Assembly (NCBI GenBank): GCA_943704415.1
Contig: CALSCO010002368.1
Coordinates: 31,560 to 95,559 of the forward strand
Reading direction: 5' to 3'
Length of the DNA stretch: 64,000 nucleotides
Source of the DNA: Parvularia atlantis
Taxonomy: Eukaryota > Opisthokonta > Rotosphaerida
Every line of letters starts with the position of its first letter. The first letter of the stretch is position 1. Positions 1 to 64,000 of the stretch are shown here, one piece after another. The notes beneath the pieces were generated by a model that was given only the letters and a program-made list of their open reading frames with translations, ran no database searches and was not told the DNA's origin. Both the position numbers and the translations under genes were made by a program.

Positions 1-2153
1 TCCACGCCGCCGCGCCGTCTGCGTCCGCGGCGACGGCCGACGCGGCGATGGGCAGCGCTGGTGCGCGGGGCCGGTCGCGCTGGCGGCGCTTCCGCAGCCG
101 CTCGGCGGTGCGTCACGTCATAGCGTACGCGCGCCACATGACGCGCGGCGCGGCACGCAGGCAGCGCTCAGCGGCAGCCTCGGCAACCATAACGTGCCGC
201 TGGGTCTCGTGGCCAACGTGATGCGCACGTTCGAGGGCGGCTCGCAGACGGCGTACGGCCTCGAGCTCGCGCTCAAGGACGGCCGCGTGCTGCGCCTTGG
301 CGGGTTCACGAGCGAGCGCGCATACAAGCAGCTGCTGCTCTCGGCCTTCCCCGAGACGCACCAGGGCGCGCTGTTTGCGTTCACCTTCTCGCCTGCGGCC
401 CCGCCCGCGTCCGAGCTCGACGGTTGGAGCGTGTATCAGGCGCTGCGCGAGTATGCGCGCATCGGAGTGCCGAGCTCGCTCTGGAGCATCACGACGCTCA
501 ACGACCGCTACGAGCTCTGCCCGACGTACCCGAGGTGCGCGCTCGCTCGCAGTGGCAGCTGCGAGCTGACGGGGCAGCGCAATCAGGCACCTCGTCGTGC
601 CGGCCGAGGCCACGGACGACCTCATCCTCGACGCGGCCAAGTTCCGCTCGCAGAGCCGCCTGCCGGTGCTCTGCTGGGTGCACCCGCACAGCGGCGGCGT
701 CGTGTGCCGCGCCGCTCAGCCGACGGCCGGCTTTGTGGGGCGGTCGAAGCCCGACGAAGAGCTCGTCGAGTGCGTTGACCTACCGCCCTGCACCTGCTGC
801 CGCTAACGCTGCCGCGCAGGCTGCTGTGGCGCAGCTGCGGCCGCCGGCGCGACTCGTCCGCGGTGCACCTGATCATTGACGCGCGCCCGCGCATCAACGC
901 CGAGGCGAACCGCGCGTCCGGCGGCGGGTATGAGCACGCGCCCAACTACACGCAGACCGAGATCGAGTTCCTCGGCGTGGGCACGTCTGCCACGCGCGTG
1001 CGTGCGGCGTGGCTCCTGACAGCGTACACAGACAACATTCACGTCATGCGCGACTCACACCGCAAGCTCGTCGCCGCGTGCTCGCAGGTTGCGGCGGCCG
1101 ACGAGGCATTCTGGGCCGAGCTCGAGGACACCGAGTGGCACAAGCACATGCGCACGCTGCTCAAGGCGGTCGTGCGTGCGGTGCGCGTCGTCGCGAGCGG
1201 GCGGGGCGTGCTTGTGCACTGCTCGGACGGTGCGTGGCTCGCGCCCGCGTCGCGCGGGCCGCTCCAACGCCGCGCCGCGCCGCAGGCTGGGACCGCACGC
1301 CGCAGATCACGTCGCTAGCCATGGTGCGCCCACCCGCGCCCGCGCTCCAGATGCTCACGCCCGCCGCAGCTGTGCATGGACCCGTTCTACCGCACGCGCA
1401 CGGTGCTGGCGGCCAGCCGCGCTTGAGCGCCTCGCACTGACGCGCGCGTGCAGGGCTTTGCCGTGCTGATCGAGAAGGAGTGGCTCTCGTTCGGCCACAA
1501 GTTCCACGACCGCGTTGGCCACGGCCGCTGGAACCCCGGCGACGTCGAGGTGCGTCAGCCTCCGCCCGTGCGCGTGCGTGTGCTCACCCGCCCGACGGTA
1601 GCGCTCGCCAATCTTCCTGCAGTTTCTCGACACGGTCTGGCAGGTGCGCGAGCCCGCGGCCGGATGCGGTGCAGGCCTCACCGCCGCGTTGCAGATCTTC
1701 AGCCAGTTTCCCGAGGCGTTCGAGTTCTCCGAGGCGTTCCTGCTCGCCGTGCTGGACGAGAGCCACGCCTGCCGCTACGGCACGTTCCTGTTCAACTGCG
1801 AGCGCGAGCGCGTCAACGAGGCCCTGGCGCAGCGCACGGTGTCGGTCTGGACGCCGCTGTGCGCCCGGGGCGCGACGCAGTACGTCAACTCGCTCTACCA
1901 GCCGATCAACGGGACGATCCTGCCGTCGACGTCGAGCCGGTACAGCGATCTCTGGCGCACGGTGCACCTGCGGCATCTCGTGAGCACGCGCAGCTTTGCC
2001 GTGCCCTCGGTCGAGCTGTACCCGCTGGTGGCGACCGCGATCGAGCAGCGGATCGACTCGTCCGAGGTTGATGCACTGGCAGCGGTCGACGCCGAGGCCG
2101 ATGCACTGGCAGTGCAGGCTGAGACCGACGCCGACGCCTCAGCGCCAAGCTAA
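1..2153 (+). CDS. Myotubularin-family phosphoinositide 3-phosphatase, 5' end outside the window
   Basis: Spliced exons give the end of a PH-GRAM domain, then the myotubularin phosphatase domain. Visible family blocks are [17 protein letters not shown], the [12 protein letters not shown] stretch, GGGYE and NIHVMRDS. The P-loop VHCSDGWDRT carries the catalytic Cys and Arg of the CX5R motif; it is split by an intron between the Gly and Trp codons. FLDTVWQ and [10 protein letters not shown] follow and the gene stops at 2151-2153. Clear introns are 108-160, 535-586 and 770-819; two or three more lie between 1240 and 1700. The family removes the 3-phosphate of PI3P or PI(3,5)P2 on endosomes. The intact CX5R suggests an active enzyme rather than one of the dead paralogues. 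The first exon (1-107) is low-complexity and the true start lies upstream. The gene converges on the CHHC-Tudor gene with 58 bp between stops. Confidence 0.9.
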
Positions 2154-2211
2154 GCATGTGATCTTACTATTGCGCCGCCGTGTGTGCGTCCGAACAACAA
2201 ACCGCTCACTC

Positions 2212-4738
2212 CTAAGCGAGGCCGTACTGCAGCTGGATCTGGAAGATCTCCGACTCAACAGACTGCTTTTGCGCGAGCCGCTGCAGCTCTATGTGCGTCA
2301 GTGCCTCGCCGCCGTGCGAACGGCGCTCGAGCTCGCGGATCTGGTCCCGCCGGCGCGTCAGCACGCTCAGACGCTCGAGCGTCTCGTCCGGTATCCCGCC
2401 GGGCCCGTGCAGCGTCGGCCGCGGCCGTGCCTCCGACGGTGCGGCGACGTGCGCCCACGACACGGGCCGTGCAGGCGCGGGCGCGGGCGCGGGCATCGGT
2501 ACGGGTGCGGGCGCAGCGTACGCGGCTGGCGCGGCGTGCAGGTGCGGCGGCGGGCGCGCAAACATCGCGGGCGCTCCTGCGGCCGGGCGACCGTTGGCGA
2601 CGAGGACGGGCGCGTAGTAGGCGCCGGGGGCAGCTGCGGCGGGCGTGTACGTCGTCCCGGCGCCGAGCGCCGCCTGCAGCCCAAGCATCGACGCAAACTG
2701 CTGCTGGTGTTGCTGCTGCTGCATGGGTGCTGGCGCGTGCGAGGCCGCGGGCCGAAAGGCCGACGGTGCTGGCCGCGGTGTGCTGTAGGCCGGAACGGGT
2801 GCAGGCGCCGCGTAGACCGGGGCAGCCGCCGGTGGCCGCGCCGCATAGGCTGGTGCGGCGGTCGCCGGCACCGTCTGCCACTGCGACGCCGGCGCGGCGG
2901 ATGCGGTCGCGGGCCGCAGGAACTGGTCCTCGCTCTCCTCTGTGTTGCCGTAGTCGAGGTACGTCACGACGTAGCGCCCGCTGCCGAGCACCTTGTCGAT
3001 GCGCGCGCGGTACCACTGGTTGTCCTCGGAGAATTGGCCCTCGCATACGTCGCCAGCCTTCCAGCGTGACAACGGCGCAGCAGCCGGTGCCGGCGCGGGT
3101 GCCGGCGCGGTCGTGCGCGGCCGCAGGAAACGCTCATCACGCTCCTCCGCGTTGCCGTAGTCGAGGTAGGTCACAAAGTAGCGTCCCCCGTCCAAGACCT
3201 TGTCGATGCGCGCGCGGTACCACCCGAGATCCTCCGAGAACCGGCCCTCGCACACGTCGCCCACCTGCCACCGCGACGCCGGCGCGGCGGACGCGGTCGC
3301 GGGCCGCAGGAACTGGTCCTCGCTCTCCTCTGTGTTGCCGTAGTCGAGGTACGTCACGACGTAGCGCCCGCTGCCGAGCACCTTGTCGATGCGCGCGCGG
3401 TACCACTGGTTGTCCTCGGAGAATTGGCCCTCGCATACGTCGCCAGCCTTCCAGCGTGACAACGGCGCAGCAGCCGGTGCGGGCGCCGGAGCAGGTGCGG
3501 GTGCGGCTGCTGGTGCGGGCGTAGACACCGCGGCTGAAGCGCCCGAGCCGAGCGGGCGCAGGAAGCGGTCCTCGCTCTGCTCAGCGTTGCCGTAGTTGAC
3601 GTATGTGACGATGTACGTGCCGTCCGGGTTAACGGCGTCAATTCGCGCGCGGTACCACTCGTTGTCCTCCGAAAACTGCCCCTCGCAGATGTCGCCCACG
3701 TGCCAGCGCGTGTGCAGCGGCGGCGAGACTGCGTGCGCGTGAGCGCGCCGCGCTTACACGAGGGCGCCGCACCAAACGCGCTATCGTCGTCGGCCTCGCT
3801 CTTCTTCTCCTTCTTTTTAAGGTGCTTGCGCTGGCTGGCAAAGCGCACGCGGCGTCAGCGTCCAGCGCGCACGCACGTGCGGCGCACGCACTTCTTCGTC
3901 AGCGCCGTCGACCCTTCAAGCTCCTCCCAGCCGGGCGGCAGCGCCGCGGCGTTGGCCGCGGGCGTAGCAGCCGGCGCCTTGCCGTTGGTTGCGGCCGGCG
4001 CGGCCGAGGCGGGCGCCGTGCCGGGCTTGCGGGGCGCGGCCGAGGCCTGGTCGATGCCGTCGGTGCTGTTGCGCGGCGAGACGTTGGACATGGCGAGGAT
4101 GTGGCCGGTCTTGGAGTCACACAGCACTGCGACGCGGCGTGAGCGGTGATGGCAGCGACGGCGGCGACGGCGGCGGCGCAAGGCGCAGCGCACCCAGCCG
4201 CGGGCCGTAGCCGTAGTCTATGATCACCTGCTCCTCCTTGCGGTCGGCCGGCTGGCCGCGCCGAGTTCAGCAGGGGCAGGGGGCGCGTCGCCGCCAACGC
4301 CACCTTGTCGGGGCAGTTGAGCACGTGCGTGGCAAATTCATCCCGCGGCAGCCAGTGTATCTCGTTGTACTTGCGGCGCGGTGAGCCGTCAGCGTCTGCG
4401 GTGTGGGCGAAGGGCGCGCGCGCACCGGGCAGCACTGGTACTTCTCCATGTTGGTGCGCTGTCGTCGCCGCCCGCGCGCGCTCAGCCCGCCACCGCCACG
4501 TCAGCGACCGCGCCGCACGCACCATGCGGCACTGGTAGATATGCCACTGCAGGCGCTCCTTGGGCATGTAGTGGTTCTTGTCGAACTAGCGAGGGCGCCA
4601 CGCGGCGCACAACGCGGCTGGTCACGCTTCGTCCGCGTCCGCACCCGCACGCACGGGGCAGAAGACCCAGTTGTCGGCCTCGTCCGCCGTGCGCGGCGCC
4701 GGGTGGTTGAACGTCTCGTCCTCAAAGCCCCCCGTCAT
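2212..4738 (-). CDS. Tandem CHHC zinc-finger (GTSF1-like) protein fused to four Tudor domains
   Basis: Joining exons 4738-4655, 4585-4523, 4458-4426 and the one starting at 4369 gives two fingers of identical spacing, CX5HX9HX3C, at about residues 27-47 and 59-79. Only 11 residues separate them, as in GTSF1/Asterix proteins; U11-48K and TRMT13 have a single finger. After a low-complexity linker come four Tudor domains of the type GDVCEGQFSEDNQWYRARI...YGNTEE, encoded at about 3700-2900. An Ala/Pro-rich stretch and a short C-terminal coiled coil follow, ending at 2212. GTSF1 proteins assist Piwi/Argonaute silencing and bind RNA; Tudor domains bind methylated Arg or Lys. The fusion therefore suggests an RNA-silencing or snRNP-assembly adaptor, which is inference. 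The second and fourth Tudor units are near-identical DNA copies. The start ATG at 4738 gives a 26-residue lead before the first finger. Confidence 0.82.
2911..3090. repeat. 180-bp direct repeat, copy 1 (Tudor unit)
   Basis: This 180-bp stretch is identical base for base to 3301-3480, 390 bp away; the similarity extends about 30 bp further upstream with a few changes. It encodes one Tudor domain of the CHHC-Tudor gene. The Tudor units flanking or between the copies are clearly diverged, so the identity points to recent duplication or gene conversion. Confidence 0.9.
3301..3480. repeat. 180-bp direct repeat, copy 2 (Tudor unit)
   Basis: Partner of the copy at 2911-3090, with no differences over 180 bp including silent codon positions. 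It encodes another Tudor domain of the same protein. Confidence 0.9.
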
Positions 4739-4882
4739 GGTGCGAGGCGCAGGTTGGCGCCTTTTCTCGAGGGCAAACGGTGTGGCTGGCCGAGCTGATT
4801 GCCAGCATGGTCGCTTTGCTGACAAAGGTGACGCGCTGCTGGACGCTGACGCGGCGCCGTCTCGGCAGAGCGTTCGGGGGCC

Positions 4883-6258
4883 ATGGCGCACAACTCGTGG
4901 TCGACGTCGGTCTCGCAGAAGGCACGGCGCAGCGCGGCGGCAAGTGGTGGCACGGCGGCTCACATTGTGTGCACGCACACAGGGCGAGTACGTCCGCAAG
5001 GACTCGGTCTTCCGTGACTTTGTCCGCGCCGACGGCAGCACGCCCTTCGCGCCCGAGGCCGGCCGCTACCACCTCTACGTCTCGCTCGCGTGCCCCTGGG
5101 CGTGCCGCACGCTGGCAGTACGCGAGCTCAAGGTAGCCGGCTCCCCTCTTGCGCGTGCGGACGGTCGCCAACGCCGGACGCGACGCAGGGCCTGCAGGAC
5201 GCGATCAGCGTCACCGTTGTCGACTGGCTGCTCGAGGCGGGCGGCTGGAAGTTCACGGACCAAAAGGCAGGCTGCTCGCTCGACCCGATCTTTGGCGAGC
5301 AGTACCTGCGCGCGGTGCGCCGCGAGACGCCGTGGAAGGGCGCACACCGTGACACCGAGGCCGACCGTCGCGACAGATCTACACGCACGCCGACCCCAAC
5401 TACGCCGGCAACATCACCGTGCCCGTGCTGTTTGACCGCAAGCACATGACGATCGTCAACAACGAGAGCTCCGAGGCTCGCGCGCGTCCCGTCTGCCGCC
5501 CGCCGTCGCGGCTCACACCGGCCGCACGCAGATCATCCGCATGCTCAACTCGGAGTTCAATGCCATCGCCAAGAACCCGACGCTCGACCTGTACCCGGCA
5601 GCGCTGCGCGACAACATCGACGCGGTTAACGAGTGGGTCTACCCGTCGATCAACAACGGCGTCTACCGCTGCGGCTTTGCGCGCTCGCAGGAGGCCTACG
5701 ACGAAGCCTTCACGCAGCTCTTTGCGTCGCTCGACCGCGTCGAGGGCATCCTCGGGCGCCAGCGCTACCTCGCGGGCAACCAGCTGACCGAGGCCGACGT
5801 GCGCCTGTTCACGACGCTTATCCGCTTCGACGCGGTCTACGTCCTGGTGCGCCCCGCGCGCCTGCTGCTGCAAGCCGGTGCACTGAACGTGCCGGTGCGT
5901 CTGCAGCACTTCAAGTGCAACCAGCGCCGCATCCAGGACTACCCGAACATGCAGAACTACCTCAAGGAGCTGTACCAGATGGATGCGTTCCGCTGCACAG
6001 TGCGCCTCGCTCGCGCACGATCCGGCTCGCTGACCGGCTGGCCGCGCGATAACAGGTTGACTTTGAGCACATCAAGAACGTGCGTGCACGCGCGCACAGC
6101 GCCGGCCGCGGCTGACCCCCCACACGCCCGCGCCCGCGCCCCGCGCCCCGCAGCACTACATGCAGTCGCACAAGCACATCAACCCCGCGGGCATCGTCGC
6201 GCGCGGCCCGCTGCTCGACCTCGACTCGCCGCACGACCGCACAAAGTTCGCTTCGTGA
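4883..6258 (+). CDS. Glutathionyl-hydroquinone reductase (ECM4/YqjG-type, omega-like GST)
   Basis: The spliced product carries the family's order of blocks: GEYVRKDSVFRDFV, the catalytic SLACPWACRT (Cys nucleophile in CPWA), GWKFTD, YAGNITVPVLFDRK and NNESSEIIRMLNSEFN. The GST C-terminal helical domain follows, with YPAALRDNIDAVNEWVY, GGRQRYLAG-like sequence and TEADVRLFTTLIRFD. The C-terminus is DLDSPHDRTKFAS, with the stop at 6256-6258. These enzymes reduce glutathionyl-hydroquinones using glutathione, mostly in the cytosol. At least five introns are present (near 5134-5182, 5352-5380, 5480-5530, 5847-5900 and 5996-6062). The first exon is uncertain: the ATG at 4883 is the best visible start, but its junction to the GEYVRKD exon is not resolved. 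The gene diverges from the CHHC-Tudor gene. Confidence 0.85.
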
Positions 6259-6298
6259 CACGTCTGTTGTTCAGAGGTCGCGCCCGGAATAGCAAACT

Positions 6299-6306
6299 TG
6301 ACGTCA
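6299..6306. promoter_or_regulatory. Perfect CRE-like palindrome TGACGTCA upstream of the MADS-box gene
   Basis: The 8-bp palindrome lies 86 bp before the MADS-box start codon and 40 bp after the preceding stop, in the 134-bp gap that must hold this gene's promoter. It is the consensus site of bZIP factors of the CREB/ATF type. Function is inferred from position and match only. Confidence 0.4.
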
Positions 6307-6392
6307 TCGAAGTTATTTTCGTGCCGCGTCCTCGCTCGCTCGCGCCCGCCACGCCCGCCACCCGCCGCCCGCCCGCCGCGCACCCCGCCGTC

Positions 6393-8451
6393 ATGGGCCG
6401 CAAGAAAATCCACATCAGCTACATCCAAAACGACCGGCACCGCCAGGCGCGCGCGCGGCGCGGTTTCGCCGTGGCGCTCGTCTTGACGTTTGGCGTGGGT
6501 GACCGCGCAGGTCACGTTCACCAAGCGCAAGTTTGGCCTGCTCAAGAAGGCGTTCGAGCTGAGCGTGCTGTGCGACTGCGAGATCGCCGTCGTCATCTTC
6601 ACCGCCAGCAACAAGCTGTTCGAGTATGGCTCGTCCGACGTCAACAAGGTCATGCAGCGCTGGCAGAAGTACACTGACGCCCGCGAGACGCGCACCAACC
6701 GCGACGCCGACTACGTGCGTGGCCTTCGTCTGCGCCGCGGCCCTGTGCCGCGTGGCTGAGCACGCGCACGCGCCAGTTCATGTCGAGGAAGACGACCAAG
6801 GAGACGCGCTCCGACGCCGAGAGCGAGAGCGAGGACGAGGTGCGGCCGCGCGCGCCATCGGCCCTCTCGCTCACGGGCGCCGCGTCGCAGGCCCCGCCCA
6901 CGCTCACGTCGCCCAACACGGAGCAGCGCCTGCAAAAGATTAACAAGGCCTACGCCGAGACGGTCGGCAAGACGGCGATGGCGCGCACGGGCGGCAGTGT
7001 GCGTGCTGCGTTCGGCCCGCCCGTGCGCTGCCCTCACCGCCACCGTTGTGCCGTCAGCGCGCGCAGGCGCCCAAGCTGAACGTCAGCCTCGATGCGGCCT
7101 CGACCGCCGGCGCCGGCTCATCGAGGCGCTCGCCGGGCAAGGCCGCCGCTGCCGCCGCCGCAGCAGCAGCAGCCGCCGCAGCAGCAGCCGCAGAGGACTC
7201 GTCGCCCTCGCCCACGTCGGCCGGCATAACCACGCGCTCGTTCAACGCGGCCACGTCGCCGCCCGGCCGGACACGCGCGGGCTCGGCGGCCGACGCGCAG
7301 AGCGGCCGCACGGCGTCGAGCGGCAGCGCCAGCGGCTCCAACTCGAAAAAGCCGCCGCACCTGCGCGTGATGATCCCAGACGACGGCAAGCCGCCGGCGT
7401 CGACCGCCGCGCCGCCGCACATGCCCATGGCGATGCACATGGCCGGCGGTGCCTACTATGCCGCGCCCGGCCCCGGTGGCGCGATCATGGTCAAGGCTGA
7501 GCACATGGCGGGCATGATTGCCATGCAGCAGCGCGCCGCGGCTGGGATCCCCGACGGCCTCATCAGCGAGGCGGCCGGGGCAGAGGGTGCGTCAGCGCCT
7601 CACCGCGCGGCATTGCGTGGCGCTCACGGCCGCGCCGCAGCGATGATGGCCATGGCTATGGGCGGCAAGAGCGCCACTGAGCCCGGCGCGACGTCAGCCG
7701 CAACGGTGATGGGCAACATGCCGCTGTACGCGATGGTGCGTGCACCAGGCATAGCGTGCGCGCGCGAGTGAACTCACGACGCCGCCACGCAGAACGGCAG
7801 CAACGGGTACACGCCCATCGGCTTCGCGTACCCGAACGGGACCTTTGTCAACCTGCAGGGAGGCACGGTGCGCGTGTTGCTGCGCCTGCCTGCCGCTTGG
7901 CAATTGACCTTCGCAATGTGTGTGCGCAGCCATTGCGCCCCAACATCGCCTTCTTCTCGCCCACGACGCAGCAGTTCATGCAGTACGGCGACGTGAGCTT
8001 CCCGCCGCCGCAGGAGAACCACGTGCAGTCGCCGCTCTTCCTCATCCCAAACACGACCGGCACGCCCGTCGCGCCCACGAGCGCGTACTGGTGTGGCTGC
8101 ACATGGGCTGCGGCGCGCGTCGCTGACGTCGGACGGACCACGCCAGGCTGCCGCCCTCGCCAAAGCAGGGGCAGTTCCCGCAGAACACGACCGGCGAGGG
8201 ACAAGGCGACCCCGCCAACGGTGCGAGTGCACGCCCTGCTTGTCGTGCCGCTGACGATCGCCGCACACGCAGGCGCGCCAAGGCCGGGCGCCAGCGACTC
8301 GTCCGGCGACGCGAGCGGCAGCAAGTGCGTTTGTGCTGCTGCCTGTGCACCGCAGCAACTGACCTGCGTCACCGCTCGCAGACGCGGCGCGGGCGATGGC
8401 GGCGAGGCCGATGGCGATGCGATCAAGCGGGCGCGGCGTGACGAGACCTGA
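6393..8451 (+). CDS. MADS-box transcription factor, MEF2-type
   Basis: Exon 1 (6393-6446) encodes [18 protein letters not shown]. It splices, through a GC-AG intron (6447-6510), to [20 protein letters not shown] and [19 protein letters not shown]. This is a complete N-terminal MADS domain with the MEF2 start MGRKKI. The remainder is low-complexity: an acidic/serine segment, an Ala tract (about 7140-7195), Met- and Ala-rich stretches, and a C-terminus ending KRARRDET at 8451. Introns are visible near 6713-6778, 7000-7070, 7587-7640, 7737-7785 and several beyond. MADS domains bind CArG-like A/T-rich elements as dimers. Because CArG boxes are A/T-rich and this genome is about two-thirds GC, predicted targets should be few. 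No separate MEF2 domain was confidently recognised. Confidence 0.9.
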
Positions 8452-8544
8452 CGACTGCTTCTGCAACTGGTTATCTGCGCACGTTGTACCTTTGGCCGCG
8501 TCCTACTTCTTCAGCGAAAAGAAACACAAGAAAGCATGTCAGAG

Positions 8545-11500
8545 TCACAGGCTGATCAGCTTGGAGTGCAGCAGCGTCGCACACTCCTTTGCCACGCGCG
8601 CGAGCTTGACGGCCGCGTTGACCATCGCCTGGGCGCGTGCGATCGCTGTGTGAGCGCGCGCTGCGATGCGTGTGGTGGTGCGCGGCCGCACCTGCACAGT
8701 CTCCTGGTTGTTGACACGCGAGGCCGTATTGGCCGTCTGCACGAGCATCGTGATGGCGTCGGCGAGCTGCATCAGCGAAAAGTTGAGGTTCTGCTTGAGC
8801 GTGAAGTCCGTGGTCGACGTCACGACCGTGCTCAGGAACGTGCGGATCTGCGACACGATCGCGATGACCGACCCCGCGGCTGCACGCGCGCACACGGTGT
8901 GAGACGCCAGTTGGATCACGTGCGACGGTGCCCACGCACCCTCCTGGTACTGCGTGTTCATCGCGCCCTTGGCCACGGACGCGAGGTACTTGATCGACCC
9001 GGTCAGCGCCTCCATCAGCTCGTCGAGCGATTTCTGCCCGCGTGCGCACGTCAACACCCGTGCTCGCCAACGGCACACGCGCGCCTGCGCACCGTCCACG
9101 TCTCGTACATCGCGCGCATCGGGTCCTCAAAGCCAAACAGCTGCGCCGCGTTGGCCGTGATAAAGTCGACGAGGTCGTACTTGGCAATGAGCGCGTCCGA
9201 GGCAATCTGTCCGCGCATGCGCGCGCTTCGTCAGCACACAGACAGGAGCGCGCGCATGCGGCCACACGCACCTTCTCCAGCTGCACAATCAGGTGCACGC
9301 GCGGCGCCGCCGCCTCAATTGCCGTCGCCAGCGGCTTGGCCGAGATCAGCAGCGCCTTGAGCGCGGCCGACAGCGCCGACATGTACGTCGACAGCTTGGC
9401 CTTGAGCACGACCGACTCGTCCGCGGCCGCGGCGATCGTGAGGAGGTCGCGCACGGCCGTCGTCGCGTTCTTCATCCCGCCTACAAAGTCGTCCAGCCGG
9501 CCCTCGCGCGCCGTGTCCAGTAGCGAGCCGAAGACCGCGTCGATTTTGCCCGACAGCTCCTGCGTCGTCGCCTCGACGTCGCCCTTGGTCTTGAGCTTGC
9601 TTGCGTCGAACGACGCCATTGGTGCCGCGACCGGTGCCGGCGCCGGCGCCGGAGCAGGGGCGGGCACGGGTGCGACCGCGGCGGCGGGCGGCTTGCCGGC
9701 CACGGCGGGCGCGGGCGAGCTGTTGGCCTTGGCGGCCTGGCGGGCGGCGGCCGCGGCCGCGATGACCGGCGCGACCGGCGGCGGCGTGCTGCTCGGCACT
9801 TGCGGCAGGGACAGTGTGTCGATCAGGTTCGAGATTGGCCGGTGCGCCTTGTCGAGGCTCGGCGGCAAGATCGGCGGCGGCAGGTTGGGTGGCGGCAGGC
9901 TGACTGGCGGCGGCGGGCGGGCGGGCATGCCGGCCGGGAGGATCGGCGGCGGCAGCTTGGAGACGGGCGCGGGGACTGCAGCCGGAGCGCGTGCGGGTGC
10001 GCGTGTTGGTGCCGGTGCCGGTGCAGGTGCGGGTGCGGGCGCCGGGGCCGGCTCGGGCTTCTTGGCGGCGACGACGGCTGCCGGTGGCGCCTTGACGGCG
10101 ACCGGCGGCGGCGGCGAGGGCTTGGCCGCCGGCGGCTTGGCTGCCGTGGCGGGTGCGGGCGCGGGCGCGGCAGGCTTGGGCTCGTCGACGGGCGCCGAGG
10201 CGGACATGCTCTCGAGGGCGAACTCGAGAGCCTGACGCTCGAGGTCCATCTGGCGCTCGAGTTCGGCGAACGCGCGCTGCGTCTCAAGGTCCTCGTTGCG
10301 GTTCTGCTCCTGGGCCAGCTTGGCCTCGGCCTCCATCAGCTGCTTGCGCATCTCCATCTTCTTGCGCTCTTCCTCTTCGGCCGCGCGCTGCGCTTCCTGC
10401 TGGCGCTGGACCTTTTCGAGGCGCGCCTTCTCCTCGGCCATCTTGCGCTCCATCTCGGCGAGCTGCGGCGGCGCGGCAGTCAGCACAAGCGCACAGCCAG
10501 CGCGCGTTGCACACCTTGCGCTCCATCTCGGCCTTCTCGGTCGCGGCCTTGACCTCCTTCTCGCGCGCGGCCATGGCCTCCTTCTCCTTGCGGATGCGCT
10601 CGGCCTCGGCCGCCAGGGCCGCCTCAAGCTTGCGCTTCTCCTCGGCCTCGCGCTCGGCCTGCTCGCGCATGCGCTTCTGCTGCTCCTCCATCTCGCGCAT
10701 GCGCTCCTGCCGCAGCCGCTCCTCCTGCTCGCGCTTCTCCCGCTCCTCCCGCTCGAGCCGCTCTGCGCGCGCGCGCTCGGCCGCCAGCCGCTCCTCGAGC
10801 TCGCGCAGCTTGGCCTCCATCGCGCGCTTTTCCTCTGCCTCGCGCTGTGCGAGCTCCTGCTGCCGGCGCGCCTCGGCCTCGCGGCGCTGCTGGTCCTCCA
10901 TCTTGGCCAGGGCCGCGGCGGCCTCGGCGGCGGCCTTGCGCTCGGCCTCCTCGCGCTCTGCACGCTGGCGGGCCTCGATCGCGCGTGCCTCGGCCTCGAG
11001 CCGCTCGCGCTCTTTGCGTCGCTCCTCGGCCTCGCGCTGCATCTGCTCCGCGCGCCGCTTCTCCTGCTCGAGGCGTTCCTGCGTCTCGCGCAGCATCATC
11101 TCCAGACGCTTCTTCTCCTCCTCCTCGCGGCGTGCGCGCTCGCGTGCCTCAGCCTCGAGGTCTTGGATCGCCGCCGCAGCCGCCGCAGCCGCCTGCTGGA
11201 CGCTCGGCGGTGGGGCGACGATGTGCGCGCCGGCCGCACCGGGCGCGGGCGGCAGCGCCTCGATGGGCTTGGCGGGTGTCTTGGACGCCGCAGCCGCAGC
11301 CGCGCCGGGCGCTGTCGGTGCGGGCATGCGGCCCTTGAAGGCGAGCGTGGCCGGCTTGTCGCTCGCGGGCGCCGGGGCCGTGAGGTCGAGCACGGACGAC
11401 GCCGGCGACGACGTGCCGATGGTCGGCGAGGGCGCCGACGCCGCCGAGCTGAGCGACGCGTCCGAGCCCGAGCGGGTCGCGCGCGGCTGGCCCGGGTAGA

Positions 11501-12681
11501 TGTCCTCGCCGGGGCCAAACTCGATATCGGCGATGGTCCAGGCGCGCTCGAACGTGTTTGGGTTGTAGAGGTAGTCCTTGCTGTTGGGCGTCTTGGTCCA
11601 GCGCCACGGCCGCGGCGGCACCGGCAGCAGCGGCTTGGGCTGAGCGCGGGCGCGGTGAGCCATCGCGCGCGGCACGCACGCGCCGCGACGCACGATCACG
11701 GCTGGCTTCTCAAACGTCCTGCTGGGCGGCGCGGACGTGGGCGCGTCGGCGTCCTCGAGCGGCTTAGCGGCTGCGAGCACGTGTGAACGGACTGCGTGGA
11801 CGCACGTACGCCACGCACTGATCGATTTGCGCCGCTTGAGCGACACAACGGCCTCGCTTTGCTGCGCCGCGGACGATTCCTGCGGATGCGCGCCCGTCTC
11901 AGCGCCGTGGGCGTGCGTGTGCAGGCGGGCCGTGCGCGCACCTCCAGCTTGACGTAGCGCGAGGGGAAGTAGCCCTCCTTGCCGTTGAGGAAACCCTTCC
12001 ACTGGCCGGTCGGGTTCATCTCGAGGATGGCGATGATGTCGCCGCGGCGGAAGGGCAGGGCTGCGCGCTCGTCAGGAGGGGGGCCGCCGCGCGAGCCGCC
12101 CGCCCGCCCGCACCGTCCTTGTCGTACGCGTTTGGCGTGAAGTCGAGCAGCGCCTTGGCCGCGAGGATTGTCTCGTCCTCGGTCGGCTCGTTGGTCAGGC
12201 CCGACGCCTCGTCCTGTGCGCCGTCGTCCTCGCTGCCGTCGTCGTCCAGGTCCTCGGTCGAGCCCAAACCGGCGTCGTCACCCGCGGCTGGCGCGGCGCC
12301 CGTCGCCGACGCGGCCTGGGGCGGGCCCTCCTCGACGATCTGGGCATAGTTTGCTGCGACGACGACGGCGTCAGGGCCGACAGCAGCGACAGTGGCCAAG
12401 GCGGGAACGGCACACCGGGAAACCAGCCGCCCTGCGCCGGGCTGCTCACGAGCACGCCCTGCCACCAGCCCGTGTCGAGCCGCTCGTAGACGTAGATCTG
12501 CTCGCCCTGCTGGAACGCGAGGCAGTTGGGCGAGCTGCCGTCAAGGTTGAAGTCGTACAGCGCCTGTGTTTTGTGTTGTTGACGCGTGAAACGACGCTGC
12601 GACACGGCTGCCGCGGCGGGCCGGGGCGGGGGGTGGTGTGCGCGGAGCACGCACCTGCGCGGTGGCCGTGATGGTCGCCAT
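8545..12681 (-). CDS. Two-SH3, long coiled-coil scaffold protein of unknown family
   Basis: Exon 1 (ATG at 12681) encodes only MATITATAQ, joined to the first SH3 domain (ALYDFNLDG...GWWQGVL...GWFPGNY). After an acidic linker comes a second SH3 (AKALLDFTPNAYD...PFRRGDIIAI...GYFPSRYVKLE). A conserved-looking patch WRWTKTPNSKDYLYNPNTFE follows, which may be WW-like. Next is roughly 300 residues of Glu/Arg/Ala-rich coiled coil (about 11180-10210), then a Pro/Ala-rich region with poly-Pro SH3-ligand-like motifs. The C-terminal domain is helical, starting near FDASKLKTKGDVEATTQELS and ending KLISL at 8545. The helical tail resembles talin/vinculin-type bundles in character, but no family was identified. 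The likely role is an actin- or membrane-associated adaptor, by inference. Introns are short; two clear ones lie at about 9046-9096 and 9213-9272. Confidence 0.75.
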
Positions 12682-13038
12682 CGTGTGGGGGCGGCGCCGG
12701 GGGGTGGGCGGAGGGCACGCGGCGGTGGCACTGTGGGCGCGAACGGGTCGGACAGCGCCGCGTGGCTGTTGGTCCAAATGGGCGGCCAATCAGCGCGCGT
12801 TACGCCACACGCGTCTGGAGGGGCACCTGAGCGTGCGCTGTTCTGTGCTCTCTGCGCTCGCGTTCGTGCTCGTGCTCGCGTTCGTGCTCGTGCTCGGGGG
12901 GGGGGGGGGGGGCACAAGCGCGAGGACGCCGCGCCTCCGCTTAGCACCGCGCAGTACCACACTCGTGCAGCTCACGCCTCGCCACCGCCGCGCGCACGCC
13001 TCACAGCCGCCCCCCCGCCAGCGCCGCCCGCACGCACG
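12682..13038. promoter_or_regulatory. Divergent intergenic region with CCAAT box, 18-bp repeats and a G17 run
   Basis: This 357-bp gap separates the SH3 scaffold gene (-) from the small membrane-protein gene (+). It holds CCAATCAG at 12786-12793, a strong NF-Y type CCAAT box. Two tandem copies of an 18-bp unit beginning GCGTTCGTGCTCGTGCTC lie just before a run of 17 G (12896-12912). No coding signal is seen on either strand. Confidence 0.5.
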
Positions 13039-13259
13039 ATGGAGATCGGCAAGAACCTCTACAAGATCCGCTACTTCCTGATCGGCTTCGCGGCCATCGG
13101 CACCTTCTTCACGGCCGTGACGCGGTCAAGCTACTACAACGGTGCGGCGTCTGTCTGCGCTCGTGCTACGCGCGCACGCTCACGCCGCCCTCGCTGCCAG
13201 ACGCCATCCGCAGCAAGTCGCCATACAAGAACCCGCAGCTCAAGCACGCGGACCACTGA
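13039..13259 (+). CDS. Small single-pass membrane protein, 53 residues, two exons
   Basis: Exons 13039-13141 and 13201-13259 join in phase across a 59-nt intron that has a GTGCGG donor and a CTCACG branch-like motif. The product starts MEIGKNLYKIRYFLIGFAAI and carries one hydrophobic segment (about residues 11-27). A short polar, lysine-rich tail ends KHADH. Size and layout resemble small respiratory-chain or translocase accessory subunits, but the protein was not recognised. No cleavable targeting peptide is evident. It is too short to be found by simple ORF scanning; the in-frame splice and clean start support it. Confidence 0.6.
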
Positions 13260-13498
13260 GCGGCGTAAAGAGCGTGCGCGGCGTGAGCGACGGGAGGAAG
13301 ACCGGCCTGCTGAGGCGTCTGGCGTGTGGCTGGCTGTCGATCAAAAGGGACACGTGTGCAGGCGGCGGCCGTGCGGCTCGTGCAGGCAGCGGTGCGGCTT
13401 GTGAATCGCAACAAACGACGAGCGTACACGCGCGCACACAGCGGCGCTCACTGGAACAGAGGGGGGAATATTGCCGGCCGAGCGGCCCCGCACACCCA

Positions 13499-14023
13499 TC
13501 ACGCCGTCGGCGGCGGCTCATCGCGGCGGCTGCCCTGCAGCGCAGCGCGCGCCTTGATCGCCGCGATGTCGTCCGCGTCCCGCGCGCCCAGACGTCCCAG
13601 CGCCGAGACCGAGGCCGCCGCCGCCGACGACGACGGCGACTGCAGCAGCGACGGCCGCGACACGACGAGCATGGCCAGGAGCACCAGCATTAGCAGCAGG
13701 GCCGACGCGAAGGCCGACGGGTCCGCGCCGGTCTCGCGCGCGCCCATTGCCTCGCGGACCGTGTCGAAGCACTCGGTCTCAGTGCAGTACGTTTGCTGGC
13801 GCGCGTTCGGTGCGCCTCAGCCACACGCACGTGCGCGACCCACGCCGCACGCTACACGTACCCCTGAGCTGCGCAGCGCGTCGACCGTGGCCTGCGCGAG
13901 TCTGTGGCGGGCGCGGGCGCGGGCGCGTCAGCGACGGGCAGGCCGCCGCGTGTGCCGGCAGGAGACGCACCGCGCGTTGCTGTTGATAAAGTGGCACACG
14001 CAGTTGATGATGTGCTCGGCCAT
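13499..14023 (-). CDS. SMIM14-like small membrane protein (DUF2615 type)
   Basis: Three exons join as MAEHIINCVCHFINSNAR, LAQATVDALRSSG, then QTYCTETECFDTVREAM. A single strong TM segment (SALLLMLVLLAMLVV) and a polar Pro-rich tail to the stop at 13499 follow. The paired cysteines, the YCT(E/D)TEC motif shortly before a single TM, and the overall length of about 115 residues recall SMIM14, an ER membrane protein of unknown function. Exon junctions: first intron about 13968-13904 (GTGCGT donor), second about 13864-13799 (GTACGT donor, CTGAGG). The start at 14023 is the first ATG in frame; an upstream exon is possible. The assignment rests on one motif plus topology. Confidence 0.45.
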
Positions 14024-14180
14024 CGCGTGTGGGGCAGGCACGAGGTGCGGGACCAGCCGTCTGTCTGCAACGTGCCGCCGCGTGCTCAGCAGAGGGAAAA
14101 GGCGCGGCAGCACCCGCCCGCCCGCTCCCCACGTGCGCCTCGGCACCCGCGCGCCCAAAGCACGACATCCACGTGGCCAT

Positions 14181-15365
14181 TCACAATAATGTCAGACGTT
14201 TTGTCACGAAAGCGTCGCCGTCGAGCACACGTGCGGTCGCGCTCGCGAGCCCGGCCTGGCCCGCGTGCAGCGTGTAGAGGTTGTAGCGCGCGCGCGGCAC
14301 GTACGTCGCGCTTCCGGGTTCGATCACGAGCGGCGTGTCGGCGCGCCCGGGCACGAGCCGCGCTAGGAACGGCCGGTGGATGTGCCCGTGCAGGACGAGG
14401 TCGACGCCGGCGTCCGCGTCGCCCAGGATGCGCACGAGCGCGTCGCTGAGCTCGCGTCAGCAGCGGCGGGCGCCCCGTGCGCATGACGCACCGATCGCGC
14501 AGGCCCTCGCGCCACTCGCGCATGCCGTGACGTCGCGCGACGGGCGGGTGGTGCAGCACGAGCGCGCGTGTCGCCCCGGGCGCCTTGGGCAGCGCGAGCA
14601 CGCGGCGCAGCCTGGGCGCCGGCGCGCGCGTGTGATTCAGTGCCGTACAGCGCGCGCACATGCCCGCACCGCTCAAGCTGCGCTTCGCCGATCTGCCCCG
14701 CCGAGACAAACGGCGGCTGCGGCACGGCCGAGTTGACGCCGATCAGCATGAGGCGCCCCTGCGCGACGGTCCGCACGAACGGGAAGCGGTGCGCGCGCAG
14801 CTCGGCCGCCAGCCCCGGGTCGCTCGCCATGCACTGGCCAAAGTACTGCCACCGCCGTCAGCCTGCCCGCCGCACGCGCTGCGCCGCCGCAACTTTGTGC
14901 ATGAAGTCGTTGCGCGCGCACGCGCTCGTGAGCACGTCGTGGTTGCCCGGAACGACCGTCACTGCCGCACCGCAGCCGTGAGCAATGCGCCGCGCGACGC
15001 TTGCGGCATCCGGGGCGCACGGCGGTCCGCGACGGGCTCGAGCAGCCGCGCGCACTCGGCAAACTCGGCCTCCAGCGCGACGTTCGTCAGGTCGCCCGAC
15101 AGCACGACGTGGTCGACGCCTGCCCCGGCGCGCGCCTTAGGCACTCGGGCGGCCATCGCGGGCGCGCGAACGCACCCTGCGCGCGCATGTCCTCGACCAT
15201 CGCCGCGAGCACGCGCGGGCTGTACACGCTCGGCCCGCGGCGCAGCGCGACGTTGGCCAGGCCGAGCAGGCGCTTGACGTGCAGCAGGTCGCGCAGGCGC
15301 ACCGCGCTGCGGAATCGCCCGCCCGGTGGCGAGACGTGCACATCCGAGAGGTGTGCGATGCGCAT
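14181..15365 (-). CDS. Calcineurin-like metallophosphoesterase
   Basis: The spliced protein starts MRIAHLSDVHVSPPGG, giving the first metal motif D-x-H. It continues with SGDLTN, PGNHDVL, VLHHPP and LHGHIHRPF, so all five metal-binding and catalytic blocks of the dimetal phosphoesterase superfamily are present. It ends TKRLTLL at 14181. Introns lie near 15180-15130, 15045-14975, 14900-14840, 14650-14600 and 14490-14450. No signal peptide or TM segment is visible, so it is probably cytosolic. The substrate is unknown; the short form resembles bacterial-type cAMP/phosphodiesterase-like members. Its ATG lies 34 bp from the ATG of the divergent neighbour. Confidence 0.85.
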
Positions 15366-15399
15366 ATGTACGAGCGGGTAGTTTGCAAACTGTACCGTG
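15366..15399. promoter_or_regulatory. 34-bp divergent promoter with a perfect 12-bp palindrome
   Basis: The whole interval between two opposite start codons is 34 bp. It contains AGTTTGCAAACT (15380-15391), its own reverse complement, near the centre. Such a site can read identically to both genes. No TATA-like sequence is visible. Confidence 0.45.
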
Positions 15400-16634
15400 A
15401 TGGCTTCTGATGACGCTGCGGCAACGACCACCGGCAGTCCGTTCGCGCGCGCCCAGGCGATCGTGAGGTGCGCACGCGGCGGGATGCGTCGTGGGGACGG
15501 CGGCAGCACGGCGCGGCGTGTGCGGGGCGCGTGCGGGAGGCGGACGCACGCTGCTGCACGCGACGGTCGCTGACGTCACGGTGTCTCGTCAGCGAGCTGC
15601 GCTTGCTCCGCAGCCGCATCGTGCAAATCAGCCGCGCGGTCATCGTCTCGACCGAGACCGTCGACCTGCGCACGAGCGGCGAGGGCTCGCTCATGATCAA
15701 CACCGTGCTCAACGAGGCCGAGAAGGTCGCGGAGCTCATCGGGCGCATGAACCAGCTCACGCGCGAGCTGCACGAGACCAAGGACGCGTCGGGCGTGGAC
15801 ATGAGCGCGTGCTACGCCGAGAACGAGATGGCGGCGGCGTGCCTGACGGACGTGCTCAAGCTCATCCCGCACGCGGGCGATGACGGGGACGACGACGGTG
15901 CGCGCCGCGCCGGCAAGGCGTGACGATGCGCTCGATGACGCGCCGGGCCTCCTTTCGCAGACGAGCAGTTCATCGAGGAGTTTGACCGGCTGCTCGCGCA
16001 GGAGGAGGAGGCGAGCAAGCGCAACCAGTACACGGGGCGCATCCGGGTGCGCCAGCATGCACCGTCACGCACCGCTCGCTGACTGGCACACACACATTCA
16101 CGCGCGTGCAGGCCATCCTCAATCTCACACGCAGCGGGGGCGCGCGGCAACCGGGGCGGCCCGTCGACAAGGACGCGACGCCCACGCCAACTGCCGGTGC
16201 CGCGTCTGGGGCGGGCGCGGCGGCTGCAGCGGCGGCGGCGAACGCGCAGCCCAACACCGCGTCGCGCGTGCTGGTGCGCCTCGGCGCTGCTCTGCCGCAC
16301 TGCTGCTCATGTGGCCCGGCGCTCGCAGCGCAACGTCGTGCTGCCCCTGGCCGGCGGTGTCGTCGGCGGGCTTATCTTCGGGCCTGCCGGGCTGTTGCTG
16401 GGTGCGTGCGCGCTCTCGCATGTCCGCGGGTGCTTACGACGCCGCCGCGCAGGCTTCAAGGGCGTGACGATGATCAGCGCGTGCGCGGCCGTCGGCGCGA
16501 GCGTCGGCTTCACAACAGCGGCGGGCGTGTCGATGACGCTGGCCGCGCGCCAGGGCGCTGTCGGGGAAGCGCCACCACCCGCGTCGTCGCCTGAGCTTTT
16601 GCCCGCAGCCGCACCGACGGCGTCTGTACAGTGA
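15400..16634 (+). CDS. Coiled-coil protein with C-terminal glycine-zipper membrane hairpin (syntaxin-17-like layout)
   Basis: Exon 1 (from ATG 15400) encodes MASDDAAATTTGSPFARAQA and joins SELRLLRSRIVQISRAVIV. Helical, heptad-like sequence follows (LNEAEKVAELIGRMNQLTRE), then EQFIEEFDRLLAQEEE, and an Ala-rich linker. The C-terminus has two hydrophobic helices rich in spaced glycines (VVLPLAGGVVGGLIFGPAGL, then ISACAAVGASVGFTTAAG) and a short tail ending TASVQ. A glycine-zipper hairpin after helical domains resembles syntaxin 17 and mitochondrial or ER hairpin proteins. A proper SNARE motif with a central Gln was not recognised, so this stays a layout comparison. Introns occur near 15469-15592, 15877-15960, 16050-16111, 16270-16320 and 16404-16456. 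Confidence 0.6.
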
Positions 16635-16832
16635 GGCGCTGCGACCCTTTGTGTACAGCTTTCCAGCTTCTGAGCACGCTACCCGGTAAGCGCGCTCGCG
16701 GTTCAAATGCGCGCGGAGTCCCGTCCGGCTGCAACAAACAGGACAGATCGGCGGCCAGAAGAGGGGAATGAGACACACTCTTGGGTGGGGGGTTGACAGG
16801 TGGGAGGGCACGGGGCTCGGGCCGTGCCGTGT
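16635..16832. other. Convergent intergenic region, 198 bp
   Basis: This is the 3' flank shared by the glycine-zipper gene (+) and the HMGB-like gene (-). It contains TGTACA at 16652-16657, repeated from 16625-16630 inside the last codons of the first gene. No coding sequence or credible tRNA was seen. Confidence 0.5.
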
Positions 16833-17901
16833 CTAGTCGTCGTCGTCGCTCTCGTCCTCCTCCTCGTCCTCCTCCTCGTCGTCGTCCTCCTGCGCCGGCT
16901 GTCAGCGTACCGCCACCGCCACTGCCGCTCCTTCGCAGACGCACCGCGGGCGCGGGTGCCTTCTTGCTGCTCGCGGCCTTGCTGCTCGAGGCCGTGCTGC
17001 TGCCGCCGCGCCCGGCAAGCTCGTTCTCGTACCGCTTCTTGTCGTTCTCAGCGATGATCTCGTACCGCTGTGTGCGCGCGCGCCGTGCACATCGATGTCA
17101 CGCGAGTCTCGCGCGTTTCGCACGCCGCACCTTCTTCTCCTCGGGGTCGATCTTGGCCCACATCTGGCCCAGCAGCTTGCCCGCGTCGGCGAACGAGATG
17201 CCCGGGTGGGTGTCTTGCAGCGTTGGCCGCTTCTGCTCACGGCGACGCGGGCGCGCGGGCGTCGGCGACGCGGCGCATCGCGACGCAGGGCAACGCACAT
17301 CGCGCGAGAAGGCCACGAACGATGTGACCGGCTTCTTCGGGCCCGACTTGTCCTTGGGCGCCTTGCCGGCGACGCCCGTCTGCGCAGGCGAGTTAAGCGC
17401 GGCGACGTGGACGAACGTGCGCGCGCGCACCTTGGCCTTGGTCTGCTGGAACTGGTGGAACTCGGGCGTCTTCATGTACGCATTGTTGAGCTTCTCGTAC
17501 TGCGTCTTGGCCTGCTCGGCCTTCTCGGTCCAGCGCTGCCGGCGCGAGCGAGCGAGCGAGCGCGAGCGTTAGTTTTGGCGCGAGGCGCGATTTCCGCGCC
17601 GCCGCACGTTCTTCTCCGCCGCGGGCAGCATGGCCCAGGTCTCGCCGAGCTTCTTGCCGAGCTCACCGAACGAGAGCGACGGGTTCTCCTCCTTGAGCTG
17701 CGCGCGGGGCGACGCGAGGCGCGATCAGGCCGCGACCGTTGCGCGCGCGCGCAAAACGGGGGGAAGGGGGGTTGCGCCGCGCACCGTCTTGCGACTCTCG
17801 ATCGACCACATCATGTACGCCGACTGCGGCTTGGCGGGCGCGTTGGGGTCCTTGAGCTTCTTGCCGCGGCCGGCGGCCTTGGTCGCGTCCTTGGGCGGCA
17901 T
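16833..17901 (-). CDS. HMGB-like protein: two HMG boxes and an acidic tail
   Basis: The N-terminus MPPKDATKAAGRGKKLKDPN leads into HMG box A (PNAPAKPQSAYMMWS...NPSLSFGELGKKLGETWAML...Y), the second half joined by splicing. A linker is followed by a second box (GPKKPVTSFVAFSRDVR...HPGISFADAGKLLGQMWAKI...RYEIIAENDKKRYENEL). The C-terminus is Ser/Ala/Lys-rich and ends in an acidic run of Asp and Glu, with the stop at 16833. This is the order seen in animal HMGB1-3; plants and fungi usually have one box or no such tail. Such proteins bend DNA and loosen chromatin. Introns near 17780-17705, 17600-17535, 17305-17245, 17130-17080 and 16960-16905 carry GTGCG donors. The intron at about 17600 includes E2F-like sequence. 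A CT-rich tract lies about 150 bp upstream in the sense strand. Confidence 0.85.
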
Positions 17902-18049
17902 CGCGGGTGGGGGCGGGTGGCTGCACAAAAACGGCCGGTCAGCATACCCCTTTTGGCCGACGTGCGGCCCGCTCCCGGCGCACACGCGCGCGCCGTGGGC
18001 GGCGGTGCGCAGCTTCGGCCACGCGCACCGCACGCGCCGCGCGCGCGAC

Positions 18050-18050
<1 letters not shown>

Positions 18051-18095
<45 letters not shown>
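18051..18095. repeat. (GA)n dinucleotide tract
   Basis: Nearly pure GA repeat of about 45 bp in the divergent gap between the HMGB-like gene (start 17901, -) and the AAA ATPase gene (start 18141, +). It reads as CT repeats in the sense of the HMGB-like gene. Confidence 0.95.
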
Positions 18096-18098
<3 letters not shown>

Positions 18099-18140
18099 CA
18101 GAAAAGAGGTGAAGGCTAGCGTTCCAGAACATTCGAAAGC

Positions 18141-20667
18141 ATGCCGGCGAACGGCCCCTTGGTGTGGAGTGACGCTGGCGCGGGCGTGTGCCGCGTGCCG
18201 CCGGCGTGGGGCGCGGCGCGCGGGCAGCCTGTGCGCTGCCGCACGGGCGACGGGCGGGTGCGCTGCTCGCTGCGTGCGCGTCACGTGTTGACGCACCCCG
18301 AAACACGGCAGATCTGCCTCGCGCGCGCGTGGCCCTGGCCCGACGGCCTCGGTGCGCTGCTCGGCGGCGACGCGGCGGCCGTGGACGGGCTCGTCGTGGC
18401 GGCGGCGGGCGATGGGGACAGCGGGGGCGATGAGGTTCACGTCGAGGCGGTGCACACCGAGCCCGCGCTGGCCGTCACCGTCGCCGTGCGCGGCAAGGCG
18501 TGCCCCGCTTGGTCGGCCGGCGCGGCGTGCCGGGTGTGCACTCCCTCCCTCGCGGCACACGCGCGAGACGGCGCTGACCGTCGAGCCGCCAGTTGTTCCG
18601 CGCGCTCGTGGGCGATGCGCCCGTCTGCACGGGCTGCGTCGTGCGCAACGACGCTCTCAGCCCGCTCGCCTTCGAGGTGCACCTGCCGTCGTTTGCGCAC
18701 CAGCGGGTCTGACGCGGCCCTGCAGGTCACGTCGACGCGGCCCGAGGGCGTTGTCGTGCTCGTCGGTGCGGAGACGTCCGTCGAGCTGGGCGCGGGCGAG
18801 CCGCAGCAAGACGACAGTGCCGCGGGTGTTGGCGGGCTCGACGCGGCGTTTCAAAGCCTGCGCGAGCTGCTCCTGGTGCCGCTGCTGCACCGCGACGCCC
18901 TGCGCACGCTCGCAGCCGACTGCCCGAAGGGTGCGCCGTGCTGATTGGACGCGCTGCGGACGCTGATCACGTGCGTTTAGGCGTGCTGTTGCACGGCCCG
19001 CCGGGCGTCGGCAAAACGCTGCTCGTGCGCGAGGTCGCGCGGTCATGCGGCGTGCCGCTGGTGCATCCGCGTTCGCCGCATGGCGATGGCTGATGTGTGT
19101 GCACGCTGCCAGGTCGTCGCCAGCGCGGCCGATGTCCTCGGCGTCGCCATCGGCGAGAGGTGCCGTAAGCCCGCTTGACCCGCTGTTCTGACGCCCGGCT
19201 GTGCAGCGAGCAGAACCTGCGCGCGCGGTTCGCCGAGGCCGCGGAGCTGGCCGAGCGGGCCGGGCGCGCCAGCCTCCTATTCCTGGACGAGATCGACGCG
19301 CTCTGTCCCGTGCGCGAGGGCAGCGCCGGCGGGGCAGCCACGCGCATGGTCGGGCAGCTGCTGACGCTGATGGACGGGCTCGAGGCGCGCGGGCACATTG
19401 TCGTGCGTGTGCCCATGCAGGACGCTCCGCAGCTGAGGCGCGGCCGCAGGTCGTCGCCGCGACCAACCGACCCAACGCCGTTGACCCGGCGCTGCGCCGG
19501 CCGGGGCGCTTCGACCGCGAGGTGGCCGTCGGCCCGCCGACGACCGAGCAGCGGCGCGACATCCTGCGCGTGCTCGTACGCGCGCTGCCGCTCGATGACG
19601 ACGTCGACCTGGATGATCTCGCGCGGCGTGCCCTCGGCTTCGTCGGCGCGGATCTGGCGGCGCTCGTGCGGGACGCGGCATGGATGGCGCTGCGCTCGGG
19701 CGCGGCGGTCGTATCACGGGCCGACCTGGCGACGGCGCTCGAGCGCGCCCAGCCGTCGTCGCTGCGTGAGTCGATCGTGCAGCTTGACCGCAGCGTCACG
19801 TGGGACGACGTGGGCGGGCTGGAGGAGGTCAAGCGGCGTGTGCGGCGTGCCGTCGAGCTGCCCATCACCCACGCGGCGAGCTTTCGCCGGCTCGGGCTGC
19901 GTGCGCCGCGCGGCGTGCTGCTGTACGGGCCGCCCGGGTGCAGCAAGACAACCATCGTCAAGGCCGTGGCCACGACGGCCGGCGCGACCTTCCTCTCGCT
20001 CAACGGCGCGTCAATCTACTCACCGTACGTCGGCGAGGCCGAGGCGACGCTGCGCGCGCTGTTCTCGCGTGGCCGCGCGGCCACGCCGTGCGTGATCTTC
20101 CTGGACGAGATTGACGCGCTCGTCGCCAAGCGCTTGTTCGCGGGTGGCGGCGGAGGGAGAGGCAGCGCCGGCGATGGCGGCGTGCAGGAGCGCGTGTTGT
20201 CGACTTTGCTGAACGAGATGGACGGCATCGAGGGCGCCGACGGCATCCTCGTCGTCGCCGCGACCAACCGCCCCGACATGCTCGACGCAGCACTGCTCCG
20301 CCCGGGCCGCTTCGACGAGCTGCTGTACGTGCCGCCGCCGGACCGGGCCGCACGGGCGGGCGTGTTTCGCGTGCACACGCGGCACATGGCGCTCGCGCGC
20401 GACGTCGACCTGAACGAACTCGCGGCACGCACGGAGCACTGCTCGGGCGCCGACGTCGAGAACGTGTGCCGTGAGGCGGCCATGCACGCGCTGCGCGCCG
20501 ACATCGCCACAGTGCATGTGGTGCGCCTGGGTGGACCGCTGCGTGGCTGCGCGCGCGCGCTCACTGCATCGACTGGTCAGACCCGCGCGCACTTTCTCGC
20601 CGCCCTCGCCGTCGTGCCGCCGTCGCTCCCGCCGCACGTCGTGGCCCAGTATGCGCCTCAGAGCTGA
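18141..20667 (+). CDS. Type II AAA ATPase of the AFG2B (SPATA5L1) family
   Basis: An N-terminal domain of about 200 residues is followed by two AAA modules. D1 has Walker A GPPGVGKT, Walker B LLFLDEIDAL and RPGRFDRE of the second region of homology. D2 has Walker A GPPGCSKT, the Cys-Ser variant typical of AFG2/SPATA5 proteins, with Walker B VIFLDEIDAL and LLRPGRFDE. D1 and D2 are joined by VTWDDVGGLEEVKRRV. The protein ends VVAQYAPQS at 20667. Length (about 700 residues) and the short N-domain fit AFG2B better than AFG2A or CDC48. In animals and yeast these ATPases act in 60S ribosome maturation and replisome turnover. Introns near 18492-18590, 18702-18725, 18925-18975, 19062-19112, 19163-19205 and 19410-19448 interrupt the N-domain and D1; D2 is largely one exon. 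Confidence 0.87.
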
Positions 20668-20689
20668 CTTTGCATGTACACTCTTCCTC

Positions 20690-21691
20690 TCACACCTCGA
20701 CCGCCGCTGGCTCGGCCGCCATTGCCTCGGTCGCGGTCGTCGTGGCGGACTCGGTCGCGGCGGCTTCGGCCGGTGCCGTGTCCATCGCTGCCGTGCCGTC
20801 GCCCTCGTTGTCGTCCACGTACAGCTGCAGCTGGTCCACGCGGCTCAGCGCGGCGGCGTGCGCGTCGGCGTCCTCCTTCTCCAGCAGCGCGATCTGCTCT
20901 GCGGCCTGCGCCCGCGCGCGCTCGAGCGTCTCCTGCTCATCCGGCAGCAGCTTGGCCGGCAGGAACGGCAGCGCCGGCTTCGCCTCGGTCAGGAGGAACC
21001 CGGCCATGAGGCGCTTCTGGTTGCGCCAGACGTCCCTCTGCCGGCACGATCGCGCACACACACACACCGTCAGCACGCGGCGTGACAGTCGATGGGCGCG
21101 CGCACCGTCTCCTTGCGCCGCTGGTGGTCGGCGTTGATCGCCGCGCGCCGCTGCGCCAGCCGGTCGCGCTCGCGCTTCTCGTGCATCTCCTGGCGCTCGC
21201 GCTCGAGGCGCTCCTGCAGCTTGGCCTCGATCTCCTGCCGCTTGACGTCCTGTGCAAGCGCGCGCGAGGTTGAGCACGACGGGCTGACGGCTGAAGGCGA
21301 AGAGGCGACGCACGACGGCGGTCTTCTGCGTCTTCTCGAGCGTGCCGAGGATGACGCCAAACAGCTTGCGGCTGCGCTTCTTGGCCTGCTCGTCCATCAC
21401 CGTCACGCGCGGCTTGTGCACGACGACCGACTGCGCGGCGCCTGAGGCCACGCGGATTGCGTGCGAGAAGAGCGCACGACGAACCTGCGGCCGCTGCTGC
21501 TGCGGCGGCTCCGCCTTCTGCTGCTCCTTCTGCTGCTCCGCCTGCTGCTCCTCCTGATGCGGCGCAGGCTCCGCCTGCTGCTGCTGCTGCTGCTGGCCGC
21601 CGTTGTCCGCCTGGGCCGGCCGCGCCGGCGGCGCCACGACCTCGTCCTCGTCCTCAGCGTCGTCGGCCTCACGCTGCCTGCGCCTGGTCAT
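20690..21691 (-). CDS. Pinin-domain splicing factor
   Basis: After an N-terminal Gln/Glu-rich region, the protein carries KKRSRKLFGVILGTLEKTQK, the hallmark block of the pinin/SDK/memA domain. Highly charged helix follows, QEIEAKLQERLERERQEMHE then RDRLAQRRAAI, and then VWRNQKRLMAGFLLTEAKPA and LPFLPAKLLPDEQE. The tail is Ala/Thr/Glu-rich and ends AAVEV at 20690. Pinin is a component of the exon-junction-linked ASAP/PSAP complex that affects splicing. Two introns: about 21258-21300 and 21020-21100 (GTGCG donor, TGACG branch). The ATG at 21691 is only 20 bp from the RPC11 start on the other strand. The 3' end is 22 bp from the end of the AAA ATPase gene. Confidence 0.85.
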   Translation of the reverse strand: MTRRRQREADDAEDEDEVVAPPARPAQADNGGQQQQQQQAEPAPHQEEQQAEQQKEQQKAEPPQQQRPQVRRALFSHAIRVASGAAQSVVVHKPRVTVMDEQAKKRSRKLFGVILGTLEKTQKTAVVRRLFAFSRQPVVLNLARACTGRQAAGDRGQAAGAPRARAPGDAREARARPAGAAARGDQRRPPAAQGDGARAHRLSRRVLTVCVCARSCRQRDVWRNQKRLMAGFLLTEAKPALPFLPAKLLPDEQETLERARAQAAEQIALLEKEDADAHAAALSRVDQLQLYVDDNEGDGTAAMDTAPAEAAATESATTTATEAMAAEPAAVEV

Positions 21692-21711
21692 GATGGCGGC
21701 GATTGTCAACG

Positions 21712-22224
21712 ATGGTACGTATGCGCGCCTGCATCTGGCAGAACGCGCTCACGCCGTGTGCGGCCGTGTGCGCGCAGGTGCGCTTCTGCCCAAAGTGCGG
21801 CAACATGCTCAGCGTCGCGGGGGCCTCGTCAGCCGGCGGGACGATGTGCTTCGCGTGCAACACGTGCCCGTTCATGTACCCGATCGCGGGCCAGGCGCGC
21901 GCGCATCCGTCCGGCCGGCGCATCGAGCCGACGTCTGATGCGCACGCCAGCTGTCGGACCGCACGGACTTTGAGCGCAAGAAGGTCGACGACGTGCTGGG
22001 CGGCGAGTCGGCCTGGGAGAACGTCGACTCGACGGAGGGTGCGATGCGCCCGCCCGTGCGCCTACCGTGGCTCAGTCGCGCCTCGCCGGCGCCTCGCAGC
22101 GCGCTGCCCCAAGTGCGCCCACGACCGCGCCTACTTCATGCAGATCCAAATCCGCTCGGCCGACGAGCCCATGTCGACCTTCTACAAGTGCTGCAAGTGC
22201 GGCGCGCAGTGGCGCGAGGGGTGA
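21712..22224 (+). CDS. POLR3K: RNA polymerase III subunit RPC11/RPC10 (POLR3K)
   Basis: Exon 1 is just the ATG at 21712-21714, followed directly by a GTACGT donor. It splices after 21777 to VRFCPKCGNML, giving the conserved start MVRFCPKCGN. Two zinc ribbons are complete: C-x2-C...CNTCPF, and CPKCAHDRAYFM...YKCCKCGAQW. The TFIIS-like acidic hairpin RSADEPM, which drives RNA cleavage and termination by Pol III, is intact. VDDVLGGESAWENVDST matches the linker of this subunit closely. Intron 2 (21895-21950) has a GC donor. Length (about 105 residues) is normal for the family. Confidence 0.95.
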   Translation: MVRMRACIWQNALTPCAAVCAQVRFCPKCGNMLSVAGASSAGGTMCFACNTCPFMYPIAGQARAHPSGRRIEPTSDAHASCRTARTLSARRSTTCWAASRPGRTSTRRRVRCARPCAYRGSVAPRRRLAARCPKCAHDRAYFMQIQIRSADEPMSTFYKCCKCGAQWREG

Positions 22225-22353
22225 TCGCGGTCGCAGCCGTGCCGTGCCGTGCCATGCCGGCCCGTGCAGGAACGGGTCGGGCACAGACACAGAGAGCAGA
22301 GTGCGCCGGCGCACTGTACTAGTACACTTTGTTCACACAGATCTCGCGCGCGG
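22225..22353. other. Tandem intergenic region with a 12-bp palindrome
   Basis: This 129-bp gap contains TGTACTAGTACA (22315-22326), a perfect palindrome built from two GTAC cores. It sits about 90 bp after the RPC11 stop and 27 bp before the next ATG. It may be a 3'-end or promoter signal. No gene is seen. Confidence 0.4.
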
Positions 22354-23754
22354 ATGCCGTCGCTCGTCGGCCGCATCCAGGCGCTCGTCATGATCGCCGT
22401 CCAGCTGGCGCTGGGCGGCTTCCTGGCCGTGGCCGTGAGCGCGACGCTGCTGCTGCAGTTCGTCTCGGGCCCGGCGCGGTTCTGTAGCCGCAAGAACCGC
22501 GACCATCGTGCGCCCGCCGCGCCCGAGCCGCGTCGCGATCCCCTGCCTGATGCGCCCCGCGCCGCAGTCGCCAAGGTGCTGCAGGACCCGAAGCTTGGCA
22601 CCCACGGCTTTGTGACGTCGCAGGGCGTGCGTCTGCACTACGTCGAGCTGGGCGACCGCAGCAAGCCGCTGATGCTGTGCGCGCTGCCGTCTGGGACGCA
22701 CGTGAACGCACGTGACGCGCGCGTCGGCCCGCGCGCAGGTTCATCCACGGCTTCCCCGAGTTCTGGTACATGTGGCGCCGGCAGATGCAGGACTTTGCCG
22801 GCACGCACCATTGCGTCGCGTTCGACATGCGCGGCTACAACGACTCGGAGAAGCCGCCGGGCGTGCACAACTACGCGCGCGACGTGCTCGTGGAGGACGT
22901 GCGCCAGGTGATCGTCCAGCTCAAGCACTCACGCGCCACACTCGTCGCACACGACTGGGGGGGCATCGTCGCCTGCAACTTTGCCGCCGACCGCCCCGAC
23001 ATGGTCGAAAAGCTCATCCTCACCAACACGACCTACTCGCCGGCCTTTGCGCGCGTCCTCGCCACGCCGGGTGCGTCGGGCGCGCGCGGTGCCGCTGCCC
23101 TCGCCCTGCTGACATCGCGCTGCTGCCCGTGCGCGGCCCTTCAGCCCAGCTGAGCAAGGTGCGCGGCAGTCCGCGGCACGCGAAACGCGACACGCTGACG
23201 CGACGGCGCGCGCAGTCTTGGTACATCTTCATGTTCCAGCTGCCGAGGCTGCCGGAGCTCGCGCTCACCAACAGCGACGGCCGCGCGCTCTCGGGCATGT
23301 TCAAGAAGAGCCACTCGCGCGAGGACATCGAGCTGCTCAAGTTTGGTGCGCCGTCGCCGTCGCCGTCACCAGTCTCTGTACCGATTGCGCGCATCGCAGC
23401 CTTCCTCAAGCCCGGCGCGTGCACGAGCGCGCTCAACTTCTACCGCGCCCTGCTGCGCATCACGCCGAGCCGGCTGAGCGGCCCGGAGCCCGTGCGCAAG
23501 ATCACCGTGCCGACGCTCCTCGTCTGGGTGCGCGCGGCCGGCCCAGCCGCCCGCGCCCTTTCGCATCGCTCACGCGCAACAACGCCGCACCGCCGCAGGG
23601 CAAGAAGGACTTTGCGCTCGGCCTGCCCGTCGCCGAGAGCTTCCGCACGTTTTGCGACAATCTGCAGCTCGTGTACCAGCCGGAGGCGACGCACTGGGTC
23701 GTGGCGGAGCAACCCGAGGCGCTGACGCAGGAGATGCGCCGCTTCGTCAAGTGA
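22354..23754 (+). CDS. Membrane-anchored epoxide-hydrolase-like alpha/beta hydrolase
   Basis: The N-terminus MPSLVGRIQALVMIAVQLAL forms a signal-anchor helix, as in EPHX3/EPHX4. The spliced core reads LHYVELGDRSKPLMLFIHGF and continues PEFWYMW, with the oxyanion motif HGFPEFW. DMRGYNDSEKP follows, then the nucleophile elbow HDWGG, where Asp is the attacking residue. The C-terminal EATHWVVAEQPE supplies the catalytic His. A microexon of about 14 nt (near 23146-23159) joins the cap region. The stop is at 23754. The family hydrolyses lipid epoxides at the ER or plasma membrane; haloalkane-dehalogenase-like activity is an alternative. The introns have GTGCG donors and CTGAC branch motifs. Confidence 0.85.
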
Positions 23755-23853
23755 CATGTGCGTGCGTGCCAGTACGTAAGACAATGCGTGAGTGAGTGTG
23801 CGTGTGGGTGTGCGTGAGGTGCATGTGAAGTGAAGTGAGGTGAGGGTGGCCGG

Positions 23854-26552
23854 TCAAACGAGCTTGAGCGGCGCCGTGAGCGACTTCATGCGGCGGTGCG
23901 CGGTCGGGGCGGCCTCGGCTTCCTCGCTCACGCTTGCGAGCGGCGCGCCCGGCGCGGCCTCATGCGCCAGCTCGATCGGGATCACCGTCGTCGACGTGCG
24001 CCGGCGCAGCATCGCCACCGTGGCCGTCTTGCTGGGACCCGCGGCGACCTGGGCCATGACCTGGGGCTGCGTCGTCGTCGGCGCACCGGCGCTCGTGTTA
24101 TGCTCGTAGTGGTCGTGCGCCCAGTAGCAGTACGCGGCGCGACCGAGCGAGATGACGACGAGCACAGCGCAAAACGCCAGCAGCGTCGCGTTGAACTGCA
24201 CCGATGCGCGGCACGCCGCCACGAAGCCGTCAAAGACAGGGTCGACCGTGAGGACCACGCCCGTGAGCACTTGCGCCACGCGCGTCTCGTTGACCTGCAG
24301 CAGCGTTGGCGAGACGCGCGGCAGGCGCACGGTGAGCAGCGGCAGGGTCAGGTTTTGGATGCGTCCGAGCGGCAGCTTGTCCAGGCCGAGCAGGCAGCGC
24401 ACGAGGTCTTCAGCCGGGTTGAGGATGATCGGGTCGATGTGCTCAGTCACGACGCGCAGCAGGTTGCGGATCTCGCTCTCGATAAAGTCCGTCGTGGCCT
24501 CGACGCTGTCCAGGAACGCGGCCGACTCGCCCAGCTTGCTGTTGATCGACGTCTCGAGCCCGGCCAGCGCCGCGTTGGCGTCGCGCACGTACGCGCCCAC
24601 GCTCGCGTTCACGCGCGCGTCGTAGTCGAGCGCGACCTGGCGCGACCACGCCGCCGTGGCCTCGACTGCGCTCTGGCGGTAGTGCGCCCGCGCCTGCTCG
24701 CCGCCGACGATCATGAGGCTGAACACGACCACACCGAGCACGGCGACCAGCAGGCAGTACATGAAAGGCGCGTGCCTGGGCATGCGTCTGCTCAGCGGTA
24801 TAACCGCAGCAGCGGGTGCGCGCGGGACGCACCAGACGTGCTCGCGAAACACGGTCACGGCGCGCCGCAGCCGCAGACTTGGCGTGACGCGCTGCACCAC
24901 CCAGCCGCCGGCCGCCTCGGTCCACCACGCCGACCAGCGCGCGCGCCACGTCGCTGCGTCGGCGCTGCCGCCGTCGCCCGACCGCGCGCCGACCGCGGCC
25001 TGCCAGCGGCGCTCCTCGTCCACGGCAAAGTACGCGTCCCAAGCAACCTGTGCCGCGACGGCCAGCGCCACGAGTGCGATAGCAGCGTAGACGCCCACAA
25101 CGAGCGCGTCGACCGCGCGGTCGACCGGGGCGTAGTCGATCGAGGCGCAGAACGTGATGTTGGCCGGCGCGGGCGTCGGCAGCGTGTCGTCGCCGATGTA
25201 GTACTGCGAGGCGGGTGAGGCAGCGCGAAGGGGCGGCAGCAGCGGCGCACCTGCTTGCGGTTCGCGTTGGCGCGCAGCAGGTCCTGGTAGACGCTCGTCT
25301 CGAGCAGACCCGACACGACGTATGTGTACAGCAGGTTGCTCACGCTGCAAGGCGCGCGCAGCGCGTCAGCCGGGGCACGACGGTGCAGCCCGCGACGCAC
25401 AAGCTCGAGGGCGACTCGACCACGATGATCGACGGCGTCGGGATGACGACCGTCGGGACGGGCGGGAAGGCGGGCATGGCCGGAATGGTCGGGATGGTGC
25501 CGCCGAAGAAGCCCACGAACGCGTTAAGGCCGCTCAGAAACGCGTTAAGGTCGTTCTGCGACTGCTGCAGCTGGCTCTGGAGCGTGCCCTGGACCTGGCG
25601 CAGGCTCTGGGTGAACGACGAGAGCTGCGCGTTGGCGACCTGCTGGCCCTTCTGCGTGGCCAAGTTAACGGCCGACGAGACGACGGTCGTGCCCGCGTCG
25701 GTGTAGCACAGCCAGCGGCGCTGTGTGTGAGCCGCGGTGAGCGGCAAGGTGGGCACAACGTCGCGGCGCAGCCGCACCAGGCGGAACTGCAGCAGCGCCT
25801 TGAGCAGGTCGACGAGCAGCTCGCTGCCCTGGACGGCGGCGGCAAAGCCGGCGTCGACCGAGCGGTTGACGACGCCGGCGATGGCCTCGTTGACGCCGCG
25901 CGCTGCAAAGTACCTGTGCGCCGCGCGCGCGCGCGGTGAGACCCTCCACGAGACGTGTTGCTCACGCGGCCGACGCACGGCACGGTCGCAGTCACGTTCG
26001 CCGCCGTCTGCACGCCGACGCACGCCGCGCCGACGATCTCTTTGACGTGCTCGGCCTCGCGGCGGACCTTTCCCGCGCACGGTGCGCGTCAGCGAGCCGC
26101 AGCGTGCCATCGCACTGGCAGCGCACCGTCGCCGCGATCTGCGCCAAGCCGAGGATGTGCAGCAGCAGCAGGAAGACGACGATCGTGAACGGCGTGCGCG
26201 CGAGCCGCGCGACGAAGCCGGCCTCGATGCGCGCGTCGCGCGGCAGCGTCGCCTCTGCGCCACCCGGAGCCGCGGCCCGCACGGGCACGTCGTACGCCGG
26301 CGGCGGCGTCACATCGCGCTCGGCGGCGCGTCGCGGGCGGGTTGCGGTCGCGGTCGCAGGCGCAGCGGGCGGCGTGGGCGTCGCGCCGGCCGTGTACAGC
26401 GGCGGCGGGGTCTCGTCGCGCCGGCCGGGCGCGAGCATCGGGTTCTTGCCACTGGGACCCGCGGTGCCGCGCGGGCTGTGCAGGTTGAGCTTGCCGAAGA
26501 GGTCGGGCACAAAGGAAGCGCTGCTGCTGTTGCTGTTGCTGCCGGCGGGCAT
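23854..26552 (-). CDS. Four-TM protein with two large ectodomain loops, PRM1-like layout
   Basis: From MPAGSN at 26552 there is a Pro/Ala-rich cytosolic N-terminus of about 125 residues. TM1 (FTIVVFLLLLHILGLAQIA) leads into a long extracellular loop with several cysteines and heptad-like stretches (VQGTLQSQLQQSQNDLNAFL, then VGFFGGTIPTIPAMPAF). TM2 (VVGVYAAIALVALAVAAQV), a charged cytosolic loop, and TM3 (YCLLVAVLGVVVFSLMIVG) follow. A second ectodomain of about 240 residues has N-glycosylation sites (NLT, NET, NAT). TM4 (LLAFCAVLVVISLG) precedes a cytosolic tail ending APLKLV. The layout matches fungal PRM1, which acts in gamete membrane fusion; prominin and tweety proteins have five TMs. 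Sequence similarity is too weak by eye to be certain. Several introns interrupt the first loop. Confidence 0.55.
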
Positions 26553-27158
26553 GGGCCGCGGGCCGGCGGGGTGCGGCGCGGCGGCATCGGCTAGTGCCGC
26601 CACGTGGTGCGAGGCGCTGTCAACAACAACAACGCAGGCAAGGAAAAAAGCCCGCGACGCACCTGGAGGAAGCGTCACGGTGACGGCTGTGCCCGCGACC
26701 GACTGGCGGCGTGCGAGCAGGCGAGTGCCGGCGCGCGTGGCGGCGACGCGGTCCATGGCGCAGAGGGGGCGGGGTTGCGCACTCTGCGACGCAAATTGGA
26801 CGCTAGGGGCTAGCGCTAGACCGGCCAATGGGGCGCAGCGCGAGGTGCTGATTGGTGGAGCCGCAAATGCCGGCCAACGCGACGCGACGTGTTGCGTGTG
26901 CTGCGACGCGGGGTGCAAGCTCAGCAGCACCTAGTCGCGTCCGCGGCACACCGCAATGCCGCAAACATGCAACAGTGTGTGCGCCTGCAAGCTACCCCTG
27001 TCGTGCGCGCCGGGCGTGCGGCGCGGGCCGCTGCTGCCCCATGCCGTCCGCAGGTGAAACAGGTGCGAGGCGCTAACTCAACCGAGTGAACTGAACCCAA
27101 AGAAGCCAGGTCGGCCAGGCATATTGCCCTCCGCAGCGGCCCCTCCCAGCCGCGTCGC
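26553..27158. promoter_or_regulatory. Divergent intergenic region (606 bp) with paired CCAAT boxes
   Basis: This is the longest gap between divergent genes here, between the four-TM gene and the Mei2-like gene. CCAAT on the + strand (26825-26829) and its inverted form ATTGG (26851-26855, reading CCAATCA on the other strand) stand 21 bp apart, a classical NF-Y arrangement. A palindromic GCTAGCGC-like cluster precedes them at about 26805-26818. No ORF with coding character was found. Confidence 0.5.
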
Positions 27159-28308
27159 ATGCCAAAGCCGGCCCCGCCGCCGGCCGCCACCCCCGCGCCC
27201 CCGCTGGCCACGGCAAGACCGCAGGCCGAGCCCGCCCAGCCACGTGCGCGCCCGCTAGCGCCGCCGAGTCATGCTTAACTGACCTCGAGATTCGATGCAG
27301 ATGCCGCGCCTGCATCGCCGTCGCCTCTGGCCGCCGCCCCCACCCGGGCCCCGACGCCCCCGGCGCCCCCGGCGGCTGCAGCGGGCGGCTCACCACGCGC
27401 CGTGCGCCCGACGCTGACGGAGCGCCCGCCCGACCCGCGCGGTGTGTGTGTGATGCGCTCTCGTTTCGCGTGGTGGCTGAAGCATCGATCGTGCAGCGCA
27501 TGCGCCCCGACCGCGCCCGTCCTCGCCCACGCGGCCGCAGCCGACGGCCCTCGGCCGCGACCTCAACACGCTCATCCCGTCGATGATGGCGTACTACGAG
27601 CTGCCGCAGATCGCGCCCGTGCTCGGCCCGCTCGTGCCCGCGACGCCGCCGCCCTTCGTCGTGCGCCCGCCACCGCCGCGCCCGCGCGTGGACCTGCCCG
27701 GCATCATCCGCTCGCCGCGCCCGCTGCCGGTCCTGCACCCGCCGACCGCAGCTGTGAACGTGCCTGCCCCGCGGCCCCGCCCCGCTGCGCCACCTGAGCC
27801 GACGCCCGAGCCGAAGGCCGAGCCGAAGGCCGAGCCGCAGCCGCAGCCCGAGCAGCCCATCGCCGACGCGCAGCTTGACATGCAGCTCGCAACCGACGCG
27901 CAGCCCGACGCGCAGCCCGACGCGCAAGAGAGCGATGAGCAACGACGCGACCGCCGCAACCGCTCGCGCCGCCGCCGCGGCCGCCGTGCGTCCGTCGCCG
28001 ACAGCGTGACCGGCGATATCGCCGAGAGCGCGGTCGAGGGCGCGGTCAATGTCGACGGCGGAGGCGAGGGCGGGAACCGCGATGCCGAGGCCGACGGCGG
28101 CGAGCCGCCCGGCGACGAGTATTCGCAGGCGCTGGACGGCTACAACAACGAGAACGACTACGCGAGCAGCGTGGGCGATGCAAGCGAGTGGTACCCGGCC
28201 CGCTACAGCAACACGGTCTACGTGCCCGTGCCGTACGGCTCAATGTGGATCGACGGGCAGGCGGTCTTTGTGCCGATGAGCCCAATGCTGCGCACGCCCA
28301 TGCCGATG

Positions 28309-28341
<33 letters not shown>

Positions 28342-29323
28342 CCGCTGCCGCTGCCGCTGTCGCTGCCGCTGCCGCCGCCGTCGCCACAGATGCCGTACGG
28401 CACGCCGCCGCCATACACGTCGCCGACGTCGGCCATCCTCGCGCCTGCGCCGACGCCCGCCTCGTCCTCGACCGCGCCGTCGCCGCCGAGCGCCCGCGAG
28501 GCCCTGCAGCTGCTCGAGAAGGACCCGCACCCGCCCGCGCTCGAGGTCGACATCCCGGCCGTGCTCAACGGCACGGAGCAGCGCACGACGGTCATGATCC
28601 GCAACGTGCCCAACCGCGTGGCTCCGGTGCGACGCGCGACCTCGTGTCTTGTTCTGCGGCTGACACGGGGAGGCGCACAGGTCCAGCTGCGCGAGTTCCT
28701 CGACAGCTACATCCGCGACGGCTACGACCTCGTGCGCCGTCCCATTTTCGCAGGCACGCTGAGACACGCTGAGCTGCGGCCGCAGATGTATCTGCCGATG
28801 GACTTCCAGCGCGGCAACAACTTTGGCTACTGCTTCGTCAACCTGGTCCACCCGCGGTACGCTTTCCGCCTTCGTAGCATGTGGACTGCCCGCTCACGCT
28901 CGGCGCAGCGTTGTCGTGCCGCTGATCGACTTCATGATGGGCAAGCGCTGGCCAAGCACGCCCTCGCGCAAGGTGTGCCACATCAACTACGCGCGCATCC
29001 AGGGCCGGCAGGCGCTCTGCGAGCACTTTATGCTCGAGACCAAGTGCGCGCGCTGTCTACGGGACGTGCGCGGCGACCCGCTGCTCACGCGCCGTCGCAG
29101 GCTGATGGAAATCGCCAACCCGGACTGGCGCCCGGTCATCCTGGGCTCGCCGCGCGCCCGCCCGTCCTCGCGCTCGTCTGTGCGCCGGGGCGGCGGCAGC
29201 AGCGCGTCGCACGCGTCGTCGTCGTCGTCGTCGCAGTCGCGCCGATCGTCCGTCACCGACAGCAGCGACAACGCAAGCAGCGGCCACAGCGCGGGTGACG
29301 GTTGTGCGGCGGCGGAGGCGTGA
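27159..29323 (+). CDS. Mei2-like RNA-binding protein (C-terminal Mei2 RRM)
   Basis: A long Pro/Ala-rich N-terminal half contains an Arg-rich patch (RRDRRNRSRRRRGRR), an acidic stretch, and a Met-Pro repeat (about 28300-28340). The C-terminal third is the Mei2-type RRM: TTVMIRNVPNR, LREFLDSYI, then YLPMDFQRGNNFGYCFVNLV. It continues with PLIDFMMGKRWP, SRKVCHINYARIQGRQALCE, and HF. In fission yeast and plants this RRM drives meiotic RNA regulation; amoebae also have Mei2-like genes. Only this one RRM was recognised. Introns cut the RRM at about 28618-28680, 28735-28785 and 28870-28910. The start at 27159 is the first ATG of an exon rich in Pro and Ala and is less certain. Confidence 0.85.
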
Positions 29324-29483
29324 TCAGCTAGCGGCACAACAAGCCGAGAAAAAAAAAAGGTAGCAAGACACGAGATAATGCGTTGCCTTTGTGGGGGCCA
29401 GTACGTGTACTTGTGAGTGTGTGAGCGGTCTGGGCGGCTGCGTGTGTCGCCCTAACAAATACAACTGTGTGAGTACCGCGCGG
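29324..29483. other. Convergent intergenic region, 160 bp
   Basis: Holds a run of 10 A (about 29348-29357) and two GTAC cores inside CCAGTACGTGTACTTG (29398-29413). The ten-mer GCCAGTACGT recurs in the convergent gap at about 23768-23777. No gene seen. Confidence 0.5.
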
Positions 29484-30200
29484 CTACCTTGTGTGGCGGC
29501 CGCCTCGCGCGGCCACACGCTCGAGCGGCGTCCGCCCGTCCAGCCCGTCCTCAAACTGCAGCATGTCCAAGTAGTACTGCAGCTGCAGCACGGCCGACTC
29601 GTTGTCAAGGAAGCGCCGCAAGCGGGCCTTGCGCACGCCGCGCTCGGCGAGGATGTCCCGCGCGGCCGACGTCGAGAACTGCTCGTTGACGAGCAGTATC
29701 GAGGCAATCGGCACGCGCGTCTCGGGCTGTTGCAGCAGCTGCAGGAAGCGCAGCGTTTTGAGGCACTGGCTCGACTCGAGCTGGCCCTCGACGGTGATCG
29801 GGTAGCCGACGACGACGCCGCGCACACCGTTCTGCGCAAAGACAACGCGCAGCACCGCTGAGGCCGCGGCCGCGCATCGCGTCAGCGCAGCCCCCCACAC
29901 ACGCACGCAGCACGTGCAATGCGCGTGCACACCGGCCAGCTGCCGCGAGCCGTCGGCCGAGCGCGTGGGCAGCTGCCCGCGGTACGCCATCGCGACGGCC
30001 TGCATCGGGTCGGCGAGGGCGAGCCCAACATGCTCGTCGCCCACGTCGAGCGCCGCGACGACCTCGGGCGCCGGATGCGCGCGCGCAAACGCCTCGACCG
30101 TGCGCAGCGGCAGCCCGCGCTTGGTCCGCGCCACGCTCGCGGCCAGGTCCGGCGGGAACGCGTTGCGCAGCAGTGCAATGCGTGCTCGCAGCGTCGTCAT
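29484..30200 (-). CDS. YqgF/RuvX-like RNase H-fold protein
   Basis: The N-terminal exon gives EVVAALDVGDEHVGLALADP, matching the first Asp-containing strand of YqgF proteins (DxGxxxxGxAxSDP). After an intron (about 29930-29862) come GVRGVVVGYPI and LVNEQFSTSAARDILAERG. The latter corresponds to the family's DERxST/SxxA motif, but with Asn in place of the acidic first residue. The C-terminal extension of about 50 residues ends GGRHTR at 29484. Bacterial members process 16S rRNA ends or act as Holliday junction resolvases; eukaryotic copies are usually organellar. No clear transit peptide is visible. The altered DE motif may reduce catalysis. Confidence 0.75.
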   Translation of the reverse strand: MTTLRARIALLRNAFPPDLAASVARTKRGLPLRTVEAFARAHPAPEVVAALDVGDEHVGLALADPMQAVAMAYRGQLPTRSADGSRQLAGVHAHCTCCVRVWGAALTRCAAAASAVLRVVFAQNGVRGVVVGYPITVEGQLESSQCLKTLRFLQLLQQPETRVPIASILLVNEQFSTSAARDILAERGVRKARLRRFLDNESAVLQLQYYLDMLQFEDGLDGRTPLERVAARGGRHTR

Positions 30201-30221
30201 GCAAGCGAACTTCGAGCGGTC

Positions 30222-30703
30222 ATGGATCTGAGTGCGTTTGCGGCCGCATCCGAGGCAGTGGCCGACGGGCGACCGAGCGCGGCGGCCGTGTTTGCGCAGC
30301 AGCTGCTGGGCACGGTCAACGACGCGGACCTGGAGGCGATCGCGGCGACGCAGGGCAAGACGTGCGCCGATGCACGCGGATGAAGATGCGCGTGCTCGAG
30401 ACTCACGCGCGCGCGGTCGTGCCCAGCCTCTTCGCGTTCCGCCGCACGAACCAGCTCCTCGGCACGTTCAACGAGTTTAGCGCGAAGCGGTACCAGGGCG
30501 TGCACAAGGAGTTCGAGGGGCACGTGCGCATGCTCGCCGCGATGAAGGCCGACCTCGACTCGATCTTCAGGCGCATCCGGTGCGCGGCCCCCGGCCCCGC
30601 CCGCGTCGCTCACGTGACGCGCGCGCGCGCCCTGCGCAGCGTTCTGCAGGCCAAGCTGGCCAAGCAGTACCCGAAGGCGTTCGAGGAGGTGTCGCGGGCG
30701 TGA
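30222..30703 (+). CDS. KXD1: KxDL-motif protein (KXD1, BORC/BLOC-1-related subunit)
   Basis: The joined exons read FRRTNQLLGTFNEFSAKRYQ, then FEGHVRMLAAMKADLDSIFR and RIR, followed by LQAKLAKQYPKAFEEV. MKADLDSIFRRIR carries the signature Lys-x-Asp-Leu motif. The N-terminal exon MDLSAFAAASEAVADG is helical and short. KXD1 is part of BORC, which links lysosomes to Arl8 and kinesin. Length (about 125 residues) is close to the family norm. Two short introns: about 30363-30400 and 30580-30645. The ATG is 21 bp from the ATG of the divergent YqgF-like gene. Confidence 0.87.
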
Positions 30704-30734
30704 ATGAACTATGATGGCGGCAGTACAACAGCGC

Positions 30735-32848
30735 TCAGGAGACTATCCGCAGCAGCAGCTGGTCGTCGCGCAGCGCCAGGCGCACTTCGTCCACGGGCAC
30801 GCTCAGCGTGACCTTGCGCAGGCGGTCGTCGCGCCCGTGGCGCAGCGTGATCAGCCCGCCTGTGTCGCGCACGCGTCAGACGGACGCGCTCGCAAAAGCG
30901 GCAGCAGATGCACGCACCGCTCTCGAGCATCGACAGCAGGTCGAGGCACTCGTTGCGGCTCACGGACGAGATGAGGTTGCGCGCACGGCACGCGCCACTG
31001 TAAAGGTCGTACACCTGCCGCCGCACAATCAGCTGCACAGTCCACCAGTGCCGGTGCCGCGCGCACCTTGGCAGCGCTCAGGTCGGCGGCGGCGGCGCGG
31101 TTGGCTTGCACGCCCGCGATCATGTGCAAGACGATCTTGGCGTGCGTCTACGCGCGCGCGCGGCGGTTTGGAGCCGCCTCGGCCGGCACCGCAAAATGCA
31201 CACACCTGCAGCTGCCGCATCTTCTCCACGTACGGCGAGCCAAAGACGCTCGACAGCACCGCCGCGACGTCGGTCAGCCCCACGCGCAGTGACGGCGACG
31301 CCGTGCCGGCCTCGAGCCGCTGCAAGTGCTTACGCAGTGCCGCGTCGAGTGCCAGTCTGCGTTGTCGCGAGCAATCAGCAGCCAGCCGAGCGCAGACACG
31401 GCGTCGCGGCGCACCGGCACACGTCGAGCGCCTTGCGCGTGTCGCCCGAGTTGGCCGCGACCTTGCGCGCGCACAGCTGCAGCGCGTCCGCGTCGAAGAG
31501 CACTCGCCGCTCAACCGGTAGGAGCGCGAGCCGCGCTTGCAGGACGGCGACGAGCTCGCCATGCGTGTACGGCGGAAAGTGCAGCAGCTGCGGCACCACT
31601 GGCGCAGCGCAGACGGCACCGTCAGCGCGGCTGGACAGACATCCGCGCACACGCACCGTTCTTGGCGCGCAGCCGTGGCAGCAGGCGGTCGGTCAGGTCC
31701 AGCGCGTTGGCGATGCCTGCAAAACACGCGGTCTCAGCCGTCGCGGTTCACGGCAGCCGTCGCGTGGCGCACCGACGAGCAGCAGGCGCGAGCCCTCGAC
31801 CGAGGCCAACTCGAAGATGTGGTACAGGACCTCCTGGTCGCGCGTCATGAGCTGGTCCATCTCGTCCAAGACAACGAGACTGCACGTGCGCGGTTTCAGA
31901 TTGGCGGCTCAACCGCTCGCCTGCCCGTGCACCGCGCACCACAGCGGCGTCTGCGGGCTCAACAGGTGCTCGTGCAGCTGCTCGGCAGCGCGCGCGTCGC
32001 TGACCGCGGTCTGCCCGACGAGGCCCTCGAGCAGGACGGTGTAGATCTCGCGCGCGTTGCCGACGGCCATGCAGTTGACCTGCGCCAGAGCCGTGGTCAG
32101 CGACGACCGCGGTCAGGCAAGGACGCGGCACACCTGCAGATGCTGCAGTCCCGCGAGCGCCCGCTCCTCGCCCAGCTGCGCGAGCACCGTGCTGACCAGC
32201 AGCGTCTTGCCCGCGCCAGGGCAGCCCGACACGTATAGTGCGCCGCCGGTGCCGGTCGCGGCGTGCTCGCACACGAAGCGCAGCACCTGCTCGCGCTCGC
32301 GCTCGCGGCCGGTGACGTCGAGCGTGCCCGCGGGCGCGCGGCACAGCGCGGCCCTCGCCTCGGCCGCGAGCGCCTCGGCCGCCTCGAGGGGGCCCACGAC
32401 GCGCGCCGGCGGCGGGCTGCTGGCCACGTTCTCCGCATCCGAGCTGTACGTCTCGTCCAGCGGCAGCTCGAGGCGCACGCGCTTGCGCCGGGTTGTGCCC
32501 GCGCCGTCCTCATCGTCGCTGCTGTCGCTGCTGCTCTCGTCGCACACGACGCGCACGACCGGCCGCCGCGCGTGCACGCGGTGGTTGCACTCTGCGTCCG
32601 GGTCAGGCACCGTCCCGCGCAGGTCTCGCGCGTGCGCGCCGCACCGCCGCACGCCCGCGGCGCCCGCAGCTCGTCTTCGTCGTTGTCGTGGGCGGGCGCG
32701 TTCTTACGGGAGGCGGGTTCAGCGCGCGCGCGCGCGATTCGTGCGCGCCGCTCGTCCGCACCGTGCTGCCTGCGCTGCGCCCTCGGCGCGGTGCCGCGGC
32801 GGTCGGCGCGCCCGGCGGCGTGTGGCGGGCGGGGCAGGCGAGGACCAT
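30735..32848 (-). CDS. CDC6: DNA replication licensing factor CDC6
   Basis: A disordered basic/acidic N-terminus precedes the ATPase, which begins VTGREREREQVLRFVCEHA. Walker A is SGCPGAGKT and Walker B is VVLDEMDQL, followed by NALDLTDRLLPRL. The DEMDQL and LDLTDR blocks distinguish CDC6 from ORC1. Sensor-II-region sequence NSGDTRKALDVCR is present. A winged-helix C-terminus ends LLLRIVS at 30735. CDC6 loads the MCM helicase with ORC in G1. About eight short introns are present; the first is near 32640-32595. The start at 32848 gives a first exon rich in Pro and Arg and is the least certain part. Three exact E2F consensus sites lie within 80 bp upstream, fitting S-phase control. Confidence 0.88.
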
Positions 32849-32880
32849 GGCGCGGTGGGTGGGCGCGGGACGGGAGAAAG

Positions 32881-32918
32881 GCCGCGAAAATTTGGCGCGC
32901 AAACTTTTTCGCGCCAAA
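32881..32918. promoter_or_regulatory. Cluster of E2F-like sites in front of CDC6
   Basis: Three exact matches to the E2F consensus TTTSSCGC occur in 28 bp: TTTGGCGC at 32891-32898, TTTCGCGC at about 32907-32914, and TTTGGCGC on the other strand at 32911-32918. A near match (TTTTCGCGGC on the minus strand) lies at 32881-32890. The cluster is in the 89-bp gap between the PPR-like stop and the CDC6 start. It is unusually AT-rich for this genome. Confidence 0.6.
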
Positions 32919-32937
32919 AAGCAACTAAGAAACATAT

Positions 32938-35900
32938 CTACATAGCCTTCGCGGTGGTCGCGGCGGACGCGGACGCCCTGCTCTCGCGCGCGTTCAGCTC
33001 CAGCTGCAGGTAGTGGTAGATGTACGAGAGCGACTGGGTGATGCGGCCGGCCTCGGCTCTGCGGCGTGTGCGCGTGAGCACGGGCTAGCATCGCATGGCA
33101 GCCGCCGGACGCACTGCCGCACAATCTCGTCGCGCTCGGGCTCGTCGATGCGCTCGCCCAGGTGCTGCTTAAGGAAGATCGCAAACACTGCCGCCGACGA
33201 CAGCATGCTGCGCCTGGCGGGCGATGCGACGCGCGTCTGGCCGGTCGATGTCAGGCGCATCTTGCGCACGGCGAGCTCACGCAGGGTCTGCATCGTCTCC
33301 ATGGGTGTGCCGTGCAAGACCTGCGGCGTGCGCGTGAGCCACAGCCGCGCCCGAGACGCAGCGAGCGCCCACGCACGGTGAACTTGAACCACGTGTTGAG
33401 GGCGTTCTCGGACCACCAGAACTTTCGGTGGGCGATCGCGTCGCCGTACGCCCTGCGTGCGTCTTCCACGTGCGGTGTCTGCGCGCGCGCCTCGCTCAGG
33501 AGACTGCGCGCGAGCGCACGCGTGCGCACACGCACCTGCGACATGCACGACGCGATGACGAGCGCAAACATGGTCGGATGGATCGCCTCGTTTGTCCTGA
33601 CGGTCTTGTCCCACTCGCGCATGACCAGGTCGTGCCGCTTTACGCGCAGCAGCGCGGTGAACACTGCGCGTGGCACGCATCGCTGTCAGCGCCCCCCGAC
33701 TGCAACCCGCGGAGTGCGCACTGTCGTTCGCGTGCTTGCCGCGCATCCTCACGTTGGTCCGCTCCATCAGCTCCATCGCCTCGATCACGCCCTTCTCGTC
33801 GCCGACAAAGGTCAGGGCGCGGAACAGCACGCTAAAGTCGCGCTGCCGCGGCTGCAGCCCTGCGGCCTGCGCAAGGCATGAGCACGCGCGCGCTCGCGAG
33901 CCAGGCCGCACCAGCATCGCGCGGAACATGGCCACGGTCGATCTGAGCATGTCGAGTGAGTCGCGGCCGCGCATGCTGAGCATGTCGAGCGATTCGCGGC
34001 CGCGCATGCTGAGCATGTTGAAGCCGAGCATAGCCGAGAGGTACAGCGCGGCCGACGGCGACGACTCGACCGGCGGCAGCTTGATGGCCGGTGCGGGCGC
34101 GTTGCTGCCAATGAGCGCCACCGCGGGGGGCCGCGCACGGGCCTTCTCCGCGTCGTAGACTCGCAGGGCCTCGCCGCGCAGCACATACTTACGCACGACG
34201 GCCTCGAACAGGTCCGCCTTGTCCGTCTTGCCCAGCGCCCAAAGCAGCCCTGGGCGAGCGCAGCGCAAGCCGTCAGGCGTCAGGCAGGGCCCAGGCGAGG
34301 CGCGCACGCACGCCCGATGGTGGCGCTCTGCATCGAGCTGTCGGTCACGGTGTAGTAGTGTGGCAGGACGATCGTCTCCCAGGCGCGCAGGAGCGCGTCC
34401 GGCTGGCCGGCGATGCCACAGGCCGAGAGCACGTTGGCAATCTCGATCTTGTCGACAGGCACGTTGAGCGCGCGCATGCGCGTGTACATGGCCACCGTCC
34501 GCCGCACGTCGCCCGCGAGCGCGTACGCCGTCTGCTGCACCTGCAGGTGCTTGTTGCGCAGGGGCACGTGGAAGCGCTTGGCCATGGCCACGAGCTCGTC
34601 CACGGCATCGACGTCGGCCACCTGCGCCTCGGCGCGTCAGCGCGGCACGCACACGCGTCGAACCGCAGGGCGCACCCGGGCGTGCGCCATCATCAGCGTG
34701 TACAGCAGGTCGCCGCAGTCGATCATGGTGTGGTGGCTGCGCTTGTTGACCATCCAGTTCTCGAACCACTCGAGCGAGTCCTTGGGCGGCAAGCTGCGTG
34801 CGCGCGCGCGCGCGCGCGTGCGGTTCAGGAGCATGCAGGCAGGCGCCTGGCGGCACGTGCCTCTGCGCCTGCAGCCGCGCCATCAGCAGGGTCGCGTCGT
34901 TGCTCGACGTCGGCTCAATGCCGTGCTCGGTCATCGTCTGCAGCAGTTGTTTGGCCTCCTCCAGGAGCTCGCTGTTGATGAACACGCGCAGCAGCGCGTC
35001 GTAGTAGGCGCTGTGCTTCTTGGCGTACTCGTCGCGCTGCTCTTCGCCGCGCTCGTCGTCGTCGCTGGGCTCGTCGTCATCGCTGCGCTCGTCATCGGGT
35101 TGGTTCGCCGACGCCACGCATGCCCGGAAGACGGTCTTCAGCTGGCCGACCAGTCGCATGGCCACGAGCTCCTCAGCCAGGAGGGCAAAGGTCGACGGCA
35201 TCAGCGTCAAGTGGTCGCTGCTGCTGGCGAAAAGGTTGCAGAAGCCTGCAGGTTGTGGGCGCGCACGGATAAGCGTGCCAGCGAACGCAGCGGCTCGCGC
35301 GCAGCAAACGCACGACGCATGAACGCTGGCTCGGGCTCAAACGTGAGCGCAAAGACGATTCGGTCCATGGTCGCGTCCATCACCTTGACGGCGTTGGTCG
35401 CGCACCCAGCCAGGTGACCGAGCATGTGCTCGAGCTGCGAGCTGTTGGCCAGCCACGTGAGGATGTCGTTGTGTGTCTTGGTGGCGATGGGCACGCCCAT
35501 CCCTTGCGCGATGCCCAGGACTGACTGCACACTGAGGTGTCCCAGCTGCTTCGCGTAGCTGTTGGTGCTGAGCAGCAGACGAATGACGACGTCGAACATG
35601 AGCGGGTCCGCTGGGAGCTTGCGCGCGCCTGCACGCGTGGTGGGTGAGCCGGTGAGCGCACTTGGCTAGGCGGGACGCACTGTGGACCGTGTTGAACATG
35701 CGCAGCACGAGGTCCTTCAGGTTGCCGTCGCTCGCAAACGCGAGCACGATGTACGAGACCAACTCTGGCTTGAGTTCCGCGCGTCTGACCAGCCACAGCA
35801 GCAGCCGGTCGACGATGTATCGCCGCCGATCGACTGGGAGGTCCTGCAGCCACTTGACGATCATCGGCCGCGTGTCGTCCGTGCCCTGCAGGAAGCTCTC

Positions 35901-36440
35901 GCGGTGACGCTCGTCGAAGATGACCGAGTGCTTGAAGTGCCGCCAGAGCATGTACGGCGCGCTGCTGCCCGGTCGGCTCGCCAGCAGCTTGAAGCAGCTC
36001 TCGCCCGGCGTGTCGCGTGTCCTGTGACGTGCGCGCGCTGTGGCCGCACTGCCTATCGCTGTTGCCGCAGCTGGCGCGGGGCGGTGCAGGACGGCGCGCG
36101 GGCGGAAGCGCGGCACCTCGGCCGGCGCCTCGGACGAGGTCCATCGGGGCCAGAGCACGGGCCGCTGCTCGCGCGGGTCCCAGTCCTCGCCGGCGCCGCG
36201 CCGGGACAGCTCGACGCTGTCGCTGCCGATCCGCAGCACGTGCGAGAAGAGCTCGGCCGGGTCGCTCGGCTTGTTGGGGTCGGGCTGCAGCTTGGCCAGC
36301 TCGGGTGTGGCCCACGGCACCTCATCGGCCCGGCCGGCGCCCTCGGCCCCCTCGGCCTGCCGCGCGCGCCCCGCCAGCCCGCGCACAGCCGCCGCCGTCC
36401 GCGCCCGGAGCAGAAGGGTGACACGCGCCCTCGCCGCCAT
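32938..36440 (-). CDS. PPR-like helical-repeat protein, probably mitochondrial
   Basis: The N-terminus MAARARVTLLLRARTAAAVR is rich in Arg and Ala without acidic residues, a good mitochondrial presequence. The body is about 950 residues of short antiparallel helix pairs with PPR-like endings. Examples are AYYDALLRVFINSELLEEAK then QTMTEHGIEPTSS, VDKIEIANVLSACGIAGQPD, RDFSVLFRALTFVGDEKG, and MFALVIASCMSQ. These fit pentatricopeptide or related RNA-binding repeats. An acidic Asp/Glu insert at about 35040-35110 and a duplicated Met-Leu-Ser stretch at about 33940-34020 are unusual. The C-terminus has SYIYHYLQLELNAR and stops at 32938. A role in organelle RNA processing is inferred. The ATG is 14 bp from that of the OXLD1-like gene, also predicted mitochondrial. 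Confidence 0.7.
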
Positions 36441-36454
36441 TGCAATTGCCGCAC

Positions 36455-36805
36455 ATGAGTCTTGCTGGGCGAGCCGTCGTTCGTGCAGCCGGCGCGACTG
36501 CGTCGCCCGCGCAGCTGCTGGCGGCCGCGTCGGTGGTGCCGGTGCCGGTGCCGGTGCTGGCGGCCGCATCGGTGGTGCCGGTGCCGGTGGCCAGCGTCGA
36601 CGCGGGCGCGGGCGCCGAGGAGGCCGGCGGGTGCGTGCAGGCGCGCGCACAGCACGTGCTTGGCTCAGCTAACACGTGGCTCGGTGGGGCCAGGGCCGCG
36701 CCGGTCGACACGTGCTGCATGTCGGGCTGCGCGCACTGCGTGCTGCTGCAAGATAGCGTCGACAGCGAGTTTGCGCGGATGGAGCGCGATCTGCAGCGGC
36801 GCCGC

Positions 36806-36843
<38 letters not shown>

Positions 36844-36850
36844 CAGGTGA
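36455..36850 (+). CDS. OXLD1-like mitochondrial small protein
   Basis: From MSLAGRAVVRAAGATASPAQ, a basic Ala-rich presequence, the protein runs through low-complexity Val-Pro repeats. The conserved block then reads PVDTCCMSGCAHCVLLQDSV, the Cys-rich oxidoreductase-like (OXLD1) motif CC-x-SGC-x2-CV. A 63-nt intron (about 36630-36692, donor GTGCGT, branch CTAAC) is in frame, so both spliced and unspliced forms stay open. The C-terminus is a CAG-encoded poly-Gln run (about 36819-36842) before the stop at 36850. Function of the family is poorly known; it is found in mitochondria. Confidence 0.65.
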
Positions 36851-36887
36851 CCATCGTGTTGCATTTGTACAGTGCATGCGCCGCCAG

Positions 36888-37636
36888 TCAGCAGCCGCGA
36901 CCGACCGCCAGCACATCGTGGTCTGTGCCCTCGGCCGTGCGCGCCGCCAGCAGCGTCGCCGCGTCGATCAGCTCCGGCGTCGCCGCCCCCGCGGCCGCGT
37001 CGACCATCTCGAAGCAGCCGCGCGTGCGGTCAAACCCGCTTACGACGACGTAGTGCCCTGGCTCGTGCGCGCGCTCAGTGCTCCTCACAGCATGCGCAGC
37101 ACACGCACCGGCGAAGGACGGCGCCGCAGCGGGCAGTAGCATGCGTTCGAGCCAGGAGCACGACGCCACCCCAGCCTCACAAGGACGCAGCCGCCGCGCA
37201 TCGACCAGCACGACCAACACGCAACCGCCTTCAAGCAGCGCCACGAGCTCGTCGTCGCTCAGCGGCTGCGGCCTGGGCGGCGCGCGTCTTCAGCGTGGCA
37301 CTGAGCAGAGGCGGGCGCGCACCGTTCGTGCAGGGCGATGCGTGCCGCGTCGAGGCCCGCAAACAGCCGGCGCACGCGCGGCGCGTCCGCAGCCAGATCC
37401 GCGCTGTAGAAGGCGCGAGCGGCGTGGCGCGGGTCGACGCCGGCGCAGGCCGTGTGCAGCGCGATCGCGGCGTCGGCGGCGTGCGCGCGCAGCAGGTGCG
37501 CGAGGTCCACCGTCCACACGCTCCGCGTCACCACGGCCGCGAGCAACTCGGCGCGCGCGGGGGCCGGGTCGATGTGCAGATGCGCGCGCAGGACGTGGTC
37601 GACGCAGGCGACGCCGCACGCCCACATGGGCCACAT
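36888..37636 (-). CDS. GUCD1: Guanylyl-cyclase-domain-containing protein 1-like (GUCD1)
   Basis: The start MWPMWACGVACVDHVLRAHL matches the family's WDCGLAC-type block, the catalytic-Cys-like region of a papain-fold pseudoprotease. WTVDLAHLLRAH, DDELVALLEGGCVLVVLVDA, and PGHYVVVSGFDRTRGCFEMV (the His-containing block) follow. The C-terminus GTDHDVLAVGRGC ends at 36888. Despite the name, these proteins belong to a peptidase-C39-like fold and are not known to make cGMP. Introns: about 37300-37250 and 37170-37070. Length (about 200 residues) is normal. Confidence 0.8.
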
Positions 37637-37647
37637 CCATCACAGTA

Positions 37648-37736
37648 ATGCTGGCCGCGCCGCCGCTCTTCAACGCGCGCGTCGTGTTCCACGACGAAGG
37701 CGGCGACGGCCGCGCATCGGCCGCGCCGTCGCTTCC

Positions 37737-37771
<35 letters not shown>

Positions 37772-38619
37772 CGGACGACGACGACGATGACGACCCGTTC
37801 GAGCGCCTCGTCGCCGCCGCTCCGCCCGTGCCCGACGCCGATGCGCCGCCTGATGTGGTCGCCGCGCCATCGACCACGCGATCACGCGGGCGCACGGTCG
37901 AGCCGGCGTGGCGCGTCGTGCTGACCGACACGGAGCAGTCGCTCGCACGGCTCGAGGCGCGCCACGACAAGCTGCGCGCCGAGCGGCTGGCGGGCGGCGG
38001 GATCGCGGCGCGGCGACCGGGCGCGGCCGTCGAGAAGCTGCAGACCGCGGCGGCGGCGACAGCGGCGGCGGACGCGTTTGGCACGCCCGAGCACAGCCTG
38101 CAGTACACCCGCACCGTGCGCAGCATCCGCGGCAGGCACGCCGGGCTGTCGCCGCTCGAGTCGCAGACGCCTGCGCACGTCGCGAGCATGTTTGCGCGCG
38201 TCGTCGCGCCTGCGCGGGAACCCAACGATGCGGTCATCCCGGCCAACGGCGCGCGCGACGACGACGATGGTGACCGCGACGACGACAACGCGCCGATTCT
38301 TGGTGGTGACCGCCCGGACAAGCCCGCCGACGCGTTCGTGCCGACGCTCGCCGACGTCGACGACGTCCTGGCCGAGGAGCGCGTCGAGGGTCTGCACCTG
38401 AGCGACTCGGACGACGAGCGGCCGGCGCGCATGGCCACCGCGGCTGCAGTCTTCGCCAGCAGCAGCAGCGACAGCGACGACGACGACGACGACGACGACG
38501 ACGGCGACAGGGCACGCAATCGCCTCGGCAACGACAACGAGCCGCCGCCGCCGCCGCGCGAGGTGCCCGCGGTCGACCGGCGGCACGCCGTCCTGCTCGA
38601 GTCGGATGAAGACGACTGA
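37648..38619 (+). CDS. Acidic, disordered protein of unknown family
   Basis: A single open frame of 323 codons from MLAAPPLFNARVVFHDEGGD with no obvious introns. It has poly-Gln (37738-37767), an Asp run, and a moderately ordered stretch RVVLTDTEQSLARLEARHDK. A repeated motif HSLQYTRTVRSIRGRHAGLS is next, then long Asp/Ser runs, ending ESDEDD. It resembles nuclear acidic proteins in composition only and was not recognised. Being intronless in a gene neighbourhood with many introns is unusual. It starts 11 bp from the GUCD1-like start. Confidence 0.65.
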
Positions 38620-38663
38620 GACCGCTGGTGTCTGTATGTTGCTGCTTGTCACGGCGCTGCTGC

Positions 38664-41600
38664 TCACTTGTGCGGCTTGGCGGCCTTGCGCTCGAGGTAG
38701 CGCTTGCGCGCCTCGTCGATCGCCTCGGTTCGTGCGCGCGCCGCGTCGGCGTCCGGCTGCGGCGTCTGCGCCTGGCCGTCGACCGCGGCCGTGCTCGCGA
38801 CCGCCCCGTCGACCTGCGTCGCCGTCAGCGCCACAGGTGACGCAGCAGCATCGCGCGCTCGCACATCTGTCAGCGCCAACTGCGAGCGGCTCAGGCGCGA
38901 CACGTCGGCCTGCGACAGCTTGGGCAGGCGCTCAACGATCCAGTTGCCATTGATAGTCGAGACGCAGCGCATGAACGCCTGGGGGGCGCGCGACCGCGTG
39001 AGCACGCACGCACGGCGCAGCACACGGCCACCGCACCTTGGACGTGTAGACGACCTCATGGAAGATGACCCAGTCAAGCTCGTCCACCCGCCCGCTCTCG
39101 AAAAACGATGAAGACGGGTGCGGCACAAGGCCAAGGTTCGAGTGTCGCCCGAGCCCGGCCGGATAGAACACGCCCATGGTCGCGTGCTTGCGCGCGCCTG
39201 GAATGCCGTCGCAATGAGCAACTTGGCCGGTTACGGCACGCAACGGCGTCGGCGCACAGTGCAGGTAGTACCCGGCACAGAGGGCGCGGAGAATGCGCGG
39301 CTTGTCGTAGTGCGCCTTGCTCGCGTTCCAGCACGACTCGAGCCGCGCGCTCTTTGTGCGACTTGGTCAGCCACAGCCAGCGCCCATGCGCGACGGCGAC
39401 GCACCAGCTTCGTCTGGATCAGGTCGGCAATCTGCTCGCGAATGTTGGCGGCCGTCTTGAGCGCGCGGCTGTGCAGGAAGTTGTCGCGCGCCCAGTCGCT
39501 GCGGCCCGAGCAAGTCAGCACAGGTCCTCCACAGACCCCTTCAGCGCCGACGCACGACGAGTAGCCGTTTTGGCTGTAGCCCTCAAACACGCTGATGAGC
39601 GTCAGGTGGTCGCCCGTCTGCGTGCGCCAGCGGCTTTGGCGCGGCCGCAGCACAGCACTGAGCGCGCACACCTCGTCGAAGAAGCGCGAGTGCGCCTTCG
39701 TCGCTTCCTCGATCTGGTGCTGCGCGCGCGGGTGCACGAAGAGGTCCTCGACCGACAGCATCGCCGCGATCGTCGCCATTTCGGCGGAGCATCTGTGTGC
39801 CCTTCAGCTTTCACCCGCGCACCGCCGTCACGCACCCCTCTTCGACCGACGCGATGATGCACCGCGCCAAATTGGGCAGCAGCGGCAGCTGTGACATGCT
39901 TTCCCCGATGCGTGTGACCTGCCCGTCCGCCGATAGCGCATCGAGGTAGAAGAGTTGCTGCGCCGACGTGCATGCCCGCTCGCTAAGCAGCGCCGACCGA
40001 GCAGCCTGCACCGCACCTTGAGTGCGTCCACCAGCCGCTGCGTCTCGGGTGGCTCCATGAACTCGAAGCTGAGGACGTCGTCGACGCCGAGGCGTTTGAG
40101 GCTGAGCACGGTGCTGCGTGGCCTCGCTCAGCCGCCAATGCCGCACGTCCGCCGCAGCGCCGCCGCACCTCGTCAGCGACGTCCGCAGGATCTCGGGCAC
40201 GCTCTCCTCGGCCATGTGCTCCGTGTAGAACTCCTTCGAGTACAGCCTGCGACAGCGCACGTCAGAATGGACCGCACGCAGCATCCGCCCGCACCGGTAG
40301 CACTTGCCCGTGGCCGTCCTGCCCGCGCGCCCGGTGCTGCATCGCGCGAGCGCTCCGTGAGCTGTAGGCATGCTGTGCACCACCCTCGCGCACCGCTGCA
40401 CGGCCGCGGCCTTCGAGATGGGCACGATCGTCAGCGCCTCCATGCCCGTCGATGTCTCGTACGACTTTTCCTTGACGAAGCCTGCCGCCGCGCGCTGTCA
40501 GCACGCGGCTGTGGCTGGCCCAAGCGGCGCACCGGGGTCGACCACGTAGCGAATGCCGTCGATCGTGACCGACGTGGCGGCAATGTTCTGCGTGCGCGTG
40601 GTCGGCCCGCAGCATGTAGCGCGCGCACACGCACGCACGCACCGTCGCCACCACGACCTTGCGACACCCGCGCGGCGGCGGGTCAAAGATGGCCTGCTGC
40701 AGCTCAGACTCGAGCGCGCCGTACAGTGGCATGACCACCTGAGCGCGTGCGTGAGCCACAGCCGGCACAGCTAAGGTAGCACGCACCATATCCCTGACGT
40801 CGGCGTAGCGCACGTTGTTGTAGTCGAGGTTGGCGTTGGCCTTGTGCAGCCGGCGCACGAGGTCGTCTATGTCGCCGCGGCCTGCCCACGCGCACGCGCA
40901 CGCGCTCAGTGAATGCATGCGCTCGCTCCTACGCGCACCCGTCATGAAACACAGCACGTCGCCCGGGATGTCGGCGCAGTGAACGTGCATGATCGCGTCG
41001 AACGCGCTCTGGATGTACGTGTTGCGGTGGTCCTTCGGGTTCATCTGCGCGCAGCGTGAACACACGGTGCCCCGCGCGTCTGCGCAAACGCTACCTGCTT
41101 GTTGTAGAACACGTCCACGTCGAACATGCGCCCGGCGATCGTGAACACGGGGCAGTCGTAGAAGTACCGCGAGAACTTGAGCGCGTCGAGCGTGGCCGAC
41201 ATGACGACGACCTGCTCACGCGTCGCTGTTTAGCCTGCGCACGGCCCGCGCGCGCGGCGCACCTTGAGCTCCTTGCGCTGCGCGACAGCGAGCTTGAGCA
41301 AGCCGAAGAGCACGTCCGTCTCGAGGCTGCGCTCGTGCGCCTCGTCAAGCACGACGATGTCGTAGCGCCGCAGCAGCGGATCCTGCAGAACGCGTTGGTC
41401 ACTGGGGACCAGCCGGGACCAAGCGCGCGCGAACCTCGAGACACTCGCGCACGAGGATGCCGTCGGTCATGTACTTGATTTGCGTCTCGGCCGACGTCAC
41501 GTCCTCGAAGCGGATCGTGTAGCCGACCTGCGCGCCCGCGCCGTCACGTGAGCGATGCGGTGCGGCAACGTGCGCAACGGCGTCAGCGCGTGCCTTTGAG

Positions 41601-41956
41601 CCAAGGCGGCAGTCCTGCTCCTGCGCCACGCGCCGCGCGACGCTCACGGCCGCCACGCGCCGCGGCTGCGTGACGGCGACCTGGAACAGGCGCTTCGGCG
41701 GCTTGTCGACCGCATCGTCTCTGTCTGCCGCCGCATCGGCCTCGGGCGCGCGTCCGCCGAAGCGCTCGAGCAGGTACTGCGGCAGCTGCGTGGTCTTGCC
41801 GCAGCCGGTCTCGCCCAGGACGATGACGACCTGGTGCGCGCTCACGGCCTGCTGCAGCTCCTCGCGGTGCGCCGCGATCGGCAGCTCGACGCGCGGCGGC
41901 GCACGGCGCGTCCGGCCGCCGTCCGCATCGCCATCGCGGCTCCTCTTCGCCGCCAT
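38664..41956 (-). CDS. DEAH-box RNA helicase (Prp22/DHX8/DHX35-like)
   Basis: [14 protein letters not shown] is followed by all helicase motifs: [18 protein letters not shown]; Ia [46 protein letters not shown]; and VI QRTGRAGR, the last made only by splicing an intron near 40390-40340. The winged-helix and ratchet regions ([35 protein letters not shown]) lead to the OB fold with [16 protein letters not shown] and [20 protein letters not shown]. It ends with a Lys-rich tail at 38664. DEAH helicases remodel spliceosomes or ribosomal RNPs. The short N-terminus lacks the S1 domain of DHX8, which favours DHX35/DHX15-like members. About twelve introns. Confidence 0.88.
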
Positions 41957-42033
41957 CACCCCGCGCGGCACGCAGCTAGGCAGCGGGTGTGGGCGCGCGT
42001 CACACAACTAAAGCAATTGGTCAGGGCGGGTGG

Positions 42034-45000
42034 TCAGACCCACGTCGCGCCTTCTCGCGCGGGCTCGTCGGCCTCGGGCGGCTGCTCCCCGGCGTCGGCG
42101 TCGGCGTCGGCATCGCCGGCCGTCGCGCCCTCCGTCTCGACGTCGAAGACCCAGTGGTACTGCAGGATGAGGTGCTTGACGAGGCTGCTCTGCTTGCCCA
42201 TGTTGACCTGCACGCGCGCGAGAGCCGTGAGCCATCGCAAATGGGCGCGCACGCCCGCGCACCATGCTGCTGAGCGCGTCGGCGTTGCGCGGCCGCAGCA
42301 ACGTCGGGCCGAAGACGATCGCGAGCACGTGCGCAAACATCTGGTTGACCTCCTCGTGGTGCGTGACCCTGCCGCGCCCGCGCGACCGTCAGCCAGACTG
42401 CCGGGCGACACGCCCGCGCCGCGCGCACCGCTCGAGGTGCTCGACCAGCCGCCGCAGCGTGTAAAAGTGCGCCGGCGGCAGCTTGAACACGAGCTCCTTG
42501 ACGCGCCAGAGCCGGTCGGTGTAGTCTGGCATGGCTGCGACGCGCGCGGCGGCGCATGAGACGTCGCGGCCCACGCCAATTGTGCGATGCGCGCGCGCAC
42601 CGATGGCGGCGATGAAGCTCTCGTACAGGTCTTGCACGATCACCGGCTCGGGCAGCTGGCGCAGGAACAGCTTAAGGACGCCGCTGAGGTCGTGGACGTT
42701 CGCGACCTGCGCAAAGTCCACCGACGACACGCCGTCTGCGTGCCGCGCCGCGCCGCTGAGCAACCACTGGCCACCGCGTGCACGAGCGGCATGCGCGCGC
42801 ACAACGGTCCAGCTGCTCGCGCAGGTCCTGGATCGACGACGCGCTCCCGCTGATGCGGTAGATGCCCTCCTCGAGCAGGCCCCGGCGCTCGACCTCGGCG
42901 ATGCAGCTCTCGATCAGCAGCGGCACGACCGCGCCATCGCGCTCCGCCAGCTCCGTGAGCGACTTGCCGAACACTGCGGGCCGCATCAGGTGCGCCCGCC
43001 ACCCTCCCCTGCACGGGCAGCCGTCCGCACCGACGTGCGACGACGGGATGGGCGGCAGCGGCTTGAAGAGCTGCGCGTCCATCTCCTCGGTCGGCATCGT
43101 GCTCCTGCGGCCAGACGTGCTCAGTCGCAGAGTGCCCGCGCGCAGAGGGCACCCACCGGCGCTTGGCGTCGGACGCAAACTCGGCCGCCTTTGTCAGCGA
43201 GGCGATCCACGCGAGCATGTCGTTCCGGTCAAGCGCCTGCATAAGGAACTGCGCGCCTGCTCGCCGGCGTGAGTGCGGCACTCGTGTGCACACGGGGCGC
43301 ACCCTCCTCGGTCGTGATGCGCAGCACCGAGTCGCGCTTTGTGTAGGCGTACGCGATGCCCACGTTGGCGCCCGCGAGGCTGATGACCATCACGGGCTTC
43401 TGGCCGGCGTGCGCCGCGTCCCGCGCCCGCGCCACCAGCTGCTCGGGCGCATGTGAGACGCGCGCGGGTGCAGGTGCGGGTCGGCGCACCTGCTCTTTCA
43501 GCCGCTCGACGTCCTGCCGCCTTGTGTCGTCGCGCCGCCCCTTGTCGCGCTTGCGCAGTTTCTCTGTGCGCTGCTCGAGCTTGAGCTGCCGCACGCGCAG
43601 GTCCTGCTCCGTCTTCTCGAGCTCGCGCGCCGCGCGCTGTGTCTTGTCGCGCTCCACGGCCTGCGCAGCAGTTTAGCCTCACGGCGGCCAGCTCTAGAGA
43701 GCAGCACGCACCGCAAGCTTGCCGAAAAAGTGCCCGCGGTCGAAAGTGCCTGGAGCCTCCGTCTGCAGCCCGGACGCGCGTCAGTGCACAGTGCACAGTG
43801 CACAGTGCACGCGCTCGAGCACGCACGCACCGCCAGCACGCGCCGCAGATCGTCGACAGTCCGCACCGGACGCCTCGCAAAGACCAGCTGCTGCAGCGCC
43901 GTGTGGGCCGGCGTCTGCGCGCGGGCGTCGTGAGTGCGCGGATTGGCTGCAGACATACGGTCGCACCGCCGGTGCCGCGGGCGTCGGGATGCGCGCCACG
44001 GCGTTGGCGTGTGCGCGCACGACGTTGTACAGCCGCCGCCGCTTCTCAAAGTTCAGCAGGCCTGCGCGGCGTGGCGCGCCTCAGCCCGGGCCGTCCATGC
44101 CTGGCAGCACGCACCGCCCGAGGTCACGTCGGGCTCCTTGGCCAGCTGCAGCATCTCATCGATGACAATACCTGCGCGCAATGCTCGTGAGCCAGTCGCC
44201 GAAGCGGCAACGCGCGACGCACCAAAGTTGGGCAGCATGGGTGTCGCGCTCGTGTCCACGGTCTCGCTGAGCACCATGCCGCTCAGCTGCTGGTGGATGA
44301 TCTCGAGCACGTGGATCTTCTCGCTCGCGACGCCCTGCACGCCACACCAACGTGCAATAGTCAGACGACCCGACCGCTGCCGCGGTGTCCAACCAAACGC
44401 GCCTTCCACGCCGACGCGTACACGCGGCTGTGCACGTCCAGCAGACCAGCAATGACGGCGCGGGCGGCGAAGGCGTTGCGCTGCTCGACAAGTTTCTGGC
44501 GCATGCGCACGCGGGTGAGCTGTGCTGGCGGTGCACACAGGCACATGCGCACCGCGACGAGGCCGATCAGCGCTGTCAGCGTGCGCACGCGCTCGGCCTG
44601 GCCCTCACTGTCGACAATGCACGCAACGCAAAAGTCGCGCACCTGCCCACACCTGATCAGCGGCCGCGTGAGGCATGCGGATGTGCGCAGACGCACGCGG
44701 CAGTAGTAGTTGTACACGTTCAGGACCGAGTCGGGCAGGATGCCGGCCTGCAGCTGGAACACGGCATCTGCGTACACACCGGTGAGCCACGCCGGCACCG
44801 ACGCTGCTCAACGCGCACCGTGCGTCCGCGCAAACACGTCGTCCACGCAGACGTCGTCGGGCGCGAGCACGCCGTCGCAGGCGCTTGCGGGACTGAGCAC
44901 GGTCGTGAGGTGCGACTCGAGCACGATGTACAGCGCGACGTAGTCGCGGCGGTCCATCGTCTGTGCATCAGTCGTTGTCCGGCTCAGTCCACTACGCGAG

Positions 45001-48000
45001 CGAGCGCACGGCATGCCAGCGCACCCGCGCCAGCGTCACGCCCGTTGCCCCGATCACCTCGGCCAGCGTCGCGACCTGGCTCACGTCCAGCGCCGTCTTC
45101 TTGTCTGCCCAGACGGCGCGGAACGCCGTTGGTGTCGGCGCCACAAACTGTCGCTGCTTGAGCTGCACGCACGGCGCCGTGAGCACACGCTGGCGGTGGA
45201 CGGCAGCCGCGCACCTTGGCCGCGAGCGTCTTTTTGAGCGACTCGATCCAGGCAGGCGTGGTGGCGCTCTTGTCTGCGTGGGACAAACAAGAGAGCGTGA
45301 GCGCAGACAAAGGCGTGTAGTGGTCGCGCACCGTAGAGGCCGTCAAGCGTCGCATTGAAGTGCGCCAGCATCGCCTCGCTCTCCTGAAAGTCGTGCAGGT
45401 GGCTGTTGATCCACGACGAGCAGATCTTGAGGAAGCTGCGCGCGACAAGGGCGTGAGTGCCGCACAGTACGCAGACGCACGAGCGCCGCACACCGAATGG
45501 ACAGGATCTCCGACGCCTGGCGAACCCAGGCCTCGCCCGCGGCCGCACCTTCGCGTATGACGTGCGTGAGTGGAGCGCAGCACAGCGCTGGCCGGTCGCG
45601 CACCGGCCGTCGAGAGCTGCTGCATGTGCTGGCGGAAGCGCGCGCGCATCGTGTCGAGCACCTCGACCGGGTCGCTGAACGTGGGCAGCGTGAGGAGAAA
45701 GCACGCGAGGTACTCGCTGTCGAGCAGCGTCGGGTCCAGGCCTGTGGTCGTGGCGCGGTGAGCTGCGGTGCGCCGGCCGCGAGCCACGCCACCTTCGGCG
45801 CCAAACAGCCGGCCCACGAGCCGCTCGAGTGTCCCTGCGAGCACCTGCGACGTCTCGCCCTTCTTGCTCGGCGAGAGCACAAGGTTGCGGTCCTGCGGCG
45901 CGCCACACATCAGCCGCGTCACTAGGTAGCGGGCGCACGGACCGTGTCGGGCAGCCCAAACAGCTTTGAGATGGTCGAGGCGATGAGGTCGGCGCCATCG
46001 CCTATCTGTCGACGCACGCGTGAGGACGACCACAAGGGCAGCCCAGGCGCACCCGCAACGTGTCCTTGCTTGAGTTGAGGCGCTCGCGAATAGTGCCGAC
46101 GACGGCGCGGGGCGAGTCGTCGCCTGCGCGACCCGTCAGCACTGCACATGCAGCGGGCAAAGGGCGCGCACCCGATGCGACGATCGCGCTAGACGAGGCG
46201 CTCGACGTCAAGGACCGCGCCTCGGACTGCAGCGACAGCTCCGTCGCGCGCTCGGGCGCCACTCTGCGCGCCGCCGTGAGCAAAGGCGGACGCACAGACG
46301 CAGACGCAGGCGCACCCGGTCCACGACAACAGCCGATTGCGCAGCACATTGTCGGGCGCTAAGTCCTCGTAGGCCAGCTGCTGGAAGCGCGCCAGCCAGG
46401 CACAGAAGCGCGCGACCGCGATGTTCTTGCGGAAGTGCACCACCTCTGCGATCGCAGCGGTTGGCGTCAAGCAGCGCGCGTCCCGCGTGACGAGTCGCCG
46501 CACACCGGGTCCGATCTGCCACGGCAGCCGCTGAATCGCGTCGAGCTCGCGCAGCACAAGCGCTGTGGCGCGCGGCGCCATCAGACGGTAAGCTGCCAAG
46601 ACGGGAGCGCAGACCAATGTCGGGCACGGCGGGCACGCCGGCCGGGAGGCGCTGCAGGCACGCGCGCGCCTTGTCGTGCTCGTCCTCATCCGACGCGAGC
46701 TGCACACACTCCTCAAAGTGCTGGCGCACGGTGTCGTCGAGCGCCTGCGCTCGTCGTGAGCGGACGCGGGCGCTTCCCGGTGGGCGCGCACCGCCCACGT
46801 CCGGTTGAGCCTGTACACACTGTGCATCTTGAGCCCGCCGACGACGGCCGCCATGCCGTTGTAGTTGTGCAGCTGGCGGCACGCCTGGCCGCGTGCGCGT
46901 CAAGCGAGCACCGGGCGTGTGCGACCAACGGGCGCGCACCCACGCCGTCTCGATCAGGCGGCTGAGCACGTCGACGCGCCTGTCGAGGTCGCGGCAAGAG
47001 ACGACGAGCGTCGTGACCCACGCACTCACGCGCGCGGTCCAGGCCTGCATCGCCGCGAGGCTTTCCAGCCGCGCGACCGACTCGCTGCTGCTGGCCTTGC
47101 TGTCGGGCTGCTGTGCTGACATCAGCGAGGCTACATTCGGTCGCGTGAAGCGCGTGCCTCGCCAGCGTCGGCTGCAGGGCGCTCGCTGATCGACGCCGCG
47201 CTGAGAGACTTGCGCATCGTGCGGTACGGCAGCATCGCGCGCTCGAAGGCGTACTCGGCGACGTCGAACGCGCTCAGGCGCGCCAGCAGCGACGCGTCGC
47301 GCAGGGTCAATTGGGCTGCGACGGCGGCCGGCTTGAGCTGCGCACGAAAAGAAGGTCAGCCTTGCGTCGGCTGCAGCTCGCGCCGTACGTGCCTGCAACA
47401 AGTCGTCGGCGGTCGGCACAATGGACGCCGGTGGCGCTGTAAGGGGCTCCGGCGGCGCGGGTGCGTCACCCGCGATCTGCACGGCATGTCAGTCACAGCG
47501 AAGCGGGTGCGGTGATGCACGCACCGATTGGAGCACCGCAGACCGCGCGGCACCGTGCTCGGCCGCGACGCCGAGGTTGCTCGCGAGCGTCGCCGTGCTG
47601 GTGAAGACGGCCGCCCAGTCGTCGCGCGCGGCCTGTATCGCGTCCGCAGCACTCTACGGCAAGGGCAATGTTTGGAGCTGCACAAGCACAGAGCAAGCGC
47701 ACCTTGGCGCTTGCCGCGGCCGAGCCGAAGACGACCTTGGGCCGCAGCGCTGCGGGGCATTGCGCGAAGTACGCGGCCCAGGCCCGCGCGATCTTCAGGA
47801 ACCTGCGCGCGAATGTCAGCCTCGCATGAGCACGACGTGGCGGCTGCACCGGTGCACGAGCCCGCGCTCGGTCTCGGCAATATCGCCGGCAAGCACGTCG
47901 TCGCCGCCGCTGAGCAGGCACGCGAGCCTGGCGCGGCAGGTCGCGTGAGCACGCAACGGGCGCGATGCGGTGCAGAAGTCGCGCGCACAGCGACTCGATG

Positions 48001-49625
48001 CCGTCGAGCGCGTCATGCAGGCTCGTGAACGACCAGTACGTGGTCACAAACTCGTCCGCAAAGTCGTCTGCGCGTCGCCAGAAAGGCTGAGATGCGCATG
48101 CAGTCTGCACGATGCGCACCGCACGCTTCCTGGTACAGCAGCTCGGTCACGAGCGCCTTGGCCGTCCCACCCTTGACCTGGCGCTTGGTACCGGCGTGGG
48201 GGTCGTACACTGCCGCCTGGCCGTCGTCCGCGCGCTCAAATATGAGCTTGTTGCTGCGTTTATTGTGGCGTTAAACGGGTGTTGCAACGTGCGCGCGGCC
48301 GGCCTACAACGCACCGGTCCGCCAGCACCGATGTCTGGCGGCGCGACAACATCGACGTGGCGACGTCTGCCGCCCACTGTGTCAGCAGCACGCGAGCGGT
48401 CACACGGCGCAAGCGCACCCGCGAGGCGCTTGCGGCTCTCTTCGAAGCGCGCGAGCCAGCGCTGACGGGCGGCCGCGGTGCCGAAGCGGTAGACGTACAG
48501 GTCGTTGACAACCCTCACATTGGCGCAGTCGACAAAGGCGCCCGACGTGTCCGGCCGCGCCTGGGCGAGCACGAGCAGCAGCGACGACGAGAAGTGGAAA
48601 GTGTACTTGGCCGCGGCTGCGGTCGCACTCGCGCTGCGGCAGCGCCGCAGAACGACGAGCTTGCCGTCGAGCACGAGCACGAGGCACAGCGCCTGCTCTT
48701 GCCCTGCCGCGTTTGTTGCGCACCGTCAGCGCCGCACGCACGCGCGTTCACACAGCGCACCGCTGAGCGAGTCGAGCTCGGCGGCCTCGTCACCGTACTC
48801 GTAGCGCACGAGGGCGCCGCCGACAAAGAGCGTCCGCGCCGTGCTCTCGTCGACCATGTTCTGTGCGGGGCGCGGCGTATCGTGAGAAGGCGCAGCGTTC
48901 GCCATTGGCGTCGCGCACGCACCGGCGTCAGCTGCACGCCGGCAGGGCTGCCCGCGCCAGCCAGTGGCGCGGCCGACGCGGCGGCGGGGGTGCTGGCTGC
49001 GGCCAAGGCGAGCAGCGGCACGTGCATTGCCGCCGGCGCGCTGCTGAGCCGCTTGATGCTCGTGGTCTGGTGCGCTTAACCGGGTCAGCGCGACACCGGC
49101 GGCGGCGCGAGGACGCGCCTGCAGCTTTTCCAGCTCGGCGAAGAAGGCGCGGGCGAGGTCATCGGCGGGCTTGAAGAAGAGCAGCTTGGAGCCGGCGATC
49201 TGCGCCAGCAGCACCTTCCAGCTGCGCAGCGACGGCGCCACAGTGCCGCGCTGCAGGTCCGTCTTGAGGTTGACAAAGCCGCGGGCGACGCGCGGCTGCG
49301 CGCCCGCGACGGTCGGCGTCGTCGGCGTCCCCGGCGCCCCGCCCGCGTCGGCCTGACCCTCGGCCCCGTCCGCGTGCGCCGCCTCGGCCGCGAGCTCGAG
49401 CTGGCTGCCGGTGCTGCGCGCGTGCGCCGGATCACCGGGCTGCCTCTCCGCTTGCAGTTTGCGGCGTCGCACACACCGCGAGCCGCCGAGGCTGCTGCCG
49501 CCGCTGCCGCCTCCGCCGACGCCACCGCTGCCGCTGACGCTGCTGCTGCTGCTGCTGCCGGCGGAGGGCGCGCCGCCGCCGCCAGTGTTTGTTGACGCGC
49601 CGCGCCTCAGCCACCGCGTTGTCAT
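42034..49625 (-). CDS. Giant GTPase regulator: PH domains, two RasGEF modules, PH and RhoGAP
   Basis: About 30 short exons stay in frame across the span. In order: Ser/Gly-rich start; a PH-like region (RGFVNLKTDLQRG...SWKVLLAQIAGSKLLFFKP) and another (LFVGGALVRYEYGDEAAELD...LVLVLDGKLVVLRR). RasGEF_N number 1 follows (VKGGTAKALVTELLY, FVTTYWSFTSLHDALD), then RasGEF number 1 (AAQLTLRD, then HNYNGMAAVVGGLKMHSVYR LNRTW). RasGEF_N number 2 (AGTLERLVGRLF, YLACFLLTLPTFSDPVEVLD) and RasGEF number 2 (RNAFAARAVIAGLLDVHSRV, NFEKRRRLYNVV) are next. Then come a charged coil, a PH-like domain (MVISLAGANVGIAYAYTKRD ... MLAWIASLTKAAEF) and RhoGAP with the Arg finger in EGIYRISGSAS. The stop is at 42034. Junctions checked between the two GEF halves and across 44957 are in phase, so this is read as one gene. 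Confidence 0.75.
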
Positions 49626-49666
49626 TAGTGCACTGAAAATATGGCCACCGCGTTGTCATCAGCACA

Positions 49667-50517
49667 CTAACGAGCGGACGTCTCAGCGGCAGCGGCGGCA
49701 GCAACAGCGGGCATCGTGGTCGTTGTAGGATGAGCAGCAGCCGATGCGCCACCGGCGGCCGCCCGCACCGCCGCCAGGCCGAACTTGTCCTCCTTGGGCG
49801 GCACGAGCACGTCGAAGAGGCGGTAGTAGACCACGGTCGAGTCGGTCGCGACGACGGCAAGGTTGACGCTGGCGATGGTGCGGCGCGTCAGTGTCTGCGG
49901 TGAGGCAGTGCGGCAGTGGAGGGCGAGGCGCACCAGAAGGGCCGCGCGTGCTCCGGATGCTGCGCAGCGATCCCCTCAAACAGCGCCGTGAGCCTGCACG
50001 CCCGCGATCAGGCGCCATCCGCAGCAGCGGGCAGCGGGCAGCGGGCAGCGGGCAGCGGGCAGCGGGCAGCGCACCGCGCCACGGACACGTCGCTGTCCAT
50101 GCTCACGGGCACGACGGCCTGAATGTCGCGCTGCGTCACAGGCGCGTGTGGCGCCATTAGCACCCTTCCCGCCCAACCTGCGCATCGCCTCACCCCCTCC
50201 GACTCGCGCGCCAGGAGATACACCGTGTCCTGCCCCGGCAGCTCATGCGCCGAGATGTCGACCCAGAGCTTGGCTGCGCGCAGCATGCAATCGTCGATGA
50301 TGAGACCGGGCAACGCAGCGGGCCGCGCCTCGCACCGTAGCGCAGGTCGAGCGACACCTGGAAGACCTCGTTGGCCGTGGCCGGGTGCCGCGCGCACACG
50401 TCGCGCACGAACGCGTACTGCGGCGGCGCCCGCGCGCACAGCGCACGGTGAGAGATCGCGCGCGGCATCGATCATGCGGCGGCGGCATCGACGCACGGCT
50501 GGGTGAACCTCCATCAT
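49667..50517 (-). CDS. TSEN15: tRNA-splicing endonuclease subunit SEN15-like
   Basis: Exon 1 encodes only MMEVHPA and joins YAFVRDVCARHPATANEVFQ, then VSLDLRYG and KLWVDISAHELPGQDTVYLL. The C-terminal exons give QAVVPVSMDSDVS, then IASVNLAVVATDSTVVYYRL and FDVLVPPKED. The last block (LAVV-x-DSTVVYY-x-L...LVPP) is the TSEN15 signature of the endonuclease-like C-terminal fold. TSEN15 is the structural partner of TSEN34 in the tRNA-splicing endonuclease. An intron near 50080-50000 holds a 7-bp tandem repeat. The Ala-rich tail ends ETSAR at 49667. Confidence 0.82.
50027..50070. repeat. Minisatellite of GGGCAGC units in a TSEN15 intron
   Basis: About six perfect tandem copies of a 7-bp unit. It lies inside the intron between the VVPVSMDSD and IASVNLAV exons of the TSEN15-like gene. 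Confidence 0.9.
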
Positions 50518-50535
50518 GCAAGCACAATCTTCTTC

Positions 50536-53500
50536 TCACTGCGCGGCCTCGACCGTCGTGGCAGGCCGGTGGTACTCGAACGCGTTGCTGGTGCTGCTGG
50601 TGCTGCTGGTGCTGCTGGTGCTGGTGCCGCCGGCACCACCCACGGCCCCGCCCGCGCCGCGGCCCGAGCCACGGCCCGAGCCACGGCCGCTCGCCTCTCG
50701 GCGCGGTTTGCGCTCGTCGCCCGTTGCTGTGCGGCGGACGGGCGCCGTCGATGCGGCGGGCGGCGCAGCCGGCGTGATATCGGCCGTCGGCTTGTCGCCC
50801 ACGACGCCGTCCGCCGTCGCACGGCGCTGCGCGGGCTCTGGGCGCTTGCCGCGTCCTGCCGACGGGCGCGCGGCGGGTGGCTCCGCGCTCGTGCTGTCTG
50901 CAGAGCTCGGCGTGCGAGGTGACGAGGCAGAGTCGCGGATGTAGACGAACGAGCTGCCGCCGCCTGCTGCCGCGCTGTTGCTGCCCGCTGCGGCGCTGTT
51001 GCTTCCGGATGAGCCGACGCGCTGCGCCCGCTGCCGGCTCGACAGGTCGCCCTGGTCTGCTGATTGCAGCACCTGCTGCTGCTGTGGGCGCGGCGGACGC
51101 GGCTGCTTCTGCCGCTGGCCCTGCCCGCCTTGCTGCTGCTGCTGCGTCGACTGCTGCTTCGTCTCAAGGGACGGCCGCGGCGGCCGTGCCTGACTCCGGT
51201 GCGGCTGCGGCTTGACATTGGCCGCGGTGCTGTCGGACGGGCTGAGCGTCATCTGCACTGTGCCGACCTTGATAAATGGCAGCTCGGGCGTCGACGCGCT
51301 CGGCGCAAGCTCCTCCACGCCCGCCACGCCGACCACTTCAGTGAGCTGCCGCGCGTTGCCAAGCATCAGTCATCAGTCGCGCGTCGCCGCTCCAGACGTT
51401 GCACGCCACCTTGGGACGCACAGGGGCACCGGCCGTCGCGGCAAAGCTGGGCACCGGGCGCATTGGGCGCGGGGCGGCGACGACGGGATTTGCGATGGGC
51501 CTAACCGGGCGCGGCGCGTCATGCACATCCGCATGCGCCACATGCATGCACACCCACCCTGGCGCCGTGTCGAGCAGCGCGGCGCGTCCCTGCGTCGCCA
51601 GCGTCCCGAACGCTGGCACGGGCTGGTGCAGGGTCACGTTGCTCGTTGTGTTCCAGGCAAACTGCGTGCTGTGGCCGGGCGCCGGCTGCAGCATCGTCAC
51701 CGTCGGCGCGCCGTGTCCGTTGGCGCTCGTGCTGCGTGATTGCGGCGCGGTTGGTGCACGTTCACGCAGAGGCGCATCGCACACGCACCTCGATGCGAGC
51801 GGCGGCGACACGTGCCGCGTCAAGAGCGGCGCCGGCCACTCCTTCTCCGGGAAGACGGCAGACAGTGGCGACTTGCTGGTGCTGCGTGGCCGTACGGTCA
51901 GCAAAGTGTGCGCGCGTCCGCGCTTGCCGCCGCGCACCTGGCGTCGCTTAACTGATCAAACGGCCGCGCGTCGAGCTGCTTCGTCACGGCCGACGACGAG
52001 ATGCCGCCGAGCATGCTGGGCGGCATGCGCGCGTTCGTCACGAACGGGTCGGGCAGCGTCACTGCGGCCGAGCTGGCCGCGTTGCTCTGCGGCCACGCTG
52101 ACCACGAGCCGAACGTGAGCGGCACCGGCCCGACCGGCTCGAGCGGCGTCGACGTCTTGCGCAGCTCCTCGAGGCTGTCGCTGCGCGCGAGCGGCCTCTG
52201 TGCCGCCGGGTCCAAGACGGGCGACGGCTCGAGCGCGCTGAGGGCTGTGCGCGCGATCCGGTGTCCTTCCTCGGACGAGAAGCTAATGTGCTCCTCCTCG
52301 GCCGACGCGGGTTTCTGTGGCGTCACGTCGCCACGCGGCGCAGACGCAGCGATCGCGGGTGCGGCTGCTGGTGTGCCTGCGGGCGCGGTGCTCTCCGGTG
52401 CACTGTCTGCCTTGTTCGGGCGGCGCTCTACGCGCTCTGGCCGCTCTGGCCGCTCCGCCTTTTCGCCGCGCTCTGGACGCTCTGGCCGCTCGCCTCGGCC
52501 CCGCCCGCCGCGACTGCCGCGGCCACCACGCTCCGCAGGCTCGCTCTTAACCGGCCCCGCCTTGGCGGGCTCGGCCTTAGCGGGCTCGGCCTTGGCGGGC
52601 TCGGTCGGCGCAGGCATCGGCTCGGTCTTGGCCTGCTCTGCGGCCGCCTTCTTGCGCTCGTCCAGCTCGCGCAGCTTCGCCGCGATGCGCCGCTGCTTCT
52701 CCTGCTCCTCGCGCTCCTCCTGTGCCGTGCCGCGCAGTCAGCCGCAAGCTTGGCACGCATGCGCAAACGCGCACCTGTTCACGTCGCAGCCGCGAGCGCT
52801 CCTCGGCCTGCTTCTTCATGATCTCCTTCTGATGCCGCACAAGCTCAAGGTCCAGGCCGGGCTCGAGCACGGGCGCAGGCGCCGGCCGCACTGCCGGCTG
52901 CGGAGCGGCGGCTGTTGGCTCGGTGCTGCGACGGCGCCGCTGCGACAGGTCTGCGTGGTCGTCAGCGACCAGGCGATAATGAACGGCACGGTACCTTCCG
53001 TTGGTTGTGTGGGCGTCTCGTTGCGCGGGTGCACGGCCACGGCCGGCGGCTTGTCGGCAAACTTGTCCGGGTCAAAGCTCGGCCGCCGCTTGCGTCCTGC
53101 CTGGCTGACCGGCGCGTTGGCGAGCGCGAGCTGACCGGTCGCCGGGTTGAACAGGCGCGCCGAGTCTGCCGGGCGCGGCCGCTGCAACAGGTCGCGGTCG
53201 CTCATGCGGCGGTCGCGGTCCTCAGCGTCGCCGTGTGACTGCTGCCGCTGCTGCGGCTGGTAGAAGCGCGCGTCGTCTGTGTCGCGGCTGGAGGTGCGCA
53301 CACGTGAGCGTCATGCGCACGCATCAGCAACGACCAGGGGGGATGCACCTCGCGCGCGCCGGCGGATGCGCGGGCGGCGCGGACAACTGCGATGGCGGCG
53401 CCGGCTCCGGGCGGATGATATGTTGTGGGTGCGTGGCCTCACTGCGCAGCGACGGCGGCGGCCCGGCCTTCCACGCGATCGTCTGCGCCTGCGCGACCGG

Positions 53501-54176
53501 TCGCGGCGGGCGGCGCTGCTGCTGCTGCTGGGCCGGCTGTTGCTGTGGCGCGTGCTGGCCGTGATAATCGTCGCGCCCGTGCTGCTTCCTGCACGCAGAG
53601 CGTACGTGTCACCGCGCCGCGTTGGCAGGGCTGTGCGCGCGCGCACATGAGCGTGATCGGCTCGCAGCGCATGAGCGGCACAAGCTGCTTCGGCGTCTGC
53701 GCGGCCAGGCGCTTCTCGCGGTCCTCCAGCAGCTGCTGCTCGCGCTGCAGCAGCGGTGTCGTCGTCTTCTCCAGCTCGGCCTCGTCCAGGAACACGGGCG
53801 CGTTTATCTTGTCGAGCCCCTCGTCGTCGTCGACCCACTTGCTGCTGCTCTGCACCTGGAAGCTCGCCATGAGCTCCTCGGGCTTCACGGCGACAAAGCG
53901 CGGGCGCGTCTCGGGCGTGCTGATGCGCGGCGCGATCAGTAAACACACATGATGCCGCATTCGCGCACCCGCGGCTCGGCTCGCTTGACGGCTGCGGCTG
54001 CAACTGGCGCGAGTTGGCGGCAGGCCCAGGCGGCGCGGCGCGGGCCCCTGCGCTGGGCAGCTGCCGTGATGCGAGAGCGGGCGGCGGGCCGACGTCCTGT
54101 GCGCGCTGGCGCCTAAGCAGGCGCGAGCACAGTGCCGCTACGAGCGCACCCGGTACAGGCTGGGCGGCGCCGACAA

Positions 54177-54221
<45 letters not shown>

Positions 54222-54697
54222 AGACGCGATACCGTGGTGCGGATGGTCGCCTGCCGTCATCGCCGTCAGCGCGCCGTCCGTGCGCTGTCGCGGGGGGGGG
54301 GGGGGGGGGGGGGGGGATGTCACGCACGTCGCTGCGCCTCATCGCCAGCCCCAGCGAGCGCCGGGAAGTCGGCCTCGGCCAGTGCGCGCACGGGCGCGCG
54401 GGCGCTGGTCGCGGCGGGCGCATCGACGGCCCAGGTGCGTGCGCCGGCGCGCTCGTGCTGCACACCGATGTGAGCGGCGCTTCAACGAGCGCGACGGCGC
54501 GCACCGGGTCAGTCTGCGCAGGGCGCGGCGGGGCTGGGCCGCGGCCGTGGCGTGCGCGGCTGAGGCTCTGCACCTCGGGGCGCGCGGGCGCGGGCGCGGG
54601 CGGCGGCGCGGGCGGCGGGTGCTGAGCGTGGTGCGGCGCCGACGTGTGCCGCAGCGACTGCAGCAGCTCGGTCGTGCTCAACGTCGCGTACTTGTGG

Positions 54698-54751
<54 letters not shown>

Positions 54752-54909
54752 TCGTCACCGTCGTCGTGCTGCTGCTGCAGCTGCTCGGCCGCTGCAACGT
54801 TGGCCGGGCTCAGCGCGCGGCCTGGGCGCGGCGAGGCGGGCGGCGTACGCGGCGAGGCGGGCGGCGTACGTGGCGCGGCGCTGACGGCGCCGTCTCCGTC
54901 ACCGTCCAT
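50536..54909 (-). CDS. Large Gln/RGG-rich, coiled-coil, mostly disordered protein
   Basis: MDGDGDGAVSAAPRTPPASP leads into a TPPASP repeat and a poly-Gln run (about 54690-54750). TTELLQSLRHTSAPHHAQ follows, then a second Gln/Ala tract (54180-54225). Conserved-looking segments are PRFVAVKPEELMASFQVQSS and INAPVFLDEAELEKTTTPLL. A charged coil follows, then Arg/Glu/Pro repeats and RGG-like sequence (GGRGSRGGRGRGERPERPER). SLEELRKTSTPLEPVGPVPL and an RGSGRGSGRGAGG C-terminus, ending TVEAAQ, complete it. Composition recalls RNA-granule proteins such as ataxin-2 or eIF4-type scaffolds, but no domain was recognised. Internal exon limits are uncertain, especially around the G25 run. Confidence 0.6.
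54292..54316. repeat. Homopolymer run of 25 G
   Basis: Twenty-five consecutive G on the + strand (C on the transcribed strand of the Q/RGG-rich gene). It fits between a TGACATC branch-like motif and a GCGACAG acceptor, so it is probably an intronic polypyrimidine tract. G-quadruplex formation is possible. Length may be uncertain because such runs sequence poorly. Confidence 0.85.
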
Positions 54910-55054
54910 CGCTACAATCAATCTTGTGTGTGTGTCACCCGGTTGTATGTCAACGCGCAAGTGTGCCATGTGCGACCGCCTTGTCACCTTGCTTGTCGCT
55001 CGCCTCAGGCTGCTCACCGCAACCGCACGTGCGCCGCATGTACACGATAAAAAA
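54910..55054. other. Tandem intergenic region, 145 bp
   Basis: Separates the Q/RGG-rich gene (start 54909) from the stop at 55055. TGTACA at 55039-55044, followed by a short A-rich stretch next to the stop, may be the 3'-end signal of the upstream minus gene. No coding sequence seen. Confidence 0.45.
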
Positions 55055-56962
55055 TCACCCAATCATGTCCATCTCGATCTCGCCAAGGTCCGGCACGGTC
55101 ATCGTCCGCAGCGACGAGCCCAGGCCGCGCTTGCCCTTGCGTCGCGTCTGCTGCTGCTGCTGTTGCGGGGGCGGCGCTGCGCCATCGCCGAGGGCACGCA
55201 GACGCTGCTCGGCCTGGCGAATCCCTTCCTGCAGCGCCGCCGCGATCGGGTCCAGCGCGTCCTCGCTCTGCACCGCCATCGACGGGCTCTGCAGCACCGA
55301 CACCGGCTGCGACGCGGCCTTGACCGGCGACTTGCTCGGCGACGTCGCCTTGCGCTTCGGCGGCCGCTTGACGTCTGTGTGGGGGGTTCAGCGGTCGGCG
55401 AGTCTGGCCGGCGCCTGTCACGCCACCTGCGCTCGACGAGTCGGTCGTCAGCAGCTCCGGCAGCGTCTGCGAGAACTGCGGCGTGACGGGGGTCTTGGCC
55501 CCGGGCTTGCGCTTCTTGCGCGTCGCGACCGCGCCGGGCGACATCCTGACAGCGCGCACAACTGTCAGTCCCGCGGCGCGACGATGCGCAGACGCACAGC
55601 TCCGGTGTCGTGGCCTCGCCGCGGTTGCCGCTGACCGGCTCCACGGGCGAGCGCTCGGGCAGCCGCAGCTGGCCGACGCTGATGTCGGGCGAGGTCGTGC
55701 GGCGGATTAGCGGCGGGCGCTTAAGCATGCTGGCGATCGTCCGCGGCGGACGGCGCTCTTGCATCACCTGCGGCCGAGGCAGTCAGCGCACGCTCGCACT
55801 CACGCACCCACCCACTGCACGCACGTCAAGCGACAACACGGTGGACGACGACAGCGACGTCGGCTCGTCCAGCCCGATGCGCGCGCGCGCATACTGGATG
55901 ATCCGTTGGCGCCGCTGCTCGCGCTCCTGCGCCGCGTTCTCCTGCCGGTGCTTCGCGCGGCCGTCAGGCGACACAAAGACGCGGTCGCTGCAGCGCGCGC
56001 GCGCACCTTGTCCTCTTCGGCCCGCACCGCGTTGTCGTCCACGTGCACAACCACCGGCGACGCCCCCGAGACCTTTGCGGACACGTGCACGCCGCCCTGC
56101 CCATCCCGCTCAGCCCGGGCCGTTGCACGCACGCACGCGCTCCCATGCAGACAGCGCACCTGGAACAAGGACACCTGCCGCGGCGTGCGCGGCCGCATGC
56201 GTACGCTGCTCGACGACTCGCTCGCCAGCACGGCCGCGCCAAAGCCCACCGACGACGTGCTGCGCGACTCGGTCAGGATGCTCGACTCGGAGGTGAGGCC
56301 GTTGCCGGCGCCGACGCCAGCGTTCTCGTCGTCGCCGACGGTGACCGTCACCACACCCAGCTGCTCGTCCTCCAGCCGCTTCTCCGCCTTAGTCTTGGCC
56401 GCCTGCACGCTCGCAATCCAGCTCTGCCGCAGCGCCATCGGGTCCTGCCGGTACGGCGTGCGCTGCGCGAGGTGGCTGTCGCTCGGTGAAGACGAGACGG
56501 AGCCTAGCGAGCTGTGTTAGCACGGCCACCCTGCGCAAACGCTGGGCGGGCGCACCGCGACGCTGCTGCATGTTCTCCATCGACGCACGCGGCGCGAGCG
56601 CGTTGGCCACGACCAGCTGCGACGGCCGCGAGGTCGCTTCTTTCCCCTCGTCGATCGGCGGCGACGCGAGTGGCGGCGTCGTAGAGTGGCTGCTGTCGCG
56701 GCGGAGCGAGCTGCGGCGCGCTCGTGTCAGCACCGCGACAGCACAGAACGCGTGCGGGCGCGGCGCACAGCCCGTCGTTGGAGCGTGACTTTGTCGCCCG
56801 CATGAACGACAGTCCAAACGTCGACGAGGCGTTGCTGCGGGTGATGCTGCAGTCAGCGCAGTTGTGGATCGTGCAATGCCGCGCGACGCGCGCACCTGGA
56901 CGGGTCACGACTGCCCAGGCGCCGGATGGCCTGCGCAGGCACGTCTGTGGCGCGCCGCAGGG
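55055..56962 (-). CDS. Ser/Pro-rich protein, or C-terminal tail of the receptor kinase gene
   Basis: Exons read GLSFMRATKSRSNDG, joined to LSLRRDSSHSTTPPLASPP, EGKEATSRPSQLVVANALAP, then DPMALRQSWIASVQAAKTKA. They continue with QERRPPRTIASMLKRPPLIR, RTTSPDISVGQLRLPERSP, the basic GAVATRKKRKPGAKTPVTPQ, and DLGEIEMDMIG at 55055. No domain was recognised; the many Ser-Pro and Arg-x-x-Ser sites look like a phosphorylated tail. Exons can be joined upstream towards the second kinase domain only with a GC donor near 57050 or an unseen exon. Whether this is a separate gene or part of the receptor is open. The 5' limit is therefore nominal. Confidence 0.5.
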
Positions 56963-59900
56963 TCAGCCCACGCTCGGCGACGACAGCGCGCGGTGCCACA
57001 TACTCGTTGCATCGCTTACGGCCGGCGTCGTCACGCCCATTCGCGCCAGGGCCTCAGGCGTGGCCTCGGCCGCAAACACGTCCACGATGCGGCTGAACGA
57101 GGGCCGCTTGCGCGGGTTGCCGTCCCACGCGCTCTGCGCTCCCGTGTGAGCGCTGCTGCGGGTGCCCACTGCCGCAGCGGGCGGCGCACCTGGAGCAGCT
57201 CGATGTACCAGGCGGGGTACATCGACGCTGACGGCAGGGCAGGGCGCGAGCCCTCGACCACGAGCGGCACCCAGTCCATGAAGCCGGCCGACTTGCCCGC
57301 GAACGGAATCTGGCACAGCAGTGTCTGGCGCGGACCGTCAGCGGTGTGCCGCGCGAGACGCGTCGCGGCCGCGCGCACCTCCCACATCACGATCGCGTAC
57401 GAGTACACGTCCGACTCGGTCGTGGCCGTGCGACCGAGCATGACCTCCGGCGCCGTCCACATGTTCTGTGCCGCGTTGGTAATCGTCGCCGGCTGCATCA
57501 CGGCTGCACTGAGGCCAAAGTCCGAAACCTGCTCGTCGCGCCGCATTGTGCATGTGTCAGTCAGCACGTTGTCGCAAGCCGCAGACGGCGCCATCGCACC
57601 TTGACTTGCAGGCGCGAGTTGACCATGATGTTGGTCGTGCGCAGGTTGCGGTGCACGATCGGCGGGTTGAACAAGTGCAGGTACTTGAACGCGGCAGCGA
57701 CGTCGGCCATCATGCGGACACGCGTGCCGAGCTGGGGCCTGCGACAGGGCGGTCACGCGCGCGCGAATGACGGCTGCAGCACGCACCGCGTCTGCGCATT
57801 CATGAGCACTTGGCGCAGGTGCCCGCTGTCCATGTACTCGGCCACGATGCAGAACGTCTCCGGCCCGATGGACGCGCCCAGGAACGGCAGCAGGTTCGGG
57901 TGGCGCAGCTGGTAGAGCAGCGAGACCTGCCGAGCGTGCGCATACGCGCGCGTCAGCGCAGTGACGCCCGGCGCAGCAGCAGCACTTGCCTCGGCCGATA
58001 GGGCGAGCAGCGTCGCGGGCGGGAAGTCAGTGCGGTATATGCGCTTGATCGCGACCTGCAGGCCCTTCCAACGGCCGCGGAAGACCTGTGTGCGCGTCAC
58101 CGCGCTGTGTGAGCCGTGCCGGGTGCTCAGCCGCCGGGCCGCCGCACCTCGCCGACCGAGCCGCGCCCGAGGCAGTCCGACTCGATGCTGAGCTCCTCGG
58201 GCGAAATGCTCCACTCGTGCGACGACAGGAAGCCCTCAAGCACGTCCATCGAGTGCGCGGCTGCGTAGGCGCGGCCGGTCAGCAGGCGGCGGCTGCGTGC
58301 GCGTTGCGACGCCGAGGCGCGCCTTCGATTTGCTCCGGCTCCTCGTTGTTCTGGTACATGCGCCCGTGCAGCTCGTGCGACTCGACGTTGGTCAGCGGCT
58401 CGGCCTCGCTGTCGCCGTGCGTTAGGTTGTAGTCGCCCATGTTGATCAGCTGCGCGCGCACTCAGCGGCCGCCACACCACCTGCCCTGTCGCACACCTGC
58501 GGCTGCAGATCCTCGAGCTCCTCGAGCATCGGCCGCAAGTTGTCCAGCGCCTCTCGGCTCAGCACGACTTGCCCTGCCCACCACCGCGTGTGAGCAGACG
58601 CTGTCCGCGACGAGCGCGCCCCCCGTACCGCCCTCGGCCGTAAAGCAGATGCGCGACGTCTTGTTGACCACGGGTCCTGTGAACACGGTGCGCTTCGTGA
58701 GCGGGTTGATCGAGCGCGTGGGCGTGCCAAAGTGGATGCCCTGGCGGCGCCCGGGCACTGAGTCGCGCGCACGCACCGCATGCAACATACCATGCGGGCG
58801 CGGAAGCCGCGAAACAGCACGCGCCCGTCCGGCGAGGCAACCTGCGGGCATTCGGAGCAGTTGACGATCGCCTCGGGCCAGTCTGCGTGCACGAGGTCCT
58901 CCTGCGTCTCGAGCGCCCAGCGCACGGCCAGGGCGGTGTCTGCCGTGCCGGCTCGGTGAGCGCGGCCTGCGCGACGGCCGACGCGCGTGCGCACCCTGGA
59001 AGGCGACGATGCACGAGCGCCCCTCGAACGTGGCCTCAAACCCGCTGCAGCGGCGCATGTTTCGCCGCAGGATGAACGAGTACTGGCGCGCGGGTTCAGC
59101 GGCGTGCAAGAGCGCATCGCAGGGCGCACCATTTCCACGGCCTCATCCATGCAATTGATCGCCACGTCCCACAGCTTCGTCCAGTGCTGCAGGTCCACGA
59201 CGACGAGCGCGACGGCCCCGAGCGGCTCGGACGCCTCGGGCGCGATCTCGTCCAGCGCCAGAACCAGGTCGTGTTGCTGCGTCGCAACGGGTCACGCACG
59301 CGCGCGCGCGCGCGCGCGCGCAGGTTTGTGTCGCGCACCCGCTGCAGCTCCTTCTCCTTCTGCCGCATGAGCTGGAACTCCTTCAGGTTGTTGATGAAGT
59401 GCTTCAGGTATGGGCTGGCGAGGCCCTCGAACTGCAGGCGTGGCGTGCTCAGCAGCCGCAACATGACGCAACAGCGTCTCGCTCACCATGTCTAGCAGCT
59501 CGTTGAACTGCGGCCGCTCGCTCTGGTTCGTCGCCCAGCACTTGCGCATGATCGACGCGAGGTGGTCCGGGCACTCGTCGGGGATCGCGGGCCGCAGGTC
59601 CTCCACCATGACCTGCACTCACCGTCACGCCCGGCGGCCGCACGCTTCGGCAACGGCACCTTGTAGCCGACCGACAGCGGGTGCAGGCCCGCATATAGCG
59701 TCTCGCGCGTGAGAATCTCCCAGCAGATGATGCCAAAGCTAGGCGTGCGGCGGAGCCATGTCGGTCGCGGCAACGACGGCCAGGACGCGGCCCGCGCGCG
59801 CGCACCTGTAGACGTCGCACTTCTCCGAGTACGGCTCGTTCTGGAGCACCTCGGGCGCGGCCCAGTAGAGCGAGCCGCGGAAGTTGTACTCCTCCGAGCC

Positions 59901-62900
59901 GCTCTGGGACGTCTGCTTGCGCTTGAGCGGGCCTGCGGTGGGCGCGGGGCGTCGTTGGTGTGAACACTCAGGGGCACTCGGGGGCGCGGCGCGCGGCGGC
60001 GCGCGGCGGCAGCGTACGCTTCGTCTCCTTGAGCACGGTCAGGCCAAAGTCGGACACCTTGAGGCGGAAGTCTGAGTCGACGAGAATATTAGGGCTCTTG
60101 AGGTCGCGGTGAAGGATGGGCGGGTGGGCCGCGTGCAAGTACGCTGGGCCAGCGGCGCCACGGGTTCAGTCACGGGCCGGAGCAGCGGAGTGCGTGCCGC
60201 ACGCACCCATGCCGCAGCAGATGTCGCGCAGCATGCGCATGCGCACGCTCCAGTCGAGCACCACGCGCGTGTCGTGCAGGACTGAGTGCAGGTTGCCCTT
60301 GATCATGAACTCGGTGACGATCGCCAGGTTGTCCTGCCAGCGGGCGTCAGTCGCGCGCCCAGGCTACACAGACGCGCGACGCACTCGGTCAAAGCACGCG
60401 CCCATGAACAGGACAATGTTTGGGTGGCGCAGCGACACGAGGATCTTGACCTCGTCCTTGAACGCTGCGTGATCGCACGCAAGCGTGAGCGGCCCTGTGC
60501 CAGCAGCAGCGCACACGGGGCGCAGGCGCACCCTTGACGACCTCGCTCGACTGGTCCTGATTGATGATGCGCTTGACGGCGACGACTGTGTCGCGGTAGC
60601 GGCCCTGGCCAGACCAGGCGGGCGGTGAGGCGGCGCACGCAAGGCAGCGAGGCGGCGCAGGCGCACCTTGTACACGACACCAAAGGAGCCGCGGCCGAGC
60701 GGCTGGTCCTCCGTGACGATCTCGTGGCTGTGAATCACATAGGTGCCCCACATCGGGCCGCCTGCGACGCCACCCGCGTCAGGAGCGCGTGCGTGTGGGT
60801 GCGTGTGGCAGGGCAGCCGCACCAGACGCCTTGCGGTAGTAGATGCACGCGAAGGCGATGGTGAGCGCGATGAAGATGAGGCCGAGCGGGATCGTCAGAC
60901 CTGGAGCGCGCAGGATCCGTGAGCGTGCGAGCGCTTCCGCACGTCCGCACACACACGCACCGATGATGAGCGGGCGGAAGTTGAAGCAGCCCCCGTTGAC
61001 GCACGACAGGCCGGGCTTGCATGTGATCATGACCATGTTGATGAAGCCGCAGAACTGCCCCTCGTCGGCCATGTGCAGAATCGAGTTGAGGTCCTGCTCG
61101 AGCTGGCGCGCCGTGCCACGCAGCGGTCAGGGCACGGGGCATGCGCGCGTGCTGCGACGACGCACCTGGTGGAGGTTGTTCGAGAGCTGTGACAGCGTCA
61201 GGGTCTGGCTGACCTGCGTGTACATCCACGACGAGAAGTAGAGCGAGATGCTTGTGTAGCTGCCCAAGCGCGAGCAAACGTGGCGTGAGCAGAGCAAGCG
61301 CGGGCGGACCCTGCCGCGCCTCGAGCGCACCCCGCCCCGCACACGTCCGACGGCCGGTTGACGACGACGCTCTGGTCGATCTGTGACAGCAGGGTGCAAA
61401 AGGACGCTGGCGCACCGCGTGAGCACTGCGGCGGCGCGCGCGGCGCGGCGCGCACTCAGGATGGTCGCATTGCTGGTGCTGTTGCAGACGAGCTCGATCG
61501 ACGAGAAGCGCGAGGGCACGAGGTCGTAGTAGATGGCGCGCTGGGCCATGTACTCGGTGCTGCACGCGGTGCGGTGTCAGTGCGCGCGCGCGCAATGGTG
61601 CAGCGCGGCGTGCCTGGTGAGGTAGCGGAGGATCTCAAGGCAAACTGCGAGCTTCTCAGGCGAGACATAGTTGGCGATGCTGTTTTCGTTGCGTGAGCGG
61701 CAGCGCAGCACAGGGGCGCGCCCGGCAGCGCGCACCCAAGGCCCCAGCCACCGATGACCGCCGCGCCCGGCAGAGTGGCCACGCCGACACGGACGTCCTT
61801 GCCGTCGCAGCGGAAACCTGGCGGCCGTGATCAGCCGCAGCTGCACCCGCGCCGCCCCACGCACCGTTCTTGACGATGTTGAACTGGCTGGCCCAGTTGC
61901 GCATGAACGGCGCGGTGCAGAAGGCAAAGTTGTTGCTGACGTAGGTCGAGTCGACGCCGAGGACGTAAGGCGGCGTGACGGGGCCGATCCAGTTGGAGGC
62001 GTTGAACACGGCCATGAGCGCTGTGCCGCGCCGCGCCGGGCAGGGTGAGTGCGTGCGTGCTCTGCTGCGCGGGCGGGCGGGCGGCGCACCCTGCGGGTTG
62101 GCCACGGTTGAGAAGGCGTCGTTGTTGACGATGTTGCCGCCGCCGTTGGAGAAGATGAGCTCGAGGCCGATCGAGGTCATGTCATCCGTGCCGGGTGCGA
62201 CAGGGAAGAGGTAGCCGCCGCGCAGGAGGTTGACTGGGCTCTCGCCGGCCTCGCTGCGGAAGATGGTGCTGGCGGCGGAGACGAGGTCGTTGTACGTGTT
62301 GTAGGGCGGCGGGCTGATGAGGCCGAGGTCGACGTACTTGCCAACGAGGTCCTCGCGGTAGAAGAGCAGGCCGAGGTCGCCGTACCAGGGCGCTGCGACG
62401 ATGCGCGAGACGTTCGTGCCGTCGGGTAGGACGACGCGGTCAACAAAGGCGTCGTAGATCTGCGGGAGGAAGTCGCACTCGTTCTCGTCCGCGGGCGAGC
62501 AGTGCAGGTCGGCGTAGGCCGTGATGTTGGACAGGTCGAGGAACGATGTGCCAAACTCGGTCGTCCACGTGACGTCGAGCGCGTAGATGTCGAAGCTGCG
62601 CTGGGGCAGGTACACGTTGGCGATGAGGTCGTGGTAGATGGTCGCGGTCGACGGCTGCTGCTCGTACACGACCTGCACGCTCACGTTGAGCGTGCGGTAC
62701 ACGTACTCCTCGATGGCCACTGCGTCGTCCGCCGTGAAGCCCTGCGGCAGCAGCGCCATGCGGACGAGCAACGGCGCAGCAGGCGAGTCGGCGGCGTGCG
62801 CGCCGGGGCCCGCGAGCGCGGCCAGCAGCAGCGTCAGCGGCAGCAGCAGCAGCAACGGCGGCGGCAGCAGCAGCAGTGCGGGAGGGCGGAGCCCGCGCGG

Positions 62901-62906
62901 AGCCAT
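56963..62906 (-). CDS. Receptor with bacterial-type solute-binding ectodomain, TKL kinase, class III cyclase and second kinase
   Basis: [20 protein letters not shown] is a signal peptide. The ectodomain has the blocks of ABC sugar-binding proteins: [51 protein letters not shown] and [11 protein letters not shown] ([16 protein letters not shown]) leads to kinase 1 with [25 protein letters not shown] and APEV, all intact. A coiled linker precedes a class III cyclase domain ([35 protein letters not shown], then GIHFGTP...[12 protein letters not shown]). Kinase 2 has GRGSVGEV and VAIK, but VHRNLRTTN replaces the catalytic HRD Asp with Asn; DFG and APEV remain. It ends in the ORF closing at 56963. 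More than 30 exons. Known families predict ligand-gated phosphorylation plus cAMP/cGMP output. The second metal Asp of the cyclase seems replaced by Glu. Confidence 0.82.
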
Positions 62907-63479
62907 GGCTGGTGGCGGTGCGGGTGCGGCGGGCGCGGCGGCGAGGCGAACGCGGCGCCGGCGGTGGAACGGCTCGAGGGGTCGCGACGTCAGGGGCGGG
63001 TCATCGGCTGGCACGCTGGCCGGCCGTCGCGAGGTGGGAGGGGCGCGTGGCGGGGAGACGGCCCTGTGGCGCGCGCGGTGGCGACGGCGGCGGCGTCAGC
63101 GGCGCGCGGGAGACGGGGGCGACGACGAGGCGCGCGGCGACAGCAGTGTGACAGCGCCAGCGCGTTCTGGAACGGACGCCGGCTCGGCGGCGAATATGAC
63201 GCATTTGAATGCGGGCGTGCCGGCGCAGCACGGCGGGCGCGCGAGCGGGCCCACCGCGTGTGCACGGGCACGGACACGAGCGCACAGGTGCGACGCGCGG
63301 ACAGTTCTGCGGATGCGCACGCGAGCACTCCGGTCCACTGCCAGTGTCGCGTGCCTTTCGTCTTATGACGGGCTGATCACACGGGACGGAACAGAACGGA
63401 GGGGGGGCACGGGGTGGTGCAAGGATGCGTGTGCAGGCATGCGGCATGCGGTGCTGGCGGAGCGGCGCAAGCGCGAGCC
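62907..63479. other. 573-bp intergenic region
   Basis: Between the receptor kinase start and the eIF1 stop. It should hold the receptor promoter. CGCATT/AATGCG inverted arms with a 2-bp spacer (63200-63213), next to TGACGCAT (about 63197-63204), stand out. No coding or RNA gene was seen. An in-frame upstream ATG at 63014 could extend the receptor, but would bury the signal peptide. Confidence 0.5.
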
Positions 63480-63909
63480 TCAGAAGCCGTGGATCTTGAC
63501 CATCTCCTTCTTCACGACCTCCTCGTTCACGAGCATGTCGCCCACGCGCGTGCGGTGGTCGCCCTGCAGCTGGATCACCTCGCCCCACTCCTTGTGGTCG
63601 ACGATCGTGCCGTTGCAGCAGAAGTCCTGCCGCCGCGAAAGGGGGGGGGGGAGCGTTCGTGTGAGCCGCCGCTGCACGCCACACGGCCACACAGCGCGCG
63701 GTCGACGCACCTTCTTGAAGATCTTGATGAGCTTCTCAATCTTGGCACGGTCAAGGTAGGCATTGAGGCCCTGGACGGTGGTCAGGGTCTTGCGACCGTT
63801 GCGCTGCTGGAGACGGATGTCTGCGGGCGGGGCCAGGGCCAGGGCCGGTCGCGGGCGTAAGCATGCAGAGCGGGGGCCGGCCGCGGGCGTGAGCATGCAG
63901 AGCGGGGGC

Positions 63910-63911
<2 letters not shown>
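63480..63911 (-). CDS. EIF1: Translation initiation factor eIF1 (SUI1), 5' end outside the window
   Basis: Exons 63820-63711 and 63626-63480 join across an intron containing a C-rich run. They give HIRLQQRNGRKTLTTVQGLN, then IEKLIKIFKKDFCCNGTIVD, GEVIQLQGDHRTRVGDMLV and ending VKIHGF. This is the complete SUI1 fold and its conserved C-terminus. The acceptor at 63821-63823 shows that an upstream exon lies beyond the (GA)n tract and the window. eIF1 controls start-codon choice on the 40S subunit. The nominal upper limit 63911 is only the edge of visible open frame. Confidence 0.93.
63843..63909. repeat. Two tandem copies of a ~34-bp unit in the eIF1 first-intron region
   Basis: Unit starting GGCCGG(T/C)CGCGGGCGT, continuing with AGCATGCAGAGCGGGGGC, occurs at about 63843 and 63877 with two or three differences. 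A third partial copy (GCATGCAGAG) runs into the GA tract. Confidence 0.8.

Positions 63912-63913
<2 letters not shown>

Positions 63914-64000
<87 letters not shown>
63914..64000. repeat. Pure (GA)n tract reaching the window end
   Basis: At least 87 bp of uninterrupted dinucleotide repeat, CT in the sense of eIF1. It lies in an intron or 5' region of eIF1 and its true length is unknown. Confidence 0.95.

What the first reader, a model, noticed from the sequence alone, without database searches (positions are those of the whole stretch)
2212..4738. GTSF1-type tandem CHHC fingers fused to four Tudor domains
Splicing four small exons gives two fingers with identical CX5HX9HX3C spacing, 11 residues apart, in one protein with four Tudor domains. 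GTSF1/Asterix proteins are Piwi-pathway cofactors and Tudor proteins bind methylated Piwi tails. In animals these are separate polypeptides that cooperate. A single-chain version in a protist would link the two halves of a silencing complex directly. I know of no described protein with this layout. A snRNP-assembly role (U11-48K-like finger, SMN-like Tudor) is the main alternative.
Basis: partly seen in the sequence, partly recalled or inferred. Interest (0 to 1): 0.85.

Follow-up and report, generated by a model that had tools for sequence, protein, structure and literature searches.

The report
GTSF1-type zinc fingers joined to Tudors
One predicted protein in a small genome from the animal-and-fungus branch of life combines two parts of the transposon-silencing machinery that animals keep as separate, interacting proteins, and the same genome encodes a matching Piwi protein.

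Summary
Minus-strand exons at 4738-2212 join through seven short GT-AG introns into one open 705-aa frame: tandem CHHC fingers, a Lys-rich linker, four Tudor domains and a Pro/Ala-rich tail. The finger pair matches mouse GTSF1 co-linearly. Codon usage learned from another gene favours the claimed frame in 8 of 8 exons.

The same genome encodes one detected Argonaute, of the PIWI clade (714 bits to the best solved Piwi, 139 to argonaute-2), with RG repeats at its N-terminus. It also has PRMT5 and RdRP matches. SMN, Gemin2 and TRM13 are separate genes. U2 was found; U12 and a separate U11-48K were not. The snRNP rivals are weakened.

Best explanation: a Piwi cofactor whose Tudors dock on methylated Piwi while its fingers act as GTSF1. 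Binding and function are untested. The PIWI-binding tryptophans and 3 of 4 RNA-contact residues of GTSF1 are not conserved, and the Tudors are compact, not extended. The paper searches showed no described protein with this layout. New variant of a known kind.

The parts
4655..4738 (-). exon 1: start codon, N-terminus and the first CP of finger 1
4523..4585 (-). exon 2: rest of CHHC finger 1
4426..4458 (-). exon 3: inter-finger linker and the CP of finger 2
4304..4369 (-). exon 4: rest of CHHC finger 2
4194..4251 (-). exon 5: linker with DYGYGPRL (other in-frame acceptors possible)
3892..4126 (-). exon 6: low-complexity linker, ends GWEELEGSTALTK
3773..3834 (-). exon 7: Lys-rich stretch (an alternative donor would extend it to 3758)
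2212..3728 (-). exon 8: four Tudor domains, Pro/Ala/Gln-rich tail, stop
3529..3711 (-). Tudor 1
3277..3459 (-). Tudor 2 (protein identical to Tudor 4)
3094..3276 (-). Tudor 3
2887..3069 (-). Tudor 4

Best explanation
This is a single-chain Piwi-pathway cofactor of an opisthokont that is probably not an animal. The N-terminal GTSF1-type fingers bind structured RNA or the Piwi-target complex and stimulate Piwi activity. The four Tudor domains, each with the aromatic cage residues of methylarginine readers, hold the protein on Piwi by binding PRMT5-methylated arginines in the RG repeats at Piwi's N-terminus. This docking would replace the tryptophan tail that animal GTSF1 uses. Shown by sequence: the gene model as an open spliced frame, the domains, the cage residues, a Piwi with RG repeats, and PRMT5 matches in the same genome. 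Inferred: transcription as one mRNA, methylation, binding, RNA contact, stimulation of slicing, and silencing of transposons.
For: Both fingers match GTSF1 co-linearly, E 7.7e-11 for the pair. It is the only tandem CHHC gene detected; the one other CHHC gene found is TRM13. PIWI-clade Argonaute: 817 aa, 714 bits to the best solved Piwi, Piwi and PAZ domains, RG repeats within residues 10-24. PRMT5: three matches on C282, the best 56 bits. Cage residues F, Y, Y, Y and N in 4 of 4 Tudors, at positions corresponding to the TDRD3 cage (alignment; cage residues from PMC3281842 passages). GTSF1 accelerates PIWI slicing in animals (PMC9385479 passages). Silkworm Gtsf1L binds a Tudor domain of Vreteno directly (PMC10711660 passages). 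A ciliate Gtsf1 associates with a Piwi (PMC11724296 passages).
Against: The PIWI-binding tryptophans of GTSF1 are not recognisable: between the fingers and the first Tudor there is one W, at 168. Of R26, R29, K36 and K39 only R29 is kept (alignment). Finger 1 alone scores almost equally to U11-48K. The Tudors are compact and resemble TDRD3, SPF30 and SMN as well as Drosophila Tudor cores. Other Tudor genes in the genome could serve Piwi. Only 3 weak reverse-transcriptase matches were found, 2 with stops inside, so targets are unclear. The RG-bearing first exon of the PIWI gene is joined by an assumed 252-nt intron, although the frame is also open straight through. No expression data.
Confidence: 0.58

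Rival explanations
1. RdRP-complex scaffold: the fused protein does alone what GTSF-1 and the Tudor protein ERI-5 do together in C. [quoted passage not shown]
For: One cellular-type RdRP match in the genome (E 2.7e-101; one TGA lies inside the match and was not examined). In C. [quoted passage not shown] C. elegans GTSF-1 also lacks the basic RNA-contact residues (PMC9539491 passages), as 3 of 4 are missing here.
Against: In flies, mice, silkworm and a ciliate the GTSF1 partner is a Piwi (passages), and a clear PIWI is present here. Two RNase III loci were found, but whether either is Dicer was not tested.
Confidence: 0.14
2. Spliceosomal or snRNP-assembly factor: U11-48K-like fingers bind snRNA or a 5' splice site and SMN-like Tudors bind methylated Sm tails.
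For: Finger 1 alone scores almost the same to U11-48K as to GTSF1 (32.1 and 32.9 bits). The Tudors pass the SMN_Tudor model (101 bits). Gemin2 and SMN exist here.
Against: SMN, with its Gemin2-binding segment and a Tudor, is a separate gene. This protein has no Gemin2-binding or YG-box match at E up to 1. U12 snRNA was not found while U2 was. Finger 2 is GTSF1-like. A U11-48K gene with its finger split by an intron could have been missed.
Confidence: 0.12
3. General methylarginine reader with an RNA-binding head, for example in tRNA or mRNA granules, unrelated to small RNAs.
For: Related Tudor modules occur in several genes here, one of which has an RRM exon nearby on the same strand. CHHC fingers bind structured RNA in other proteins (PMC9539491 passages).
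Against: Co-linear match to GTSF1 and the presence of Piwi.
Confidence: 0.11
4. Two neighbouring genes wrongly joined: a finger gene and a Tudor gene that starts in exon 6.
For: No RNA evidence. An unspliced frame runs from exon 2 through exon 4 to 3899 (228 aa), and an in-frame ATG lies in exon 6 (protein).
Against: Exons 5-7 have coding-type codon usage in the one frame that links both halves. All joins keep the frame. The gene is packed between two neighbours.
Confidence: 0.05

Closest known systems
GTSF1/Asterix family (PDB 6x46, 9nhb)
   Same: Two tandem CHHC fingers at the N-terminus; with 6x46 each finger aligns to its counterpart
   Different: Known members are described as under 20 kDa with an unstructured tail and PIWI-binding aromatics (passages); here 705 aa with a Tudor array and no recognisable tryptophan motif
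Vreteno with Gtsf1L in Bombyx
   Same: Physical link between a GTSF1 protein and a Tudor domain (passages)
   Different: Two polypeptides and an extended Tudor there; one chain and compact Tudors here
GTSF-1 with ERI-5 in C. elegans
   Same: GTSF1 protein acting with a Tudor protein in a small-RNA complex (passages)
   Different: Two polypeptides, RdRP partner
TDRD3, SPF30 and SMN Tudor domains
   Same: Sequence and cage residues of the Tudor modules
   Different: No CHHC fingers there (recalled); SMN is a separate gene here
U11-48K
   Same: Finger 1 resembles its CHHC finger
   Different: Second finger here is GTSF1-like; U12 RNA not detected here

Membership tests
GTSF1/Asterix | two tandem CHHC fingers near the N-terminus | tested here: met
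GTSF1/Asterix | aromatic (tryptophan) PIWI-binding motif after the fingers | tested here: not met
   one W between residue 80 and the first Tudor; residues named in passages
GTSF1/Asterix | basic RNA-binding surface on finger 1 (R26, R29, K36, K39 of mouse) | tested here: inconclusive
   1 of 4 kept in the alignment; other basic residues lie nearby; C. elegans GTSF-1 also lacks them
GTSF1/Asterix | small protein, about 19 kDa | tested here: not met
   705 aa
GTSF1/Asterix | binds PIWI and stimulates slicing | not testable with these tools
   needs protein; a PIWI gene is present
Methylarginine-reading Tudor proteins | Tudor domain with aromatic cage and Asn | tested here: met
   4 of 4 repeats by sequence; binding not tested
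Extended-Tudor (TDRD-type) Piwi partners | Tudor core embedded in an SN-like fold of about 180 residues (recalled) | tested here: not met
SMN | Gemin2-binding segment and YG box | tested here: not met
   no match at E up to 1; separate SMN at C36
U11-48K | single CHHC finger, minor spliceosome | tested here: not met
   two fingers; U12 not found, U2 found
TRM13 | methyltransferase domain with CCCH and CHHC fingers | tested here: not met
   no such domain; separate TRM13 at C203

The most novel reading that the evidence does not exclude
In an opisthokont that is probably not an animal, GTSF1 is covalently built into a multi-Tudor scaffold, so one protein both grips methylated Piwi and switches on its slicing. 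This natural fusion would predict a direct GTSF1-Tudor-Piwi unit and would place a working Piwi effector module outside animals.
Probability: 0.48. Interest if true: 0.82.

Novelty: new variant of a known kind. Interest (0 to 1): 0.68.

Why it matters
GTSF1 serves animal Piwi proteins, but how it is brought to them and how old the partnership is remain open. A fusion of GTSF1-type fingers to methylarginine readers, in a genome with an animal-type Piwi bearing RG repeats, points to a direct functional link and offers a single gene in which to test it. It adds to the recent report of Piwi genes in two ichthyosporeans (PMC12147562, abstract and passages), whose main text has 0 occurrences of GTSF or CHHC.

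Tried and rejected
Considered and set aside: that the protein is SMN, TRM13 or U11-48K; that the fingers are chance. Scans of viral contigs and genome contigs with the first 121 residues gave no relative; by their descriptions those collections hold viral contigs and bacterial and archaeal genomes, so this says little about other protists. NCBIfam gave nothing for the first 219 residues. ARAGORN and Rfam at gathering threshold found nothing in the window. Paper searches returned 0 papers.

Limits and results against the reading. U12 absence rests on one search, with U2 as positive control, in an assembly of unknown completeness. The PIWI splice sites were chosen by a script that rewards GTGCG donors and pyrimidine-AG acceptors, so the donor and acceptor tallies (17 of 21 GTGCG, 21 of 21 CAG) are partly circular; the PIWI homology along nearly the whole length supports the joins independently, except for the first exon. 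The genome-wide Tudor search did not list the Tudor of SMN on C36, so its list is a lower bound. EF1A was sought in 12 fetched loci out of 31 matches. RT matches were read by eye for 2 of 3 loci and left as found. Labels such as SND1 for C445 and SPF30 for C567 are recalled; the C567 Tudor best matches TDRD3, then SPF30. My notebook says 8 Tudors on C79; the count is 7. Species names for the solved Piwi (sponge) and argonaute-2 (human) are recalled; the outputs give molecule names only.

Full report
Gene model. Reading the minus strand from 4738 to 2212 gives eight exons and one open frame of 705 codons. The introns are GT-AG and 44-69 nt with the donor I prefer for intron 7 (29 nt with the alternative); 6 of 7 donors are then GTGCG. 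The PIWI gene on another contig was spliced with the same kind of sites, but the script that chose them rewards such sites, so this likeness is only partly independent. A codon model trained on that PIWI gene prefers the claimed frame over the other five in 8 of 8 exons, including the three exons that link fingers to Tudors. Exon 8 scores below background in absolute terms, yet far above its other frames; introns score -13.3 to +2.3 in their best forward frame. A myotubularin gene on the opposite strand stops at 2153, and a gene with a GST C-terminal domain runs away on the other side. No transcript data were available.

Fingers. Residues 27-47 and 59-79 both read CX5HX9HX3C with 11 residues between. 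Each passes the Pfam CHHC cut-off alone, and both were hit by a six-frame search that used no splicing. Against solved structures the pair aligns to both fingers of GTSF1 (6x46) with E 7.7e-11. Finger 1 alone is a near tie between GTSF1 and U11-48K (32.9 and 32.1 bits). Finger 2 alone matches GTSF1 at its finger 2 (33.9 bits) and U11-48K weakly (17.6 bits). Both fingers are interrupted by a phase-0 intron directly after their CP, which suggests that they arose by duplication (inference).

Tudors. Four modules, starting at residues 208, 292, 353 and 422, pass TUDOR and SMN_Tudor. Tudors 2 and 4 are identical over 61 residues and share 188 identical bases, so their number may be recent or affected by assembly. 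The TDRD3 cage residues Y566, Y573, F591 and Y594, with N596 (PMC3281842, passages), correspond by my alignment to F, Y, Y, Y and N in 4 of 4 modules. Solved relatives include Drosophila Tudor, Tudor-SN, TDRD3, SPF30 and SMN. The genome has 15 further Tudor matches on six other contigs, among them 7 on C79 and 3 on C285; one on C285 differs from Tudor 2 at 4 of 52 positions (counted by eye). The module family is thus shared between genes here.

Genome context. The assembly has 16.25 Mb in 616 contigs and the window is about 70% G+C. EF1A carries an insertion of the kind known from opisthokonts (the 12-residue insertion is mentioned in PMC3938643, passage; its exact site is recalled). No tool names the species. 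One Argonaute was detected. Spliced from 22 exons it is an 817-aa protein with Piwi and PAZ domains, 714 bits to the best solved Piwi, 242 to HrAgo1 and 139 to argonaute-2. D, D and H motifs stand at the positions of the catalytic residues (roles recalled), and GRGRG repeats lie within residues 10-24. PRMT5, an RdRP match with one TGA inside it and two RNase III loci are present. Gemin2 and a separate SMN are present. U2 was found at 117 bits; U12 was not. The only other CHHC gene found is TRM13.

Interpretation. In animals GTSF1 speeds target cleavage by PIWI proteins and needs both RNA binding and PIWI binding to do so (PMC9385479 passages). Silkworm Gtsf1L binds a Tudor domain in Vreteno (PMC10711660 passages). 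C. elegans GTSF-1 works with the Tudor protein ERI-5 and an RdRP (PMC6468775 passages). A single chain with both parts, beside an RG-tailed Piwi and PRMT5, is best explained as a Piwi cofactor that docks through its Tudors. Against this stand the missing tryptophan motif, the 1 of 4 conserved RNA contacts, the near tie of finger 1 with U11-48K, and the compact form of the Tudors. The RdRP role is the strongest rival; the snRNP role is weakened by separate SMN and Gemin2 and by the missing U12.

Novelty. In the listings and passages seen from paper searches there was no protein with GTSF1-type fingers and Tudors in one chain; most listed papers were not opened. The review PMC9539491 (passages) describes GTSF1 homologues as small, with two fingers and a probably unstructured C-terminus, and mentions orthologues in some protozoans. 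The library lacks most subscription papers and no eukaryotic protein database was available, so deposited but undescribed relatives cannot be excluded.

Noticed in passing
L023 (G000:C544), contig 5571-9545 +: Open 22-exon frame for a PIWI-clade Argonaute with RG repeats; worth a phylogeny of its own, as Piwi has been reported in few non-animal opisthokonts.
   Followed up: partly
L025 (G000:C79), contig 1083-3326 +: Seven Tudor domains in one open frame.
   Followed up: partly
L026 (C285) and L027 (C466): Further Tudor modules close in sequence to those of the window gene; the C466 stretch also has an RRM exon nearby on the same strand.
   Followed up: partly
window 2887-3480: Tudor 2 and Tudor 4 share 188 identical bases: a recent duplication, gene conversion or assembly effect.
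   Followed up: partly
window 6487-6756 +: SRF-type (MADS-box) transcription factor exon; MEF2-like by recall.
   Followed up: partly
whole genome G000: Only three weak reverse-transcriptase matches were listed in 16 Mb (two with stops inside), few for a genome that keeps Piwi and RdRP.
   Followed up: partly
L044 (G000:C459), contig 22355-24070 +: The RdRP match has one TGA inside it; not examined.
   Followed up: no
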